This document shows positions 1-64,000 of a stretch of 64,000 nucleotides of DNA, one piece after another. The notes beneath the pieces are model-generated. The model ran no database searches. It was not told the DNA's origin and was given only the letters and a program-made list of their open reading frames with translations. The stretch lies in the NCBI GenBank assembly GCA_013360295.1, contig JABWCL010000006.1:62001-126000 (forward strand), written 5' to 3'. The position numbers and the translations under genes were made by a program. This DNA is from Ignavibacteriaceae bacterium (GTDB taxonomy: Bacteria; Bacteroidota; Ignavibacteria; Ignavibacteriales; Ignavibacteriaceae). Numbering within the stretch: position 1 is the stretch's first letter; each line of letters begins with the position of its first letter.

Positions 1-52
1 ATATTGCCCGCGAATTCCACAGTCATTTTGTATTTATCAGAGGAAAAGTGTT

Positions 53-430
53 ATGAAGGTTATCCTGCCAGTATTCCTTTCCACGGTATGGATAAGTGTG
101 TCCGAGTTTATCCGGAATGAGTTTCTTTTCAAATCCTATTGGGTCTCTCATTATGAGCAGATGGGGCTGAAATTCCCTGATGCCCCCGTGAACGGCGCGA
201 TGTGGGGAGTCTGGGCTGTAATTTTCTCGGCGATTATTTACTACATTTCGAAAAAACATACACTAACAGAGACTTTCATTCTTTCCTGGGTGCTGGGTTT
301 TGTGCTGATGTGGATAGTAATCGGAAACCTTGGTGTGCTTCCATTCGGATTGTTGTTTGCCGCGGTTCCGCTCAGTCTTCTGGAGGCTTATGTTGCTGCG
401 TTCATAATTTTTAAGCTTGCGAAGAAATAA
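53..430 (+). CDS. Small integral membrane protein of unknown function
   Basis: This 125-residue protein is almost wholly hydrophobic, with a probable N-terminal membrane segment (residues 3-19) and three further ones near residues 47-66, 72-92 and 96-121, ending in a basic KLAKK tail. The start is supported by an AGGAAAA ribosome-binding site just upstream. No catalytic motif is visible and I do not recognise the family. It is convergent with the efflux operon at 546-6021 and the two are separated by a hairpin. A small inner-membrane protein is the only safe statement. Confidence 0.7.
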   Translation: MKVILPVFLSTVWISVSEFIRNEFLFKSYWVSHYEQMGLKFPDAPVNGAMWGVWAVIFSAIIYYISKKHTLTETFILSWVLGFVLMWIVIGNLGVLPFGLLFAAVPLSLLEAYVAAFIIFKLAKK

Positions 431-500
431 AGAGAATTCGGCGGTGACGGATAATATATTTATCCCTTTCAACTGCCATATATATTCCTTACCTGTTTTT

Positions 501-533
501 TCTCTCTCCCGCTAGTTAACAGCAGGAGAGAGA
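501..533. terminator. Hairpin between convergent genes
   Basis: A 13-bp stem (501-513 pairing with 521-533) encloses a 7-base loop. The one mismatch becomes a G-U pair in the minus-strand transcript. It lies 13 bp beyond the stop codon of the RND pump gene. Neither side carries a clear U-run, so it may be an RNA-stabilising 3' end or a weak bidirectional terminator. Confidence 0.45.
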
Positions 534-545
534 GATATAAATGTG

Positions 546-3500
546 CTAAATCTTCGGCGGTATCAGTTTATAAACTACCGGAGTGACAATTCGTGATAAA
601 AGTGTTGAACTTATCAGTCCGCCGATGAGTACAATTGCCAGGGGTGAAATCATCGGATTCACGGAGAGCGCAATCGGGAGTAATCCTCCGATAGCCGTCA
701 TTGACGTAAGAATAATGGGGAGAAACCTGACTTCTCCCGCTTCCCGCACTGCTTCTTCGATACCCATACCATTCTGCCTTAACTGATTTGTGAAGTCAAC
801 AAGCAGGATAGTGTTCTTGACCTCAACACCTGCCAGCGCGATAAGTCCGATAATAGCAACGAAAGAAAGAGAATTGCCCGTTATAAGCAGGGCAATCACC
901 GCCCCGACAATACCAAGCGGAATAACAGAGAGTACAATTATCGTGCTTTTAAAAGTCTTGAATTCAAGGATCAGAATGAGGACAAACAAGAACACCGTAG
1001 CGATGATTACGTTAGAGAAACCGCCGAACGATTCTTCGCGCTGTTCTACTTCGCCGCCGAATTCATAACTGTAACCGGCGGGGAGAGCGAGGCTGCTCAT
1101 TTTCTCTTCCACATCCCGGATCACGTTATCGTTCAGGTACCCCTTTTTAACAAAAGAAGAGACCGATACCGTGCGAGTTTTATTCAGGTGGTTTATGGTT
1201 ACGGGGGATGAAACAAGTTTTAGTTCCGCAACCTGAGACAGTGGTACCGCGGTTCCCATTACGCTGTTAACGTGGAGATTGTTAAAAGCTTCGAGAGAGT
1301 GAATATCGGCTTTCTTTTTGGTCGCGAGGATCTTATAATTCTCTCCTTCGGAGTCTGTCATCTTTCCGAGTTCGAGTCCGGCTACAGCCATCCGCACAGT
1401 TTTGTCAATATTTATTGTAGGGACGCCGAGCATACTCGCTTTGCTTTTGTTTATTTTTACTTCAATATCTGATTTGAGGTTACTCAAAGGGTTCTTAACG
1501 TATATCGTTCCTTCAATATTTTTTACCAGGTCTTCAACACGCGCGGCAAGCACACGGAGAGTATCGAGGTTATCGCCCAGCAGCCTGACTTCGACGGGAG
1601 CATCAACGGGCGGGCCCTGTTCAAAATTCTTGACTTCGATCTTTGCGCCGAGGTAGGGAGTCCACCTTTTGCGTAAAGTATCTATGATGGCGAGTTTCCT
1701 GGCTGAGGATGTATTTCCCTTTAACTGAACGAAGATTTGCGCGTAGTCGCTCCGCTCATTTTCCGGGAAAACATTATAATATATCTGTGGATTTCCGCGC
1801 CCTACATTCGTGGCGAAGTGCTGCACTTCAGGAATCGCATTAAGTTCATTTTCAATTTGTTTTGTAACGCTGTCAGTGTATTCGAGATTCGACTGCAGCG
1901 GCGTTATTATGTCCACCAGGAACTGCGGCTTTTCGGATACCGGGAATAGGCTGAATCCGATAACCGGGAAGAGTCCCAGTGAAGCCGCGAAAATGATTAA
2001 CGCGATCACCAGTGCCGGCAAAGGATTCTTCAGTGCTTTGTCGAGTATCCTGGCATAGCTGCCGTGAATTATTTTTTTAAGGGCGCGAAGGAACATATTC
2101 CCTTCAGGGTGCCCCGCCTGCTCCTTCAAAATATAATTAGAAAGAAAGGGGATGAACGTCAGGGAGACGATCATTGACGCGAGCACGCTTGTAATCACTC
2201 CCATCGGGAGGCTCCTGATAAAATCACCCGAAGCCCCGGGGAGAAATACAAGGGGCATAAACGCGACGATAAGCGTGGCGGTGCATCCGACAACCGCGAG
2301 GCCTATCTGCTTTGTAGCCCTGATCGCGGCTTCCGTCCGACTATAACCTTCCCTCAGCCATCTTTCAATGTTTTCAACTACAACTATACTGTCGTCAACA
2401 AGAAGCCCGAGCGCCACAACGAAGCCAACTATACTTAGCTGGTTAAGATTAAATCCGAGAAATTGTATCATAACCACCCCCATTGATAATGAGAGGGGGA
2501 TGGAGATCATGACAATGATTGCCGCCCTTCCGCCCAGGGGAAGAAGCGTGATAGCGACAAGGCCGATGGCGATTAGAAAGTCGAGGCCTAATCCCGCAAG
2601 CCGTTTATTTACATTATCAGCCTGATCAAAATGATGCACCAGGTCAATGTTCTCAGGAAGGGATTCCCTGAATTTTTGTATTGCGGGAAGATATACCTGC
2701 TGGGAAGCGGTAATGTTCTCACCGGGTTTCTGCGCGGCAACGACAAAGAGACAGCGATAAGTGTCTAGCCTTGCTATATGCTTTCGGCGGTCATAATCAG
2801 GATAGACATCCGCCACATCTTTGAGCAGTACGTTCCTTCCCATTGCCGAATACACAATAGTATTTTTAATTTCATCAATACTTGAGTAATTTCCACTTGT
2901 CTGAATGTTAAACACTTTTGATCCCACATCAACACTTCCGCCGGGAATGTTTACTGCTTCGCTCTGGATACTGCCCAGAACAGCCTCGAGAGGAACACGC
3001 ATCCCATTCAGTTTATCGAGTTTGAGTTCGACTCTCACGGTTTTATCCGGCAGCCCGAATATCTTTACATTCTTGAGCTGCGGAAGTTTTTCAAGTTCAT
3101 CCTTGAATTTTTTAGCGTGATACTCAAGCTTTTCCATTGGAGCATTTTCCGAAATCACAGCCGCCTGGATAACGTTAACATTTGAAGGCAGCCATTTCCT
3201 GACTTCAAGGCTGTAGATATCCGGCGGAAGGTCACTCCTCATTCCGTTAGCTTCACGCACTACTTCCTGGAATTTCTCATCCACATCGTAGCCGTGTTTG
3301 TATCTTACGAGTGTAAACGCTATACCGTCGCTGATATTACTTACGACCTGTTTTACACCTTCTAGCGAGGATAGCTTTTGTTCAAGAGGGTCAACCACCA
3401 GTTCTTCCAGGTCTTTTGGGCTGGTACCCGGATAAATTACTATTACCGGAAATTCAGGTGAACTGAGTTCGGGATCCTCCGAGCGGGGAATTGTAATAAG

Positions 3501-3587
3501 TGTTGAGACACCCACAACAATTATCATCAGGAACAGAAGTATCGTAACCTGCGGATGCTTAACGGCATATTCAGATATTCTCATCAC
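546..3587 (-). CDS. RND-family efflux pump, inner-membrane permease
   Basis: At 1013 residues this has the usual length of an AcrB-type resistance-nodulation-division transporter, the proton-driven pump of a tripartite efflux system. The first membrane helix (residues 10-30) precedes a large periplasmic porter domain. The proton-relay aspartates are in GLLVDDSIVVVENI (D398, D399), and a second relay lysine is in the later AGVEVKNTILLVDF segment. Its start overlaps the adaptor gene's stop by 4 bp (ATGA), so the two are translationally coupled. It lacks obvious metal-pump (CusA-like) signatures, so drug, lipid or organic substrates are more likely. The exact substrate cannot be read from sequence. 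Confidence 0.93.
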   Translation of the reverse strand: MMRISEYAVKHPQVTILLFLMIIVVGVSTLITIPRSEDPELSSPEFPVIVIYPGTSPKDLEELVVDPLEQKLSSLEGVKQVVSNISDGIAFTLVRYKHGYDVDEKFQEVVREANGMRSDLPPDIYSLEVRKWLPSNVNVIQAAVISENAPMEKLEYHAKKFKDELEKLPQLKNVKIFGLPDKTVRVELKLDKLNGMRVPLEAVLGSIQSEAVNIPGGSVDVGSKVFNIQTSGNYSSIDEIKNTIVYSAMGRNVLLKDVADVYPDYDRRKHIARLDTYRCLFVVAAQKPGENITASQQVYLPAIQKFRESLPENIDLVHHFDQADNVNKRLAGLGLDFLIAIGLVAITLLPLGGRAAIIVMISIPLSLSMGVVMIQFLGFNLNQLSIVGFVVALGLLVDDSIVVVENIERWLREGYSRTEAAIRATKQIGLAVVGCTATLIVAFMPLVFLPGASGDFIRSLPMGVITSVLASMIVSLTFIPFLSNYILKEQAGHPEGNMFLRALKKIIHGSYARILDKALKNPLPALVIALIIFAASLGLFPVIGFSLFPVSEKPQFLVDIITPLQSNLEYTDSVTKQIENELNAIPEVQHFATNVGRGNPQIYYNVFPENERSDYAQIFVQLKGNTSSARKLAIIDTLRKRWTPYLGAKIEVKNFEQGPPVDAPVEVRLLGDNLDTLRVLAARVEDLVKNIEGTIYVKNPLSNLKSDIEVKINKSKASMLGVPTINIDKTVRMAVAGLELGKMTDSEGENYKILATKKKADIHSLEAFNNLHVNSVMGTAVPLSQVAELKLVSSPVTINHLNKTRTVSVSSFVKKGYLNDNVIRDVEEKMSSLALPAGYSYEFGGEVEQREESFGGFSNVIIATVFLFVLILILEFKTFKSTIIVLSVIPLGIVGAVIALLITGNSLSFVAIIGLIALAGVEVKNTILLVDFTNQLRQNGMGIEEAVREAGEVRFLPIILTSMTAIGGLLPIALSVNPMISPLAIVLIGGLISSTLLSRIVTPVVYKLIPPKI

Positions 3588-4633
3588 TTGTTTCCTGATA
3601 TTTTAATTTTTGAATTATTCCTTAAATAGGCGCTGCCGGTTGTGATCAGATATTTAACGTTTTCCAGTCCGCTGCTCACGAATATTTCTTTGCCGTCAAA
3701 GTCCGCGATAGTGACTCTTATTTTTTGTGCTGTTTCCCCGTCACGAGACACGAAAACATACCCTGTGCTTCCTTCTCCGTCAAGGACCGACTCAAACGGG
3801 ATAGTCCACAGTTCTCTTTTCAATGAAGGGACAATCTCCGCTCTGCCAAACATCCCGGAGGCGGGAAGGAGACGCGGGCGGGAAGTAAGTCTTAATTCGA
3901 GTGAGAAGGTGCCCGTATACGGATCAACGCCTTCCGATTTTGCTGATACAACTGCGGAGAATTTTTCTCCCGGTGCCGCGTCAGTTTCGATAAATGCCTG
4001 ATCCCCAACTCTAACCGCAGCCCACTCATTATCACTTACAGCGACTTGCAGTTTCCAGTTACCTCTTCCGGCGCCGTTGGTCATAAGCACCGGAGTACCT
4101 GGCCCGACTATTTGTCCTTCGCTCGAAATCTTTTTCAGGATGAAACCGTTTTCCAGCGCGCGGATCTCTGAATAGTTTCGGTTAAATTTCGCCGCGGCGA
4201 ATTGCTGTGTTGCTACATCAAAGCCGGTTTTAGCGTCCTGCATCTGCGCAAGAGTTGCCACACTGTCCTCATACAGTTGTTTCACGCGGTTATAATCCCG
4301 AAGCGATTTTTCATATCCGGCAGAAGCCTGTTCCACTCCCGCTTCAATTTCAGTTAGTTCAAGCGAAGCCAGGAGTTGGCCTTTTTTTACAGCGTCACCT
4401 TCTTTTACATATATTGACTTAATAACACCTCCGGTTTTAAATGAAAGTATGGCCTCGTCTCCGGTTGTGAATTGTCCGGACGAGAATATATTTTTCTTTA
4501 CGGGCGTTTTTGTTAAGAGCACAACCCTGACCGGGATGACGTCGTTTGTTGTTGTAGATTCTTCTTTTTCCCCGCATCCCGAAAGGAGCAGGAGAATAGA
4601 AAGGGAAATGACGGATAATGCAATTTTTTTCAT
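3584..4633 (-). CDS. RND efflux periplasmic adaptor lipoprotein (membrane fusion protein)
   Basis: This 349-residue protein begins with a lipoprotein signal ending in LSGC (Cys20), so it is probably anchored in the inner membrane and spans the periplasm. A biotinyl-lipoyl-like segment (about residues 65-90, IKSIYVKEGDAVKKGQLLASL) flanks a short coiled-coil hairpin at 95-150, followed by beta-barrel and membrane-proximal domains, as in AcrA-type adaptors. The gene lies 14 bp after the tolC-like gene and overlaps the pump gene. Its role is to link pump and outer-membrane channel. Confidence 0.93.
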   Translation of the reverse strand: MKKIALSVISLSILLLLSGCGEKEESTTTNDVIPVRVVLLTKTPVKKNIFSSGQFTTGDEAILSFKTGGVIKSIYVKEGDAVKKGQLLASLELTEIEAGVEQASAGYEKSLRDYNRVKQLYEDSVATLAQMQDAKTGFDVATQQFAAAKFNRNYSEIRALENGFILKKISSEGQIVGPGTPVLMTNGAGRGNWKLQVAVSDNEWAAVRVGDQAFIETDAAPGEKFSAVVSAKSEGVDPYTGTFSLELRLTSRPRLLPASGMFGRAEIVPSLKRELWTIPFESVLDGEGSTGYVFVSRDGETAQKIRVTIADFDGKEIFVSSGLENVKYLITTGSAYLRNNSKIKISGNK

Positions 4634-4647
4634 TTTTTCTCCTGTGA

Positions 4648-5994
4648 CTATTTATACTGATTAAGATCCAGAGCGGCAGCTTCACGTTCAAACTCAGCCA
4701 GCGCTGTCAGATATTTATACTTATTTATGTTTAATAACAGGCGTACCTGTGTCAGTTGTGTTCTTGCGTCCACGGTTTCAATAAAAGAGTTAATTCCTTC
4801 GCGGTAGCCTTTGTTTATGAGACGGTGGTAGGCTGCTGCTGTTTCCTCCTGCTTAAGGGTTGAGTTGTAATTCTGGCGTGCAGCCTCAAGTTTATTTATG
4901 CTCATGCTTTTACTCAGTTCTAGTTGCTTTGCTGTCTTTTCGAGTTCAAGTTCCGTGAACTTTAGGGAGAGTTCAGACTCTTCTGTTTGGAAAGTATTCC
5001 TGAACGATTCAAAGAGCGGGACCTCTAACATAAAACCAAACAGGTAATAGCGGGACTGTTTCTTCATATTCCACACCTGATCCTGCGCGCCGTAATCAAC
5101 AAAGGCGTTTATTTTGGGTATCCAGTTGAACCTCTTCATCGAGAGGAGAGAGCGGTTAATGTCCACGGCTGCGTTTAACATATATAATTCTTCACGCACA
5201 AATTGAGCCGGGGGCTGTGTTAAAGGGAGGTCTAATGATTGCTCTTCCGTATCCGTTAATATTTCATCTTCTGGGCTGCGGTTCAGAAGGAAGTTAAAAT
5301 ATTGTTTTGCGTTTTCCTTGTTACTTTTGGCTTCTGCTATTTGCGAGCGGACATTTTCGATTTCACTCTCTGATCTTAGGATATAAACCGGCAGGCCCAC
5401 ACCGTTTTCCAAAAGTTTTTCATTTGTCCGTTTCCCTTCCGATGCCAGTTCCATCGCCGATTCATAAATCTTAACCGCGTTAACCGCGCTGAGGTAATTA
5501 TAATATGCTGATTTGATTTCCTTAACGAGATCGCGTTTATATGCGGATAGTTCGAGAGTGCTGATCTGCTCTTTATTTTTATTTATCTCACGATTAAAAT
5601 ATATATCGCTATTAAGCAGCGGCATTGAAGCACGGAATTTAACATCATAAAACTTGTATGGGAAAAAGTCCTGCTCCACGTTACTTATCTGTGGAAAAGC
5701 GTTGCTTTGAGTAAGCATATTAAGCGTGTTATATACCGGGTTCATTATATCGCCGATGGGAATTGAAATCGCGCGCCCTCCTTCACCGCTTGTATAGTCC
5801 GCCTTCAGGGTAACCGTGGGGAAAAAATATGTTGTCGCAGTCTTTAACGCGTAAGTTGCTTTCTGATATGAAATCGTTTTCTGGCGCAGTACAATATTGT
5901 CAGCGAGTCCCTGCCTGATATACTTATCAAGACGAGCTTGCGGGAATGACTGCGCGGCAAACATCAGGCACGAAAAAATTATAAACCAGTTCAT
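4648..5994 (-). CDS. TolC-family outer-membrane efflux protein
   Basis: This is the outer-membrane channel component, about 448 residues. Two long alpha-helical, heptad-rich regions (roughly residues 130-230 and 330-440) match the duplicated OEP architecture. I place the start at 5994 (MNWFIIFSCLMFAAQS, a signal peptide) rather than the in-frame ATGs at 6021 and 6018. The earlier starts would put the TetR operator 6 bp before the codon, and the later start leaves room for a short leader after the operator-overlapping promoter. It is the first structural gene of the tolC-adaptor-pump operon. Confidence 0.9.
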   Translation of the reverse strand: MNWFIIFSCLMFAAQSFPQARLDKYIRQGLADNIVLRQKTISYQKATYALKTATTYFFPTVTLKADYTSGEGGRAISIPIGDIMNPVYNTLNMLTQSNAFPQISNVEQDFFPYKFYDVKFRASMPLLNSDIYFNREINKNKEQISTLELSAYKRDLVKEIKSAYYNYLSAVNAVKIYESAMELASEGKRTNEKLLENGVGLPVYILRSESEIENVRSQIAEAKSNKENAKQYFNFLLNRSPEDEILTDTEEQSLDLPLTQPPAQFVREELYMLNAAVDINRSLLSMKRFNWIPKINAFVDYGAQDQVWNMKKQSRYYLFGFMLEVPLFESFRNTFQTEESELSLKFTELELEKTAKQLELSKSMSINKLEAARQNYNSTLKQEETAAAYHRLINKGYREGINSFIETVDARTQLTQVRLLLNINKYKYLTALAEFEREAAALDLNQYK

Positions 5995-6027
5995 AAAATC
6001 CAATCCATTGTAAAACATCATTAAATA

Positions 6028-6044
6028 ATTAAACGGTGTTCAGT
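6028..6044 (-). promoter_or_regulatory. TetR-type operator before the efflux operon
   Basis: The sequence ATTAAACGGTGTTCAGT is an imperfect copy (15 of 17 bases) of the palindrome upstream of the tetR-like gene at 6703-6719. It sits in the 36-bp gap between the tetR-like stop and the tolC-like gene, overlapping the probable efflux promoter. This suggests that the regulator represses the pump genes separately from itself. Confidence 0.75.
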
Positions 6045-6057
6045 TTAAAAGAAAAAA

Positions 6058-6669
6058 TTATCTGATAAGATTCTTTAGATTTTTTAATGAATCCTTAATC
6101 AGTCCTTCGAAGTAAGAGGCGTTGAGTTCCATAAGTATCAGCCGTTGCCGAATATGGAGCGCGGCTATTCCGTGCACAACCGCCCACATCATAAGCGCCA
6201 CAGAATCCACGGTACTTTCTTTGAAGTATCCTGCGTTCCTGCACTCCTGCACATTTCTTTTCAGCAGTTCATAGGAACGCATCCCGTGTTCCCAGTCTTT
6301 ATTCTTTACGATCTGCTCTGCCGGAGTACGCATTATGAACATAAGGTCATAGTATTGCGGATTTTCAAAGGCGAACTCAAGGTAGGCTCTGCCGTGCTGA
6401 AGGAGCCTCTCCGCGGGGTCCATAACTCCCTGCACTTCCGTCTGTTTCCTTAAAAGCCTGGTAAAGCCCTCTATGTGTAACTCATAGAAAATACTGCTTT
6501 TGTCAGGGAAGTAAGTGTAAATGCTTGCCGGGCTGTATTCAATAATTGATGCAATCTTTCTCATTGATACGGATTCATAGCCCTGATCAATAAAAAGCTT
6601 CATCGCCGTATCAAGGATAAGGCGCTGCATTCCGGCTTTTTCTCTTTCTTTACGTTCGGTGATACCCAT
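6058..6669 (-). CDS. TetR/AcrR-family transcriptional repressor
   Basis: The 203-residue protein has the N-terminal TetR helix-turn-helix at residues 15-60, including MRKIASIIEYSPASIYTYF, followed by an all-helical ligand-binding domain with a probable TetR_C-type (WHG-like) C-terminus. It sits directly upstream of, and on the same strand as, the tolC-adaptor-RND genes. Matching operators precede both it and tolC. The expected role is ligand-relieved repression of the pump plus autoregulation. The inducing ligand is unknown. Confidence 0.93.
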   Translation of the reverse strand: MGITERKEREKAGMQRLILDTAMKLFIDQGYESVSMRKIASIIEYSPASIYTYFPDKSSIFYELHIEGFTRLLRKQTEVQGVMDPAERLLQHGRAYLEFAFENPQYYDLMFIMRTPAEQIVKNKDWEHGMRSYELLKRNVQECRNAGYFKESTVDSVALMMWAVVHGIAALHIRQRLILMELNASYFEGLIKDSLKNLKNLIR

Positions 6670-6697
6670 AAATACCTAAAAATTAATTAACATAGTT

Positions 6698-6726
6698 AAT
6701 ATACTAAACGGTGTTTAGTTTGTCAA
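6698..6726 (-). promoter_or_regulatory. Sigma70-type promoter with embedded TetR operator
   Basis: On the minus strand TTGACA (6721-6726) and TATATT (6698-6703) are separated by exactly 17 bp. A perfect palindrome, ACTAAACGGTGTTTAGT (6703-6719), fills that spacer. Transcription would start near 6691, about 20 bases before the tetR-like start codon. Binding at the palindrome would exclude RNA polymerase, which is a textbook autorepression layout. Confidence 0.85.
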
Positions 6727-6868
6727 GCAGAAAAATATCTTTTTTTTCGGGTCGATCCTTTACGGGATGAAGTCAATGCCTATGCAGGGAGGCAGAAAAA
6801 ATTTTGTATTGGGGTAGAATGGAATTAATTTACATATATAAATAATTAGACTTAGGCAGGATGCAGTT

Positions 6869-7978
6869 ATGCAGGTTCTGTTCTTTTTCCTCTCTTTCTT
6901 AACCATTCCGGGTTTATCCATAAACCCGCAGTTGCTTCAGAATTGTTCATCTATCAGTCTGTCATCCGGCGATACAGTTGTGTTTGGCAGAAATCACGAC
7001 GGAAATATTTCAAACACACTCATCGTTTATAACCCAGCCGGCATATATAAGGAAGGTTTTGAATATCCGGGTGAGGCTGTCCCTAAGTGGAAGTCAAAAT
7101 ACGCAAGCATTACATTCGGAGGTTTGGGAGCAGGGTTTGCCATTCTTGGGATGAATGAAGCAGGACTAGCAATCGGGCATATGGGATTTAGTGAAGCAAA
7201 GTATCCGCCAAAAGACGATCGGCCAGTAATTGATCAGATCCAGTTTATTGCTTATTTGCTGGATAATTGCGAAAACACTGAGGAAGTTATTACAGGGGCA
7301 GAAAAAATCAGAATAGATGATGAATCAATAACACGGGAACACTATTTCGTTTGTGATAAAAAGGGGGAAAAAGCTATCCTGGAGTTTATAGAAGGAAAGC
7401 TCGTCGTTTACACAACCGCAAACATGCCTTATCCTCTGATAAGTAATGACAGCTATGAAAAATCACTGAAGTACCTTGAAGCGTACTCCGGATTCGGAGG
7501 TGAAAAACCCGTGCCTGAAAAAGTATTCGGTGTGGAGGAAATTATGGCAATCGGCTGCCGCGGCATTCAAAAATTCAATAGTGAAAAAGGGAGTGGAGTA
7601 ATTGAGTCGGCCTTTTCTATTCTGCATGATATTGGTTTTAATAAATATCCCCCGCCGGACAGTATAGAAGTTCCCGAGAATTACGGGACTCAGTTTACTG
7701 TTGTATTCGATCTGAAAAACCTGAAGGTTTATTTCAAAACTAAATCAGATTTCTCAGTAAGAGAAATCGATTTTGCCTATTTTAATAATGATTGTAAAGA
7801 AGGGCTGAAAGTGCTCGAAATAGAAGAAACAACCGGTGGTAAAGTGAATTCTCGTTTTCGTGCGTACACCAAATCCGGGAATCATTCATTCGTCAGAAGA
7901 ATGCTGAATGGATCGGGTCTGCCCGAAGAAGTAATAACTTTTCTTGCTGACTACCCGGAAACATTTAAGTGTGATTAA
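6869..7978 (+). CDS. Choloylglycine-hydrolase / acid-ceramidase-like Ntn hydrolase
   Basis: The protein is 369 residues long. After a signal-like N-terminus (residues 1-18) comes N-C-S-S (Cys26) and then GRNHD, the arrangement of linear-amide C-N hydrolases (bile salt hydrolase, penicillin V acylase, acid ceramidase relatives), in which an exposed cysteine is nucleophile and N-terminal residue. Asn and Arg positions of the fold are plausible further on (GMNEAGLAIG, residues 93-102). It is probably exported and hydrolyses an amide of unknown identity, such as an N-acyl amino acid or lipid. The next gene lies 54 bp downstream on the same strand, so co-expression is possible. Confidence 0.75.
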   Translation: MQVLFFFLSFLTIPGLSINPQLLQNCSSISLSSGDTVVFGRNHDGNISNTLIVYNPAGIYKEGFEYPGEAVPKWKSKYASITFGGLGAGFAILGMNEAGLAIGHMGFSEAKYPPKDDRPVIDQIQFIAYLLDNCENTEEVITGAEKIRIDDESITREHYFVCDKKGEKAILEFIEGKLVVYTTANMPYPLISNDSYEKSLKYLEAYSGFGGEKPVPEKVFGVEEIMAIGCRGIQKFNSEKGSGVIESAFSILHDIGFNKYPPPDSIEVPENYGTQFTVVFDLKNLKVYFKTKSDFSVREIDFAYFNNDCKEGLKVLEIEETTGGKVNSRFRAYTKSGNHSFVRRMLNGSGLPEEVITFLADYPETFKCD

Positions 7979-8032
7979 CAATACTAAAACTAAAGCTAAA
8001 ACCTGAACGTAAATTTTTTGTAGGAGTTCAAA

Positions 8033-10519
8033 ATGGCAAAAAAGATTATACAAAATTCGGTATTTCTGCTATTATTGCTTATCGCAATATCAATTTCAGC
8101 GTGTTCACCGTTAGCAATAATACAGGAAAAGGAAAATGTTCCTTCTCAGCCCGGCACATACGAAGACTACACGCTGCTCCCGAATGGCTGGAGGCTTACT
8201 CCCGCAGGAACACAGCACGAGATAGGGCAGATGCCCCTGAACATGATCGTCACGAAAGATGAAAAATATATTCTCAGTGCGAATTCAGGTTATTCCTACC
8301 ATTCAATTTCGGTGATCAGTACCGATTCAGGTAAGGAGGCTCAGAGGTTCCTGATTGATAAGATATGGAGAGGTATTTGCTTCAGTGAGGATGAATCAGT
8401 CGTGTACGCCTCAGGAGGTGAGAATCATTTAATTTACGTATTGGATTTCAGAGAAGGAAAACTCAGCCTGAGAGACTCAATAATGCTGATCGAAAAAGGA
8501 TTAAAGGAAATCGTTTCGCCGACGGGCATTTGTTACCACAAAGAAAGAAAGCAGTTATTTGTAGTTTCTAAAGAGAATAATTCCCTGTATGCGGTTGACC
8601 CGGTGAAGAGGGCGGTAGAGAGGCGCATTAAACTACCGGCGGAAGCATATGATATTGTAATTCATCCTGTTACGGGGAAACTGTATGTTTCTTCTTGGGG
8701 GTCAAAAGCAGTGCTTGAGATAGATCCTCTTTCGGTGCTAATAGTGAACGAGATTGAAGTCGGACACCACCCTACGGAAATGTTATTCGACAAAGAAGCT
8801 AAATACCTCTACGTTGCAAACGCAAATACAAATACTGTCTCGGTAATAGAATGCGAAACTGGTAAATTGATCGTGGAACTAAATGCAGCCATCGCGCCTG
8901 ATCTGCCGCCGGGCAGCACGCCAAATTCCCTGGCTATAAGCGGCGACGGTAAAATACTGTTTGTCGCAAACGCTGATAACAATTTTCTAACGATGTTCGA
9001 TGTATCTGATCCGTTTAGGGCGCAAAGCATAGGATTCATTCCGACAGGCTGGTATCCATCAGTAGTGAGAGTGATAAGCGATAACAGAATCTTTGTAGGA
9101 AATAGTAAAGGAAGCGGCTCCCTGGCGAATCCCCAGGGGCCGAATCCACTTTACAATAAAAAGGGTGAACAGTATATTGCTGATATAATGACAAGCACTC
9201 TTTCAGTCATCCCGTATCCTGACACAAGAAATGAGCTGGTTAAATACTCACTGCAGGTTTACAGCAATACTCCTCTAACCAATACTCATAAAACCGAACC
9301 AAGCGAGCAGAGCGTTGTCCCCTCCAAGCACAGTAAAGTAAAAAGCAACAGGATTAAATATGTTTTTTATGTGATAAAGGAAAACAGGACGTATGACCAG
9401 GTATTCGGCGATATAAAGGAAGGAAACGGTGATTCATCTCTTTGTATATTCGGCGAGATGATAACGCCGAACCAGCACAAAATCGCGAAAGAGTTTGTTC
9501 TATTTGACAATTTTTATGTTGATGCGGAGGTTAGCGCGGACGGGCACAACTGGTCAATGGCAGCATATGCGTCGGATTTTGTTGAAAAGACCTGGCCGAC
9601 ATATTACGGCGGCAGAGGGGGGAGGTATGATTACGAGGGAGGGAGAAAACTGGCGTCTCCGTCATCAGGTTACATCTGGAACAAAGTAATGGGTGCGGGT
9701 TTAAGTTTCCGGAACTATGGCGAATACGTAAGAAGAATTGAGGCAGAAGATAAATTCAAATATGTTCCGAAAGATGAATACCTGCTTCCGCATACTTGTA
9801 CTACTTTCCCGGGGTTCGATATGTCGATAAGCGACTTAACAAGATATGAAGAATGGGAGCGTGACTTCACACTGCTTGAAGCAAGAAAGACGGTGCCTAA
9901 TCTGAGTATAATCAGGCTGGGTAATAACCACACCGCGGGAACACGGAAGGGTACATTAACTCCCCGCGCCTTTGTCGCGCAGAATGACTTCGCGGTCGGG
10001 AAACTTGTAGAAAGAATTTCAAAGAGCGAGATATGGAAGGAGAGCGTGATCTTTATAGTTGAGGATGACGCGCAGAACGGTTCAGATCACGTGGACGCGC
10101 ACAGGTCAGTACTGATGGTCATAAGCCCGTACGTAAAACGAAATCACGTTGATCATAATATGTACACTACTTCGAGCGTTCTTAAAACGATTGAACTGAT
10201 ACTCGGGCTGACGCCTATGACGCAGTATGATCTCTCAGCCAGGCCAATATTGAACGTATTTAAGGTTCCGGCAGATACTAAGCCGTTTAAATCAGTCCCC
10301 CCGAAATGGGATATTAAAGAAATGAATCCGCCTGATGCATATGGCAGCATACGTTGTGAAGAATTGAACCTTGCTGTAGAAGATGCGATACCGGATGTTG
10401 AGTTTAACGAAATAATCTGGAAGTCAATAAAAGGCGCGAATTCGGTAATGCCACCGCCCGTGCGCAGCGCGTTTATAAATTATATCCGGGAAGATGATGA
10501 TGAAGAGGATGAGGATTGA
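8033..10519 (+). CDS. Lipoprotein with YVTN beta-propeller fused to a phosphoesterase domain
   Basis: This 828-residue protein has a lipobox ISAC (Cys24). Residues about 60-410 contain repeated blades with YVTN-like strands (KYLYVANANTNTVSVIE, KLYVSSWGSKAVLEID). Residues about 440-770 resemble the PF04185 phosphoesterase family of the alkaline-phosphatase superfamily (VIKENRTYDQVFGD, VEDDAQNGSDHVDAHRS). The fusion is a known architecture in environmental bacteria. An acidic tail (DDDEEDED) ends the protein. TAGGAG precedes the start. It is probably anchored on the cell surface or facing the periplasm; the phosphoester substrate is unknown. Confidence 0.85.
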   Translation: MAKKIIQNSVFLLLLLIAISISACSPLAIIQEKENVPSQPGTYEDYTLLPNGWRLTPAGTQHEIGQMPLNMIVTKDEKYILSANSGYSYHSISVISTDSGKEAQRFLIDKIWRGICFSEDESVVYASGGENHLIYVLDFREGKLSLRDSIMLIEKGLKEIVSPTGICYHKERKQLFVVSKENNSLYAVDPVKRAVERRIKLPAEAYDIVIHPVTGKLYVSSWGSKAVLEIDPLSVLIVNEIEVGHHPTEMLFDKEAKYLYVANANTNTVSVIECETGKLIVELNAAIAPDLPPGSTPNSLAISGDGKILFVANADNNFLTMFDVSDPFRAQSIGFIPTGWYPSVVRVISDNRIFVGNSKGSGSLANPQGPNPLYNKKGEQYIADIMTSTLSVIPYPDTRNELVKYSLQVYSNTPLTNTHKTEPSEQSVVPSKHSKVKSNRIKYVFYVIKENRTYDQVFGDIKEGNGDSSLCIFGEMITPNQHKIAKEFVLFDNFYVDAEVSADGHNWSMAAYASDFVEKTWPTYYGGRGGRYDYEGGRKLASPSSGYIWNKVMGAGLSFRNYGEYVRRIEAEDKFKYVPKDEYLLPHTCTTFPGFDMSISDLTRYEEWERDFTLLEARKTVPNLSIIRLGNNHTAGTRKGTLTPRAFVAQNDFAVGKLVERISKSEIWKESVIFIVEDDAQNGSDHVDAHRSVLMVISPYVKRNHVDHNMYTTSSVLKTIELILGLTPMTQYDLSARPILNVFKVPADTKPFKSVPPKWDIKEMNPPDAYGSIRCEELNLAVEDAIPDVEFNEIIWKSIKGANSVMPPPVRSAFINYIREDDDEEDED

Positions 10520-10551
10520 TTAAATAAGTCTGTGGCTTCATAACACCAAGT

Positions 10552-10669
10552 TGGAACGCAGATGACGCAGATAATTCAGATGACCGCAGATAAAAATAAA
10601 ATCACTTCATTCTGGTGGGAGAAGAGGATATCTGTGGTCATTCGCCGCATCTGTGTTATCTGTGTCCCA
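10552..10669. repeat. Imperfect inverted repeat of the CACAGAT type
   Basis: Two 42-base arms (10552-10593 and 10628-10669) are inverted copies with 30 of 42 bases matching. Many mismatches become G-U pairs in RNA. Each arm contains the word CWCAGAT or CGCAGAT several times. It lies between two convergent genes and may form the common 3' end. A related single arm occurs at 37668-37710, so this is a dispersed family. Confidence 0.65.
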
Positions 10670-10730
10670 TCGCTGCAATTATTCTTAAGAAGAAAAGTCT
10701 AACTGGTGTTTTTATTAAAATAATTCGACC

Positions 10731-11564
10731 TCAATAATCAATCGGGAGTTTGTTCAGTTCTTCCGCAGTAAAGACAGGGCCGTCGATACATACATACGTA
10801 CTGCCGATATTACATCTTCCGCATTTTCCTAGTCCGCATTTCATCCGGTTTTCAAGTGTGGTGACGATCTGTGACGGCGAGAATCCCATTTTCTCAAGTT
10901 CAAGGAGAACATATTTGATCATTATGGGAGGGCCACAGGTGATCGCAACGGCATTCATAGGGGATACAGCGATTTCCTTAAGAACGGTCGGTACAAAGCC
11001 AACCTTGCCGTTCCATTCCTTTGTTTCTCCCCCCGGGTCCACAGTTTTAATGAAGTTAATATCGCTTCTGTTTTCCCAGCCGGTAAGTTCGTCTTTATAA
11101 ACCAGGTCGTTAACGGACCGTGCCCCAACAAGGATTGTAATGTCATTAAACATCTCCCTGAGATCGAGCACATTCCAGATCAGGGAGCGGAGAGGCGCCA
11201 GCCCGATTCCACCGCCAATGAATATCAGGTTCTTTCCGTACATATTTTCTATGGGGAAATGGTTGCCGTATGGCCCGCGGAAACCGATTGTATCGCCGAC
11301 CTCAAGACTCCTCAGAGCGTTTGTTACTTTTCCGACTACCTTAAAGCTGCATTCAATGTACTCTTTCCGTGTCGGAGATGAGGCTATACAGAATGTAGAT
11401 TCTCCTTCGCCGAATACTGAATACTCTCCGAACTGACCGGCCTTAAAGGTGAACGCTTCCGCGATCTTCGGATCATCAAAATGAAGCTTAAATGTTTTTG
11501 TATCGGCAGTCTCCCACCTGATCTCATCAATTATTGCTGTAAAGGGTTTATAAATGTTTTCCAT
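10731..11564 (-). CDS. flxA: FlxA-like NAD(H)/FAD oxidoreductase subunit
   Basis: This 277-residue flavoprotein belongs to the ferredoxin-NADP reductase fold group that includes AsrB and sulfhydrogenase gamma subunits. It shows an FAD region (FCIASSPTR), an NAD-binding loop (GGGIGLAPLRSL), and a C-terminal 2Fe-2S site with Cys243, Cys248, Cys251 and Cys259. In FlxABCD-HdrABC complexes this subunit is the NADH entry point. It is the last gene of the seven-gene minus-strand operon, 18 bp after flxB. A sulfite reductase or sulfhydrogenase subunit is the alternative, but the neighbouring hdr genes favour Flx. Confidence 0.88.
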   Translation of the reverse strand: MENIYKPFTAIIDEIRWETADTKTFKLHFDDPKIAEAFTFKAGQFGEYSVFGEGESTFCIASSPTRKEYIECSFKVVGKVTNALRSLEVGDTIGFRGPYGNHFPIENMYGKNLIFIGGGIGLAPLRSLIWNVLDLREMFNDITILVGARSVNDLVYKDELTGWENRSDINFIKTVDPGGETKEWNGKVGFVPTVLKEIAVSPMNAVAITCGPPIMIKYVLLELEKMGFSPSQIVTTLENRMKCGLGKCGRCNIGSTYVCIDGPVFTAEELNKLPIDY

Positions 11565-11582
11565 ATCAATGTCAATAGGATA

Positions 11583-12614
11583 TTAAATGTTAGCTTCACA
11601 TCCGCACAGTTCGGCGGCGGCTTCGTATATGTCAATATTCACCGGGCACTCTCTAATGCATCTTCCGCAGCCTGTGCAGAGATGCGTGTCAAACCGGTCG
11701 TGATAATATTTAAACTTATGCATCAGCCTCTGGCGGTAGCGTTTATTCTGGGCATCGCGCGGATTGTGTCCTGAGGCGTGCAGAGTAAAGAGAGGGAACT
11801 GGCAGGCATCCCAGTTCTTTTTCCGGATACCCTTGTCGTACCTCACCTCATCAACAATGTCGAAGCAGTGGCAGGTCGGGCAAAGGTAGGCGCAGCTTCC
11901 GCAGCCGAGGCATCTGCTGAATTCATTCCAGTATTCACTCTCAAAGTTAGTGTTCAGCGCTTCTTTGATCTTTGGCAAATCCAGCGGGGCGCGCATATTC
12001 TTTTCCGCGGCCTCGTACAGATCGCGTCCCGGATCAGGCTGTTCCTCCGGTATTATGTTATTTATTGTACGCGCAAGATCTTCCCCGCGCTCAGTGGAAA
12101 TGAACGCGAAGAGTGAGCTGTCTTTGCTTTTCTTCAGAAGGATATCACTTCCTTTGGCGCTGTCCGGACTTATCCCGAAACTTGTACAGAAGCAGGCATT
12201 GTCGGGATGCTCGCACGCGACGCTGATGAGTGTGGTGTTGTTTCTTCTTGTAAGGTAGAACTTGTCTTGATACACATAAGAGAATATTTTATCAATAGCA
12301 TCGAACGCGGCGGCATCACATGGGCGCAAGCCAATGATAACGCTTTTTTCTTCCGGCACTTCAACATCGCCAATCCGCAGTTTCTTCCCCTCATACGAGA
12401 ACCGCGCTACCGTTTCTGTCATAGGGAAGAGATGTTCCTTCGCGGGGCGGACTGTGTTAAGTACTTCATCAGGGGAAAGGACTTCATCAGCGCTGTTAAT
12501 GAAATCGAAACGTGTAAGTTTATTCCGGTTTACCGGCGCGATCACTTTATAATCAAGAGAAAGCAATGTTTCAACCAGGTCTTTATATGTTCCGGTGATC
12601 TTAAAAATCTTCAT
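11583..12614 (-). CDS. flxB: FlxB-like 4Fe-4S dicluster protein
   Basis: The 343-residue protein resembles the AsrA / hydrogenase-beta electron-transfer group. Two ferredoxin clusters are visible: Cys235, 238, 241, 245 and Cys313, 316, 319, 323. An N-terminal domain precedes them and carries extra cysteines (Cys99, 134, 141, 143). It should wire electrons between the NADH-oxidising FlxA and the rest of the complex. It is 8 bp downstream of flxC and 18 bp upstream of flxA. Assignment of B versus C follows gene order and is less certain than family membership. Confidence 0.85.
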   Translation of the reverse strand: MKIFKITGTYKDLVETLLSLDYKVIAPVNRNKLTRFDFINSADEVLSPDEVLNTVRPAKEHLFPMTETVARFSYEGKKLRIGDVEVPEEKSVIIGLRPCDAAAFDAIDKIFSYVYQDKFYLTRRNNTTLISVACEHPDNACFCTSFGISPDSAKGSDILLKKSKDSSLFAFISTERGEDLARTINNIIPEEQPDPGRDLYEAAEKNMRAPLDLPKIKEALNTNFESEYWNEFSRCLGCGSCAYLCPTCHCFDIVDEVRYDKGIRKKNWDACQFPLFTLHASGHNPRDAQNKRYRQRLMHKFKYYHDRFDTHLCTGCGRCIRECPVNIDIYEAAAELCGCEANI

Positions 12615-12622
12615 TTGTCTTC

Positions 12623-13477
12623 CTACCTAATAAATTCTTCTTTATCGTCATAACGAAAGTCAGCAAAGACAGGTTTAGCCTCTGCCGATTCACCGGCGCG
12701 ATAACCAAAATTGTCAAAGACTTCTTTAGCCATTTTCCTGTTCAGGAGACCAAGAGGGATATTCTGATGGCAGGCTCTCTCACACTCACCGCATCCGATG
12801 CAGCGCCCCGCAAGATGGAACGCGCGCGTGATATGCCAGCTAAGGTTAGCGGCGGTAGAAGTATCGGGTTCAATCCATCTCGGGGTCGTCTTATCTGTTA
12901 TGCACCGCTCACAGTAGCATAACGGACAAGCCTGCCGGCACGCGTAACACTTAACGCATTTCTCGAATTCCTTCATCCAGAATTCCCATCTTTCATCCGG
13001 AGACATTGCGTCAAACTGTTCAAGCGCCTTGAATCTTAATGTTGGGTCGATTTCAACCGGAGCAGGGGTTTCACCGGCGAGGGCGTCATAATCTTTCGGA
13101 ACACGCTGCGCGCAACTCTTGCATTTTCCCTGCTCAACTCCGTGCTCATCTTTCACACCATTGCAGGGGACTGCGATGAGGTATACCTGTTCCCGTTTCA
13201 GTTGATTTTCCTGTATGAGCACATTCACGGTTCTTGCGTCGCAGGCTTTAACAACCAAGGCTACCGGTTTCTCCCCGATGTTACCGTACTGCCTGGTAAG
13301 ATAGATGGATAAATTGTTAACACAGTTTTCGTTAAAGGTCAGCTTTTGTGCTGCCTCAGGCGTTCGTGCAAAAATTGTTTTAGTTTTACCGGGGATGGTA
13401 CCCGGCGTGTAGCCGATAACCATCGAAACATCCCCGCGTTCAAGTAATCCTTGTGCTATATTCTGAAGTGTTTCCAT
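12623..13477 (-). CDS. flxC: FlxC-like iron-sulfur protein
   Basis: This is a 284-residue protein. Its N-terminal half (VALVVKACDART, VPCNGVKD, GKCKSCAQ) resembles the beta-subunit fold of F420-hydrogenase/formate-dehydrogenase partners. Its C-terminal half has two clusters: Cys174, 177, 180, 184 and Cys226, 229, 232, 236. An additional cysteine cluster follows the first (PLCYCERC). It is a soluble electron-transfer subunit lying between flxD (10 bp upstream) and flxB. Such proteins can interact with ferredoxin, but that is inferred. Confidence 0.82.
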   Translation of the reverse strand: METLQNIAQGLLERGDVSMVIGYTPGTIPGKTKTIFARTPEAAQKLTFNENCVNNLSIYLTRQYGNIGEKPVALVVKACDARTVNVLIQENQLKREQVYLIAVPCNGVKDEHGVEQGKCKSCAQRVPKDYDALAGETPAPVEIDPTLRFKALEQFDAMSPDERWEFWMKEFEKCVKCYACRQACPLCYCERCITDKTTPRWIEPDTSTAANLSWHITRAFHLAGRCIGCGECERACHQNIPLGLLNRKMAKEVFDNFGYRAGESAEAKPVFADFRYDDKEEFIR

Positions 13478-13487
13478 TATTTTTTCC

Positions 13488-13988
13488 TTATGCAGTTACT
13501 TCCTCAAGGGGTTCCGGTTCCAGTTCCTTATAAGGGAAAGAGAGTTCAGAAATCCTCTTGTAGTTCGTGAAGGGGCCGAGTTCCCTTACTTCGTTAGTTA
13601 CCTGTGTTACAAGCTGAGCCCACTTAGCGCCCTCGGCCGCGGAGACCCAGGCGAACTGTATTCTTCTGATATCTATACCTACGAAGTCAAGAAGCTGGCG
13701 AAATACAGTAAATCTTCTACGCGCGTGAAAGTTACCGAGATTATAATGGCAATCATTCGGATGGCACCCGCTTACGAGCACTCCGTCCGCGCCGCTTTCA
13801 AATGCTTTAAGCAGCAGGTTATAATCAATCCTTCCGGTGCAGGGGAGCCTGATTATACGAACGTTAGGTTCGTATTTCAGTCTGCTCGTTCCCGCGAGGT
13901 CGGCACCGGTGTAGGTACACCAGTTGCAGACAAAGGCAACTATGTTCGGTTCAAAATCGTGTTTTATTGTTTCTTTATGCTGACTCAT
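13488..13988 (-). CDS. flxD: FlxD / MvhD-family electron-transfer protein
   Basis: The product is 166 residues when started at 13988 (MSQHKETI). This is preferred over an upstream in-frame start inside hdrA because it leaves a 7-bp gap and a GAGAAT ribosome-binding site. It matches the MvhD family, which carries a 2Fe-2S cluster and docks onto HdrA. Visible cysteines are Cys21, 24, 50, 75 and 80 (CNWCTYTGADLAG, VSGCHPNDCHY). In Hdr complexes MvhD feeds electrons into HdrA's bifurcating FAD, so its position right after hdrA is expected. No selenocysteine codon is involved. Confidence 0.92.
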   Translation of the reverse strand: MSQHKETIKHDFEPNIVAFVCNWCTYTGADLAGTSRLKYEPNVRIIRLPCTGRIDYNLLLKAFESGADGVLVSGCHPNDCHYNLGNFHARRRFTVFRQLLDFVGIDIRRIQFAWVSAAEGAKWAQLVTQVTNEVRELGPFTNYKRISELSFPYKELEPEPLEEVTA

Positions 13989-13995
13989 ATCATTC

Positions 13996-15996
13996 TCACA
14001 CAAATAACGAATTAATTTCCGAAAAGATCTGCTCATCAGTAAAACCCGCGAGATCAATTGACTTCGAACGGCAGACAGATAAGCAAGTTCCGCACCCCTG
14101 GCATAAGCCCTGGTTTATGTAAGCAACGTTCTTAATAAGTTTTCCCTGCCTGTTGACGATGGCTTTATTATCAATCGCTTTATAAGGACACGCCTCGATG
14201 CAGAAGCCGCAGCCGGCGCAGGTGCTTTCATAAACTTTTGCTACATAAGGCTCACGTTCAAGTTCCGTCGCGCTGCACAATCCGAGTACTTTAGCCGCGG
14301 CAGCGGATGCCTGCGCGACTGATTCCGGTATATCCTTCGGCGCCTGGCAGGCTCCGGCAAGGAATATTCCGGCGCTGTTTGTCTCAACCGGTTTAAGTTT
14401 AGGATGGGCTTCGGAAAGGAAATGATATTTGTCATAGCCGACTCCGAGTTTTTGGGCGAGCGGTACAATATCCGGCTGTGCGGTGATGGCAGTTGCAAGT
14501 ACAACAAGATCGGCGGCAATTTCAACCTGTGAACCGCTGAGAGTATCCGCGCCCTTAACGATCAGTTTATCACCCTCACGGTAGATCTTAGATACCCTTC
14601 CGCGGAGGTAGATGGCGCCGTCCTCTTCGATCGCACGACGCACAAATTCATCATAATTTTTTCCGCCGGCCCGTATATCCAGATAAAAAACAAATGCCTG
14701 GCCGTGATGCACTTTATGTTTATAGAGCATCGTATGTTTTGCCGTATACATACAGCATATCTTTGAGCAGTATTCCATTCCCTTCGCCTTATCACGGGAG
14801 CCGACGCACTGGAGAAATACTACCGTTTCCGGGACTTTGCCGTCTGAGGGCCTTTTCACCTCTCCGAATGTCGGGCCGGAAGCGCTCAGCAGCCTTTCGA
14901 ACTGAAGAGAATCAATAATGTCGGGGTCTTCTCCGCATCCATATTCGCCATATCCTTTAATACCGTTCTTGTTATTCTTCCCGATATTATACATTTCATA
15001 TCCGGTGGCGACGACGATCGCGCCAACCTTTATATTTATAAACTCGTCAGTCTGGTCAAATTTTATCGCGTTCCTGTCGCAGAACTTCTCGCACGCTTTA
15101 CATTTACCGTTCTTAAAATATGTGCATCGTTCCTTATCAATAACAGGAATGTTCGGAACGGCCTGCGGGAAAGGAATATAAATAGCAGGGCGCTTTCCCA
15201 AACCTGTATTGAACTCTGAAGAGATCTTCTTCTGCGGACATTTTTCTTGGCAGATGCCGCATCCGGAACAGATGGAGTCATCAACGTATCGTGCTTTTTT
15301 TCGAAGGGTGACGTCAAAGTTCCCAATGTAGCCGGTCACGCTTTCAACTTCAGTATAAGTATATAGCTTGATATTTTTATGAGAGTTCGCGCTTACCATT
15401 TTTGGTGTGAGGATACACTGCGAACAGTCGAGAGTTGGAAATGTCTCGGAAAGCTGTGCCATATGTCCCCCTATGGACGGAGACTTTTCAACCATTACAA
15501 CTTCCTGATTACCGTCCGCGATATCCAGCGCTGCCTGAATACCGGCTATACCTCCGCCGATAACAAGTGCTCGCTTGGTAACAGGAATGCGGATCGGTTC
15601 AAGAGGCGTATTCCTTTTAACTTTCTCCACCATAAGCCTTACAAGGTCAACCGCTTTTTTAGTGGCGAGCACCTTATCTTCGTGCACCCAGGAACACTGT
15701 TCCCGAATGTTCGCCATTTCGCAAAGAAATGGGCTTAGTTCCGTTTCCTGCACCGCGCGCCGGAAAGTTTTTTCGTGCATAAGGGGGCTGCAGCTTGCTA
15801 TAACAACGCCGGTCAGATTATGCTTTTTAATAGCATCCTTAACCATAATCTGCCCCGGATCCGAACACATATATTTATAATCAACCGAATAAACCACATC
15901 TCTCAGTTTAGCCGATTCCTTTGCCACTACCGAACAGTCAACAGTCCTGCCGATATTTTCTCCGCAATGACAAACAAAAACTCCAATTCGTGCCAT
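13996..15996 (-). CDS. hdrA: HdrA, FAD-containing electron-bifurcating subunit
   Basis: At 666 residues this is a full-length HdrA. The N-terminal domain has Cys9 and Cys11. The FAD-binding GGGIAG is at residues 147-152, and the characteristic inserted pair Cys191/Cys194 follows (DCSQCILTPKM). Ferredoxin sites are at Cys243-253 and Cys291-306, and a C-terminal dicluster domain uses Cys593-603 and Cys632-642. In methanogens and several anaerobic bacteria HdrA splits an electron pair, sending one electron to ferredoxin and one toward HdrB. The complete cofactor set suggests an active bifurcating enzyme rather than a truncated paralogue. Confidence 0.95.
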   Translation of the reverse strand: MARIGVFVCHCGENIGRTVDCSVVAKESAKLRDVVYSVDYKYMCSDPGQIMVKDAIKKHNLTGVVIASCSPLMHEKTFRRAVQETELSPFLCEMANIREQCSWVHEDKVLATKKAVDLVRLMVEKVKRNTPLEPIRIPVTKRALVIGGGIAGIQAALDIADGNQEVVMVEKSPSIGGHMAQLSETFPTLDCSQCILTPKMVSANSHKNIKLYTYTEVESVTGYIGNFDVTLRKKARYVDDSICSGCGICQEKCPQKKISSEFNTGLGKRPAIYIPFPQAVPNIPVIDKERCTYFKNGKCKACEKFCDRNAIKFDQTDEFINIKVGAIVVATGYEMYNIGKNNKNGIKGYGEYGCGEDPDIIDSLQFERLLSASGPTFGEVKRPSDGKVPETVVFLQCVGSRDKAKGMEYCSKICCMYTAKHTMLYKHKVHHGQAFVFYLDIRAGGKNYDEFVRRAIEEDGAIYLRGRVSKIYREGDKLIVKGADTLSGSQVEIAADLVVLATAITAQPDIVPLAQKLGVGYDKYHFLSEAHPKLKPVETNSAGIFLAGACQAPKDIPESVAQASAAAAKVLGLCSATELEREPYVAKVYESTCAGCGFCIEACPYKAIDNKAIVNRQGKLIKNVAYINQGLCQGCGTCLSVCRSKSIDLAGFTDEQIFSEINSLFV

Positions 15997-16022
15997 ATAT
16001 TTACCTGATTAAAACCTTGCAA

Positions 16023-16895
16023 TTACAAAATGTTTTTAGCTCTGAGTACCGGATAGGGGTCAACAAGGTGGGAGTCAAGCCCAAGTTTGGAAGGGTCAAT
16101 CCCTAATGCCAGTCCGAGAAGCTGAGTAATGTATAAAACGGGTGTGCTGTAATCCGCACCGAATTTCTTGCCAATCTGCTTTTGCCGCATATCGAGATTA
16201 GCGTGGCAAAGCGGGCAAGCGACCGCGATTACATCCGCGCCGGCATTCTTCGCTGAGTCAATTATCTTTTTACTCAAGTCGAGAACGATCTCTGTTTCCG
16301 GAATAGCGAGGCTTGCGCCGCAGCATTCTGTTTTGAATGCCCACGGAACTGATTCCGCGCCAGTCAGATTCGTAAGCTCATCCATTATAACAGGATTCTC
16401 CGGATCGTCGAGTTTCATTACCAGTGAAGGACGCAGAAGAAGGCATCCGTAATAGTTTGCAACCTTTAATCCCTTCAGTGGCTTGGAAAAAACTTCCTTC
16501 AACCGTGAATAGCCGTATTCATCGCGGAAAAGCTGAATGATATGGAGAATACGGACGTTTATATCGGTCCGGCTTCCGGTGATATATCCGACTCTTTCAG
16601 CGGTGTACCCGGAGTGCTTTACTTCAAAGTCCGCGGAACGGAGCCGGTTAAAACAGGCGGCACAGGGAGCGACGACAGTGTCGAAACCCTGGTCGGCAGC
16701 AAGTTGCAGGTTAGCGAAGGGAAGCGCAATACCAAGTTCCTGATTGGTCGTATGCGCGGGGGTTGCGCCGCAGCATATCCATTTATCAATTTCCTTCAGT
16801 TCAAGGTCAAGTTTGTCACATACTAATTTTGTTGAATCATTAAATTCTTTGGCAGTCGCGTGAAGTGAACAGCCGGGGAAATAACCGTAGTTCAT
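16023..16895 (-). CDS. hdrB: HdrB, non-cubane 4Fe-4S thiol/disulfide reductase subunit
   Basis: This 290-residue protein carries both complete CCG motifs of catalytic HdrB: Cys9, Cys41-Cys42, Cys78 and Cys81; then Cys151, Cys191-Cys192, Cys227 and Cys230. These bind the two non-cubane clusters that cleave a disulfide in methanogen HdrB. The natural disulfide here is not CoM-S-S-CoB, as no methanogenesis genes are present. In Desulfovibrio the proposed partner is DsrC. It starts 2 bp after hdrC ends and lies 26 bp before hdrA. Confidence 0.95.
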   Translation of the reverse strand: MNYGYFPGCSLHATAKEFNDSTKLVCDKLDLELKEIDKWICCGATPAHTTNQELGIALPFANLQLAADQGFDTVVAPCAACFNRLRSADFEVKHSGYTAERVGYITGSRTDINVRILHIIQLFRDEYGYSRLKEVFSKPLKGLKVANYYGCLLLRPSLVMKLDDPENPVIMDELTNLTGAESVPWAFKTECCGASLAIPETEIVLDLSKKIIDSAKNAGADVIAVACPLCHANLDMRQKQIGKKFGADYSTPVLYITQLLGLALGIDPSKLGLDSHLVDPYPVLRAKNIL

Positions 16896-16897
16896 AA

Positions 16898-17476
16898 TTA
16901 ATGCTCAGCTTTCTCTTCTTTTGATGAAGAACCGGATACAGCTTCAGATTTATCAAAAATTTGTTTTACATTTTTATTCCCGCTCATTGCCGGTTTAATG
17001 GCTATTTTCCCTTTACGGAAGAGGCGGGCGCCAAGTTCAGCGTCTTTAACCGGCTGCCCGGACATCAGGTTGAAACCGGCGGTAAGCCCAAGTTCAAAAA
17101 GCCTGCCGGTTGTTTTTACCGAACCAAGGAACAGTTCAGAAAAAACCGCGACATCCCTTTCAGGTTTTCTTTTTTCTTTTAGCGCAAGTATCCTGACCGA
17201 CTCCATAATTTTCGCAACGTCAATTTCCATCGGACAACGTTCGGAGCAGGTGTTACAGGCAGCGCAAAGGAAAGGAGTTCTTGAATCGAGGGCTTTATCC
17301 CGTTGATTAAGCTGAATGAAGCGGATCACTTTTGTTGGGGTATCATCAATATAACCGCCTACTGTGCATCCCGCGGCGCACTTACCGCATTGATAGCAGT
17401 CGAATACATTTGCGCCGGAGATGTCTTTGATTTCGCCGGCAAACGCACCGGAACTGAGATTAAGAGTAATATGCAT
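16898..17476 (-). CDS. hdrC: HdrC, 4Fe-4S electron-transfer subunit
   Basis: The 192-residue HdrC subunit has two ferredoxin clusters: FDCYQCGKCAAGC (Cys27, 30, 33, 37) and FLCAACNTCSERCP. It relays electrons from HdrA to HdrB. It is the first gene of the operon, so the promoter should lie between here and about 17580, where the sequence is AT-rich but shows no near-consensus box. The C-terminal 40 residues (Ser/Lys/Glu-rich) look disordered. Confidence 0.93.
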   Translation of the reverse strand: MHITLNLSSGAFAGEIKDISGANVFDCYQCGKCAAGCTVGGYIDDTPTKVIRFIQLNQRDKALDSRTPFLCAACNTCSERCPMEIDVAKIMESVRILALKEKRKPERDVAVFSELFLGSVKTTGRLFELGLTAGFNLMSGQPVKDAELGARLFRKGKIAIKPAMSGNKNVKQIFDKSEAVSGSSSKEEKAEH

Positions 17477-17651
17477 AAAATTCTGATGAAGAGTTTATTT
17501 CAAAATATAGTAATTGGAATTGTGGTAAAGGTAGAAGAGGAATACTGTCTGTCATTAAAAAAAGTAAAGTCGAATTAATTATCCAAAACTGTACTTCAAA
17601 TTTAAGAATAGTTGAAGCTCTTATTCAACAGAAAAGAGAAACAATCGGTTG

Positions 17652-17718
17652 CCAAATACGAATAGTTGCTGATTATCAATCAAAATGCGAATATGAAATG
17701 TTATACACAAATTGATAG
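17652..17718 (+). repeat. 67-bp direct repeat, copy 1
   Basis: This 67-bp block matches 22440-22506 in the same orientation without gaps at 60 of 67 positions; weaker similarity extends about 20 bp further 5'. The shared core includes GATTATCAATCAAAATGCGA. The pair brackets the transposase remnant and two lipoprotein genes. It could be a duplicated insertion boundary or a dispersed repeat. Confidence 0.8.
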
Positions 17719-17763
17719 GGAGATTATGCAAGTCCAGTCGAAATACCCTAGGCTCCTACAATA

Positions 17764-18979
17764 CTAAGATACTTTCTTTGAGTTCGTTTTAGACAGTTCA
17801 CTTAGCTTTCGATTAAGTAAAAATGTTTTATCTGTATTATTTATTTTTCTCATATTCCGCTCATTATCCAATAAAGTAACAGCTATCCAGTATGACCTCA
17901 TCTTGCCGGTTCTCCAACGTTTAACATTCCTCAGTCGTTTCTCAAGTTGTGAGTTTACGTTTTCGATTATATTCGTTGTGCACAAGCTTTTTCCGAGATG
18001 CTTCTTAAGTCCCAACTTGTGAATTGTCAATGTTTCTTCCATTCCTTCCAGCAACGATCTGTGAGCAGACGTGTTTATCCTCTCCAGCTCCGAGGCTATG
18101 TCTATTAACCCACGCTTTGCTTCATCATAACTCTCCTGGCTATTGGCAAACCGTAGCTTTTTCCGGTATTCCTCCTGTTTTCATCGCTGAAGTAGCTGAC
18201 GACATTTTCTCGTTTAGGCCACTGACATCTCTGTACCAGCACTTTCTTCCCAAATACGCTGTCAACCGCTTTTTTATTCCTCGCAATCAGTTGCAGACAA
18301 TTAATAATCCGTTTTCAAACCTTAGATTCCTCCTTATCAAATCAGTATACAATCCGGTGATTGACTCCTCATTCTCTGTCGTCGTATGCACAAAACCCAG
18401 CATTATCTTGTCTCCCACCGAAGTGATCCCTACCGCAGGAACCACTTGTTCCATCGCAAAATATTTTCCGTCTATCATCATTGCCACTATGTCTTAATTG
18501 CCAAGATCGCACTCAAAGAATTCTTTCATTGCAGCTTCGGCGTTTACTACAAACTTTCGGCTTATTACACTCTGACTGATTCCAAAACTATCTGCCAGTG
18601 TCTACCCAACTAACCCATACTTAATTTGACTTATTCCATTTACAATCGCCTTGACCATTTTTACCGGTATCGTAACATCCTTTCGTATTCTTCTGTAGGC
18701 TTCCGGTTCGATGCATTCCCTGCTGACTTTGTGCCGCAACCTGGGGACTTCTATCGGTGATTTTACCCCCTGCGTTGTGAAACTTCCCGGATTGCTGCCC
18801 CACCGGGGATATTCCTTCCCACTTTCATATTTTTCTCCGCTTTTATCTTCCACCTCCCTGGCCATTACTTTCCGTAACGTTTCTGCCAGTACTTCTCTCA
18901 GGAAGAAATCGGGATTTATTTTCTGTAGTTTTTTAAGCTCATCTACAGTGAATTCAGATGGTTTCTTTGTATCTTGCAT
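17764..18979 (-). pseudogene. Decayed IS256/mutator-family transposase
   Basis: Reading the minus strand from 18979 gives the N-terminus (MQDTKKPSEFTVDEL to ISQIKYGLVG), then a frameshift near 18600. The second frame continues ADSFGISQSVISRKFVVNAE through an in-frame TAA near 18495 into MMIDGKYFAMEQVVPAVG (first catalytic Asp) as far as FENGLLIV. It shifts again near 18290 (VFGKKVLVQRCQW) and once more near 18180 (QEEYRKKLRFANSQESYDEA). It ends with SLLEGMEETL (catalytic Glu region) and CTTNIIENVNSQLEKR. At least three frameshifts and one nonsense codon make it dead. I could not identify convincing terminal inverted repeats. Confidence 0.9.
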
Positions 18980-19332
18980 TTATAAAGGCTCCTTTTTGAT
19001 TTGTTTTTGTTTGCAATTATAAAATTAATCATTTGGGGGCCTTTTTCTATAAAATTTCAACTAAGATAGAATATACTCTGGGAGTTTTATTCGCCTCTGC
19101 AGAAGGAATACTCCGGCATCTCCGGTGAAAGTTTTATTTATGAATTAAAAATATAGGAGTTTCCGGTTCAAATAACTTTGAAAATTAGTTTTATTCTTTC
19201 TGGCTTTTATCTATGTTACTGTAGTCAGTCCGGGAAATTACTAATCTCAGTTAAATCTGCCGGCGCCCTGAATATTTCACACTGGCAAATTAATTCATTG
19301 ATTTTATTGCAGAAATTTATTTACGGCAAAAA
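18980..19332. other. Intergenic region without recognised gene
   Basis: This 353-bp AT-rich stretch lies between the 5' end of the transposase remnant and the serine hydrolase gene. It presumably holds the outer end of the dead insertion sequence and the promoter of the downstream lipoprotein pair. I see no open frame with coding character, no strong hairpin and no near-consensus promoter. Confidence 0.5.
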
Positions 19333-20490
19333 ATGAAAGAACTCGCAATTTATTCTGCCTTCTGTGTTTTTCTTGTTTGTATCACATCGTGTATTGAGTT
19401 GCCACAGAAGGATCCGGTACTTCCTATCCCGGCCTACGGCAATAATCCTCCCGACTCATCACTCGAACAAATCATATTTAAATATGTAAAACATTTTCCT
19501 AACGAAACGGAAATAGCCATCGGGCTTATTTCCGGCGATTCAACTTCTTACTATGGAATCAAGCGCAGGAACGATTCGCTCATATCAGTTGATAACAGGA
19601 ATTCAGCTTTTGAGATTGGATCAGTCACTAAAACCTTTACTGCCACTCTGCTCGCAAAACTGGCATATGAAGGGAAAGTATTACTTGATGATCCGGTGAA
19701 AAAATTCCTTCCGGTAAAAATGCGGCAGAGTTCTCTGGGCGGTAAAGAAATAACCCTGAAACATCTTGCCAATCATACGTCAGGAATCCCAAAAGAGCCG
19801 GAGAATATAAGTTTTGATTGGTCCATAGAGGGCAGTCCATATAAGGTTTATGATAAGACCCGCCTTTATTATTACATCTCTCAGCAGCTTGTTCTTCGGT
19901 CCGTGCCCGGGGAAAAGAGGGAATATTCAAATCTTGGAGGCGGACTGCTTGGTCACATCCTTACACTTATCACAAATACTTCTTATGAAAGCCTGCTGCT
20001 TGAATCGATCTGTGAACCCCTGGGCATGATCCGAACTTTTGTTTCCATTGACAGCGCACGTCTTCAGTATCTGGTACCCGGAAGAACTCCTTCAGGAGAT
20101 AAAACTGCTAACTGGGATCTGAATGTACTCACCGGCGGCGGCGGGATAAAATCAACTGCTGAAGATCTATCGAAATATCTGAGTGCACAGATAAATGATA
20201 CAACATTTTATTACCTGACTCAGAAACCCACATTCCAATACACTGAAAATAATGTTGCCGGACTTGGCTGGGCGTGGTATGCAGACAGAGTTAAGAACAG
20301 GAGATATGTTGACGCAACAGGTGGTACCGGCGGATACTCCTGCATTGTAATCTTTGAGCGGACGACAAAAAAAGCTATTATTCTTCTCACGAATGTCTCC
20401 GCGTTTCTTGCATCTAAAGGTGATTATATCTCAAAGATGGGCATCGAAATACATAATACTTTGTATAAAGATGATTTTAAGCAAAACTAA
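19333..20490 (+). CDS. Beta-lactamase-fold serine hydrolase lipoprotein
   Basis: This 385-residue protein has a lipoprotein signal (ITSC, Cys20). It carries the class C/penicillin-binding-protein motifs of the PF00144 family: Ser97-X-X-Lys100 (GSVTKTFTA), Tyr198-Ser-Asn (YSNLGGGLLG) and a late GGTGGYSC segment equivalent to the KTG/HTGG box. Such proteins are esterases, D-aminopeptidases or carboxypeptidases, and rarely true beta-lactamases. It is followed 15 bp later by a second lipoprotein gene, forming a two-gene unit inside the direct-repeat-bounded segment. Confidence 0.88.
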   Translation: MKELAIYSAFCVFLVCITSCIELPQKDPVLPIPAYGNNPPDSSLEQIIFKYVKHFPNETEIAIGLISGDSTSYYGIKRRNDSLISVDNRNSAFEIGSVTKTFTATLLAKLAYEGKVLLDDPVKKFLPVKMRQSSLGGKEITLKHLANHTSGIPKEPENISFDWSIEGSPYKVYDKTRLYYYISQQLVLRSVPGEKREYSNLGGGLLGHILTLITNTSYESLLLESICEPLGMIRTFVSIDSARLQYLVPGRTPSGDKTANWDLNVLTGGGGIKSTAEDLSKYLSAQINDTTFYYLTQKPTFQYTENNVAGLGWAWYADRVKNRRYVDATGGTGGYSCIVIFERTTKKAIILLTNVSAFLASKGDYISKMGIEIHNTLYKDDFKQN

Positions 20491-20505
20491 AATCAAGGTA
20501 CTCCA

Positions 20506-22344
20506 ATGAAAGCAGTATTGTGTTCATGTGTTATAATGCTTGAATTTTTATTGATTAGTTGCAGGCAAATTCCTAACGAATACAAAGAGTACCTGCACGA
20601 ATACTCGGTCCCCGTGGAGTATAGAGAGGTTTTTCCTATTCACGGAGAGGGGAGGTTAAAAATCCCTGAGATCATCTCCCGCGAACAGGCGAAGGAGGAT
20701 GTCCTGATGATGGAATATCTTATAAGAACTTCATATGCCGGCTATGAATACTGGATCACTAAGGGAGTTGATTTTAATGCTTTTTATCAGGGCATATTTG
20801 AAAACCTTGATAAAAATGATTCAGTTACCACCTATGACCTTGAAAAAGAACTTTCAAACATTTTCAATAATATCTACGATGGACACATAGCTCTGGGGGG
20901 GCGGGTTCACAACTGGGCATATAAGCACAAAGCTGCTTATTTCTGTGATATTATTGTCGAAAAGGAGAACGACGGAACCTACAAAGTAATTGACTCGAAA
21001 AATCCATCTGTAAAAGAGGGTGACACATTCACGCAGGTTAATCCCGAACAGTTTCTGTTTCGTACTCTTTCTTCCGAGAGGGTGAAGCAATATCTTATTG
21101 GTAAGATTTCACCGGTTAACGTTTATGCGCAAAAACTTTCCTTCAATGATAAAGAGATTGAAATTTATTTTCGCAAAAGCAGACTGATGTATTCAGAGTT
21201 TAAAGATCCGAAACCTTTTTATATCTACCGGTTAAATAACATACCTGTTATACGGGTAACAAGTTCTGCGGATCATCTTTATCCCGAAATGCTGAAATTT
21301 ATGGAAGCGGGAAATGAATTAAAAAATGAGAAGACGTTAATCTTAAACCTATTCTATCATGGAGGAGGTTCTTCGTATTATCCGCAAACTTTTATGAAGA
21401 ACCTTAACGGAAATTCTGACTGGGATATAAATTGGGCAATGACGACATCTCCGGCAATAACGGAGTACTTCGCGAAGATCGACATCAGCAGCATAAAGGA
21501 TATCTCTCCGCAATACAAAAACTGGATCAAAATAAATTCTGATAAGTTTGAAGATTATAAAAGAAAGCCGGTAAAGGACTGGGAATTTGGCGCTGCGAGC
21601 GGAGCGGGAAAGAAAGGCACCTATGAGGGAAGACTGATCATTTTGACCAACAGGCGAATTTTATCCGCAGGGGAGGGGATGATCGGGGCGTCGCAGTCGG
21701 TGAAGAATAGAATTATTATTGGTGAGAATACTGGCGGTGTTGCCCAATTTTCTGACCTCTGCGAATTTTATCTGCCAAATTCAAAGTTCATTCTGAGATT
21801 ACCCAGGCAGTTCCTGATCATACCGGCTTTAGAAGAATGCCTTGGATATATTCCGGATTACTGGCTTGATACAAATCAGCCGGTGGAGGAAGTTATGAGG
21901 TGGCTCGAAAACCGGAATAGCTATCAGTTCAGATACGGTGAACCATTTAATGAATTCCTGAAAAAAAATAATTATGCCAATGTACTGCCCGAGAAGTTCA
22001 GCATAGTTCCTCCATCTGTTGGTATTCCAGATGAATTAAAAAAGTTTTCGGGGAAATGGTTTGGAGTGGCTGATGGTATTCTTGATAATATATTGATAGT
22101 TGAAAAAATTATTAACCGCCACGAGGCTGAAGTAATTTACTCCTGGGGTGTTGCTTTTCAGTGGGGAGTTGGAACGCCCGGATGGCAGAGATATACGGCT
22201 TCTATTGAAAACGGGATATTAACGATAAGGGACAAAAAGCAACAGGTGAAAATCACTTATTCATTCAATCAAGATGGCACATTAAACTCGGTATATGAAC
22301 GCCCCGGGGCAATTTCGAAGACAACTTTGATGCGGATGAATTAA
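20506..22344 (+). CDS. S41-peptidase-like lipoprotein
   Basis: The 612-residue protein has a lipobox LISC (Cys19). The middle region resembles tail-specific/S41 proteases: NNIYDGHIALGG, then a segment LILNLFYHGGGSSYYPQ, then LIILTNRRILSAGEGMIGAS, where SAGE occupies the usual nucleophile position. The segment after it reads IIIGENTGGVAQ and lacks the lysine of classical CTP proteases, so catalysis (if any) would follow the tricorn-like S41B scheme. The last 110 residues form a separate beta-rich domain. It pairs with the upstream serine hydrolase. Confidence 0.65.
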   Translation: MKAVLCSCVIMLEFLLISCRQIPNEYKEYLHEYSVPVEYREVFPIHGEGRLKIPEIISREQAKEDVLMMEYLIRTSYAGYEYWITKGVDFNAFYQGIFENLDKNDSVTTYDLEKELSNIFNNIYDGHIALGGRVHNWAYKHKAAYFCDIIVEKENDGTYKVIDSKNPSVKEGDTFTQVNPEQFLFRTLSSERVKQYLIGKISPVNVYAQKLSFNDKEIEIYFRKSRLMYSEFKDPKPFYIYRLNNIPVIRVTSSADHLYPEMLKFMEAGNELKNEKTLILNLFYHGGGSSYYPQTFMKNLNGNSDWDINWAMTTSPAITEYFAKIDISSIKDISPQYKNWIKINSDKFEDYKRKPVKDWEFGAASGAGKKGTYEGRLIILTNRRILSAGEGMIGASQSVKNRIIIGENTGGVAQFSDLCEFYLPNSKFILRLPRQFLIIPALEECLGYIPDYWLDTNQPVEEVMRWLENRNSYQFRYGEPFNEFLKKNNYANVLPEKFSIVPPSVGIPDELKKFSGKWFGVADGILDNILIVEKIINRHEAEVIYSWGVAFQWGVGTPGWQRYTASIENGILTIRDKKQQVKITYSFNQDGTLNSVYERPGAISKTTLMRMN

Positions 22345-22439
22345 TCGAAACAGGCATTTGATTGAAAACAATAAAGCCACGAAATAATGTTTAACTCGGA
22401 GGTAAATAAAAAGCGAAGAGAAACGAAAATAATCAGCTT

Positions 22440-22506
22440 CCAAATGTGAATAGTTGCCGATTATCAATCAAAATGCGAATGCGAAATGTTCCACACAAAT
22501 TGATAG
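22440..22506 (+). repeat. 67-bp direct repeat, copy 2
   Basis: This is the partner of 17652-17718 (60 of 67 identical, same orientation). It lies in the 239-bp gap after the S41-like gene. The two copies are 4.8 kb apart. Confidence 0.8.
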
Positions 22507-22583
22507 TTGACAGTTTGAATAAATTCCGCTTTTTAATATTTTGTGATAAACAATTAATGGATAAATAAGTTTTGAGGATAAGT

Positions 22584-23003
22584 ATGAGGCTTCTTCAAGT
22601 ATTATTATTTTTCCTTTGGATCTTTATTATTAACAGTTGTACTTCCTATGACGACTCTCCTCTGGTATATCCGGAAGGATGGAATGCAACGGACACAACG
22701 AATGGAGAATCGCTTCCGCGACGCTTTACTTTGCTTCTCGGTGAAAGTGTGAGGATTAACAGCGCCGGAGTAACAATAAACTTTTCTGCTATCTATAAAG
22801 CATCTTCTGAGAGTTATCAGGTTGTTATTCATTATTATTATGATAACAGCTCCTATGAGATATTTTATGTCAATTCAGACGCTCTGCCCGCACACTATAT
22901 TCTTAAAAGCATGCCACCTTACAAAACGACTTTCACTAAACTTCAGTTTCTGACTGGCTTATGGCATTTGGAGATAGAATATAATCGGTATTTTAATTTA
23001 TAA
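22584..23003 (+). CDS. Small lipoprotein of unknown function
   Basis: This 139-residue protein has a hydrophobic N-terminus ending in INSC, typical of a lipoprotein. The ATG at 22584 is chosen because GAGG lies 7 bases before it; an upstream TTG in frame has no such site. The mature part is rich in Tyr, Ser and Thr and predicted to be mostly beta strand. I do not recognise it. It precedes a small outer-membrane barrel gene on the same strand by 63 bp. Confidence 0.7.
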   Translation: MRLLQVLLFFLWIFIINSCTSYDDSPLVYPEGWNATDTTNGESLPRRFTLLLGESVRINSAGVTINFSAIYKASSESYQVVIHYYYDNSSYEIFYVNSDALPAHYILKSMPPYKTTFTKLQFLTGLWHLEIEYNRYFNL

Positions 23004-23066
23004 GTATTCTGAAATAAGCAAGGACTCTCCTGCAAATATTCGGAACATTGGAAAACTAAAGCTTAG

Positions 23067-23675
23067 ATGGATTTATTGAAAACAACTGTTTTTGGCTCAG
23101 TTATTCTTTGCATAATGCTATCGGCTAACATTTCTGCGCAAAGCCCTGCTCTCAAATTGATATTAAAAGCCGGCGTATCTGAATATGGTTCAGTTCAGGG
23201 TTTGCAGATTAGCGGAGGAAGCGGGCCGGGAGTGTGGTATATTGGACCGATTGTTGGTGCCGGAGTGGAAGCTGATCTAAATAATAATTGGCACACCCAA
23301 TTCACCGTTGAATTTTCTTATAATAAATATGGCGAAGAGGTTTATTATACCGAATCGCTTGAGAGGGGTAAGAACAGGGTGATAGATTTAATGGCTAATC
23401 TTAAAAAGCGGTGGGGCTGGTTCTATATTATTAGCGGAGCGGGCTACTCATTTCAAAAAAATACCGCTACATATTCTTCCGGTTATTTAAGTTCCGGAGC
23501 ATACTTTCACTACCTCAAATATGAGGCTTCGTCCTCAAATGTCTTTACCGGTTTGTTTGGGCTTGGGGTAGAGTTTGAATTGACCAGAAGTGCCGGAATT
23601 TTTCTTGAAGGTACCTGGAGGCTGAGGAAGTATGTTACGCCGGTGCTACAATTGGGGATTAGCCAGAAGCTTTAA
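23067..23675 (+). CDS. Outer-membrane beta-barrel protein
   Basis: The protein has 202 residues. A signal peptide (residues 1-24, ending NISAQ) precedes alternating hydrophobic strands with aromatic girdle residues and an amphipathic final strand (VTPVLQLGISQKL), as in small OmpA/OmpW-like barrels. No enzyme motif is visible. It may act with the preceding lipoprotein, as the two are adjacent and co-directional, but no function can be assigned. Confidence 0.75.
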   Translation: MDLLKTTVFGSVILCIMLSANISAQSPALKLILKAGVSEYGSVQGLQISGGSGPGVWYIGPIVGAGVEADLNNNWHTQFTVEFSYNKYGEEVYYTESLERGKNRVIDLMANLKKRWGWFYIISGAGYSFQKNTATYSSGYLSSGAYFHYLKYEASSSNVFTGLFGLGVEFELTRSAGIFLEGTWRLRKYVTPVLQLGISQKL

Positions 23676-23702
23676 TCATTTTGCGTGTTAAACCGCTGTA
23701 TT

Positions 23703-24155
23703 TTATTCTTTGACTCTTAAATAAATTTCATACACACTTTTACCTTCACTCATTCGGGTGATTTCAATCTTTTCACCGTTTTCCGTTACCACCTGTTCGT
23801 CAATTATATAATTAAGAAGAGACTGATACGCGGGAAGGCGTATTTCCGGGAGGGGGCCTTGAGAACGGGTACGCAGGTATTTACCTGAAAGTTCCATTAA
23901 AAAATATGGTTCGGGGACTTCAAACTTTGCCGGGACAACCACACCGCAGATACTTCTCAGTTCTTCTCCGGTTTTCCCGAGGGGATTATCTAATAATATA
24001 CATACTCCTGTGCCCGGATTGTGACTGATGCCGGCCCCGTCAAGGTACTCCCTGACAAGCGAGATGCAGCTGTCCGTTAACGTATAGGCGCCGGTGAATA
24101 TTTTGCAGATGCAATATATTGGATCGGTTATGTTTATGATTTCAGCGTTTGGCAT
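23703..24155 (-). CDS. Probable GyrI-like / effector-binding-domain protein
   Basis: I prefer the ATG at 24155 (MPNAEIINITDP) over an in-frame TTG at 24185; this gives 150 residues. The order of segments (an initial beta strand, a G-A-Y-T loop, GVCILLDNP, then SICGVVVPAKFEVPEPYF) resembles the SOUL/GyrI-like domain that binds small ligands in AraC- and MerR-type regulators. No DNA-binding domain is present. The gene lies downstream of a strong hairpin. The assignment is tentative. Confidence 0.5.
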   Translation of the reverse strand: MPNAEIINITDPIYCICKIFTGAYTLTDSCISLVREYLDGAGISHNPGTGVCILLDNPLGKTGEELRSICGVVVPAKFEVPEPYFLMELSGKYLRTRSQGPLPEIRLPAYQSLLNYIIDEQVVTENGEKIEITRMSEGKSVYEIYLRVKE

Positions 24156-24192
24156 ATATGCGGCGGAAAAAATGAGCGGATACAACTATACC

Positions 24193-24227
24193 CCAAACCC
24201 CTCTCCTTGTTAAGGGAGAGGGGTTGG
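24193..24227. terminator. GC-rich hairpin after the outer-membrane protein gene
   Basis: CCAAACCCCTCTCC (24193-24206) pairs with 24215-24227 across an 8-base loop, leaving one bulged base. It follows the stop codon of the FadL-like gene by about 19 bp on the minus strand but lacks a U-run. The CCCCTCTCC...GGAGAGGGG pattern resembles intergenic hairpins seen in many environmental genomes. Confidence 0.55.
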
Positions 24228-24245
24228 AGATTTAATAATCATTAG

Positions 24246-25895
24246 TTAAATACTCAGATCAACTCCAAACCTGAGGGCAAAGTCAGGGATGCCAAATACA
24301 ACTACGCCCACACGGAGCGAGTTAAAAATTGTATATTCCCTGCTGAGGGAAAGCCCTGTCGGGAGCGGAAGGTTCAGGAAATCTTTCAGTGATTTCGACT
24401 GTGACGGATCGCCGAAGCCTTTCACATTGGCATCGCCAATAAATAATCCGCCGCTCATAATGTAATGCGGATTCGTATATTTGGTGTATTTCCTGAATAA
24501 CTGGAAAATCAGTCCGTCAAAATCGAAGAACATCGCCCTGAAGGGAAGCAGCGCGAAGCCCCATCCTTTAAGCTCATCCTTAAACTTCAGGTCAATCGCG
24601 CCCTTGAATCCGATATTTGCTTTTTTGGTTATTTCATACGGTTCAAGTTTGTAGGAGAGATCACTGATATACTTGACAAGATTGAACGCAACCGCGTGTT
24701 CCCATACAGGCGCGTCAACTCCTATTGTGATAGTTGACGGGAATGAAAACTCGGCTCCTTTCGGGAAAGGATTATTAACGGGTTTTGTAAGATTCGGCTT
24801 ATCGAGTTTTAACGAATCGATGAGAATATCGAGCGCGTCCTCATCTTCTCCAAGCAGCCTTCCTTTCATAAAACTGGGCTGATGGCCGTAGCTGTATGCT
24901 TCGTCATCCGAGAGTTCGAATTTCGGAAGAATGTCAACCGCGAACACGAAGTTGAAATCGCGGAAGTTATGAGTCGCGCCGAAACGGAAGCCCCACTTTG
25001 TTGAAGTGAAATTTCCGTTCAGTTTCCAGTTGAAATTATTTGATTCGCCGAGAGATGTGTTGATGTTCGGGTCATTCGGATTATTGTAATGATATTCCTG
25101 GTTTTTATTCATTATTATCATTCCGTCCACATTCAGCAGGAGGTTAAAATAATTTGTAACCTCATATCTTGCTACCGCAAGGCCAATGTTGGTAGTACCG
25201 TATTTTCCGTTATACACCTGGTATCCGCCTCCCAACGTCATACTGTTTACGCGGAACAGAAAGTTGAAAGCAAAGGTGCTCTGAAGTGGTAAATCAATTA
25301 TAACTTCTTTGCCTGATACGCTTTTTGTCGAGTTTAGCTTCGTCTTTATTCCGGTCATATACATATCAATGGAAAGGTCCATTGGATAATAAACACCGAA
25401 ACCAAGCACTAACTTATCGTAAACCGGGAAGGAAATCGCGAATGATCCAAACGCCGCGGGCTGGCCAAATTCGAAACTCGAAGTTTTTCCGTACTGCTTA
25501 TAGCCATTTTTATCAAGTATAAAGGTGTTTGTATCCTTTAGAAAATCGTCAGTTGTTAATTTTAACGATTCGTCTACCAGTTTATTAAAATCAACGCCGA
25601 GGGCAGATGAAGTAATAGTAAATTTTGAATCGAAGAATATACTTGCTTTATTAAGGAGTGCAAGTTCTGCCGGGTTGCTGAAAATTGTAGCGGAGCTGAC
25701 ACCGATACGGGGGGAGAAAACACGTCCGAAGTTACCCGAACCGAGGCCGCCTCCCATAGTGTTAATGCTTGCCTGCATATTCATACTGAACTCGCCGCCA
25801 CTGTAATATTTCATTGACGGTGTGTTTGAGGACTGGCTCCAGACAGGTATGCTGAAAGCGAATAAAACCAATAAATTAATAAGTATCTTTTTCAT
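24246..25895 (-). CDS. OmpP1/FadL-like outer-membrane protein
   Basis: This 549-residue protein starts at 25895 (MKKILINLLVLFAF), where GAGAGG sits 9 bases upstream; the earlier ATG at 25904 abuts that site. A signal peptide ends near PVWSQ. The N-terminal region has glycine-rich NTMGGGLGSGNFG and IFSNPAELALLNKAS, close to the N-P-A-x-L signature of FadL/PorV-type barrels, followed by many beta strands. It is the last gene of a three-gene unit with the PorV/PorQ-like protein and the giant surface protein, and could help export or display it (inference). Confidence 0.75.
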   Translation of the reverse strand: MKKILINLLVLFAFSIPVWSQSSNTPSMKYYSGGEFSMNMQASINTMGGGLGSGNFGRVFSPRIGVSSATIFSNPAELALLNKASIFFDSKFTITSSALGVDFNKLVDESLKLTTDDFLKDTNTFILDKNGYKQYGKTSSFEFGQPAAFGSFAISFPVYDKLVLGFGVYYPMDLSIDMYMTGIKTKLNSTKSVSGKEVIIDLPLQSTFAFNFLFRVNSMTLGGGYQVYNGKYGTTNIGLAVARYEVTNYFNLLLNVDGMIIMNKNQEYHYNNPNDPNINTSLGESNNFNWKLNGNFTSTKWGFRFGATHNFRDFNFVFAVDILPKFELSDDEAYSYGHQPSFMKGRLLGEDEDALDILIDSLKLDKPNLTKPVNNPFPKGAEFSFPSTITIGVDAPVWEHAVAFNLVKYISDLSYKLEPYEITKKANIGFKGAIDLKFKDELKGWGFALLPFRAMFFDFDGLIFQLFRKYTKYTNPHYIMSGGLFIGDANVKGFGDPSQSKSLKDFLNLPLPTGLSLSREYTIFNSLRVGVVVFGIPDFALRFGVDLSI

Positions 25896-25910
25896 TTTGC
25901 GCATCCTCTC

Positions 25911-26894
25911 TTAAAACTCAAATCCGACAGAAATTCTCGATGTGCTCGAAATCTCTTCGCTCACATTTGAATAATCAATTAACAGTCTGGATCCCTTGAA
26001 GAATCCAATATTCAGCCCGATACCGAGCATAAATTTTTCATCGCGTACGTTATTAATATTATTCTGTATGCCTATTCTTGTATATAATATTTTGAACAGC
26101 CTCAGTTCAACGCCTCCTCGGATCTTATTATCCACGTCATCAACAAACGAGGGGCTGTAATCAGCTGTTATAAGAAGTTCATCAATTACCCTGAAGGAAC
26201 TCCCAATCGTAGTCTCAAAAGGAACCACCTCAGAGTAGCTTCCTTTTGCTTTTTTATCGGGATTGTCAACTTTACTGTCCCAGAAAACTGGGGAGTAGAT
26301 GTCTTTAAGCATCAGGCCGAGCATTATCTTCTCATTAAGTCTGTAGAGCGCGCCGATATCAAAACCGATTCCGTTCGCGCTACCTTTCACCTGGTTCAGT
26401 ATTCCTTCCTGTATTTCGTCAGGTTCGAAGAGGATGTAATCGGAAGCGTTGATCGAGTTGTTTCCGAATGAAGCCCTGCGGTACTTAAGCGAAGCACCGA
26501 CGGATAGTCCTTTAAGAACTTCACGGGCATAGGCGGCCTGGAGTGTCATCTCACTCAGCGCGTCATCGCCGGTATAGATAAACGCGAATCCAAGCCCCTC
26601 TATTCCGCTCTGGAACGGCATACTGTAACCGAGAAAATTGTATTTAACGAGTTTATAGTGGTTTTGAACCGCGAAGGTTGCTTCTCTGCCTTCAGTTTTC
26701 GCAAGGCCCGCGGGATTCCAGATGACGCTGTGAACGTCATTTGCCAGTCCCACAAAAGCGCCACCCATACCAAGCGGGCGTGCGCCGAAGCCGACATCAA
26801 CAAAAGCAGCCGGTACGCCGGAGAGTTCCTGAGCGATAAGTGAAACTGAGATACTAATCAGTAGTAATAGTGTTAATATGATCTTGCTTTTCAT
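25911..26894 (-). CDS. PorV/PorQ-family outer-membrane protein
   Basis: The 327-residue protein has a signal peptide (ending LIAQ) and the family hallmark: AAFVDVGFGARPLGMGGAF, then IWNPAGLAK. PorV is the shuttle that collects T9SS cargo from the translocon, and homologues are usually present in several copies per genome. This copy lies 32 bp downstream of the giant beta-repeat protein gene and 15 bp before the FadL-like gene, so a dedicated role with that surface protein is plausible. The final strands end in ISVGFEF, a typical barrel C-terminus. Confidence 0.88.
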   Translation of the reverse strand: MKSKIILTLLLLISISVSLIAQELSGVPAAFVDVGFGARPLGMGGAFVGLANDVHSVIWNPAGLAKTEGREATFAVQNHYKLVKYNFLGYSMPFQSGIEGLGFAFIYTGDDALSEMTLQAAYAREVLKGLSVGASLKYRRASFGNNSINASDYILFEPDEIQEGILNQVKGSANGIGFDIGALYRLNEKIMLGLMLKDIYSPVFWDSKVDNPDKKAKGSYSEVVPFETTIGSSFRVIDELLITADYSPSFVDDVDNKIRGGVELRLFKILYTRIGIQNNINNVRDEKFMLGIGLNIGFFKGSRLLIDYSNVSEEISSTSRISVGFEF

Positions 26895-26926
26895 TTTTAA
26901 TATCCAATCTTTAGTTTAATTACCGG

Positions 26927-29900
26927 CTATTTAATTAAAACGACCTGTTTGAGTTCAGATACTTCGCCCGTCGGGTCCTTGGCAGTTATCTGAAGAACAT
27001 ATCGCCCGTTTCGTGCCATTAAACCATCATCCGTAAGGCCATCCCAGGAGATCTCCCGGATACCCGTCCTGCTTCCGTATTTGCCCGGATACTGCAAATC
27101 GTTTTGTATCAGTGTGCGTACAAGTTCTCCGCGGATATTAAAGATCCTTATAGTCACGCTTACCGGGGGTTTAGTGCTGTTCAGGAAATATGCTATCTTC
27201 ATCGGAGCAACGTCCGGTGAAAAAGGCGACGGCAGCACGGAGAGATATTTGATACCGAGTGGTTCATTCGCTACCAGTACCGCGTACTGTCCAAGCCTGC
27301 GGAGAGAATTGAAAGTTAATCCCGTCGAGCCTGAAGTAACGCCCGGAACTACATCCCACGTATTGCTTTCAAAGTTGTAGAACCCAAGCACCCTCGGGCC
27401 TTCAAAGAGGCTAAGAGAGTTATCGTAAGGCGCTTCAAGTATAGCGGTTTTAAGGAGTGAATCGCCTTTCAGCGAGACGTCTCCCTCGTAAATAAAGTAA
27501 TATTGTATGTCCGAGGCAACAAAAGAATTTTCCGAACCGACAGGGTTGTAGTTCTTTTTGCCAGGGCCGAACTGTTGTTTTGCCAAAGTAAGTTTGATCG
27601 TTGAGTTCACGCTGTTCGGGCTTATCGTGAAATTCATTCCCTGTTTATTTGTCAGAACAATATTTGTGTTAGGGTTAACTTCAGCATAAACGCTGAGGTC
27701 GAAGTTTCCGGAGATCTTTGATGACGCGTCAGATGCTTTTACAGCGACGTTACCGATATAGGTTGAATCCACAGGGGTAAAGAATCCGCTGTTTGTAATC
27801 GTTCCTGCCTGCGGAGGAGTAATGCTCCACTGCAGGGAATTGCCAAGGAAAACTGTCTTTGAAGAAGTGTCAAGCGCCGATAGGCTGAACTGAATGCCGC
27901 CGGCACGGTTATTGAGTTTGTCCTCAAGGCTGTTTACTGCCAGTGTTTTAAGAGGAGCGTCAGTATCGGTAATATCGAATGTATTTTTGAGAGTCACACC
28001 AAGATAACTTGCCGAGACAGTCAGTTTATATGTACCCTCTTTTGTAGGTTTGATTCTCAGCTGTGTGGAATCTCCCGCAACCGGGTAACTAATCTCGAGC
28101 GCGGAAACATCATCCACTTCCCACTTCACTTTGCCCTGGGCCGAAGCACCTGTGAATTTGCCTAAGAGTGATGCGTTTACTCCGTCCCTCACCAGAAGTC
28201 TCAGGTCATATAAATCATTTTTCCTGAGAACAGCGTTATTGAGTGCAGGATCAATCTTAATGGTACTAAGTATTCCGGCTGCTGTCGGAGTGAATGAATA
28301 TTCCTGGCTGGTATATGTAACATTATTTGATGTTTCTCTAACCGTAATGTAATATGTCACCTCACTGAGATTTAACTGAGCAGGTATAGAAGCCGTCAAT
28401 TTACCGCTGCTTACTGTCATAGCGACAGAGGTGAACGCAATAGCGTTGGTATTTTTATACAATACCGTTCCCTGCAGGTTCGAAGTACTTCCGTTAACGT
28501 TAACAGTAATACTGAATGCCTGATCTGCAGCCACCTCAGTTACAGGTGTGTAGCTGTAACGAAGCCTTACATCCCTTGTTACCTGTGAGTTATCAGCCGG
28601 GAGGTTGATCTGTGTAACAGACGCATCCGGCATTAGATATCCGCTCTTTTTAAGACTGATTTCGTAACGTCCAGCAGGAAGAGTATTTTCAGAGCGGAAC
28701 CGTCCGGTTGAGGTAGTAATGAATCTTGTACTCGTTCCGTTTGGCCTGGTAAAAATAAGGTCAACGTTATCAAGCGGGTTAGTCCCGTCTGTAATATTTA
28801 CCGTTACCTGTCCTGTTGGAAGCCTGAAGGTATCAATCTTTACGGTTTGTCCGATAGATGTTGAAAGCAGTTTTAGTACTTTTGACTGTGATGTGATACC
28901 GGTTCCGGTCATGTTTACCAGGTAAATAGTTGTATCTGCAGCACTGGGGCTTACCGGGAGATTGCTGAATGAGTAAGAACCGTTTGCCGCAGTGGTCGCG
29001 CTAAACGTTTCCGAGGATGTGGCAGTAACAGTGATACCCTGTACTCCGGTTGTGCCACTAAAAACAAATCCACTTGCAATTGCTGATGATTTGTCCAGTG
29101 TTGCGTCACGGTTGCCGAGAGACTGACCCTGTGAGAGTGTGAATGTCAGTGTATCAGGCACGTACCCTGATTTTGAAGCGATCAGAACGCATGAGCCCGC
29201 GGAGAGATTTCTGATTATATAATCTCCGTTGGCATCAGTCTGTGCGGTATACTGGCGCCCGCTTTCGGTAATACGTATGGTGACAGTTGCATCCGGGAGG
29301 GAGGTGATAACGCCTCCGTTATTCGCCTTAATCTTACCGCTTACGGTTGAGTTGTTCGCCAGGACACTGAATCTTGCATTACTTGTTCCGCCGTTGGTAA
29401 TTGTAACATTTGCGGAAACCGGAGTGAATGAAAATCCGCTCCGTGATGGGGTGATGGAATACTGTTTCGCGGGTATATCTGTAAACCTTACTTCTCCGGA
29501 TGAATTCGACTGTTCTGAAAGTATAGTCACGCCGTCGGAGCTGACCATGTTTACGAGAACTGCTTCAACCGGAGCTTTGGTGGATGAATCAACTAAAGTT
29601 ATCACCGCGCTGCCTGCGTTTACCTGCGCGGTAAAGTCCGCCGATAATGTCTGATTAAGCGCGAGCGTTATATTCCTGTTAGCCGGTGTAAAAGTGAAAC
29701 CTTGTTTTGAAGGTTCAACAGTGTAAGTCCCTGCCGGCAGGAACGAGAAAGAATACGCGCCGGTACTTGAAGAACTTGAATTTATTACATTACCCGTGGT
29801 TGTGTTTGTAAGTGAGACGGTTGCTCCTGCCGTGCCCGTGCTTCCGTTCAGGTTTGCATTAGCAACAAAAACAGAGAGGTTTGCGTTTGTAAAGCTATCA

Positions 29901-32900
29901 GTACCAACGGGGAGGCTGACAGTCATAGAGTCGTTTGTATAACCCTCCCTGAATATCTCCGTAAACACGGAGTAATTATTTCCCGGGCTAACGTCATTTA
30001 TCCTGTAAGTGCCGCTTGCGTCGGTTGTGGTTTCGTAGAGATTGCTGGCGGAGACAGCCTTAACAGTCGCGGTGAAACCTAACGCTCCACCGGTCTGATC
30101 AGTAACACGGCCGATGATCTTTGAAGAACCGGCGGGCAGCGTAATGGGAACGCTCAGGTTGTTCGTCAGGTTGACAAGCGTTGAAGTTGTTATATAACCG
30201 GTCTTACTTGCAGTTACGGTATAGTTGCCGGGAGCGAGTCCGCCGACAGAATAGCTGCCATATGTGTTGGTAACCGCGGCGCCGCTTCCTTCGGATCCGG
30301 ATACTGAAATATTAGCGTTAAGCACCGTATTATTTGCTGCGTCCCTAATCACGCCGCTGATAACCAGATTATTCGGCTGAAGGTCCGTAATATTAGATGT
30401 AACAGTCAGGGATGAGAGAGTTAAAGTAACATTATTAACCTGTGAAGAACGGTAGCCGGACTTTGTTGCCTTTACCGTGTAACTTCCGGTATTAAGGCCG
30501 GGTACTTCATAGGTTCCGCTCGCATTTGTTTCTGCGTTAAAGGTTTGGCCGCTTGCAGCGGTTACCAGCACGCTTGCACCCTGGATTGCCGAACCGGAAG
30601 CTGTGACAGAACCCTGAATTTTACCGGTAAGCCTTGTCATTACAAGGTTCTGGATTCTTGACTGTCCGTCATTAAGAACAATTCCGGCAATGGTCGTGTC
30701 CTTAAATCCTGTCTTCGAGAACGAAATGCTGTAAGTCGAACCGATAAGCCGCTGTGCTGTATAGACGCCTGATGTGTTACTAAGTATTGTAAGTCCACCG
30801 GCGCTGCTTGTTAGGTTAACGACCACATCGCTAACATTGCCGCCGTCGGATGCGGTGATAGTTCCGGTCACGATACCGAAGTTTTCATTCAGTGTAAAAT
30901 TTGCATTTGACAGAGCCTGCCCGAGGCTTAAAGTAACCGCAAGACTGTCACGTGTATGTCCAGGTTTGGAAACCAAAATCTTGTAACTACCAGCCGTCGC
31001 GCCGAGTGTATAATTACCATTAAGGCTTGTGGTGGTGCTGTCAACGGTAACTCTTGTGGTCGCGTTGATCAACCTGACCACGGTGCCTGAGAGAGCTTGC
31101 TGTAAATTATTAATTACACGTCCGGTAATGGATGCAGGCTGTGCTGCGAGAGTAAAATTAGCGATCGTGGTAGAAGATGCCGCCAACACTCCGCGGTTAC
31201 TTGTAACAGTGGAATAACCGGTTTTTGAGATAACCATTGTATAAGCTTTACCTGCTTCAACAGTAACGGAGTAGCCGCCGTTAACGTTGGTAACTGTCGT
31301 GCTTTGGGCCGATGGATTATTGGTTTCTCTTATAAGCACTGTCGCGGCAGAGAGAGGTTGTCCGCCGGCATTGACGTTTCCCTGAACAACAGCTGTATTC
31401 TGTACAAGGTTAAAATTATTGTTAGCACTAACCTGGCCGGGAGCAATATTAATTGTATCGGTTGCGCTGGAAATGAATCCTGATTTTGAGGCTGACTTTG
31501 CCCATCTGCCTGCCTGTACGCTCAAAGTATATGCTCCGTTATTATCCGAAACTACCGTAACGGTTGAGGTTCCGTTAGTCGCGGTGACGTTTGCACCTGC
31601 AAGCGGCTGCCCCAGGCTTGTAACAGTACCGGACATAACACCCGCATTCGCTGCCATCTGGAAGTTAATTCCGTTTAATTGCTGTCCGGCGTTAAGGTTG
31701 ATAGTAACCGGTTGCGGAGTGACATAACCTGTTTTGGTTGCTCGCAGTATATGAGTTCCGGCAGGGAGGCTTAGAATGAAGGTTCCATTGCTTAATGATG
31801 TGGCGGAACCGGCGCCTTGCACAGTTACTACCGCGCCGCCGATAAGAGCTCCGCCCGGTTCCGTAATAACTCCGGAGACTGAACTCGGATTTGGATTAAG
31901 AATAAAATCCACACCTGAAACTGTCTGAGCGACAGTAAGAGTTAATTGTGTCGCGCTGTTAACTGTATAACCGGCCAGTTCAGCGGTTATGGTGAACGAG
32001 CCGTTTTTAAGGCTGAGTGAATATTGTCCGTTTGTACCGGTTGTAGCGGTTACCACCTGACCTGTTGTAGGGGTTGCCTTTACTGTCGCACCCTGAACAG
32101 GGACCTGGTTGGTTTGTCCGCCGGTACCCGTAACGGTTCTGTAAACAAATCCTGTAACCTGGTTTGCTCTCGGAACAACGGTAAAGTTCTGGTTAGTAAG
32201 ATTATCTCCGGTTGCCAGGTTAAATGTTCTAGGAGTCGGGCTAATAAATCCGCTTTTGGATACTTCAACCACCCACTGTCCCGAAGAAAGATTAAATGAA
32301 AAGTTTCCGCTTCCGTCGGTTGCAACCTGCTGAACGAGGTTTCCTTTGGTTGCCTTAACCGTGGCTAACTGCACCGCGGCGTTTTCATCATTAAGCACTT
32401 TACCGGAGACGTACGCGTTATCGGCAGTTAATTTTAATGCGGAACTAAGAATCACTTGGCCGGTATCCACGTTCAGATTAAACGGAGTGGACGCGATAAA
32501 CCCGGCTTTATTTGCAAATACATTATAAGATCCTCTTTCGAGGTTAATACTGAAATTACCGGAGTTTGAACTGGAAATTGTTTTAACGGCACCGTTCAAA
32601 TTATTAGTAAAGGAAACAGTTGCCCCGCTGACGGTAGCATTGGCCTGATTTTGTACTACTCCTGTAACCGTTGAAGGGAGGGGCCTCAGGACGAGTGTTA
32701 CGGGTGTGATCGCTGATCCTGATAAAGTGACTGTGATGGTTGAATCAACGTAACCAGTTTTCCTGCCTGTGAACAGATACACATCGGAAGGAATTGAGTC
32801 GGAGAGGCTTTGGCTGTTTGAAACGATGTAAGGGCTGAAAGGAGAAAATCCGCCTGAAGTTGAATTGATAACAACCTCAAAGTTAAGCAGGTTTGTGTTA

Positions 32901-34060
32901 TCCAGCGACGTTTTTGCCTCGACCCTGAATTTCGACATTGCGATTTGATAATTGAATACCCTGGTAACACTGGCATTTCCCGAACCGGTAGTGGAATTAG
33001 GAATAACGAACCAGGCGTACTTTCCGCGGAGCAGGTTGGTTCTTGCAGGAAAATCAATCAGTGTGTTTGTAGTGTTCCCGTTCCAGATCGGTACGTCAAT
33101 TTCCTGGTTGCTGCCGGCAAACTGAGTAACACGATTGAAAAGAAATACGGTATAACTGTTCGCGTTTGGTACCGGGTCCCATTGGAAGCGCACAGTTGAG
33201 GTGCCGAATATTGTCGAGTTATTTGCAGGAGCGGTCAGAACAGGAGCCTGAATAACAGTGCTTGCCTGGTAATTGAAACTTACAACACCACCAAAAACAG
33301 TGCTCGCGTACGCGACGTTGCCCTGATCATAAACATTTAATATTGTATAATAATAATCCTCACCGGGGATGAGAGGAATAGCGGACTGAGTGAAAGGTGA
33401 TGAAGGGCTTACCTGCCCGTAAACCGCTGAATTTGTGCTTGCGATATAATCCCAGACAATGTTAGCACCCTGCACGCTGATATTCCCGAGAGAATCGGTT
33501 CTAACCAGAAACGGCGTACTTGAAACAATCAACCAGTATGAAGTTACTCCCGCAATCGGCTCCCAGCTAAAGGTGGGGGTTGAGCTAGTAATAGATCCGC
33601 GGGGTGCGGTTGGGTTTGGCGCGGTCTGTGATTCAACCACGAATTGAATTTCATTGGAATAATCAATTGCGGGATTGGACGCCGCGTTTGAGCGGATACC
33701 GCTCAGCGTATTCTGCGTTGAATTTGTTATTATTCCGTAGTAACGCCCGATAGGCAGATTCAGAGGCGCCGTATTGGACTTGAATGCTTTTCTTTTTCCT
33801 GTTGTCGGGGTTGCGGCAAATGTGTAAACACCTGACGAAGTACCGACTTTTAGGTTTGCGCCTGTGGAGAGAGTCTTGTTCCATTCAAGGATGATGCTGT
33901 CGTTTGGGGCGTAGAAGAGCTTTAATTCGGGTTTGGCTTTACCCGGCGTATAACCCTTCGGGGGCTGCGTTATAAACGTCTGCGCCGGCAGTAAGAAACT
34001 TATGCTGAATAGGAGGGCAATTGTTCTCAGAAGGAAAAACTGTTTGTAACTGAATTGCAT
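26927..34060 (-). CDS. Giant secreted surface protein with about 16 carboxypeptidase-regulatory-like repeats
   Basis: The product is 2377 residues. I place the start at 34060 (MQFSYKQFFLLRT), preceded by GAAGG and giving a clean signal peptide ending LLPAQ. Residues about 80-440 contain fibronectin-like modules (PTFSWEPIAGVTSYWL, VRFQWDPVPNANSYTV). Residues about 460-1815 hold roughly 16 tandem beta-sandwich repeats of about 85 residues, each with the pattern G-x-V...GA-x-V...G-x-Y...KxGY. Two or three Ig-like domains follow, then a FlgD/CHU-like C-terminal module (FNIRGELVRTL, SWDGLTDDG, NGRYVLQI). It is probably exported and cell-surface or matrix associated. Confidence 0.88.
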   Translation of the reverse strand: MQFSYKQFFLLRTIALLFSISFLLPAQTFITQPPKGYTPGKAKPELKLFYAPNDSIILEWNKTLSTGANLKVGTSSGVYTFAATPTTGKRKAFKSNTAPLNLPIGRYYGIITNSTQNTLSGIRSNAASNPAIDYSNEIQFVVESQTAPNPTAPRGSITSSTPTFSWEPIAGVTSYWLIVSSTPFLVRTDSLGNISVQGANIVWDYIASTNSAVYGQVSPSSPFTQSAIPLIPGEDYYYTILNVYDQGNVAYASTVFGGVVSFNYQASTVIQAPVLTAPANNSTIFGTSTVRFQWDPVPNANSYTVFLFNRVTQFAGSNQEIDVPIWNGNTTNTLIDFPARTNLLRGKYAWFVIPNSTTGSGNASVTRVFNYQIAMSKFRVEAKTSLDNTNLLNFEVVINSTSGGFSPFSPYIVSNSQSLSDSIPSDVYLFTGRKTGYVDSTITVTLSGSAITPVTLVLRPLPSTVTGVVQNQANATVSGATVSFTNNLNGAVKTISSSNSGNFSINLERGSYNVFANKAGFIASTPFNLNVDTGQVILSSALKLTADNAYVSGKVLNDENAAVQLATVKATKGNLVQQVATDGSGNFSFNLSSGQWVVEVSKSGFISPTPRTFNLATGDNLTNQNFTVVPRANQVTGFVYRTVTGTGGQTNQVPVQGATVKATPTTGQVVTATTGTNGQYSLSLKNGSFTITAELAGYTVNSATQLTLTVAQTVSGVDFILNPNPSSVSGVITEPGGALIGGAVVTVQGAGSATSLSNGTFILSLPAGTHILRATKTGYVTPQPVTINLNAGQQLNGINFQMAANAGVMSGTVTSLGQPLAGANVTATNGTSTVTVVSDNNGAYTLSVQAGRWAKSASKSGFISSATDTINIAPGQVSANNNFNLVQNTAVVQGNVNAGGQPLSAATVLIRETNNPSAQSTTVTNVNGGYSVTVEAGKAYTMVISKTGYSTVTSNRGVLAASSTTIANFTLAAQPASITGRVINNLQQALSGTVVRLINATTRVTVDSTTTSLNGNYTLGATAGSYKILVSKPGHTRDSLAVTLSLGQALSNANFTLNENFGIVTGTITASDGGNVSDVVVNLTSSAGGLTILSNTSGVYTAQRLIGSTYSISFSKTGFKDTTIAGIVLNDGQSRIQNLVMTRLTGKIQGSVTASGSAIQGASVLVTAASGQTFNAETNASGTYEVPGLNTGSYTVKATKSGYRSSQVNNVTLTLSSLTVTSNITDLQPNNLVISGVIRDAANNTVLNANISVSGSEGSGAAVTNTYGSYSVGGLAPGNYTVTASKTGYITTSTLVNLTNNLSVPITLPAGSSKIIGRVTDQTGGALGFTATVKAVSASNLYETTTDASGTYRINDVSPGNNYSVFTEIFREGYTNDSMTVSLPVGTDSFTNANLSVFVANANLNGSTGTAGATVSLTNTTTGNVINSSSSSTGAYSFSFLPAGTYTVEPSKQGFTFTPANRNITLALNQTLSADFTAQVNAGSAVITLVDSSTKAPVEAVLVNMVSSDGVTILSEQSNSSGEVRFTDIPAKQYSITPSRSGFSFTPVSANVTITNGGTSNARFSVLANNSTVSGKIKANNGGVITSLPDATVTIRITESGRQYTAQTDANGDYIIRNLSAGSCVLIASKSGYVPDTLTFTLSQGQSLGNRDATLDKSSAIASGFVFSGTTGVQGITVTATSSETFSATTAANGSYSFSNLPVSPSAADTTIYLVNMTGTGITSQSKVLKLLSTSIGQTVKIDTFRLPTGQVTVNITDGTNPLDNVDLIFTRPNGTSTRFITTSTGRFRSENTLPAGRYEISLKKSGYLMPDASVTQINLPADNSQVTRDVRLRYSYTPVTEVAADQAFSITVNVNGSTSNLQGTVLYKNTNAIAFTSVAMTVSSGKLTASIPAQLNLSEVTYYITVRETSNNVTYTSQEYSFTPTAAGILSTIKIDPALNNAVLRKNDLYDLRLLVRDGVNASLLGKFTGASAQGKVKWEVDDVSALEISYPVAGDSTQLRIKPTKEGTYKLTVSASYLGVTLKNTFDITDTDAPLKTLAVNSLEDKLNNRAGGIQFSLSALDTSSKTVFLGNSLQWSITPPQAGTITNSGFFTPVDSTYIGNVAVKASDASSKISGNFDLSVYAEVNPNTNIVLTNKQGMNFTISPNSVNSTIKLTLAKQQFGPGKKNYNPVGSENSFVASDIQYYFIYEGDVSLKGDSLLKTAILEAPYDNSLSLFEGPRVLGFYNFESNTWDVVPGVTSGSTGLTFNSLRRLGQYAVLVANEPLGIKYLSVLPSPFSPDVAPMKIAYFLNSTKPPVSVTIRIFNIRGELVRTLIQNDLQYPGKYGSRTGIREISWDGLTDDGLMARNGRYVLQITAKDPTGEVSELKQVVLIK

Positions 34061-34298
34061 AAACCTTCGCTTCCTGTAAAATATGAATATATAATAAACG
34101 ACCGGTTTTAAGGTCCGGTTATTGCCTGTAAAAGCAAACAATAGTAACAGTTAAAAATATCAATTCAGATAACCACTGACAAATAAAATCTTAATAATTC
34201 ATATAAAACAATTTTTTTAAATCATTGAATTGTTTTGACTTTTAATAAAGGAATTCTTAACTTCGCCTTTTATTGATAAATTTATCCGGAGATTCCGT

Positions 34299-35438
34299 AT
34301 GAACCGGTTCGTAGTTGCTGTTTTCTGTTTCTGCTTATATCAAACTGTTTTTCCGCAGAATGTTAAAGTTTCTGATTACAAGGTACCGGTGAGCGAGGCG
34401 CGGAATCTCAGGCTGAACGGTAACTGGAACTGGTCGCAGCGGGGCGATAGCGTTACCTCCAACACAGCGAACAGTAATGTGGTCTTCCGGCAGTTCTATT
34501 CTTCTCTTCCTCTTGCTTGGAAATTTGACCTTGACGCTACAGGCACAAAAACCTTCGAAAAATATTCCCATTCCATAAATACTGAAGCAAGTTTCAGAAA
34601 GTATATCTGGGATCATAATGACTGGTTTGGCACAACCACCATCAAAGCGGATCATAAAAACACTTATCAGCAGATTAAATCTGACCTCTCGATCGGTTAC
34701 GGTTACGGAAGGTATATCAATGCTACAGCGCTTGCCAAGGCAGTGCGTATTGAGGGACACCTTCTTGCCGACAGGGTCCTTTCACAATACCTTCCGAAAG
34801 AAACATTGATTGCAATAGCAAATATTATAGAAAGGCAGGATGAGTACCGCATCATCTACGGCGCCACGTACGAAACATACTGGTTTAATGATATCGAAAG
34901 AGAGATTAAAAAAGCAGGGTTTGAGTATGAGGTAGGTAAAACGGCTCTCGCTGTATTAAGAATGCGCCAGGTACTATTTGGCATAAACGAACTCGTCAAT
35001 AACCGCTATTATGGCTGGCTTGTGTCAATGGGATTCTCACAGCCCCTCTCCAAAGAAACCAAAGCCGTACCGGTCGGTAAACCCGAACTTCAGATCAAGG
35101 CCAGTTACTCATATCCGATAAGCTGGGAGCTTCAGGTAAACACAGATTTTGAGGTGAAAACACCGATTGATTCAGCGTTATTTAAGAAAGTTGATGTCAG
35201 CTCACTGACCGAATTTATCTATGAATTAGGGAGCCGGGTTAACTTTGTAGCCACTTACCGCTTAAACCTGCGTCAGCCGGCTGCCGGGGCTACTATAGAT
35301 GATCACGTGATTAATGCTTCTTTTCTCTATTACATAGAAAATAATATATCACTTACGGTTAACGGAAGCCTGTCAAAGTTCGGTGATACGCCGCAGATTT
35401 ATACAACCTCACTTGGTTTGCAGTATAATCTGTTCTGA
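34299..35438 (+). CDS. Outer-membrane beta-barrel protein of unknown function
   Basis: This 379-residue protein has a signal peptide (MNRFVVAVFCFCLYQ...FPQ). It shows many alternating strands rich in Tyr, Trp and Asn, a central acidic helix region (residues 165-235), and ends in an aromatic strand (TTSLGLQYNLF), as outer-membrane barrels do. A CCGGAG ribosome-binding site precedes the start. It is divergent from the giant surface-protein operon with 238 bp between the starts. I do not recognise the family. Confidence 0.65.
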   Translation: MNRFVVAVFCFCLYQTVFPQNVKVSDYKVPVSEARNLRLNGNWNWSQRGDSVTSNTANSNVVFRQFYSSLPLAWKFDLDATGTKTFEKYSHSINTEASFRKYIWDHNDWFGTTTIKADHKNTYQQIKSDLSIGYGYGRYINATALAKAVRIEGHLLADRVLSQYLPKETLIAIANIIERQDEYRIIYGATYETYWFNDIEREIKKAGFEYEVGKTALAVLRMRQVLFGINELVNNRYYGWLVSMGFSQPLSKETKAVPVGKPELQIKASYSYPISWELQVNTDFEVKTPIDSALFKKVDVSSLTEFIYELGSRVNFVATYRLNLRQPAAGATIDDHVINASFLYYIENNISLTVNGSLSKFGDTPQIYTTSLGLQYNLF

Positions 35439-35480
35439 TTTATTACTGACTTTTCAGCCGCCTGGCTTCATAAAAAGAGT

Positions 35481-36647
35481 CTAACCTTTTACTACTGCCA
35501 GAGGAGAGAGTTCTACGAGTATATCCACAAGGTCTTCCTGGTTTCGCATAACCATATCTATATCTTTATATGCGCCGGGAGCTTCATCAAGACTGCTTTT
35601 TGACCGGAGCGCGTGGATTATTCCCAACCTATCAAGTTTTTCTTTTTCCTCATTAAATGAGAGAGTGTTAATTGCCTGGTTTCGGCCTAGTTTTCTTCCG
35701 GCTCCGTGAGAGCACGAAGTGAAACTCTCGCGGTTACCTTTTCCTTTTACAATATAGCTTTTAGTTCCCTGCGAGCCGGGGATAATGCCCGTCTCACCAT
35801 CCTGTGCACTGGTTGCTCCCTTGCGGTGAACAACCACATTATGCCCAAAATGCTTTTCCACTGCCGCGTAATTATGAGGTATATTAATCAGCGGCTCATA
35901 CTTTATCCCGCCCGTAATAACAGATTCAAGAGCCTCTTTGACTCGTTCAATCATTAATTTTCTGTTGGCGAGCGCGAACTTTATGCAGTAGTTCATTTCA
36001 CGAAGATACTGTGTTCCTTCATCAGAATCAATGGGTAGGAATGCCAACTGCCATTCCTTCGGCACGCCGGTTTTCCATCTTTCATTCAGCTGTGTCGCAA
36101 GCTTATTATAGTAGGCCGCGGCTTTAAAGCCGATGTTTCTGCTGCCGGAGTGGACCATCATCCACAAGAAACCTTCGCGGTCTCTCTGGATTTCTATGAA
36201 GTGGTTACCCCCGCCGAGTGTCCCAACCTGCGTGAGTGCGTTTTCGTACTCCTCATCAACAATTATTGTCCCTTTTGTTTCTTCATCCGGCATCAGCGAT
36301 TCATCCTGCTTCCTCTGGTGGTGCTTCATACCAACGGGGATCAGTTCGCGGATCCGGCTCATTACTTTTTTGAGAGTTTCGGCTTCAATCGAAGTGAGAG
36401 ATGTTTTTACGGCACACATCCCGCAGCCGATATCTACGCCGACCGCGTTCGGGATCACATAATCCTTCGCCGCGAATACTCCCCCTATAGGCATACCAAA
36501 CCCGACGTGGCTATCGGGCATTATTGAAACGTGCTTAAACGCAAAGGGAAGGTTGGCAAGGTTTTTCGCCTGCTTTAATGTATCCTCGTCAAGTTCGTCG
36601 AGCCACAGTTTTATCGGAATTTTTTCAGTCGTAATTACTTTTTTCAT
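35481..36647 (-). CDS. rtcB: RtcB-family tRNA-splicing / RNA repair ligase
   Basis: The 388-residue protein has the full RtcB motif series: PDSHVGFGMPIG (Asp45, His47), GVDIGCGMCAVK (Asp72, Cys75), GGGNHFIEI (His149), MVHSGSRNIG (His166), HNYA, and SCSHGAGR (the guanylylated histidine). RtcB joins 2',3'-cyclic-phosphate or 3'-phosphate RNA ends to 5'-OH ends using GTP and Mn2+. It is slightly shorter than E. coli RtcB. No archease or RtcA gene is adjacent, so it acts alone or with unlinked partners. Confidence 0.95.
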   Translation of the reverse strand: MKKVITTEKIPIKLWLDELDEDTLKQAKNLANLPFAFKHVSIMPDSHVGFGMPIGGVFAAKDYVIPNAVGVDIGCGMCAVKTSLTSIEAETLKKVMSRIRELIPVGMKHHQRKQDESLMPDEETKGTIIVDEEYENALTQVGTLGGGNHFIEIQRDREGFLWMMVHSGSRNIGFKAAAYYNKLATQLNERWKTGVPKEWQLAFLPIDSDEGTQYLREMNYCIKFALANRKLMIERVKEALESVITGGIKYEPLINIPHNYAAVEKHFGHNVVVHRKGATSAQDGETGIIPGSQGTKSYIVKGKGNRESFTSCSHGAGRKLGRNQAINTLSFNEEKEKLDRLGIIHALRSKSSLDEAPGAYKDIDMVMRNQEDLVDILVELSPLAVVKG

Positions 36648-36741
36648 TCGGGCGCATTCAATAATAATTGCTAATTTAACAGGTCAACGGAACAATTTTC
36701 CTTGTTCATTCATATAACTATTAATAAAAATAATCATTAGT

Positions 36742-37188
36742 ATGATCATAGACACCCTAAATAATTACGGCTCTTACACTCATCTGAATTCACTTTTCGA
36801 GGCGGGGTTCGATTTCCTGAAATCAAATGATCTGAAGGAGATGCCTGCCGGGACTTATGAAATCTCCGGTAAAGACTGTTACGCTATTGTATCGGAAGCA
36901 AAAGGAAAGAATCCCGAAGATGCCGTGCTGGAAGCGCACAGGAAATATATTGATATTCAGTATCTCGTTGCGGGAAAGGAAAAAATTGGCTGGCGGCCGG
37001 TTGATTTCTGTGGTTTGGTTTTAGAAGAATATAACGAAGAAAAGGACTTTATGCTTTTTAAGGATGCACCGGATTTTTATATTAACCTGCGCGAAAACTA
37101 TTACACAATCTTTTTCCCGGGTGACGCGCACGCTCCTATGATCTCTGATGGCATAGTTAAAAAAGTAGTAGTAAAAGTAAGGATTTGA
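36742..37188 (+). CDS. YhcH/YjgK/YiaL-family protein
   Basis: This 148-residue cupin-like protein matches the DUF386 family (YhcH, EbgC), with E-A-H-R-K-Y-I-D-I-Q-Y, a glycine turn GKEKIGWRP, and FFPGDAHAP. Family members act in sialic-acid catabolism, as anomerases or beta-galactosidase accessory subunits. No sugar operon is nearby, so the substrate is unknown. It is divergent from rtcB by 94 bp and followed 4 bp later by a small secreted protein gene. Confidence 0.85.
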   Translation: MIIDTLNNYGSYTHLNSLFEAGFDFLKSNDLKEMPAGTYEISGKDCYAIVSEAKGKNPEDAVLEAHRKYIDIQYLVAGKEKIGWRPVDFCGLVLEEYNEEKDFMLFKDAPDFYINLRENYYTIFFPGDAHAPMISDGIVKKVVVKVRI

Positions 37189-37192
37189 GTTG

Positions 37193-37657
37193 ATGTACAG
37201 ACTGATATTTATCATACTCTTGACTTTATCATACTGTGTACAGTCATCCGCCCAGCAGGATGAACTTTTCAACAGGCTGCCGGGTGTGTGGGAAATGAAG
37301 AAGGAAAAGTCGTCGGTCATTGAAGAATGGGAAATAATATCGCAGTATGAAATGAGCGGGAAGAGCTATATGGTAATGGGAAAGGACACAACCCTGCTCG
37401 AGACGATTACGATCAGGAAATCTAAATCCGGGCTGGAGTATATGCCTGTCGTTACAGGCCAGAACAAGAATAAAGCGGTCCGGTTTTTACTGAAGCCAAA
37501 ACCTGTCGGGGCATTTATTTTTGAAAACAAAAAACACGACTATCCTCAGAGAATAATTTACAGGTTTATCAGTGATGATTCCCTGCACGCAAGGATTGAA
37601 GGTAAGAAGAAGGGGAAGAAGAGAAGCGGGGATTTTTATTATGGACGGATTGAATAG
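37193..37657 (+). CDS. Small secreted protein (DUF6265-like)
   Basis: The protein has 154 residues with a signal peptide (ending SSAQ). The mature part is a predicted beta-barrel of the lipocalin/DUF6265 type: LPGVWEMKKE, EEWEIISQYEMSGKSYM, FENKKHDYPQRIIYRF. It overlaps no gene but begins 4 bp after the yhcH-like stop, so it is co-transcribed. Function is unknown. The tail is lysine-rich. Confidence 0.7.
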   Translation: MYRLIFIILLTLSYCVQSSAQQDELFNRLPGVWEMKKEKSSVIEEWEIISQYEMSGKSYMVMGKDTTLLETITIRKSKSGLEYMPVVTGQNKNKAVRFLLKPKPVGAFIFENKKHDYPQRIIYRFISDDSLHARIEGKKKGKKRSGDFYYGRIE

Positions 37658-37667
37658 CTTTATATAA

Positions 37668-37710
37668 TGGGAACACAGATAACACAGAGCAAGCAGATTG
37701 TCATAGATTG
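37668..37710 (+). repeat. CACAGAT-type repeat arm
   Basis: Starting at TGGGAACACAGATAACACAG, this segment matches the right arm (read in reverse complement) of the inverted repeat at 10552-10669 over its first 20 or so bases and then diverges. It is an incomplete copy of the same dispersed family, lying 11 bp after a stop codon. Confidence 0.55.
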
Positions 37711-37758
37711 CAAAATGAATTGTATTATTAAAAACTTGTATTTTATTTCCGGAGCTTT

Positions 37759-39231
37759 ATGAACCACATACCAGAAGAATTTAATACCTTTCTCGGTCCG
37801 AAAGCAGAGAATGCGGAATTATTAACGCGCCTGATTAATAAGGTTATTGAAACGCAGGCTAACTGGCGGAAGAGCGCTTATCCTTATGACCAGGGTTTGT
37901 TTGACCCAGACACGCATACCTGTTTCAGGCTTGAAGAGGAACTGGATAAATTTCTTGAGAGGAGTAAAAAGAATTTTCCATATTTCCATCCACGCTATAT
38001 GGCACAGATGCTGAAGGATCCGTCGCTCCCGACGGTGCTGGGTATGCTTACTTTTGTTCTTTCTAATCCGAATAATCACGCTTACGAAGGGGGGCCTGTC
38101 ACTACCGAGATGGAGATGGAGGTAACTGATATGCTCCTGAAGATGTGCGGATATAAAGAAGGATGGGGGCACCTGGCAAGCGGCGGGTCGCTGGCAAATA
38201 TGGAGGCGCTCTGGGCGGCAAGGGATTATTATAAACAGGGTCACGTGTTCTTCTCAGAGGTGTCACACTATTCGTGGAAAAGGATCTGCACTATACTAAG
38301 AATAGGTGAATTCTCGGAAATAGCTGTTGACCGGAATTTCAGGATGGACCTCAATAAACTTGAGGACGAACTGAAGATGAAAAAGGCTATGTTTGTAATG
38401 GCAAATTGTGGCTCTACGGGTACGGGAAGTGTTGACGATCTTGAAGGGATTCTATCGCTTAAGGAGAAGTACGGTTTTCATTTGCATATTGACGCGGCTT
38501 ACGGCGGCTTTTTCCGCACGCTCCTGATTGATGAAAACGGCGGAGAGATAAATTCTGCCGGTGAAACGGTGCTCTCCGAACACACCTTCAGGCAGTTGAA
38601 GGCGATTGAACGGTCGGACTCAATAACGATTGACCCGCATAAACAGGGATTGATCTCCTACGGCGCGGGCGCGGTACTTTACAAGAATGAGAAACTCCGG
38701 AACGTCATTCTTAATACCGCCCCCTACACCTACCACAAAACGGATAAACCGAACATTGGTATGTTCAGCCTTGAGGGGAGCCGTCCCGGAGCTATGGCAG
38801 CGGCCTGCTATCTTACATATAAAGTGCTACCGCTTAACAATGCCGGAGTCGGGGGAGTCATCGGTAACTGCATTTCCGCATCCCGGAAATTATATGAGAT
38901 GCTCTCTCAAAGCAATAAGTACAAAAACCTAACGTATCCTGATCTTGATATTAATTGTTTCTACAAAACCGATAACGGGAATACGATAGATGAGATCAAT
39001 ACTGCGACGCTTGCCATTTATAATCAGTTCAGTGTCGAAGCGGAAAACCCGGAGTTTATCCTTTCCAAATTTGTTTTGCCGTCGGAAACTGCATGCAGAT
39101 TATTCCCCGAATACTCTAACCCGCATAACCACAACTTTAACTCACTCAGGGCAGTGCTTATGAAACACTGGTACACGATGAAAGATTTTTATTATCTGAA
39201 AGAGCTTGTTGAGAAACTGGAGGAAATTTAG
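37759..39231 (+). CDS. PLP-dependent group II decarboxylase
   Basis: This 490-residue protein of the glutamate/aromatic-amino-acid decarboxylase superfamily has the substrate/phosphate segment ASGGSLANMEAL, the PLP-contacting HIDAAYGG, and the Schiff-base lysine in DPHKQG (Lys295). It is cytoplasmic and catalyses amino-acid decarboxylation. The exact amino acid (glutamate, tyrosine, aspartate or other) cannot be fixed from motifs. A CCGGAG site precedes the start. It is a single-gene unit. Confidence 0.88.
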   Translation: MNHIPEEFNTFLGPKAENAELLTRLINKVIETQANWRKSAYPYDQGLFDPDTHTCFRLEEELDKFLERSKKNFPYFHPRYMAQMLKDPSLPTVLGMLTFVLSNPNNHAYEGGPVTTEMEMEVTDMLLKMCGYKEGWGHLASGGSLANMEALWAARDYYKQGHVFFSEVSHYSWKRICTILRIGEFSEIAVDRNFRMDLNKLEDELKMKKAMFVMANCGSTGTGSVDDLEGILSLKEKYGFHLHIDAAYGGFFRTLLIDENGGEINSAGETVLSEHTFRQLKAIERSDSITIDPHKQGLISYGAGAVLYKNEKLRNVILNTAPYTYHKTDKPNIGMFSLEGSRPGAMAAACYLTYKVLPLNNAGVGGVIGNCISASRKLYEMLSQSNKYKNLTYPDLDINCFYKTDNGNTIDEINTATLAIYNQFSVEAENPEFILSKFVLPSETACRLFPEYSNPHNHNFNSLRAVLMKHWYTMKDFYYLKELVEKLEEI

Positions 39232-39401
39232 CGATTGATTTCCGGTTCAATATGTGCGGGTCATCTTTAGTTTTAGGTGTACTAATAGTCATTGAAGAAG
39301 TTATCTTTGAAATCCATAGGAAGGGTACATCAGATTTTTCAAGACCCGGTTAATATTTCCCGCCATTTTCATATCTTTGACAGTTAATTTGAAAAATATA
39401 T

Positions 39402-40136
39402 ATGATAGAGATTAAAGGATTACATAAAGCCTTCGGGACCAAAAAGGTGCTTAACGGAGTTGACCTCACCATTAATGACGGTGAGACCTTAGTTATAGTA
39501 GGGCGCAGCGGCTGCGGCAAGAGCGTTATGCTTAAACACATAGTCGGGCTTCTTCATCCTGACCAGGGCATTGTTAAGGTGCGCGGGAAGAATATTCACG
39601 AGATCTCCCGCAAAGAGCTTTATGATACCAGGCGCCTCTTCGGATTTTTATTCCAGGGCGCTGCCTTATTTGACTCGCTGACCGTAGGTGAAAATGTATC
39701 AATGCCCCTGGAAGAATCGGCAGTGCCTCCTTCAAAGGAGGAAATGAACCGTCTTGTTGCAGAGAAACTTGAACTTGTCGGACTGCCGGGGACAGAAAAA
39801 TTAAAACCAGCGGAATTATCGGGCGGTATGAGGAAACGAGTTGGTCTTGCCCGGGCGCTGGTAACTAACCCGGCGTATATCTTATATGATGAACCGACTA
39901 CAGGCCTTGATCCTATAATGTCAGATTCGATAGATAATCTTATTAAAGAACTCGCGGGTAAACTGAAAGTAACCTCTATTGTTGTTACCCACGATATGTT
40001 CAGTGTGAAAAATGTGGCCGACCGTGTGGCAATGATGCACGAAGGAGTTGTTTACTTTACGGGTTCTCCGGACTCGCTGCTTAATTCTACCGACCATACC
40101 ATTTATGAATTTATCAGGCGTACCGAAACTCTGTAA
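39402..40136 (+). CDS. MlaF-like ABC transporter ATP-binding protein
   Basis: The 244-residue ATPase has Walker A GRSGCGKS, signature LSGGMRKRVGLARAL, Walker B YILYDEPTTGLDP and a H-loop (VVTHDMFS). The LSGGMRKR form and FLFQGAALFDSLTVGENV are characteristic of MlaF/Ttg2A, which powers phospholipid movement between outer and inner membranes. No mlaE permease or mlaD substrate-binding gene is adjacent in the window, so its membrane partner must be encoded elsewhere. It is probably monocistronic. Confidence 0.9.
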   Translation: MIEIKGLHKAFGTKKVLNGVDLTINDGETLVIVGRSGCGKSVMLKHIVGLLHPDQGIVKVRGKNIHEISRKELYDTRRLFGFLFQGAALFDSLTVGENVSMPLEESAVPPSKEEMNRLVAEKLELVGLPGTEKLKPAELSGGMRKRVGLARALVTNPAYILYDEPTTGLDPIMSDSIDNLIKELAGKLKVTSIVVTHDMFSVKNVADRVAMMHEGVVYFTGSPDSLLNSTDHTIYEFIRRTETL

Positions 40137-40301
40137 TTTTTTTCTGAACCGGCTGGAACTTTCTCGGCCGTAATTGAGATGGATGTGTGTTTTTAAGGTA
40201 ACCTCCGTTTTCCCTTTCTTTTCTTATATTGGAAAGAGGCTTAAGCTTAATTTGATTTTTATTAAGAATTAGATTAAACAGACAAATTTTTAAGGAATTT
40301 A

Positions 40302-40649
40302 GTGAACGAGAGAGAACTTGAGATTGATGAACTGAGTGAAAGGTTTAATCAGTCCCACCAGATAGATATTAGTGTTCTGCCGAAAGGCGCCAAAATTGTA
40401 CTTCTTACCGGAAACTCCACATACTGGCTGGAGATGGTATATCCCCCGAAAGGAAAAGTTAAGGCTAGCGGAGGCATTTTTAAGGATGCCGGAAAAGACG
40501 GAATTATCACTTACGTCCTCGGTTCGCGGCTGAATGACAAGGATACAATTAGCCTGCAGCTAATCGTCGGGATGAACTGTGTGTTTGAAAATAACATAAT
40601 CACATCCCCGATCCAGAAGTTATTTATTGAACCTATGAAACTGAAGTAA
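40302..40649 (+). CDS. Hypothetical cytoplasmic protein
   Basis: This 115-residue protein starts at GTG, supported by AAGGA eight bases upstream. It is predicted mainly beta with a short acidic N-terminal helix (ERELEIDELSERFNQSHQ). I do not recognise it. There is no signal or membrane segment. It lies 56 bp before the Crp/Fnr regulator gene on the same strand, so they could share a transcript. Confidence 0.65.
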   Translation: MNERELEIDELSERFNQSHQIDISVLPKGAKIVLLTGNSTYWLEMVYPPKGKVKASGGIFKDAGKDGIITYVLGSRLNDKDTISLQLIVGMNCVFENNIITSPIQKLFIEPMKLK

Positions 40650-40705
40650 GTTATTTGTGGGCTCGGTATCAGATCAGGTAAAGAAACTTAGATAGCAGCC
40701 GGCAG

Positions 40706-41296
40706 TTGAATTCACAAAAACTCATCGAGAGCATAAAAGCAATTGTTCCCCTGGAAGCAGAGGAAGAAAAACTTATATCTTCTTATCTTACCGGCCGCCG
40801 CATCAGGAAACGGCAGTTCCTCCTCCACGAAAACCAGATCGCTAAAACAGCGGCTTTTGTACTTTCAGGGTGCCTCCGGAGTTATTCAATAGATGAAAAC
40901 GGATTTGAACACGTGCTTCAGTTTGCGCCGGTTAACTGGTGGGTCAGCGATATGTACAGTTTCATTTCTCAGAAAGAAAGCAGGCTGAATATAGATGCCA
41001 TCCTTGATTCCGAAGTTTTACTCTTCTCACGCGAGAATCAGCTCGAGCTCTTTGATAAAGTCCCGAAAACAGAACGTTATTTCAGGATCCTTACAGAAAA
41101 ATCTTTGGTCAGCAGCCACCAGCGCCTGCTCGATAATCTTAGTATCCCCGCCAGAAAACGTTATGAGAAATTTTGTGCGGTTTATCCCTCACTAATAAAT
41201 AAACTGCCGCAAAAACAAATTGCGTCCTTCATCGGCATTACTCCCGAATTCCTCAGCAAGATACGCGGCGAACTGCATAACCGCAAAAAATCTTAA
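40706..41296 (+). CDS. Crp/Fnr-family transcriptional regulator
   Basis: The 196-residue protein has a cyclic-nucleotide-binding-like beta-roll (residues 20-120) without FNR-type cysteines, a dimerisation helix, and a C-terminal helix-turn-helix (KQIASFIGITPEFLSKIRGEL, about residues 170-190). It appears to start at TTG, since no in-frame ATG or GTG fits near the domain boundary. The next gene, yceI-like, is 162 bp downstream and is preceded by an inverted repeat, making it a candidate target. The signal sensed is unknown. Confidence 0.85.
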   Translation: MNSQKLIESIKAIVPLEAEEEKLISSYLTGRRIRKRQFLLHENQIAKTAAFVLSGCLRSYSIDENGFEHVLQFAPVNWWVSDMYSFISQKESRLNIDAILDSEVLLFSRENQLELFDKVPKTERYFRILTEKSLVSSHQRLLDNLSIPARKRYEKFCAVYPSLINKLPQKQIASFIGITPEFLSKIRGELHNRKKS

Positions 41297-41358
41297 TCTG
41301 GTTTAATAAAATTTCCTAATCTGCTTTATTTTTATCCGGGCTCGGGCAGCCTAAATTT

Positions 41359-41423
41359 GAGTATTGATTATTCAAAAACAGGAACCTAAAACATTACGTT
41401 TCTGTTTCAATACTTAAACAGAA
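41359..41423 (+). promoter_or_regulatory. Inverted-repeat region upstream of the yceI-like gene
   Basis: GAGTATTG...AAACAGGAAC (41359-41385) is matched in inverse order by GTTTCTGTTTCAATACTT (41398-41415). A second, perfect pair TTCTGTTT (41400-41407) and AAACAGAA (41416-41423) overlaps it. The overlap would allow two alternative foldings or a dimeric binding site, about 40-100 bp before the start codon. It is a possible operator for the adjacent Crp/Fnr protein. Confidence 0.5.
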
Positions 41424-41458
41424 GAAAAATTTATAAACAATAAAGAAAGGAAAACTAA

Positions 41459-41992
41459 ATGTCAAATTCAGTATGGGCAATTGACCCCTCACATTCAGAA
41501 ATCGGATTCAAAGTTAAACATATGATGTTTACCAACGTTTCCGGTAAATTCAACACATTCGAAGCTGAGATTACAAACCAGGATGATAAGTTTGAAAGCT
41601 CTGCAATTTCTTTTACCGCGGATGTAAAATCCATTGATACTGCCAGCGGCGACAGGGATAACCACCTCAGAAGCGCTGACTTCTTCGATGTTGAGAAATT
41701 CCCATCATTAAAATTTGTATCAACCGGGATGCAGAAGTTAAGTGAAACAGAATATAAAGTTACCGGTGATTTTACTATCAAAGACGTAACAAAGCCAATT
41801 ACCCTTGATGCCGAGTACAGCGGACTGATGAAAGACCCCTGGGGAAATACGAGGGCGGGTTTCATCCTGAACGGAAAAATTAACAGAAAAGATTTTGGCC
41901 TAACCTGGAATGCCGCGCTTGAAACTGGCGGAGTACTTGTAGGTGAAGATGTTAAACTTGTTTGTGAAATTCAGCTGGTAAAGAAAGCGTAA
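41459..41992 (+). CDS. YceI-family lipid-binding protein, cytoplasmic form
   Basis: This 177-residue protein has the YceI lipocalin-like fold: W-A-I-D-P-S-H-S-E-I-G-F-K-V-K-H at the start, LRSADFFDVEKFP, then TIKDVTKPITLD, and NRKDFGLTWN. Unlike E. coli YceI it has no signal peptide, so it is probably cytosolic. Family members bind isoprenoid or fatty-acid chains. AAAGGA precedes the start. A strong terminator follows the gene. Confidence 0.92.
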   Translation: MSNSVWAIDPSHSEIGFKVKHMMFTNVSGKFNTFEAEITNQDDKFESSAISFTADVKSIDTASGDRDNHLRSADFFDVEKFPSLKFVSTGMQKLSETEYKVTGDFTIKDVTKPITLDAEYSGLMKDPWGNTRAGFILNGKINRKDFGLTWNAALETGGVLVGEDVKLVCEIQLVKKA

Positions 41993-42006
41993 GCTCTTAT
42001 CAATTC

Positions 42007-42051
42007 AGGGTGCAGTGCTCAATTAATTGGCGCTGCACCCTTTTATATTTT
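42007..42051 (+). terminator. Rho-independent terminator
   Basis: AGGGTGCAG (42007-42015) pairs perfectly with CTGCACCCT (42033-42041), followed by TTTTATATTTT. It ends the yceI-like transcript and lies between convergent genes. Confidence 0.85.
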
Positions 42052-42058
42052 AAATACC

Positions 42059-42958
42059 TTAACCCAGCAGATTATGCAGGGCATCTTTCAGATTGTGATA
42101 CTGAAATTTGAAACCTGCTTTCTGTATCGCAGCCGGAATTGCCCTCTGTCCCTCCAGTACGATACCCGCGGATTCGCCCATAATAAGCTGAAGCACAAAT
42201 GCCGGAACGGGAAATAGCGAAGGGCGTTTCATCACCTTACCCATTGCAGAGGCGAAATCCTTCATCCTTACTGGTTCCGGGGCGGTGCCGTTATATACGC
42301 CGTTAATTTCGTTTTCCAATGTAAATAGGTAGATACCAACAATATCATCAATATGTATCCACGGGAACCACTGCCTGCCGTTACCTAACGGCCCTCCAAT
42401 TCCAAGTTTGAAAGGGAGAAGCATTTTTTTAAGTGCTCCTTCAGATGGGTCGAGCACAACGCCGGTACGGATACTTGCTACTCTAAGCCCGGCATTTTTA
42501 AATTGAGCGGCCTCATTTTCCCACTGCTCGCAAAGATCAGCCAGAAAACCGTTCCCCTTTTTGCCGCTTTCATCAAGCTCACTCTCTCCGCCATCACCAT
42601 AATATCCCACGGCTGAAGAACAGATGAACGCGGAAGGCTTCTGCCCCATTTTTTCCACCGCGTCATATAGCTCTCTGGTCGTGTCAATTCTGCTGGAGAT
42701 AAGTTCCTTTTTATAATCGCTGCTCCATTTTTGTCCCGCGACGTTTGCGCCGGCAAGATTCACTATGGCAGAGCATCCTTCGAGTGCATCGGGTGTCACT
42801 TCTCCCCAGCTTACAGTTTTAACTGCTTTTGGAAATTTTTCCTTTGCCTTTTTCGCGTTCGTACTTATAATTACTGTTTCATATCCGCGCTTTAACAGCA
42901 GGGATGTAAGCCGTGTGCCTATCAGTCCGGTAGCGCCGGCAATCGCAATTCTTTTCAT
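42059..42958 (-). CDS. TIGR01777-family NAD-dependent epimerase-like protein
   Basis: The 299-residue protein has an N-terminal Rossmann motif GATGLIGTRL, NLAGANVAG, the catalytic-type SSAVGYYG segment, and a C-terminal DUF1731-like region (PVPAFVLQLIMGE, LEGQRAIPAAIQKAGFKFQY), as in SDR39U1/YfcH proteins. These bind NAD(P); their reaction is not established. It is a single gene, convergent with yceI. Confidence 0.9.
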   Translation of the reverse strand: MKRIAIAGATGLIGTRLTSLLLKRGYETVIISTNAKKAKEKFPKAVKTVSWGEVTPDALEGCSAIVNLAGANVAGQKWSSDYKKELISSRIDTTRELYDAVEKMGQKPSAFICSSAVGYYGDGGESELDESGKKGNGFLADLCEQWENEAAQFKNAGLRVASIRTGVVLDPSEGALKKMLLPFKLGIGGPLGNGRQWFPWIHIDDIVGIYLFTLENEINGVYNGTAPEPVRMKDFASAMGKVMKRPSLFPVPAFVLQLIMGESAGIVLEGQRAIPAAIQKAGFKFQYHNLKDALHNLLG

Positions 42959-43037
42959 AATATTTTAGAATGTTTAATCAATTATAATTAATTTAACCAC
43001 TTAAATAATCATTTAATAAACTAATTGAAGTTCCTCT

Positions 43038-44168
43038 TTGGCAAAGCAATCCCGTTTAGCATTTGTTGATCTTCTCAGGGGGCTGGCGCTCCTGGTAATG
43101 ATCGAGGTTCACGTATTCAATTCTTTCCTTATACCAACAATAAAAGAGGCTGATTGGTTCTTACTTCTCAATTTTATTAACGGGCTGATCGCACCCTCCT
43201 TTATATTCATTTCGGGATTCGCGTTTGTGCTCGCGAGCCGTAAAAAACTGGATGATTTCAGGCAGTATAAGTACGCATTCTGGAAGCAGATAGGGAGGAT
43301 CGGGCTTATATGGCTTGTCGGGTATTCAATTCATCTCCCTTACTTTTCCCTAACAAGGTTTATGAGGGATTCAACCCCAGAACAGATGCGAGCCTTTTAC
43401 GGTGTTGATGTTCTGCAGTGTATAGCGGCGGGACTTCTGATACTTTTTATACCGAGGCTTCTTCTGAAAAAGGACAAGCATTATGAATGGTTCACCTTAG
43501 GAGGAGGAATTCTTTGGATAGCTGTTTCCACTTTTTTGTGGGGGATTGATTTCCGGCAGTACTTCCACCCATTCATCGCCGGCTATTTCAACCCGACGCA
43601 CGGTTCTCTCTTTCCTCTCTTCCCGTGGGTGGGATTCATTCTTGCAGGAGCCTATATCTGTCAGCTTTATCTTAAGTATAAGGATAGAAGCGAAGAGGAT
43701 AAATTTTTCAAACTTATGTTAAAGGCAGGAATCGCGTTTATCATTATCGGTTATGCCGTATACTGGGAGTTGTCACCGCTCCATTTTGAGATACCAAAAC
43801 CCAATCCTTTTTTCTTTATTCTCCGTCTCGGGTATGTGCTGGTTTTCCTTTCATTCGCGTATTACTATTCTTTGAAGTTTGGCCTCGAAAGGAACTTCGT
43901 GACGGATACGGGTAAAGAATCGCTGCTTGTTTACTGGCTGCATCTTCAGGTATTATACAGGCACGTCGTTCCGGGAACCAGTCTTAGCATACTGGTAAAT
44001 AAATCTTTCGGAGTTTTGGAGAGTATTTCGGCGACCATACTGCTGATGGTGCTTATGATATTCTCCGCTAAAGGATGGACATATATAAAAGGGCTGCATC
44101 CAAAAGTTGGTACATATACAACTTCTTCCCTAGTTTTGGGTATGGTAATTTATTTTTTTCTTAAATAG
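43038..44168 (+). CDS. HGSNAT-like / DUF1624 membrane acyltransferase
   Basis: The 376-residue polytopic membrane protein has about 9-10 helices. The opening RLAFVDLLRGLALLVMIEVH is the hallmark of the heparan-alpha-glucosaminide N-acetyltransferase catalytic-domain family, including the active-site-type histidine. Such proteins transfer acyl groups across the membrane onto sugars or other acceptors. It appears to start at TTG. The short-chain dehydrogenase gene follows after 17 bp, suggesting an operon. Confidence 0.8.
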   Translation: MAKQSRLAFVDLLRGLALLVMIEVHVFNSFLIPTIKEADWFLLLNFINGLIAPSFIFISGFAFVLASRKKLDDFRQYKYAFWKQIGRIGLIWLVGYSIHLPYFSLTRFMRDSTPEQMRAFYGVDVLQCIAAGLLILFIPRLLLKKDKHYEWFTLGGGILWIAVSTFLWGIDFRQYFHPFIAGYFNPTHGSLFPLFPWVGFILAGAYICQLYLKYKDRSEEDKFFKLMLKAGIAFIIIGYAVYWELSPLHFEIPKPNPFFFILRLGYVLVFLSFAYYYSLKFGLERNFVTDTGKESLLVYWLHLQVLYRHVVPGTSLSILVNKSFGVLESISATILLMVLMIFSAKGWTYIKGLHPKVGTYTTSSLVLGMVIYFFLK

Positions 44169-44185
44169 AAAGCCGGAGCCGGTTA

Positions 44186-45013
44186 ATGAAACTAAATGAT
44201 AAAAGAGCTGTTATTACAGGCGGAGCGATGGGAATTGGGTTTGCCACTGCAAAAAGGTTACTTGCGGAAGGATGCACTGTTACGATTTGGGATATTAACG
44301 GTAATGCTCTTGCTGAAGCACACGAAGAACTTAAAAAATCGGGAAGGGTTTACGCGCACGTCTGTGATGTTACCGATAAGGGACGGGTCTACGAACTTGC
44401 AGAAAGAGCCAAAGCCGAAATGGGAGGAGTGGATATACTTATCAATAACGCAGGATTTGTTATCGGCGGAGATTTCCTTGAAAGGACTGACGAGGAATGG
44501 GAAAAGACTATTGAAATTAATCTCACTTCTTTAGTTTATACTACACGGGCTTTTCTTAAGGATATGTATCTCCGTAACGAAGGGTGTGTGGTAAACATCT
44601 CTTCTGCTTCATCCACGCTGGGGGTGCCCGGGCTTTCGGTTTATACCGCGACCAAGTGGGCGGTGTGGGGGCTAACGGAGTCACTGCGTTTTGAAGCAAT
44701 ATCCGCGGGGAAAAGGGGGGTAAAGTTTTCATCGATACATCCGAGTTATATCGCGCACGGGCTGTTTGAAGGCGCTAAACTCGGTTTTCCCGCGAGGCTG
44801 ATAGTTCCGCTGATAAAGGATCACGATAGCGTTGCGAAGGTTATTGTCGAAAGGGCAATAAAGAAAGGGAGATATTCTCCGAAGATTCCCTTTACCGTTA
44901 ATCTCAATCCGAGGCTGCGCGGTTTGCTTCCGGATTCCTGGTTTCAGCACCTGCTTATCCTTTTGGGTGTGCCGGAGGGGATGAAGGGGTGGAAGGGGAG
45001 AATTAAGAATTAA
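44186..45013 (+). CDS. Short-chain dehydrogenase/reductase
   Basis: This 275-residue classical SDR has the cofactor motif TGGAMGIGFA (about residues 10-19), NNAG (residues 87-90), catalytic Ser in ISSASSTLG, and YTATK (Tyr and Lys of the catalytic set). The longer C-terminal region (residues 225-270) resembles SDRs that act on lipids or steroids. The final codons and the stop lie inside a 7-bp-periodic array (GAATTAA repeats), an oddity shared with other genes in this window. Confidence 0.9.
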   Translation: MKLNDKRAVITGGAMGIGFATAKRLLAEGCTVTIWDINGNALAEAHEELKKSGRVYAHVCDVTDKGRVYELAERAKAEMGGVDILINNAGFVIGGDFLERTDEEWEKTIEINLTSLVYTTRAFLKDMYLRNEGCVVNISSASSTLGVPGLSVYTATKWAVWGLTESLRFEAISAGKRGVKFSSIHPSYIAHGLFEGAKLGFPARLIVPLIKDHDSVAKVIVERAIKKGRYSPKIPFTVNLNPRLRGLLPDSWFQHLLILLGVPEGMKGWKGRIKN

Positions 45014-45048
45014 ACTCTTGTAGTTAAAAGTTTAGAGTTAAAAGTTAA
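45000..45048 (+). repeat. 7-bp-periodic stop-codon array at the end of an SDR gene
   Basis: Read in sevens from 45000 the sequence is GAATTAA GAATTAA, then ACTCTTG, TAGTTAA, AAGTTTA, GAGTTAA, AAGTTAA. The second heptamer contains the SDR gene's stop (45011-45013). Five of the seven units contain TAA, so stops occur in more than one frame. Confidence 0.65.
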
Positions 45049-45096
45049 TCTGTTAGGTAATAAAATTCGAATATCTGGGTAAAAACAAAATCGCAG

Positions 45097-45116
45097 AGGA
45101 GGGATTTGCCCCTCCT
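45097..45116 (+). other. Hairpin just upstream of murQ
   Basis: AGGAGGG (45097-45103) pairs with CCCTCCT (45110-45116) around a 6-base loop, ending 9 bases before the murQ start codon. The left arm is Shine-Dalgarno-like and is sequestered in the stem. It may affect murQ translation, or be an inefficient transcript end for the preceding gene; no U-run is present. Confidence 0.4.
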
Positions 45117-45125
45117 GAATGAATA

Positions 45126-46088
45126 ATGTCAATTAAATATGGAAACAAAAACGAAATGCAAAAAACATCAGAACATAACAAGAAACTATTTGAAGAAATC
45201 GCGAATCTGACTACGGAGCAGAGGAATCCGCGTTCGATGGATATTGATGCGCGTTCTACAGCGGAGATATTAAAGATCATTAATGATGACGACAAAACCG
45301 TTGCCTTTGCTGTGGAAAAGGAATTACCTTATATCGAGAAGGCTGTTGAAGTGATCGTAAAATCTTTGAAAAGCGGAGGAAGGCTTCTCTATTTTGGCGC
45401 GGGTACCAGCGGCAGGATAGGCGTTGTCGATGCTTCTGAGTGTCCGCCTACATTCGGTACGCCTTTTGGTATGATCGAGGGATATATAGCCGGGGGTAAG
45501 GCTGCGATGTTCCGTGCGCAGGAAGGCGCGGAGGATTATGAAGAGAACGGCGCGAAGGATGTGATGGAAGCAGGCGTTAATGAAAAGGATGTTGTGTGCG
45601 GAATAGCCGCGAGCAGAAGAACGCCTTATGTTGTAGGTGCCGTAAAAAAGGCGAAGGAACTCGGAGCGACAACGTTGTATATTACCACAAATCCGAGGGA
45701 AAATTTTGACATAAAGGAAGTTGACATCGCGATGTGCCCGTATGTCGGCCCGGAGGTTATAATGGGGAGTACGCGGATGAAGAGCGGTACAGCTCAAAAA
45801 CTGGTGTGTAATATGTTGACCACCGCCTCAATGGTGCGAATGGGTAAGACCTACGGCAATATGATGATTGATCTTCAGATGACAAACAAGAAACTTGTTG
45901 AAAGATCAAAGCGTATTGTTATGACTGTAACGGGCGTATCATACGAGGAAGCAGCAGATTTTCTTACGAAGGCGGGCGGTCATGTCAAGACCGCGCTGGT
46001 GATGATCCTTGCTAAAGTATCGGTTGAAGAGGCGATGGAACGTCTGGCAAAGGCGGATGGATTTGTTAGAGGAGCGATTGGTAAGTAA
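45126..46088 (+). CDS. murQ: N-acetylmuramic acid 6-phosphate etherase
   Basis: The 320-residue protein matches MurQ throughout: SMDIDARSTAEILKIINDDDKTVAFAVE, the SIS-domain sugar-phosphate site GAGTSGRIGVVDASECPPTFG, and GGKAAMFRAQEGAEDYEENG. The enzyme cleaves the D-lactyl ether of MurNAc-6-P to give GlcNAc-6-P during peptidoglycan recycling. No transporter or kinase for MurNAc is adjacent. Residues 1-10 may be extra, as a second Met lies at residue 11. Confidence 0.95.
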   Translation: MSIKYGNKNEMQKTSEHNKKLFEEIANLTTEQRNPRSMDIDARSTAEILKIINDDDKTVAFAVEKELPYIEKAVEVIVKSLKSGGRLLYFGAGTSGRIGVVDASECPPTFGTPFGMIEGYIAGGKAAMFRAQEGAEDYEENGAKDVMEAGVNEKDVVCGIAASRRTPYVVGAVKKAKELGATTLYITTNPRENFDIKEVDIAMCPYVGPEVIMGSTRMKSGTAQKLVCNMLTTASMVRMGKTYGNMMIDLQMTNKKLVERSKRIVMTVTGVSYEEAADFLTKAGGHVKTALVMILAKVSVEEAMERLAKADGFVRGAIGK

Positions 46089-46116
46089 AAATTCAGAATT
46101 AAAAATTATTCATAAT
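46089..46116 (+). repeat. 7-bp-periodic array directly after murQ
   Basis: Immediately after the murQ stop codon the sequence reads in sevens: AAATTCA, GAATTAA, AAATTAT, TCATAAT. The unit matches that of the array at 45000-45048 and is in the same orientation relative to its gene. Confidence 0.5.
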
Positions 46117-46206
46117 ATCAAATAGCCTTTCCCAGACCAACGCCGTTCCCTGATTCTCTCCAGTTGCGATGAACAGGGCTGGATAGGGAAGGTTGCTGTC
46201 CCTGCG

Positions 46207-46420
46207 TTAAAACTTTCACTGTCACTGACACTGTTCCCTGACCTCTGATTTCGCTTCACGCGGAGAATGATATTACCCGCTACGATGATTGACCCCCTTC
46301 CACAGCACCGCAGGACAGGGTAAGCCGCCGTCCCTGCACTGAAACTGATACAGTCACTGACACTTACACTTTTACTGACACTGACACTGTTACTGACACT
46401 GCCGCTGTCACTGATTCCCT
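46207..46420. repeat. Degenerate hexamer (ACTGAC) repeat region, duplicated
   Basis: The 428-bp gap before the next gene contains two related blocks, each beginning near GTCCCTGC. They are followed by runs of a CACTGA/ACTGAC hexamer: a short one at 46215-46235 and a longer one at about 46350-46415. No open frame or CRISPR-like spacing is present. It looks like a decaying minisatellite. Confidence 0.75.
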
Positions 46421-46516
46421 ATTATCCTTTTTACAATTAAATGACAACTCCGTGACAATTCGGGGTTAGGCAAAGATTAGTTTTGTCCCAGAGATTATTT
46501 CAGAAAGGACACGCTA

Positions 46517-47068
46517 ATGAAAGTAAAATATTTTTTCCTCGCTGCCGTTTTTACGGTAATACTATTCGCTTCCGAATTTTATGCACAGGTAGGCACGTTG
46601 CAGGCCCCGCCTAAATTCGTGAGCAGGAATCTGGGCGGCCCCAGACTCGGAGTAACCTTCATTAACGCACGAGGTGAACTGAAGGAAAGGCTTGACAAAA
46701 AACAGATCGGTTCGCTTGTCAGCCAGTTCGGCTGGCATTTTGAGTACCAGGTCGTACCTGAAACGGAAGGGCCTTCCTTTGTCATTCAGTTCGTTCCTCT
46801 TGCGGGGGGAGTCGAGTATGCTACACTCATTCCCGCGGCTACAGTTGCTTTCGGAATCAGGTTCCCAGGCGGATTCGAATTCGGTATGGGTCCCAATCTG
46901 GTGCTTACTGATAAAGGATTCTCCCCGGCGCTGATTATGGCTGTGGGACAGAGATTTCAGTACGGCGGCGTAAGTATCCCTCTTAATCTGGCAGTGGCTA
47001 CAAATCCGGAAGGCCTGCGCGCCTCGATCATATTCGGTTATGCAATAGACAAAACTTCTCAAAAATAA
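46517..47068 (+). CDS. Small outer-membrane-associated protein of unknown function
   Basis: This 183-residue protein has a signal peptide (residues 1-23, ending EFYAQ). The mature part is glycine-rich beta (RLGVTFINARGEL, TVAFGIRFPGGFEFGMGPN, GGVSIPLNLAVATNPEGLRASIIFGY), consistent with a small barrel. AGAAAGGA precedes the start. It lies 18 bp before the secreted 5'-nucleotidase gene, so the two are probably co-transcribed. I do not recognise the family. Confidence 0.7.
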   Translation: MKVKYFFLAAVFTVILFASEFYAQVGTLQAPPKFVSRNLGGPRLGVTFINARGELKERLDKKQIGSLVSQFGWHFEYQVVPETEGPSFVIQFVPLAGGVEYATLIPAATVAFGIRFPGGFEFGMGPNLVLTDKGFSPALIMAVGQRFQYGGVSIPLNLAVATNPEGLRASIIFGYAIDKTSQK

Positions 47069-47086
47069 TTATAAAGGATCAATAAA

Positions 47087-48961
47087 ATGAAAAAGGCATT
47101 ACTTATTCTTTTTGTTCTCTTTTCTCTGGCGCTCTACGCGCAGACGGACACAATAACCATTCTTCACGTGAATGATACACACTCAACTCTTGCGCCGCTC
47201 GGTCCAAGGGATAATAACCTTAAAGGTACGGTCGGCGGTATCGCGCGCGCGGCAACATTAATCGGTATGACAAAGATGACGGAACCGAATGTTCTCACCC
47301 TACACGGCGGCGATGTTTTTGTAGGCGATATTTTCTTTAATAAATATTTCGGTGTCGCGGAATTTCAGATAATGAATTCACTCGGCTTTGACGCTATGGG
47401 GGTTGGGAACCACGAATTTGACCTCACTCCCGCGGCATTGCAAATGGCGCTTGATTCATCATTCCTTCAGTTCCCACTGATATCTTCAAACCTGATCCTG
47501 GACGGAATGCCATCTCTGGGGACGCATATTAAAGATCATAAAATTCAGATGCTTGGTAACACCAAAGTGGGAATATTCGGGCTGACGACACCGGAGACAA
47601 ATTTATTCTCCTTGCCGGCACCGGTAGTAATTGATACCGGGTATGCAACGAGAGCACAAACTATGGTGACTAATTTAAAAAACCAGGGATGCAAAGTGAT
47701 AATATGCCTCTCACATCTGGGCATATATTATGATATGGGACTCGCCGCCGCGGTGCCGGGAATTGATATTATCATCAGCGCGCACGATCACTACCGTACC
47801 CTGCAGCCGGTTGAGATACCTGATCCGGTTAATAATAAAGTTACTTACATTGTACAGACTGACGCGTTTTATCAGAACATCGGGAAACTGAAACTGGCTG
47901 TTACGGGAAACACGGTAAGTAAACTCTCTTATGAAAGTATTATGCTGGATAGTAATATTCCTGAAGAACATTCAGTGGATAGTGTCGTGAATCTGCTGAT
48001 TGCTGATATTGAGAACACCTGGCAGATTGATTTTTTCAGTCAGGAAATCGGAACGGCTATGGAATTTTTCGAAGAGGTAGCGGACTCCCTTACTGAGATC
48101 GGGAAAACATTCGATACTCCTGTCGGGAATCTGGTTACCGATGCTTTCCGCTGGAAGACCGGAACCCAGATATCGATTCAGGTTGGTGGTTCTACCGCCC
48201 AGCCGCTCTACCAGGGGAAATTAGTCCCCGTGGATATATTCAGAATGATTGGTTATGGTTTTAATGAGGTCAACGGGCTTGGTTACCGTTTGGTTACTTT
48301 TCAACTGAAAGGAACTGACCTGTGGACCGGGCTGGAGATTGGATTGCAGGGAATCGAGTTAAACGATGAACTGCTTCCTCAGGTAAGCGGGCTTATATAT
48401 AAATTTGATCCTGCACAGCCTCCTTTCTCCAGAGTACAGGAAGTATATGTGAACGGTACACCTGTCGATACCGGCGCAATATATTCAGTGACGGCAAATG
48501 AATTTCTTGTAGCGGCGCTTGCGCAATTCGGGGTTAACATTCTTAATCCTGTAGTTGATACAACATTAACGGAGTTTCAGGCGGTGATGGAATATGTCGG
48601 GCATCTTGGCGGCGCGATTTGGCCGGTTAAAAGGGGATTTGTATATACTTCAGCAAAAGGAGCGGGAAGTAATTCCCCTCGTGAATACATGCTCGAACAA
48701 AATTATCCGAATCCGTTCAATCCTTCAACTGTAATCAGGTATCACGTTCCGGAACAAATTGGAAATGAGGGCAGCGAAAGGATTCAGTTAAAAGTATATG
48801 ATTCTCTTGGCAGGGAGGTCGCCACGCTGGTTAACGAAGTTAAGGCTGCGGGGGATTATGAAGTTACATTCGACGCGTCGGGGTACACAAGCGGCGCGTA
48901 TTTTTATGAAATCAGGCGGGGCGCAGGCAGGGAAGTTAAGAAAATGTTGTATATAAAATAA
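47087..48961 (+). CDS. Secreted 5'-nucleotidase / metallophosphatase with T9SS sorting domain
   Basis: The 624-residue protein has a signal peptide (ending LYAQ). Residues 22-270 form a calcineurin-type metallophosphatase: ILHVNDTHSTL, LHGGDVFVGD, MGVGNHEFD, CLSHLGIYYD and SAHDHY supply the two-metal ligands. Residues about 320-510 match the 5'-nucleotidase C-terminal substrate domain (GTAMEFFEEV...VTDAFRW). Residues about 535-624 form a type A T9SS sorting domain (NYPNPFNPSTVIRYH, SLGREVATLVNEV, SGAYFYEI). It probably acts outside the cell on nucleotides or sugar nucleotides to scavenge phosphate and nucleosides. Confidence 0.93.
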   Translation: MKKALLILFVLFSLALYAQTDTITILHVNDTHSTLAPLGPRDNNLKGTVGGIARAATLIGMTKMTEPNVLTLHGGDVFVGDIFFNKYFGVAEFQIMNSLGFDAMGVGNHEFDLTPAALQMALDSSFLQFPLISSNLILDGMPSLGTHIKDHKIQMLGNTKVGIFGLTTPETNLFSLPAPVVIDTGYATRAQTMVTNLKNQGCKVIICLSHLGIYYDMGLAAAVPGIDIIISAHDHYRTLQPVEIPDPVNNKVTYIVQTDAFYQNIGKLKLAVTGNTVSKLSYESIMLDSNIPEEHSVDSVVNLLIADIENTWQIDFFSQEIGTAMEFFEEVADSLTEIGKTFDTPVGNLVTDAFRWKTGTQISIQVGGSTAQPLYQGKLVPVDIFRMIGYGFNEVNGLGYRLVTFQLKGTDLWTGLEIGLQGIELNDELLPQVSGLIYKFDPAQPPFSRVQEVYVNGTPVDTGAIYSVTANEFLVAALAQFGVNILNPVVDTTLTEFQAVMEYVGHLGGAIWPVKRGFVYTSAKGAGSNSPREYMLEQNYPNPFNPSTVIRYHVPEQIGNEGSERIQLKVYDSLGREVATLVNEVKAAGDYEVTFDASGYTSGAYFYEIRRGAGREVKKMLYIK

Positions 48962-48985
48962 ATGGGGGATTAGCGTGATTGATAG

Positions 48986-49017
48986 GCTGCCCCGGTTGAA
49001 TGCCGGGGCAGCTTTAT
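48986..49017 (+). terminator. Terminator hairpin after the 5'-nucleotidase gene
   Basis: GCTGCCCCGG (48986-48995) pairs perfectly with CCGGGGCAGC (49003-49012) around a 7-base loop, followed by TTTAT. It lies between convergent genes and may serve both. Confidence 0.75.
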
Positions 49018-49022
49018 CAGTA

Positions 49023-49670
49023 TCAGGTGTTTTCCAAACCTTCTTTACGGTGCCGCAGATATTCAATTACTCCGGGTAAAATTGAGAGGATGATTATCGC
49101 GATAATAACCAAAGAAAAATTGTTTTGTACGAACGGGAGATTACCGAAGAAATAACCGCCGTAGATAAATATCCCCACCCACACGATACCTCCGACAACG
49201 TTATAGGTGATAAACTTGGAATAAGTCATAGCCCCAACACCCGCTACGAATGGAGCGAAAGTCCGGACGATGGGCACAAAACGCGCAATGATAATTGTTT
49301 TTCCGCCGTACTTTTCGTAAAAGTTATGGGTCCTGTCAAGATATTCTTTTTTAAGAACATTAGGGTACTTTTCAAACATTTTATGTCCGAGATAGTGCCC
49401 AACCCAGTAATTAACCGTGTCACCGATAATTGCGGCTATGGATAGGATAATGAACAAGAAGTGAGGATCGAGCGAGCCACGGGCAGCAAAAGCGCCGGCT
49501 GCGAAGAGCAGTGAATCACCCGGGAGAAAGGGGGTAAAAACCAGCCCGGTTTCGGCGAAAATGATCATAAACAGGATCGCGTTTGTAAATGCCCCGTAAG
49601 CAAGAATAAGATCGTTGAGATGGTCGTCAACGTGTATTATAAAATCAATTAAATATTGAATGTATTCCAT
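49023..49670 (-). CDS. DedA/VTT-domain membrane protein
   Basis: This 215-residue protein starts at 49670 ([10 protein letters not shown]); an upstream in-frame ATG adds a polar segment unlike the family. It carries [19 protein letters not shown] and [16 protein letters not shown], the two conserved half-helix motifs of DedA proteins, plus about five membrane segments. DedA proteins are undecaprenyl-phosphate or phospholipid transporters/scramblases. It is convergent with the nucleotidase gene and ends 5 bp after its terminator. Confidence 0.9.
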
Positions 49671-49776
49671 TAATAAGTCTTTGTTAGTATTCCATGAATT
49701 AAAACACACTAAATGGGAATAAAATTCCCTTTAATGCGCGTGCAATTTAATAAATTTTCCTATTGGTTAATGGGTA

Positions 49777-51345
49777 TTAATCCTTCCTGAAACTCCTGAG
49801 GAACGTTTTAACGAGCCTGAACATCGCGTTGAACTTCAGGCTCATATTCCCTGAATAGAGGAATTCAATAGCTCCCCGGAGTCCGTCATAAACTTCCTTA
49901 CTATATGGGTGCCACCACATATCTTTCTTAACCCCCGGAAGAATGTCGTTGATTATCACCCTGGGCTGGGCCATTGCGAGCAGCCCCAGGGGCCCGTGCG
50001 TCCTGCCGTACCCGGAATTTTTAAATCCGCCCCAGGGAGTTTCCGCAAGGCCGTGGCTCATTAGGTGGTCATTTATCATTATGCTGCCGGCTTCAATGCG
50101 CGAGGCGATCTCTTTTCCTTTTTTTATGTCGGTTGTCCAGACGGAAGCAGTCAGGCCAAGATCTGAATTGTTTGCCATCCTGATCGCGTCTTCAATACTG
50201 TTAAAAGGAGTGACTGCTATGACCGGCCCGAAAGTTTCTTCTTTCATAGTTATCATATTATCGCTGGTTTTTTCGACGATAACGACGGGATGATAAAAAC
50301 CTTTGAAGTCAGGCGGCGGTTCCACTTTAGTGAGTTCGGCCCCTTTCCCTTCAGCGTCCTTCACGTGTTCCTTTATGGTCTTCAGTTGTTTTTCGGTGGT
50401 GAGTGATCCGATCTCAGCGGAGGGGTCATCAGGAAGCCCAAAGCGCAGTCGCGCAGCCCTGCTTTTAAGTTCCTTTACAAATTCGTCATAGATATGATGA
50501 TCAACATAAAGCCGCTCCACGCCGGCACACGATTGCCCGGTATTGGCTAGTCCCGCCCACAAGGCTCCGCCGGCGGCTCTGTAGATATCGGCGTCGCGGC
50601 AAACGATCATCGCGTCGTTGCCTCCCAGTTCGAGAGAGATGGGGAGGAGCCTTTCGGAAGCTTTCTTCATAAGTTGTTTGCCGACGGGTACGGAGCCGGT
50701 AAAGAAAAGTTTGTTTATGCCGGATTCTATAAATGCATCGCCGGCGATACTGCCCGGGAGATTTATCAGGGTGAAAATGTTTTCGGGAAGTCCGCCCGCT
50801 TTTACACACTCTTCGATCACCCTGCCTACTTCAAGCGTATGTGAGGCAACTTTTAATATTAAAGCGTTCCCTGCGATCAGCGCCATAGCGATCTCGTGAA
50901 AGGGGATTGAGAAGGGGTAGTTCCAGGGACTGATTATTCCAACCACGCCAAAAGGGACGTATTCCAGACGCGAGATCTTGTTTAAAGTAAGAATATTGCC
51001 GCCGCCGAGCCTTCTCTTTTTCAAAACTTTCTTTCCGTTCTTAGCGTAGAAGTTAACCGCCATAGCGGCATTCAGAACCTCGGTGCTCATCGAGTCAACC
51101 AGCACCTTCCCTGCGCTTAGGGAAACCACTTCCGCGATACGGTCTGCGTTATCGGCAATGTAGTTTCTTATCTTCAGCAGGCAGCGCTTTCTCTCGTCAA
51201 AACCTGCCGCCGCCCAAACGGGTTGTGCTACAGCGGCTTTCCTGACCGCTTCATTCAGTTCTTCAGTTGTATTAACAAGTGTTTTGCCTATTTCTTCTCC
51301 CGTGGCGGGGTTTATTGAAATTGAATATTTTCTTTCCTGGTTCAT
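49777..51345 (-). CDS. Aldehyde dehydrogenase-family protein
   Basis: The 522-residue protein has the ALDH fold: the catalytic glutamate in LELGGNDAMIV and the catalytic cysteine in NTGQSCAGVERLYV, with NPATGEEIG at the start and TFGPVIAVTPF later. The cofactor is NAD(P). Residues about 470-522 form an extra C-terminal tail (KDMWWHPYSKEVYDGLRGAIEF) beyond the succinate-semialdehyde type core. The esterase gene ends upstream within 7 bp on the same strand, suggesting co-transcription. The substrate aldehyde is unknown. Confidence 0.93.
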   Translation of the reverse strand: MNQERKYSISINPATGEEIGKTLVNTTEELNEAVRKAAVAQPVWAAAGFDERKRCLLKIRNYIADNADRIAEVVSLSAGKVLVDSMSTEVLNAAMAVNFYAKNGKKVLKKRRLGGGNILTLNKISRLEYVPFGVVGIISPWNYPFSIPFHEIAMALIAGNALILKVASHTLEVGRVIEECVKAGGLPENIFTLINLPGSIAGDAFIESGINKLFFTGSVPVGKQLMKKASERLLPISLELGGNDAMIVCRDADIYRAAGGALWAGLANTGQSCAGVERLYVDHHIYDEFVKELKSRAARLRFGLPDDPSAEIGSLTTEKQLKTIKEHVKDAEGKGAELTKVEPPPDFKGFYHPVVIVEKTSDNMITMKEETFGPVIAVTPFNSIEDAIRMANNSDLGLTASVWTTDIKKGKEIASRIEAGSIMINDHLMSHGLAETPWGGFKNSGYGRTHGPLGLLAMAQPRVIINDILPGVKKDMWWHPYSKEVYDGLRGAIEFLYSGNMSLKFNAMFRLVKTFLRSFRKD

Positions 51346-51351
51346 CTGGTG

Positions 51352-52830
51352 CTATTTAATGAATAAAATTTTCTTTGTTATCACTTCCTGATTTACGTTC
51401 AGCCGGAGAATATACACTCCGCTTACGGCAGTTTCAGCGTTTATACTTCCCGGATTAAATTCAACTTCATATGTGCCCGGCATCCGGGTTGTATTTACTA
51501 ATTCAGTTATTTCCCTGCCAAGCAAATCGTAAACTGCGAGTGTAACTGCCGCGGGTTCATTGTTCTCTTCAGTGCCTCTCACTGTATAAGAAATGTGAGC
51601 CGTCTCCGTGAAAGGATTCGGATAGCTAACAAGAGAAATCCGGCCGGAAATATACGGTTCTCCTTTGTCAATACTGGTTGCCGGAGGAAATATATTAACA
51701 AGAATATAATCCAGCGTTGCCCTCCACAGCCCCCAACTATGCCCTTCCGGCAGCTCAAGCCACTTAAAGAAGTAGCCTTTTGATATAAGGTTATCCCTGA
51801 ACATTCTCATATTAGTAAAGAGGGATTCATACGTCCCCCAGACAGAGACAAACCTTACATTAAGAGCAGGGTTATTCACAAACAGATTATAAACTTCATA
51901 ACTGTTTGGCTGAAAAGCTCCTGAATGCACTCCGCAATTGCCAAAGACATCAGGGTGATGGTAGGCTATAAACGCGGATATGTTCCCTCCATAGGAATCT
52001 CCGAGTACCAGCCTCTTTGCGGCGGATGAAATTGTTTTATAATTAGTGTCGATGTAGGGCACGAGTTCGGAAACGAAGAAATTTTTATAAGCGGACCTTA
52101 GAGTCCCGGCATATTCATTATTTCTGTTATTCGGGCGGACAAACACACCTATCACCGGAGCGATATCACCGGCTGCAATAAGGTTATCAAGAACATTTAC
52201 CGCGTAGGCGAGGTCAATATATTCATACCCGTCCTGAAAATAGACAGCGGAGTAACGGTCAGCCGAGAGCGAATCATAACCCGGCGGAAGGTATATCTTT
52301 ATCTGGAACGATGAAGAGGTGTTTGTACTTTGCAGCGAAGTCGTTATTATCCTTCCGTGAGGAACAGCAGGGTTATAAATTATTTCCAACGGCTGAACAT
52401 AGTGTGGCATAGCCAGCTCTGAATTAGGGCCGAACCCTCCGGCGCAGGTTCTAGGATTTAACGGGTCAAGTATCCACGAACTGCCATTAGTCACAAACTT
52501 ATAATCTATTCTCGCGTTCATCTCAAATTCGCGCGAGTAGTAGAAGAAGTTTGTTGACTGCACCTTTGACATCGCGGCTGAAGAAGAACTCCATCCGTTA
52601 AAATCGCCGGCAACAGTAACGGTACTCGCGCTCCCGCGGTAAATAAAATTGGCCGAATCTCCGTCAATCACAGGGAAACCCGAAGCCTTGTGAGCCAGCA
52701 TAAAACTGTCAATTTTTTCCGTCCGGACAGCGGGGTCGGAGATAGAGTAGAGATAGCTGATGAATTTGGCAAATCCCGACTGGGCATACACCCCGGTCGA
52801 TATAATCAGTAATAATAGAGTGGTTTTCAT
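51352..52830 (-). CDS. Secreted esterase with glycogen-binding-like N-domain and T9SS sorting domain
   Basis: The 492-residue protein starts at 52830 (MKTTLLLLIISTGVYAQ, a signal peptide). Residues about 45-130 resemble an E-set/CBM48 module (STVTVAGDFNGWSS, RIDYKFVTNGSSWILDP). Residues about 150-390 are an enterochelin-esterase/esterase-D type alpha/beta hydrolase with the nucleophile elbow VLGDSYGGN, an acid region and His in PEGHSWGLW. The final 85 residues are a T9SS domain (VSYPNPFTETAHISY, DLLGREITELVN, SGVYILRL). It is probably an extracellular esterase of polysaccharide or siderophore esters. Confidence 0.87.
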   Translation of the reverse strand: MKTTLLLLIISTGVYAQSGFAKFISYLYSISDPAVRTEKIDSFMLAHKASGFPVIDGDSANFIYRGSASTVTVAGDFNGWSSSSAAMSKVQSTNFFYYSREFEMNARIDYKFVTNGSSWILDPLNPRTCAGGFGPNSELAMPHYVQPLEIIYNPAVPHGRIITTSLQSTNTSSSFQIKIYLPPGYDSLSADRYSAVYFQDGYEYIDLAYAVNVLDNLIAAGDIAPVIGVFVRPNNRNNEYAGTLRSAYKNFFVSELVPYIDTNYKTISSAAKRLVLGDSYGGNISAFIAYHHPDVFGNCGVHSGAFQPNSYEVYNLFVNNPALNVRFVSVWGTYESLFTNMRMFRDNLISKGYFFKWLELPEGHSWGLWRATLDYILVNIFPPATSIDKGEPYISGRISLVSYPNPFTETAHISYTVRGTEENNEPAAVTLAVYDLLGREITELVNTTRMPGTYEVEFNPGSINAETAVSGVYILRLNVNQEVITKKILFIK

Positions 52831-53061
52831 AATTAGAAGATTAATGATTTGTAAATATATTATAATCAAACAGGATTTTCTATCCTGATCGTTTTCAAAG
52901 TTATTGGTCTTCTTACATACCTGGATAAAACTTTTGATCGTTCCCGAAGTCGGACCGGAAGGGACTACTAATTACCCTTAGTTTATTTTTACCAAAATCG
53001 ATAAAATTATATCTTTCGGCCTCTTATATTTTACCTTCATCAATTTATCCGGAGTTCATTA

Positions 53062-54588
53062 ATGTCAAATCAGCAGGGAGTGAAGCAGCTAAAATTTCTG
53101 TCTATTGTCGAAAAGGTCGGGAATGCTCTCCCGCATCCCGTTACCCTTTTCGCCGGTTTTGCGCTTTTGATCGTTATTCTTTCGGCGGTCGTCAGCGCTT
53201 TTGGGGTTCAGGTCACCCATCCCGGTACCGGTAAAATAATCGAACCGGTAAACCTGCTTTCAATTGAGGGGCTCCACAGGATGCTCACACAGCTTGTCCA
53301 TAATTTCACGGCATTCGCTCCTCTTGGCACGGTGCTTGTATCAATGCTTGGTATAGGAATTGCAGAAGGAAGCGGGCTGATCAACACTTCTCTCAGGCTT
53401 CTGGTTCTAAGCGCGCCAAAGAAACTGCTTACCTCAGTGATTGTTTTCGCGGGAATAATGTCGAATACCGCGAGCGAGGCAGGTTATGTTCTGCTCGTTC
53501 CTCTTGCGGCTATTATATTCCTTGCTGCCGGCAGGCATCCGATTGCAGGATTTGCAGCGGCCTTTGCAGGTGTTTCGGGAGGATACTCGGCTAACCTGCT
53601 CCTTGGCTCAATCGATCCGCTGCTTGCAGGACTTACTGAAGAAGCCGCGCATATTATTGATAAAGGAGTAACCGTAAGCCCCGCGGCTAATTACTACTTT
53701 CTCGCGGTTTCAACTTTCCTTATAACCATAGTTGGCACCTGGGTCACAGAAAAAATAGTTGTGCCGAGGCTGGGAGAATATAACGGGGAAGGTAAAGCCG
53801 AAGAAATTAAAACTCTCAGTGCAGATGAAAAGCGGGGATTAAAATTCACAGTGATCGCGGTGGTTGTTTTCTCGGCGATAATATTATGGGGAATTGTTCC
53901 CGGGAACGGTTTCTTACGGGATCCGCAAACGGGTGATCTGCTCCGCTCCCCTTTTATGTCTGGAATTGTTGCTCTGATATTTGTCGGAGGCGCAGTCGCT
54001 GGTATCGCATACGGGCTTGGCGCGAAGACCGTTACTCGTGATGTGGACGCGATAAAGGGAATGAGTAAATCAATTGAAGCAATGGGCTCTTATATGGTGC
54101 TTGTGTTTTTCGCTGCGCAGTTCGTGGCTTACTTCAACTGGAGCAATATCGGAATGATCGTCGCGGTCAAAGGCGCGGAACTGCTGAAATACTCAGGGCT
54201 GGGAGAAATTCCACTGTTAATTGGGTTTGTGATTGTCTCCGCGATTATAAATTTAGTGATGGGAAGCGCGTCCGCGAAGTGGGCTATTATGGCGCCGATT
54301 TTTGTCCCGATGTTTATGCTACTCGGCTACTCGCCGGAACTTACACAGGCAACTTACAGGGTGGGAGACAGCGTTACAAATATTATATCTCCGATGATGT
54401 CTTATTTCGCGTTGATGATAGCCTTTGTGCAGAAATATGATAAGAGCGCCGGTATGGGGACTATTATCGCCACAATGCTTCCTTACACGATAGCATTCTT
54501 CTTAAGCTGGACTGCTCTGCTCATTGTCTGGGTACTGTTTGATATTCCTGTCGGGCCGGGTGCAAGCCTGATTTATAATCCGCAGTAA
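53062..54588 (+). CDS. AbgT-family transporter
   Basis: The 508-residue polytopic protein matches AbgT (p-aminobenzoyl-glutamate/antimetabolite transporter) family features: [23 protein letters not shown] at the start, [20 protein letters not shown], and [25 protein letters not shown] near residue 415. Family members import p-aminobenzoyl-glutamate or export sulfonamides. No AbgA/AbgB hydrolase gene is nearby. GGAG precedes the start. A strong terminator follows. Confidence 0.93.
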
Positions 54589-54600
54589 TTTGTTAATTTT

Positions 54601-54628
54601 AAGCCGGTTCAACGCCGGCTTTTTTTTA
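54601..54628 (+). terminator. Rho-independent terminator
   Basis: AAGCCGG (54601-54607) pairs with CCGGCTT (54615-54621), followed by a run of T (to 54627). It ends the abgT-like transcript 13 bp after the stop codon. Confidence 0.88.
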
Positions 54629-54648
54629 TTTAAATTTGTGAAATCATT

Positions 54649-55182
54649 ATGACTTCTTCTGTCTCTGAGATAATAACGCTTCGTCCGCTTAAGCAAAGCG
54701 ACGCGGAATTCCTCTATAATAATGTAACTGATCCTGATGTGATAAAACAATTAAGGAGGCTTCCCGACCCTTACAATCTGGAACACGCGTATGAATTTAT
54801 TGCACTTGCCGGGCGCGAAGCCCTTACCGGGGAATCTGGTCATTTCGGAGTTGAGGTTAATGGAACGGGAAATCTGGCGGGGGTTATCGGTGCTTTGTTC
54901 AGCGGTAATGAAGTGAAGCAGGCTGAGATTGGCTACTGGTTCGCTAAACGCGAATGGGGTAAGGGTTATGCCTCTGAAGCGGTCAGGCTGATGATTGAAT
55001 ACCTGAGAAGCAAAAAGGAGATCGCCACGGTCATCGCACGCGTATTTGAAAATAATCCAGCCTCAGCCAGGGTGCTTATAAAGAACGGTTTTAACAAACA
55101 GGGATTATCAGCGGATCAGTACTGTAATGTGTTAAATAATTCAGCGGTCGAGGAATATAAACTTATTCTTAATCCGGAATAA
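54649..55182 (+). CDS. GNAT-family (RimJ/RimL-type) N-acetyltransferase
   Basis: This 177-residue protein is a typical RimJ/RimL-like acetyltransferase: ITLRPLKQSDAEFLY at the start, AEIGYWFAKREWGKGYASEAVRLMI as the acetyl-CoA pyrophosphate loop, and ARVFENNPASARVLIKNGF near the end. The acceptor (protein N-terminus or small amine) is unknown. It follows the AbgT terminator and presumably has its own promoter in a very short gap. Confidence 0.92.
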   Translation: MTSSVSEIITLRPLKQSDAEFLYNNVTDPDVIKQLRRLPDPYNLEHAYEFIALAGREALTGESGHFGVEVNGTGNLAGVIGALFSGNEVKQAEIGYWFAKREWGKGYASEAVRLMIEYLRSKKEIATVIARVFENNPASARVLIKNGFNKQGLSADQYCNVLNNSAVEEYKLILNPE

Positions 55183-55207
55183 ATTCAGCTCTAAGTGACA
55201 AAGCTCC

Positions 55208-56509
55208 TTATTGGATCACTTCGACCAGCAGTTTATCCTTCTTCTGTTTTTTTGTGCTGAAAGAAAAAGATGATAACACTGTTTCTTCTGCCGATTTAAT
55301 TGATTTTTTATTGTTTGTATGCAGAACGGCTATCACTTGTCCTGACGTGACATAATCACCGATTTTTGGATAAAACACTATCCCTGCCAGCGGATCCACT
55401 TTATCTTCTTTAGTCAGTCTTCCCGCGCCGAGTGAATTTGAGGCAATTCCGATAGAGAAAGTATCAATTGCTTTAATGTACCCGGATTCGCCTGCTTTTA
55501 CTTCAACTCTGTACTTAGCTTTAGGATGATTCCTCAGGTCAGTAATATAATTTGGATCTCCTCCCTGTGCCTTTACCATCGCCGCGAATTTCTCAACTGC
55601 TCTTTTACCTGTAAGGTTTTTGATCATTTCCGCGCCTTCCTCAATACTGCCTGCCTTACCGCCCAGATAAAGCATCGCGCCGGCAAGCATAAACGTAACA
55701 TAGTTCAGATCGGGAACATCAGCGCCGCTCAGGACTTCCACCGATTCTTTTACTTCCAGCAGGTTACCGATGTGTGTACCGAGAGGCTGATTCATTGATG
55801 TGATGAGTACTGCAACTTTTTTATTAAAACTAACCGCTGTATTGAACATAGAATCGGCAAGCGCTTTGGCATCCTCATACTTTTTCATAAACGCGCCGCT
55901 GCCTGTTTTAACATCGAGGACAAGCCCGTCAATTCCTTCTGCTAATTTCTTACTCATTATACTGGCGGTAATCAGTGGAATGGATTCGACAGTGGAGGTG
56001 ACATCGCGAAGCGCGTAGATCACTTTATCCGCGGGAGCAATATCGGGCGTCTGACCTATCATTACACAGCCGTGTTTTTTAATTACGGATTTATACTGAG
56101 TGAGGTTGAGGTTTACGTTAAAACCGGGGATTGATTCAAGTTTATCAAGGGTGCCGCCTGTGTGTCCGAGCGCCCTGCCTGAGATCATCGGAACATTGAG
56201 TCCCGCAAGCGCGACAAGAGGAGCGAGTATAAGAGAAGTCTTATCTCCAACTCCGCCGGTTGAATGTTTATCAACTTTAAAACCGGGTATTGAAGAGAGG
56301 TCAATCACTTTACCGCTGTATAACATTGTGTTAGTAAGAGCGGAAGTTTCCCCCTTAGTCATTCCTTTCAGGTACACAGCCATAAGGAAAGCGGCGAACT
56401 GGTAATCGGGGATTTTACCGGAGGTGAAATTGTTGACAATAAATTTAATTTCTTCAGGAGCCAGCGCAACGCCGTCCCTCTTTTTACGTATTATCTCTAT
56501 CGCGGTCAT
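55208..56509 (-). CDS. Pyrimidine-nucleoside (thymidine) phosphorylase
   Basis: The 433-residue protein carries the family signature GRALGHTGGTLDKLESIPGF, the phosphate loop KHSTGGVGDKTSL, and the C-terminal PYNP domain (AGESGYIKAID, AGIVFYPKIGDYVTSGQVIAVL). It phosphorolyses thymidine/uridine to base and (deoxy)ribose-1-phosphate. Whether it is DeoA or the broader Pdp type is not resolved. It starts just beside a 7-bp-periodic repeat array. The secreted 5'-nucleotidase elsewhere in the window could supply its nucleoside substrates. Confidence 0.93.
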   Translation of the reverse strand: MTAIEIIRKKRDGVALAPEEIKFIVNNFTSGKIPDYQFAAFLMAVYLKGMTKGETSALTNTMLYSGKVIDLSSIPGFKVDKHSTGGVGDKTSLILAPLVALAGLNVPMISGRALGHTGGTLDKLESIPGFNVNLNLTQYKSVIKKHGCVMIGQTPDIAPADKVIYALRDVTSTVESIPLITASIMSKKLAEGIDGLVLDVKTGSGAFMKKYEDAKALADSMFNTAVSFNKKVAVLITSMNQPLGTHIGNLLEVKESVEVLSGADVPDLNYVTFMLAGAMLYLGGKAGSIEEGAEMIKNLTGKRAVEKFAAMVKAQGGDPNYITDLRNHPKAKYRVEVKAGESGYIKAIDTFSIGIASNSLGAGRLTKEDKVDPLAGIVFYPKIGDYVTSGQVIAVLHTNNKKSIKSAEETVLSSFSFSTKKQKKDKLLVEVIQ

Positions 56510-56514
56510 CTTTG

Positions 56515-56762
56515 TAATTAAAAATTAAGAATTAAGAATTAAAAATTTAAAATAAATTCCGGTTTCCTTGCTTTCCCCTGTTAAAAAAGTGGAAAGTTTA
56601 CGCAGTTGAAAATTGTGTTTAGCGGGTTTGTTTTAATATTCGTATGGTTTCAACCACAATTTTCTTAAAGCCTCACTAACTCCTTCAGAAGTGAAGAATT
56701 ACCAGAAACAAAATCTTCATATAATAAATATAAGAATTCTTAATTTTTAATTTTTAATTCTT
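56515..56762. repeat. Non-coding element bounded by inverted 7-bp-periodic arrays
   Basis: The left arm (56515-56556) reads in sevens TAATTAA, AAATTAA, GAATTAA, GAATTAA, AAATTTA, AAATAAA. The right arm (56732-56762), read on the minus strand, is GAATTAA, AAATTAA, AAATTAA, GAATTCT. The best 26-bp overlap of the arms matches at 24 positions. Between them lies about 175 bp containing a perfect inner stem, GAAAATTGTG (56608-56617) with CACAATTTTC (56655-56664). The right arm supplies the stop codon of the SDR gene at 56754. No open frame is present. Confidence 0.7.
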
Positions 56763-57566
56763 CATTCCCGCCAGTTTCAAGCTCACCCGCCAGAACTGTT
56801 TTCTCGTCTCCGCGTCGTTCGCGATTGGGGAGTATTTTGCTTCTCTGCATTTGATGAAGTATTTACCGGTAGTGCCGCGGACATCGTCGGAGGTAGCGAG
56901 GTAAACGGGTGTTTCTGCTCCGTCTTCGACGGGCGCGCCCTGACTACCAAAGCCGGCGGCAAGCAGATTGGTGGTGATCACTCCCGGATGCAGTACGTTT
57001 ACTGTTACACCCTGGTCCCTTAATTTTTCAGCCATTTCAATCGTAAAAAGAATATTCGCCAGTTTTGAAAGCGCGTATGCCTGGTAACCGTCAAACTTTT
57101 TCTCCCCCTGCAGGTTTTCGAAGTGGAGCCTGCCGTTCTGATGCGCGATGGAGCTGACATTGATAACCCGGGAAGGGGCTGAAGTGATCAGTACCGGTGC
57201 GAGAAGGTTAGTCAGGATAAAGTATGACATATGATTAACAGCGAAAGTCATCTCCAACCCGTCCTCCGTTAGCACACGCTGTTTCATAAATACGCCGGCG
57301 TTGTTAATCAGCACATCCAGGCGGTCATACTTATTTAGGAAAGCGGCGGCAAGCGCTTCGGCACCTTTTTTAGTTGATATGTCTGAGACCAGAAAATCAA
57401 CTTTAGTATTTCCGGTTCTCGCGAATATCTCATCGCGTGTATGAACGCACTTCTCTTTGTTTCTTCCGTGGATGACTACAGCAGCTCCGGTCCCAGCCAG
57501 CTTTATCGCGGTCTGTTTACCAATTCCGTCAGTGGATCCGGTTATGAGAATTACTTTATCAGCCAT
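56754..57566 (-). CDS. Short-chain dehydrogenase (retinol-dehydrogenase-like)
   Basis: This 270-residue SDR has TGSTDGIGKQTA as cofactor loop, NNAG, INVSSIAHQNG (catalytic Ser region) and YALSKLAN (catalytic Tyr/Lys), with NVLHPGVI later, matching the group annotated as retinol dehydrogenase-like. It is cytoplasmic; the substrate is unknown. It starts 1 bp after the upstream hypothetical gene ends, so the two form an operon. Its TAA stop is part of a GAATTAA heptamer array. Confidence 0.9.
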   Translation of the reverse strand: MADKVILITGSTDGIGKQTAIKLAGTGAAVVIHGRNKEKCVHTRDEIFARTGNTKVDFLVSDISTKKGAEALAAAFLNKYDRLDVLINNAGVFMKQRVLTEDGLEMTFAVNHMSYFILTNLLAPVLITSAPSRVINVSSIAHQNGRLHFENLQGEKKFDGYQAYALSKLANILFTIEMAEKLRDQGVTVNVLHPGVITTNLLAAGFGSQGAPVEDGAETPVYLATSDDVRGTTGKYFIKCREAKYSPIANDAETRKQFWRVSLKLAGMKN

Positions 57567-57567
57567 A

Positions 57568-57957
57568 TTAAACTTTAATGTATCCTTCCTTTTTCATTTT
57601 TTCAAATCCCTGCTTTGTGAGATTTTTTAACTCGGCAAAAAGTGCTTTATCCTGCCTGTCAAAATTAAAACACGACTTCCCCTGCATTCTCTTTTTCAGT
57701 TCAGTGGATATTCCCTTCAGCAGATCAGGGAACATATATACCGGGAAAAGGTAGTAACTCACATAAATTTTTTTAATTTCTATTCCGCCGAAGAATATCT
57801 CCCTTTTATACTTTTCACTGTAATCGGCGTTTACTGTATAACCGGACTTTTCATCTTTGGTTACTTTAAGTTTCTTCGTAAATGGCGATATTACTTTTTT
57901 TAATTCTTCGAAAACAGACTTTAAATCTTCATTGCTCTCTTTTACAGAACGGGGCAT
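57568..57957 (-). CDS. Hypothetical protein
   Basis: The product is 129 residues from 57957 (MPRSVKESNEDLKSVF). An upstream in-frame ATG adds 12 basic residues and is less likely. It is lysine-rich and soluble, with an N-terminal helix, central beta strands (GYTVNADYSEKYKREIFFGGIEIKKIYVSYYLFPVY) and C-terminal helices. This resembles small DUF1801-like proteins, but I cannot name it confidently. It is the first gene of a pair with the downstream SDR. Confidence 0.65.
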   Translation of the reverse strand: MPRSVKESNEDLKSVFEELKKVISPFTKKLKVTKDEKSGYTVNADYSEKYKREIFFGGIEIKKIYVSYYLFPVYMFPDLLKGISTELKKRMQGKSCFNFDRQDKALFAELKNLTKQGFEKMKKEGYIKV

Positions 57958-58013
57958 AAATGATTTTTTCCTTGAATGATAAACAAAACACACCGAATAT
58001 AATGAAGCAGAAG

Positions 58014-58051
58014 CTATAAAAAAATAAAGCCGGGATGAGAGGTCCCGGCTT
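58014..58051 (-). terminator. Rho-independent terminator of nhaA
   Basis: On the minus strand a perfect 9-bp stem (58043-58051 with 58027-58035) encloses a 7-base loop and is followed by TTATTTTTTTAT. It lies 19 bp after the nhaA stop codon. Confidence 0.9.
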
Positions 58052-58069
58052 ATTGTGAACGGTTATTGA

Positions 58070-59275
58070 TTACTTTTCCGCAGAGGGCTGCGGCGATCTT
58101 TTACTTAATATAAGGCTAAGTATATAGTAACCGATTACGCCGCTGATAAGTGAACCCGTAAGAATACCAAGTTTGGCGTAGGTAAGCATTTCGGCTGAAT
58201 CGGTGTAGGCAAGTCCTCCAATAAACAACGACATAGTAAACCCGATGCCGCCGATAATTCCCGCTCCGAAAATCATGTTCATCGTAACATTCTCAGGCAT
58301 TTCCGCAATTTTTGTTTTAACCGCGAGCCAGGTGAATGACCAGATACCTAACATTTTTCCAAAGAAAAGGCCGAGGATAATTCCGAGTGATATTTCATTC
58401 CTGAATACATCCGCGAGGCTTCCTTCAATCGTTACGCCCGAATTAGCAAACGCGAATACCGGCATTATGAAAAATGCTACCCAGGGGTGTAACTGATGTT
58501 CGAGATTCTTCAGCATTCCTCCGGACATAGGTATTACAGTCGCCAGAAGCACTCCCGCGATTGTGGCGTGTACTCCTGATTTAAGTATCGCGATCCAGAG
58601 AAAGATCCCGAAAAAGATATAAAAGAATAGGTTCTTTATTCCTTTACGGCTGCCGGCTGCTAGAATAAAGTATAAACCTCCCGCGAAGAGAAGACTCGTT
58701 GTGGATAGTTCGCTGGTGTAGAAGAACGCAATCACGAGCACCGCGCCAAGATCGTCTATTATCGCGAAAGCTGTCAGGAATACCTTCAGCGCCAGCGGCA
58801 CCCGTTTACCAAGAAGGCTCAGGATGCCAAGGGCAAAAGCGATATCAGTCGCCATCGGGATTCCCCATCCGGCTATACTTACCTTGTTATAATTAAAAAA
58901 GGTGAATATAAGCGCCGGTATAACCATGCCGCCAACCGCTGCCACACCGGGGAGTGCGGCTTTTTTGAATGATGATAGTTCCCCCGCCAGAAGTTCGCGC
59001 TTTATTTCAAGCCCGACGACAAAAAAGAAGATCGCCATCAAACCGTCATTTATCCAGAGAAGCAATGGTTTGTTTATGTTAAAAAACTCAAAACCTATCA
59101 TAAACCGGGTATTAAAAAGCCCATAGTAGTATTGGGTAACCGGCGAATTGGCGGCTATCATTGCCAGTACCGCGCAGGAGAGGAGTATAATCCCACCCGC
59201 TGATTCGATCTTTACGAATTGGAGGAAGGGATTAACAATAATGGATTTAAGATTTTTCCTTGGTTTATTTTGCAT
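58070..59275 (-). CDS. nhaA: Na+/H+ antiporter NhaA
   Basis: The 401-residue protein shows the NhaA pattern: FFFVVGLEIKRELLAGELSS, MATDIAFALGILSLLGKRVP, and TAFAIIDDLGAVLVIAFFY with the paired aspartates of the ion site. It has about 12 membrane segments. It exchanges Na+ or Li+ for protons in pH and salt homeostasis. It is a single gene with its own consensus promoter and a perfect palindrome in the leader, suggesting regulation by an unlinked dimeric protein. Confidence 0.95.
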   Translation of the reverse strand: MQNKPRKNLKSIIVNPFLQFVKIESAGGIILLSCAVLAMIAANSPVTQYYYGLFNTRFMIGFEFFNINKPLLLWINDGLMAIFFFVVGLEIKRELLAGELSSFKKAALPGVAAVGGMVIPALIFTFFNYNKVSIAGWGIPMATDIAFALGILSLLGKRVPLALKVFLTAFAIIDDLGAVLVIAFFYTSELSTTSLLFAGGLYFILAAGSRKGIKNLFFYIFFGIFLWIAILKSGVHATIAGVLLATVIPMSGGMLKNLEHQLHPWVAFFIMPVFAFANSGVTIEGSLADVFRNEISLGIILGLFFGKMLGIWSFTWLAVKTKIAEMPENVTMNMIFGAGIIGGIGFTMSLFIGGLAYTDSAEMLTYAKLGILTGSLISGVIGYYILSLILSKRSPQPSAEK

Positions 59276-59313
59276 CGTATTCCTTTACTATTTATTTATT
59301 AAACACAGAGGGA

Positions 59314-59371
59314 ATTGAAACAGTTTCAATGCCGGAAACTGTCAATATAGCATTTTTTGGGCTTTTGTCAA
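59314..59371 (-). promoter_or_regulatory. nhaA promoter with downstream palindrome
   Basis: On the minus strand TTGACA (59366-59371) and TATATT (59344-59349) are 16 bp apart. The predicted start is near 59338. A perfect 17-bp palindrome, ATTGAAACAGTTTCAAT (59314-59330), lies about 8-24 bases into the transcript. It may be an operator acting as a roadblock. Confidence 0.75.
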
Positions 59372-59501
59372 GAAAAATCGGCTGGGGTAATGGAACAAAC
59401 CGGAATTTTTTGAGGGGGAGAGAAGGCTTCCATTCTTCCCGGGATAATCCGGCACCTCATTAATGCTTATATTGCAATCCTGCAAATAGCAATATTGGAA
59501 T

Positions 59502-60581
59502 ATGAATTCATTATCAGAAGAAACAAAGAAATCAAACAAGAAAACCCTGCTGAAAGGGATGCTGCGGGGTGAACTCCGTGATTTTTTCCTTTCGATCGGT
59601 GAAAAGGAGTACCGCGCGGACCAGGCTTTCAACTGGATGTATAATTACCGTGTTGAAAACTTCAGCGAGATGTTGAATATGTCCAAAGAACTGAGAGTAA
59701 AACTGAACGATATCGCCCTCCTGAACACCCTTTCACTCCGGGAGAAACAGGTCTCAGCTATTGACGGAGCAGTAAAACTTTTACTTGAGACCTCCGGCGG
59801 GAATTTGATTGAATCAGTGATACTGCCTGAGAAAACAAGGGTGACTCTCTGCGTTTCCACCCAGGTTGGGTGTCCCCTCGACTGCAAATTCTGCGCGACG
59901 GGGCTGATGGGTTATAAGAGAAACCTTTCAAGCGGGGAAATATTTGATCAGTACGCGCTCGCGCAGCGGTTGTATGACCGACCGATTACCAATATTGTAT
60001 TTATGGGAATGGGTGAGCCGCTCCTTAATTTCGAGCAGACAGTAAAAACTCTGATGATTTTTGCTGATGAACTTAATAAGGGGATAAGCCACAAGAAGAT
60101 CACAGTTTCTACCGCGGGAATACCGCATAAAATAATTGATCTGGCGGATACGGGGCTTAAGTCAAAACTCGCTTTCTCGCTTCATTCCTGTTTTGAAGAA
60201 GAAAGGGAAGTGATAATGCCGATCAATAAAAAATATTCGCTGAAAGAAAACCTGGAAGCAATTGAATACTTCGCCAGGAAGACCGATACGTGGATTACTT
60301 TTGAATATGTGATGCTGAGGGGGATAAATGACAGAGAGAAAGATATTAAGGCTCTTACCAAACTATGCAGGCGCATCAAATCCAAAGTTAACATTATTCC
60401 TTTCAATTCACTCGAGCATATGAATCCCGAAGGAATATCCGCGGAACTTATTCCCACATCGAGAGAAAAGATAGAAAAGTTTGCTGATAAACTAAGAGAG
60501 AACAATATCTCCGTTTTTCTCCGTAACACGCAAGGAGAGGATATTGACGCGGCGTGCGGACAACTTGCCATAAAATACTAA
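59502..60581 (+). CDS. rlmN: RlmN, dual-specificity 23S rRNA/tRNA C2-adenosine methyltransferase
   Basis: This 359-residue radical-SAM enzyme has the CxxxCxxC cluster site at Cys124, Cys128 and Cys131 (VGCPLDCKFCATGLMGYKRN). It also has the C-terminal resolving cysteine in DIDAACGQLA and the methyl-carrying cysteine region characteristic of RlmN. It methylates A2503 of 23S rRNA and A37 of some tRNAs. It is followed after 4 bp by a second RNA methyltransferase gene, so the pair forms an RNA-modification operon. Confidence 0.95.
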   Translation: MNSLSEETKKSNKKTLLKGMLRGELRDFFLSIGEKEYRADQAFNWMYNYRVENFSEMLNMSKELRVKLNDIALLNTLSLREKQVSAIDGAVKLLLETSGGNLIESVILPEKTRVTLCVSTQVGCPLDCKFCATGLMGYKRNLSSGEIFDQYALAQRLYDRPITNIVFMGMGEPLLNFEQTVKTLMIFADELNKGISHKKITVSTAGIPHKIIDLADTGLKSKLAFSLHSCFEEEREVIMPINKKYSLKENLEAIEYFARKTDTWITFEYVMLRGINDREKDIKALTKLCRRIKSKVNIIPFNSLEHMNPEGISAELIPTSREKIEKFADKLRENNISVFLRNTQGEDIDAACGQLAIKY

Positions 60582-60585
60582 GCTT

Positions 60586-61125
60586 ATGAAAAAACTTTCA
60601 CACGCGGAGATATCGGTTAACCGCGCGAAACCCGATTCACTCCACACCGTTAAACGAGCACCCATTTACGCCCTGATCGACAGTGTAAGAAGCTCTTATA
60701 ATGTCGGATCAATTTTCCGCACATCAGACGGAGCTATGATAGAAAAACTTTTTTTATGCGGCTACACACCTCATCCCCCCAATAAAGAAATACTTAAGAC
60801 CGCGCTTGGCGCCACTGAAAGCGTTCCCTGGGAATACGTTAAAGACCCCGCAGAGGTTGTAAAAAAACTGAAAAGTGAAGGAGTAAAGATTGCTGCTCTT
60901 GAGCAAACCGACTCCGGCAGAAAATATTATGAAGTAGAAAATGAGGATTTCCCGATTTGCCTTGTAGTAGGAAACGAAATCACCGGCGTATCCCACGACC
61001 TGATCAGGGAATGCGACTTCGCCCTTGAAATCCCCCAGTACGGAATCAAACAATCCCTGAACGTCGCCGTCGCATACGGAATCGCTATCTTCGAACTCAG
61101 AAAAAACTTCAACAATGATCAATGA
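60586..61125 (+). CDS. SpoU/TrmH-family RNA 2'-O-methyltransferase
   Basis: The 179-residue protein has SPOUT motifs: IYALIDSVRSSYNVGSIFRTSDG (motif 1), ICLVVGNEITGVSHDLI (motif 2) and LEIPQYGIKQSLNVAVAYGIAIFE (motif 3, the knot). The exact RNA target (tRNA or rRNA position) is unknown. The TGA stop and the last codons (AAT GAT CAA) lie in the left 7-bp-periodic arm of the following element, so the last residues, NDQ, are encoded by the repeat. Confidence 0.93.
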   Translation: MKKLSHAEISVNRAKPDSLHTVKRAPIYALIDSVRSSYNVGSIFRTSDGAMIEKLFLCGYTPHPPNKEILKTALGATESVPWEYVKDPAEVVKKLKSEGVKIAALEQTDSGRKYYEVENEDFPICLVVGNEITGVSHDLIRECDFALEIPQYGIKQSLNVAVAYGIAIFELRKNFNNDQ

Positions 61126-61151
61126 CCAATGATCAATGATCAAAATTTTAA
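61113..61151 (+). repeat. Left inverted-repeat arm of four-helix-bundle element
   Basis: It reads as four 7-bp units, CAATGAT, CAATGAC, CAATGAT, CAATGAT, then CAAAATTTTAA. The right arm (61661-61699) is its inverted copy at 36 of 39 positions. TGA recurs every 7 bases, so it is present in all three frames. The second unit provides the stop codon of the upstream methyltransferase gene. Confidence 0.85.
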
Positions 61152-61280
61152 GTAATACACAAATAGAAAAACAAATATGCCGGGGGATGTAATTCTGGTG
61201 ATTTTTCTCGTGGATTATGGGGTATATAATTTTATGTTCGCATAAGGCTAACAACATTCAATAAATTTAAGGGAACTTGA

Positions 61281-61643
61281 TTGGATACCATTCTCTACCC
61301 AAAAGCTCTGAAGTTTTCTATAAGGATAGTAAAACTCCAGAGATACCTTGTCGCTGATAAAAAAGAATATTTGTTATCAAAGCAAGTCTTAAAAAGTGGC
61401 ACCTCGATTGGCGCTAATGTTGCTGAAGCTATCGGGGCTATTTCAAGAGCTGATTTCAGCCAAAAGATATCAATAGCATATAAAGAATCTCTTGAAACCA
61501 AATATTGGCTGGAGCTGCTAAAGGAAACTGATTTAATAACTCCACGTCAATTTCAAAACTTGTATGACGATTGTGATGAGTTAAGCAGAATTATGTTTAA
61601 AATTCTAAAAACCACCCGGATTGACCCCGAAAACTCACCCTAA
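61281..61643 (+). CDS. Four-helix-bundle protein (23S rRNA intervening-sequence type)
   Basis: The 120-residue, all-helical protein matches the S23/IVP four-helix-bundle family (LYPKALKFSIRIVKLQRYL, SGTSIGANVAEAIGAISRADFSQKISIAYKESLETKYWLELL). It appears to start at TTG after a GGGAA site. The family occurs in 23S rRNA intervening sequences, in many intergenic cassettes, and as the Avd protein of diversity-generating retroelements. It is flanked on both sides by inverted 39-bp arms, so it is probably the passenger of a small mobile cassette. The biochemical role is unknown. Confidence 0.88.
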   Translation: MDTILYPKALKFSIRIVKLQRYLVADKKEYLLSKQVLKSGTSIGANVAEAIGAISRADFSQKISIAYKESLETKYWLELLKETDLITPRQFQNLYDDCDELSRIMFKILKTTRIDPENSP

Positions 61644-61660
61644 AAATTCAAGGCTTATAA

Positions 61661-61699
61661 TTAAAACTTTGATCATTGGTCATTGATCATTGATCATTG
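61661..61699 (-). repeat. Right inverted-repeat arm of four-helix-bundle element
   Basis: Read on the minus strand this is CAATGAT, CAATGAT, CAATGAC, CAATGAT and CAAAGTTTTAA. It matches the left arm at 36 of 39 positions. Its first unit supplies the glutamine codon and TGA stop of the convergent zinc-ribbon gene at 61694. Confidence 0.85.
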
Positions 61700-61942
61700 C
61701 GAACTGCTTTCAGGCTTACTCTCGGTAGTTTTAGAAGTTTTGGTTTTATCGTCAGTGGATGGTTTTTTATAGTCGGTTTGATAGAAACCGGAGCCTTTGA
61801 AGATGGGGCCGGCGCCGGCGCCGATTTTACGTTTTACGGTGCCGCTGCATTCGGGGCATACTGTTATCGGCTCTTCGGTCATTGTCTGGAAAAGGTCAAA
61901 AGTATAGTTACAATCTTTGCATACATACTCATAAGTAGGCAT
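61694..61942 (-). CDS. FmdB-family zinc-ribbon protein
   Basis: This 82-residue protein starts at 61942 (MPTYEYVCKDCNYTFDLF). The four zinc-binding cysteines are in CKDC and CPEC, separated by about 20 residues, and the family motif KRKIGAGAGPIFKGSGFYQTDY follows. The C-terminal tail is polar and disordered (KTSKTTESKPESSSQ). FmdB-type proteins are putative small regulators. The last residue and stop codon are encoded within the inverted-repeat arm of the neighbouring element. Confidence 0.92.
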   Translation of the reverse strand: MPTYEYVCKDCNYTFDLFQTMTEEPITVCPECSGTVKRKIGAGAGPIFKGSGFYQTDYKKPSTDDKTKTSKTTESKPESSSQ

Positions 61943-62062
61943 ATTCATTCCTTAAATAATGTCAAAATTCATCACTTTTTAGAGGGGCAAATTTAATGAA
62001 AAATACTAAAATTTTCCATAAATTAGGGTCTATACTATTAAATCATTCTAGCAGGCAGACAG

Positions 62063-62728
62063 TTGCGAAAAATTAGTTTTATATTGCTGATAGTTATCCC
62101 CCTGATCCTCAGCGGGTGCCTTAACTATACTCAAGAGATAAGCTTTAATCTTGACGGTTCAGGGTCTATGAAAATCCATTACTGGATGAAAGTATCGGAC
62201 CCGAATAACCAGCTCGCGGTCGAACAGCTTGGTTTATTTAATAAGGATTCCATTACCTCCCAGTTTACTTCTCCTTATATGGAGATTGAGGAGATTGAAG
62301 TTTATTCCGATACTCTTGATTCAACCTCACACGTAAAGATTGAGCTGAACTTTGTGCATATTGATTCGCTCAATCTTACCAGTCCGTTCAGCGATGCCAA
62401 CTTTTCTCTTAAGGACGGCGCGGAAGGGCAGCTTATCTTTTCCCAGTTTATTGCTCCCATAGCCACGGGTTTTGGATTTAACGGTTCGGAATTTATGGTA
62501 AAGTATATTTATGAATTCCCCGGCGAGATCATAGTGCATAACGCTACAAACATTGACGGGAAGAAACTTGTCTGGGCTTATACTGTTTCGGAAATAGGTA
62601 AGGGAAAAACGATTTCAGTAACCTACCGGCCGTATAAACTGAAGGAAACCCCCTGGTGGATCTACGCGCTCTCAATGACAGTGCTTGTCATAGTAATAAT
62701 TTTCCTTTTCCGTAAGCGCAGGAAATAG
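62063..62728 (+). CDS. Lipoprotein with C-terminal membrane anchor
   Basis: The 221-residue protein starts at TTG and has a lipobox LSGC (Cys19). A beta-rich extracytoplasmic domain follows, beginning YTQEISFNLDGSGSMKIHYWM. A final transmembrane helix (WIYALSMTVLVIVIIFLF) with a basic RKRRK tail ends it. The start of the domain resembles the LppM-like fold. It is followed after 32 bp by a second, shorter lipoprotein with a similar opening, so the pair may be paralogous partners. Confidence 0.75.
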   Translation: MRKISFILLIVIPLILSGCLNYTQEISFNLDGSGSMKIHYWMKVSDPNNQLAVEQLGLFNKDSITSQFTSPYMEIEEIEVYSDTLDSTSHVKIELNFVHIDSLNLTSPFSDANFSLKDGAEGQLIFSQFIAPIATGFGFNGSEFMVKYIYEFPGEIIVHNATNIDGKKLVWAYTVSEIGKGKTISVTYRPYKLKETPWWIYALSMTVLVIVIIFLFRKRRK

Positions 62729-62760
62729 TGATCTCTGTTAATTATAGAAACGGATTTTTT

Positions 62761-63297
62761 ATGAAGAAGCTTTTATTTCTGCTCATCGCGGTCCTGGTGT
62801 TCTCGCCGGGATGCCTGGTAATTTACAAGATAAATTATACCATCGAGATGAAGACCGAGAAAAAGGGGACCGCCACGGTCAGGTTTTATGATATTCGCAG
62901 TGACGCGATCGGCAACAGGGAATTCGAGGAGGATAAAAAGAACCTATTTGAATACCTTTACAGGGGAGGCGAGATCATTGAGTCTCTGAAATCCGAAGGT
63001 AAGTACCTGATGAAAAGAACGCTTGACGTAAACGATAATAAACTGAACGGTGTTGCCGTTTATGACTTCGACGATATAAATAAAGTTGAAGGAATCAGGT
63101 ACGAAAGCGGCCTCTACTATCTGACTTTACAGACGGAAGACAGTGTGCTGACTACCAACGGCTCAATCGAATATAATCCTTTGTATAAAAGAATAATATG
63201 GAGCGGCGACGCGAAGAAGTTACAGTTTGAAATCCTCGCGGATAAACCGGAACGCAATACCAGGGAACTTGTAAGCCACTTCAGAAAATTAAAATAA
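62761..63297 (+). CDS. Lipoprotein, probable paralogue of the preceding gene
   Basis: This 178-residue lipoprotein has a signal ending SPGC. I use the ATG at 62761 (MKKLLFLLIAV), since an upstream ATC-rich extension has no signal character. The mature part begins LVIYKINYTIEMKTEKKGTATVRFYDI, whose strand pattern parallels the previous lipoprotein, but it lacks the C-terminal membrane helix. It ends 3 bp before priA, so all three genes are probably co-transcribed. Function is unknown. Confidence 0.72.
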   Translation: MKKLLFLLIAVLVFSPGCLVIYKINYTIEMKTEKKGTATVRFYDIRSDAIGNREFEEDKKNLFEYLYRGGEIIESLKSEGKYLMKRTLDVNDNKLNGVAVYDFDDINKVEGIRYESGLYYLTLQTEDSVLTTNGSIEYNPLYKRIIWSGDAKKLQFEILADKPERNTRELVSHFRKLK

Positions 63298-63300
63298 TAG

Positions 63301-64000
63301 ATGTATGTAGAAGTTGTTTTCCCGCTCCCGTTCGAGAAAGCATTTACTTACTCAGTACCGGATGAACTTGTTGATAAAGCGGAAGCGGGGAAGCGTGTCT
63401 CCGCTCCTTTTGGTAAACGGGTCATAACCGGTTTCATTACTAACGCCCTCCCCGAACCCGCGTTCCTCTCCGCGGAAAAAATAAAACCGATCAGAGATAT
63501 CATTGACGACATCCCTCTCATTTCTTCAAAAGAAATCGAGTTTTATAAATGGCTCGCAGACTATTATATATGTTCACTCGGCGAAGCAATGCGGCTTGCA
63601 TCTCCCCCCGGTACAGAGGTTCAGTCCGATAAAAAGATATCCGCCGATCCTGAATTTTGCAAAGAACTCCTCGCCAAAGAGAGCAAGTCACACTCCGCAA
63701 GGATAGCCGTGCTCGAAGTTTTGGCCTCGCGCGAAAACGTAACGCTCAACCAGCTAAAAAAACTCACTGGAAAGAAAAGCCTGAACAGTGTCCTCGAATC
63801 ACTCGAACAGCAGGGTGCCATACTCGTAAGGGACGAAGTAAGAGGGGCATCGGTAAAAGATAAAAAAGCAAGGTTCATTAAACTCGCGAAACCGGTACAG
63901 GAGATTTATGATGTACTTCCGCAGATTGAGAGTAAATCCGAAGCACAGTTGGAGGTACTGCTCAGGTTGCTTAAAAGGCCTGACCGAGAACAGCAGGCTG
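63301..64000 (+). CDS. priA: Primosomal protein N' (PriA helicase), N-terminal part
   Basis: The open frame begins MYVEVVFPLPFEKAFTYSVP and runs off the right edge after 233 residues. The opening is the PriA 3'-DNA-binding domain (GKRVSAPFGKRVITGFI, FYKWLADYYICSLGEAMRLASPPG), followed by the winged-helix domain (RIAVLEVLASRENVTLNQLKKLTG). The helicase and zinc-binding regions lie beyond the window. PriA restarts stalled replication forks. The gene follows the lipoprotein stop by 3 bp. Confidence 0.93.
   Translation, partial: MYVEVVFPLPFEKAFTYSVPDELVDKAEAGKRVSAPFGKRVITGFITNALPEPAFLSAEKIKPIRDIIDDIPLISSKEIEFYKWLADYYICSLGEAMRLASPPGTEVQSDKKISADPEFCKELLAKESKSHSARIAVLEVLASRENVTLNQLKKLTGKKSLNSVLESLEQQGAILVRDEVRGASVKDKKARFIKLAKPVQEIYDVLPQIESKSEAQLEVLLRLLKRPDREQQA

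What the first reader, a model, noticed from the sequence alone, without database searches (positions are those of the whole stretch)
61113..61699. Four-helix-bundle cassette whose inverted ends supply the stop codons of both convergent neighbours
Two 39-bp inverted arms (36 of 39 matching) flank a TTG-started four-helix-bundle gene. Each arm is four tandem copies of CAATGAY. TGA therefore recurs every 7 bases and covers all three reading frames. The left arm encodes the last residues and stop of the SpoU gene, and the right arm encodes the last residue and stop of the FmdB-type gene. The insert has thus landed at or next to two gene ends without removing recognisable domains. Four-helix-bundle proteins are known from 23S rRNA intervening sequences and, as Avd, from diversity-generating retroelements. 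I know of no described role for all-frame-stop arms (inference).
Basis: partly seen in the sequence, partly recalled or inferred. Interest (0 to 1): 0.72.

Follow-up and report, generated by a model that had tools for sequence, protein, structure and literature searches.

The report
Single-gene element with tandem-repeat inverted ends
A small gene for a four-helix-bundle protein sits between two mirror-image blocks of a 7-base repeat, and the same arrangement surrounds most copies of this gene family sampled from at least nine bacterial phyla, which points to a widespread small insertion element whose ends are the long-unexplained 7-base repeats of bacterial genomes.

Summary
Window 61113-61699 holds a PF05635 (23S rRNA IVS protein) gene between 42-nt inverted arms, each starting with four copies of CAATGAY; the arms supply the stop codons of spoU and fmdB. 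The same architecture surrounds most family members. Among 71 largely independent loci (Bacteroidota, Cyanobacteria, Spirochaetota, Chloroflexota, Bacillota, viral contigs and others), strong inverted flank matches occur in 52, against 0 of 284 control windows; the tandem period is 7 in 52, 8 in four, 9 in one. The unit differs between elements but tracks the protein (Mantel r 0.47, 0/2000 permutations). Four filled/empty site comparisons support insertion: spoU-fmdB (congener empty), ruvC-hemW, cas1-cas2 and a plasmid methyltransferase gene. Facing stop codons lie in or within 8 bp of the arm in 14 of 20 cases. Best reading: a transposase-less, IVS-like insertion element whose ends are the unexplained 'heptamer repeats' (TAACTGA, GGGGATT). 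Insertion as a unit is well supported. Recognition of the arms by the protein is inferred, and the copying mechanism is unknown. Stops in all three frames are not general, so they look like a tolerance by-product. Solo arrays without the gene are common.

The parts
61113..61699 (.). whole cassette: inverted arm, 4HB gene, inverted arm
   Evidence: absent at the orthologous site of the congener G001, locus L215
61113..61154 (+). left arm: four CAATGAY units then CAAAATTTTAAGTA; carries the last codons and stop of spoU
61658..61699 (-). right arm: same units inverted; carries the last codon and stop of fmdB
61281..61643 (+). four-helix-bundle gene, PF05635/TIGR02436, TTG start, 120 aa
   Evidence: AlphaFold2 pLDDT 93.6, closest PDB 2RLD, 2GSC, then Avd
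60586..61125 (+). SpoU-family methyltransferase; C-terminus rewritten by the arm (LRKNFNNDQ* against LRKIFDLSKGSADQ* in G001)
61694..61948 (-). FmdB-type zinc-ribbon gene; final Q and stop inside the arm
61178..61200 (+). terminator-like hairpin between left arm and gene (consensus match only)

Best explanation
The feature is one copy of a widespread family of small insertion elements. Each element consists of a single PF05635 four-helix-bundle gene bounded by inverted arrays of a 7-9-bp tandem repeat. They behave like 23S rRNA intervening sequences (IVS) that live outside rRNA. They insert mostly at gene ends and operon junctions, often with loss of a little target sequence, and the arms commonly provide a new stop codon, so the upstream gene survives. 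In RNA the arms fold into a long stem that encloses the gene (shown by prediction). Inferred, not shown: the Avd-like, probably pentameric protein recognises the element's own repeat, as DNA or RNA, and promotes copying by host enzymes, because no transposase or reverse transcriptase is encoded. Solo arrays are then one-sided or decayed derivatives, and the published TAACTGA and GGGGATT heptamers are ends of such elements.
For: Inverted arms: 52 of 71 largely independent loci score >=28 against 0 of 284 control windows; inverted exceeds direct in 65 of 71 (controls 35%); tandem period 7 in 52, 8 in four, 9 in one. First survey 74% against 1.6%. Inverted exceeds direct in 102 of 108 loci whatever the neighbour orientation. 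Other copies in the genus carry arms of different units. Arms also at 8 of 8 plasmid and 13 of 13 viral-contig loci. Unit tracks protein, Mantel r 0.47, 0/2000. Empty sites: spoU-fmdB, ruvC-hemW with stop and start abutting in five genera, cas1-cas2, methyltransferase. A decayed gene with both arms left is L212. Stops in or near arms 14/20. Purifying selection on the gene: codon-position divergence 0.26/0.14/0.55. RNA stem around the ORF, z -7.6. Genomes with CARTNAN arrays have PF05635 in 89/95 against 209/300, p 5e-7.
Against: Arrays are far more common than the gene: only 1 of 107 viral array loci holds a 4HB gene. At four of four tested gene ends the congener G001 has arrays or array-like units at the same place, mostly with other units, so solo arrays are old and may have their own role. 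No target-site duplication was found. At ruvC-hemW, within-locus arm pairing is no better than cross-locus pairing (p 0.58), so strict pairing is not shown to be selected. Deep vertical inheritance there means current mobility is not shown. Some PF05635 copies (about 12 of 71; also the weak homologue L005) lack a clear arm pair.
Confidence: 0.68

Rival explanations
1. The arms are ordinary host 3'-end repeats (terminator or mRNA-stability signals) of two convergent genes, and the 4HB gene merely lies between them.
For: Solo CAATGAY arrays sit mostly at gene 3' ends in gene-sense orientation, and one convergent pair without a 4HB gene exists, L057. The congener keeps arrays at the same gene ends. 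Published GGGAATC/GGGGATT repeats also lie near stop codons (PMC4692102).
Against: Arms around 4HB genes are inverted whether neighbours are codirectional, convergent or divergent, and they share a unit that differs from element to element. The congener site has both genes but no arrays.
Confidence: 0.08
2. A non-mobile self-regulating module: the 4HB protein binds its own repeat RNA and controls or defends the operon it sits in, in the manner of a type III toxin-antitoxin with tandem repeats.
For: Purifying selection and long vertical retention at ruvC-hemW; codirectional placement in most operons; copies inside defence operons on plasmids; Avd-like fold.
Against: Several filled/empty sites in unrelated gene pairs, including one inside a methyltransferase gene, and dispersed same-unit arrays fit an insertion element better.
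Confidence: 0.15
3. The arms are generated in place after insertion of a bare 4HB gene, by slippage or reiterative copying seeded by a single heptamer at the target.
For: A native CAATTCG lies at the insertion point in the empty methyltransferase gene and equals that element's arm unit; unit turnover at fixed sites between congeners.
Against: Unit identity tracks protein identity across phyla, and several solo arrays share one variant order, CAATGAT-CAATGAC-CAATGAT-CAATGAT, which implies copying of arms.
Confidence: 0.09

Closest known systems
23S rRNA intervening sequence (IVS) elements, e.g. Coxiella burnetii (PMC4990558)
   Same: PF05635-type (S23p) ORF between complementary termini that fold into a stem around it; origin and mobility unexplained
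   Different: inserted between protein genes, not in a 23S rRNA helix; arms are tandem 7-9-bp arrays; ORF under purifying selection at one well-sampled site
TAACTGA heptamer repeats of Beggiatoaceae, Cyanobacteria and Bacteroidetes (MacGregor 2015, PMC4679880)
   Same: the complement TCAGTTA is one of the CARTNAN-class units found in the arms of window-like elements; the author suggested a repeat-binding protein might be the mobile element
   Different: that paper names no four-helix-bundle or IVS protein and no inverted cassette
GGGAATC/GGGGATT heptamers of Xanthomonas and Nostoc (PMC4692102)
   Same: the complement of GGGGATT (AATCCCC) is a unit in the arms of the Planktothrix plasmid element L247; placed near stop codons
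   Different: no linked gene was found in the passages read; interpreted there as G-quadruplex motifs
Avd of diversity-generating retroelements
   Same: same fold (4DWL, 8UB7; TM about 0.7)
   Different: no reverse transcriptase or template/variable repeats were noticed in this element
REPIN/RAYT systems and eukaryotic foldback elements (from memory)
   Same: one gene flanked by inverted repeats that are also dispersed alone; inverted arms made of short tandem repeats
   Different: no Y1 transposase; a four-helix-bundle protein instead

Membership tests
23S rRNA IVS element | located within a 23S rRNA gene | tested here: not met
   lies between spoU and fmdB; no Rfam match at 56400-62200
23S rRNA IVS element | PF05635/S23p ORF | tested here: met
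23S rRNA IVS element | complementary termini forming a stem around the ORF | tested here: met
   (prediction)
23S rRNA IVS element | excision by RNase III | not testable with these tools
   needs RNA work
heptamer repeat (TAACTGA/STRR class) | tandem 7-bp units, dispersed in intergenic DNA | tested here: met
IS/transposon with a transposase | encoded transposase | tested here: not met
   the only gene found in the cassette is PF05635
IS/transposon with a transposase | target-site duplication | tested here: inconclusive
   none seen in the filled/empty comparisons, but all are diverged and several have deletions
diversity-generating retroelement | reverse transcriptase with template and variable repeats | not tested
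   no reverse transcriptase was noticed among ORFs at 58-64 kb, but they were not all scanned
diversity-generating retroelement | Avd-type fold | tested here: met
   Foldseek E-values weak (0.08-0.15)

The most novel reading that the evidence does not exclude
A previously unrecognised, phylum-spanning class of transposase-less mobile elements, each a single four-helix-bundle gene with tandem-heptamer inverted ends, is the source of the unexplained heptamer repeats of bacterial genomes and the parent form of 23S rRNA intervening sequences.
Probability: 0.45. Interest if true: 0.87.

Novelty: new variant of a known kind. Interest (0 to 1): 0.74.

Why it matters
Two loose ends may be one thing. 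Heptamer arrays are abundant in many bacterial genomes and have no accepted origin, and IVS-type four-helix-bundle proteins have no known function. The link makes both testable: the predicted ligand of each protein is printed next to its gene. It also gives a candidate bacterial element that spreads without an obvious transposase and tolerates insertion into operon junctions by carrying its own stop codons.

Tried and rejected
Shared-terminator explanation: rejected by the neighbour-orientation test. Insertion of the gene into a pre-existing array: that would leave arms in direct orientation, and inverted is seen. Rfam scan of the region: no match. Starting from published arrays in viral contigs to find the gene: 1 of 107, so the association runs from gene to arrays only. 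Strict arm-pair coevolution among ruvC-hemW orthologues: not found. PHROGs: no match. One query to the genome search contained residues I had not read from the sequence; that call failed for another reason and was repeated with the real sequence. The Xanthomonas XCC0516/GGGAATC link could not be tested because no Xanthomonas chromosome was reachable. Literature searches covered open-access papers only, so prior description in a subscription journal is not excluded.

Full report
Observation. Inverted arms of 42 nt (90% complementary) lie at 61113-61154 and 61658-61699 and each begins with four CAATGAY units. The gene between them, 61281-61643, is PF05635/TIGR02436. The last codons of spoU (..NNDQ*) and of fmdB (..SSSQ*) are read from the arms. 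The 14-mer CAATGAYCAATGAY has 49 hits in the genome and the reversed control has none.

Solo arrays. About 25 other places in the genome carry the array without the gene. Most of the interpretable ones sit at the 3' end of a gene, read in the gene's sense, and several give that gene a final Gln-stop. Several share the unit order CAATGAT-CAATGAC-CAATGAT-CAATGAT seen in the left arm, so they look like copies and not independent slippage products. At four of four such gene ends the congener G001 has an array or array-like units at the same place, mostly with other units, so these arrays are old and turn over in sequence.

Other copies in the genus. The three other strong PF05635 genes in the window's genome and the one in G001 are each flanked by inverted 7-bp arrays of a different unit: GTGGCGA, GTTAAAA, ATTGATA and GTGGAGA. 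A fifth, weak homologue in the window's genome (L005) shows none.

Survey. Among 80 close relatives, ungapped inverted matches of score 12 or more occur in 74% of 73 testable loci against 1.6% of 365 random windows in the same loci, and the best tandem lag is 7 in nearly all. Thirty loci of more distant subfamilies show arms of period 7, 8 or 9. With gapped alignment, inverted beats direct in 102 of 108 loci, for every class of neighbour orientation. Thirty-odd of the 80 turned out to be one orthologous site, ruvC-hemW, so I kept one locus per synteny group and added plasmid and viral loci. In these 71 loci, 52 score 28 or more against 0 of 284 controls (Fisher p about 1e-46), and period 7 is best in 52, 8 in four, 9 in one, none clear in 14. 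The plasmid loci come from Cyanobacteria, Spirochaetota, Chloroflexota and Bacillota, and the contig loci add Balneolales, Calditrichia, Acidobacteria, Planctomycetota, Deltaproteobacteria and others by record title.

Arm and protein go together. Across 48 loci, arm composition correlates with protein identity (Mantel r 0.47, 0 of 2000 permutations). Left and right arms match within an element and not across elements (mean score 43 against 12). Among the ruvC-hemW orthologues, which all share one unit class, within-locus and cross-locus matches are equal, so the unit class, not exact pairing, is what is conserved.

Insertion. (a) In G001, SpoU (89% identical) and FmdB converge about 50 bp apart with their own stops, no arrays and no 4HB gene (locus L215); in the window the last nine SpoU codons are replaced by arm sequence. 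(b) In Flavobacteriaceae, ruvC and hemW abut with zero gap in several genera, while others carry the cassette between them; L212 has both arms and only a remnant of the gene. In filled sites RuvC often ends ..KQ* from CAATAA/CAATGA. (c) cas1 and cas2 abut on one Nostoc plasmid (L386) and are separated by an antisense cassette on two others (L246, L385), with the last roughly 19 Cas1 codons replaced. (d) A cytosine methyltransferase is intact on three Nostoc plasmids (L380-L382) and split by the cassette with loss of about 110 codons on others (L250, L383; same gene layout in L384); a native CAATTCG lies at the insertion point and is that element's arm unit. No target duplication was found. These are diverged comparisons, so direction (gain or loss) is inferred, though the intact genes in (a), (c) and (d) favour gain. 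In independent loci 14 of 20 facing stop codons lie in or within 8 bp of the arm.

Protein. AlphaFold2 gives a confident four-helix bundle (pLDDT 93.6). The closest solved structures are 2RLD and 2GSC, each with five chains, then Avd from diversity-generating retroelements, free and in its ribonucleoprotein (TM about 0.7). Gln35, Ser42, Asn46, Glu49 and Glu72 are invariant in a 25-sequence alignment. At ruvC-hemW the gene is under purifying selection. The folded RNA has a long arm stem enclosing the ORF (z -7.6).

Co-occurrence. Of 395 phylum genomes, 95 have CARTNAN arrays; 89 of these have PF05635, against 209 of the 300 without arrays (p 5e-7; shared ancestry not corrected). The converse does not hold: 1 of 107 viral array loci holds the gene.

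Literature. MacGregor 2015 (PMC4679880) described TAACTGA heptamers in Beggiatoaceae, Cyanobacteria and Bacteroidetes, found no transfer mechanism, and speculated that a repeat-binding protein might be the mobile element; a term search of the text finds no mention of four-helix or IVS proteins. PMC4692102 described GGGAATC and GGGGATT heptamers near stop codons; the Planktothrix element L247 has AATCCCC arms, the complement of GGGGATT. The Coxiella IVS has an S23p ORF inside a 28-bp terminal stem cut by RNase III, origin unclear (PMC4990558). PMC10053308 notes the resemblance of PF05635 to Avd. I found no paper that joins the gene family to the repeats, within open-access holdings.

Verdict. 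Shown: the arms, their generality, their link to the protein, presence/absence at matched sites. Inferred: that the element moves as a unit, that the protein recognises the arms, and that solo arrays derive from such elements. Unknown: the enzyme that copies it.

Noticed in passing
window 56511-56556 and 56731-56769: A second inverted pair of 7-bp arrays (ATTAAGA/ATTAAAA), about 175 bp apart, lies between an SDR gene whose stop is in the array and a thymidine phosphorylase gene; no clear 4HB remnant, so possibly an emptied cassette.
   Followed up: partly
L001 and L004 (own genome, contigs C27 and C33): Two further 4HB copies in the genome contain an in-frame stop, so they may be decaying.
   Followed up: no
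L049 around 2276-2289: A CAATGAY array sits in frame inside a coding sequence for a type IX secretion C-terminal domain (PNPFNPST); GTGGCGA arrays do the same beside L001.
   Followed up: no
G000 contigs C12, C29, C31, C42, C43, C68, C70, C82: Many contig ends lie within about 1.5 kb of these arrays, several within 100 bp, so the repeats probably break the assembly.
   Followed up: no
L246, L247, L248, L249, L251: On plasmids the cassette lies inside defence operons: cas1/cas2, drmD/MmeI, helicase/N-6 methylase, DUF1156/Swt1-HEPN and hsdS/hsdR.
   Followed up: partly
L040-L058 downstream of many arrays: Solo arrays are often followed by other small repeats: GGGAACA heptamers, CAGTRN hexamers and a palindrome GCGGGGAATATCATTCTCCGC, as mosaics.
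   Followed up: no
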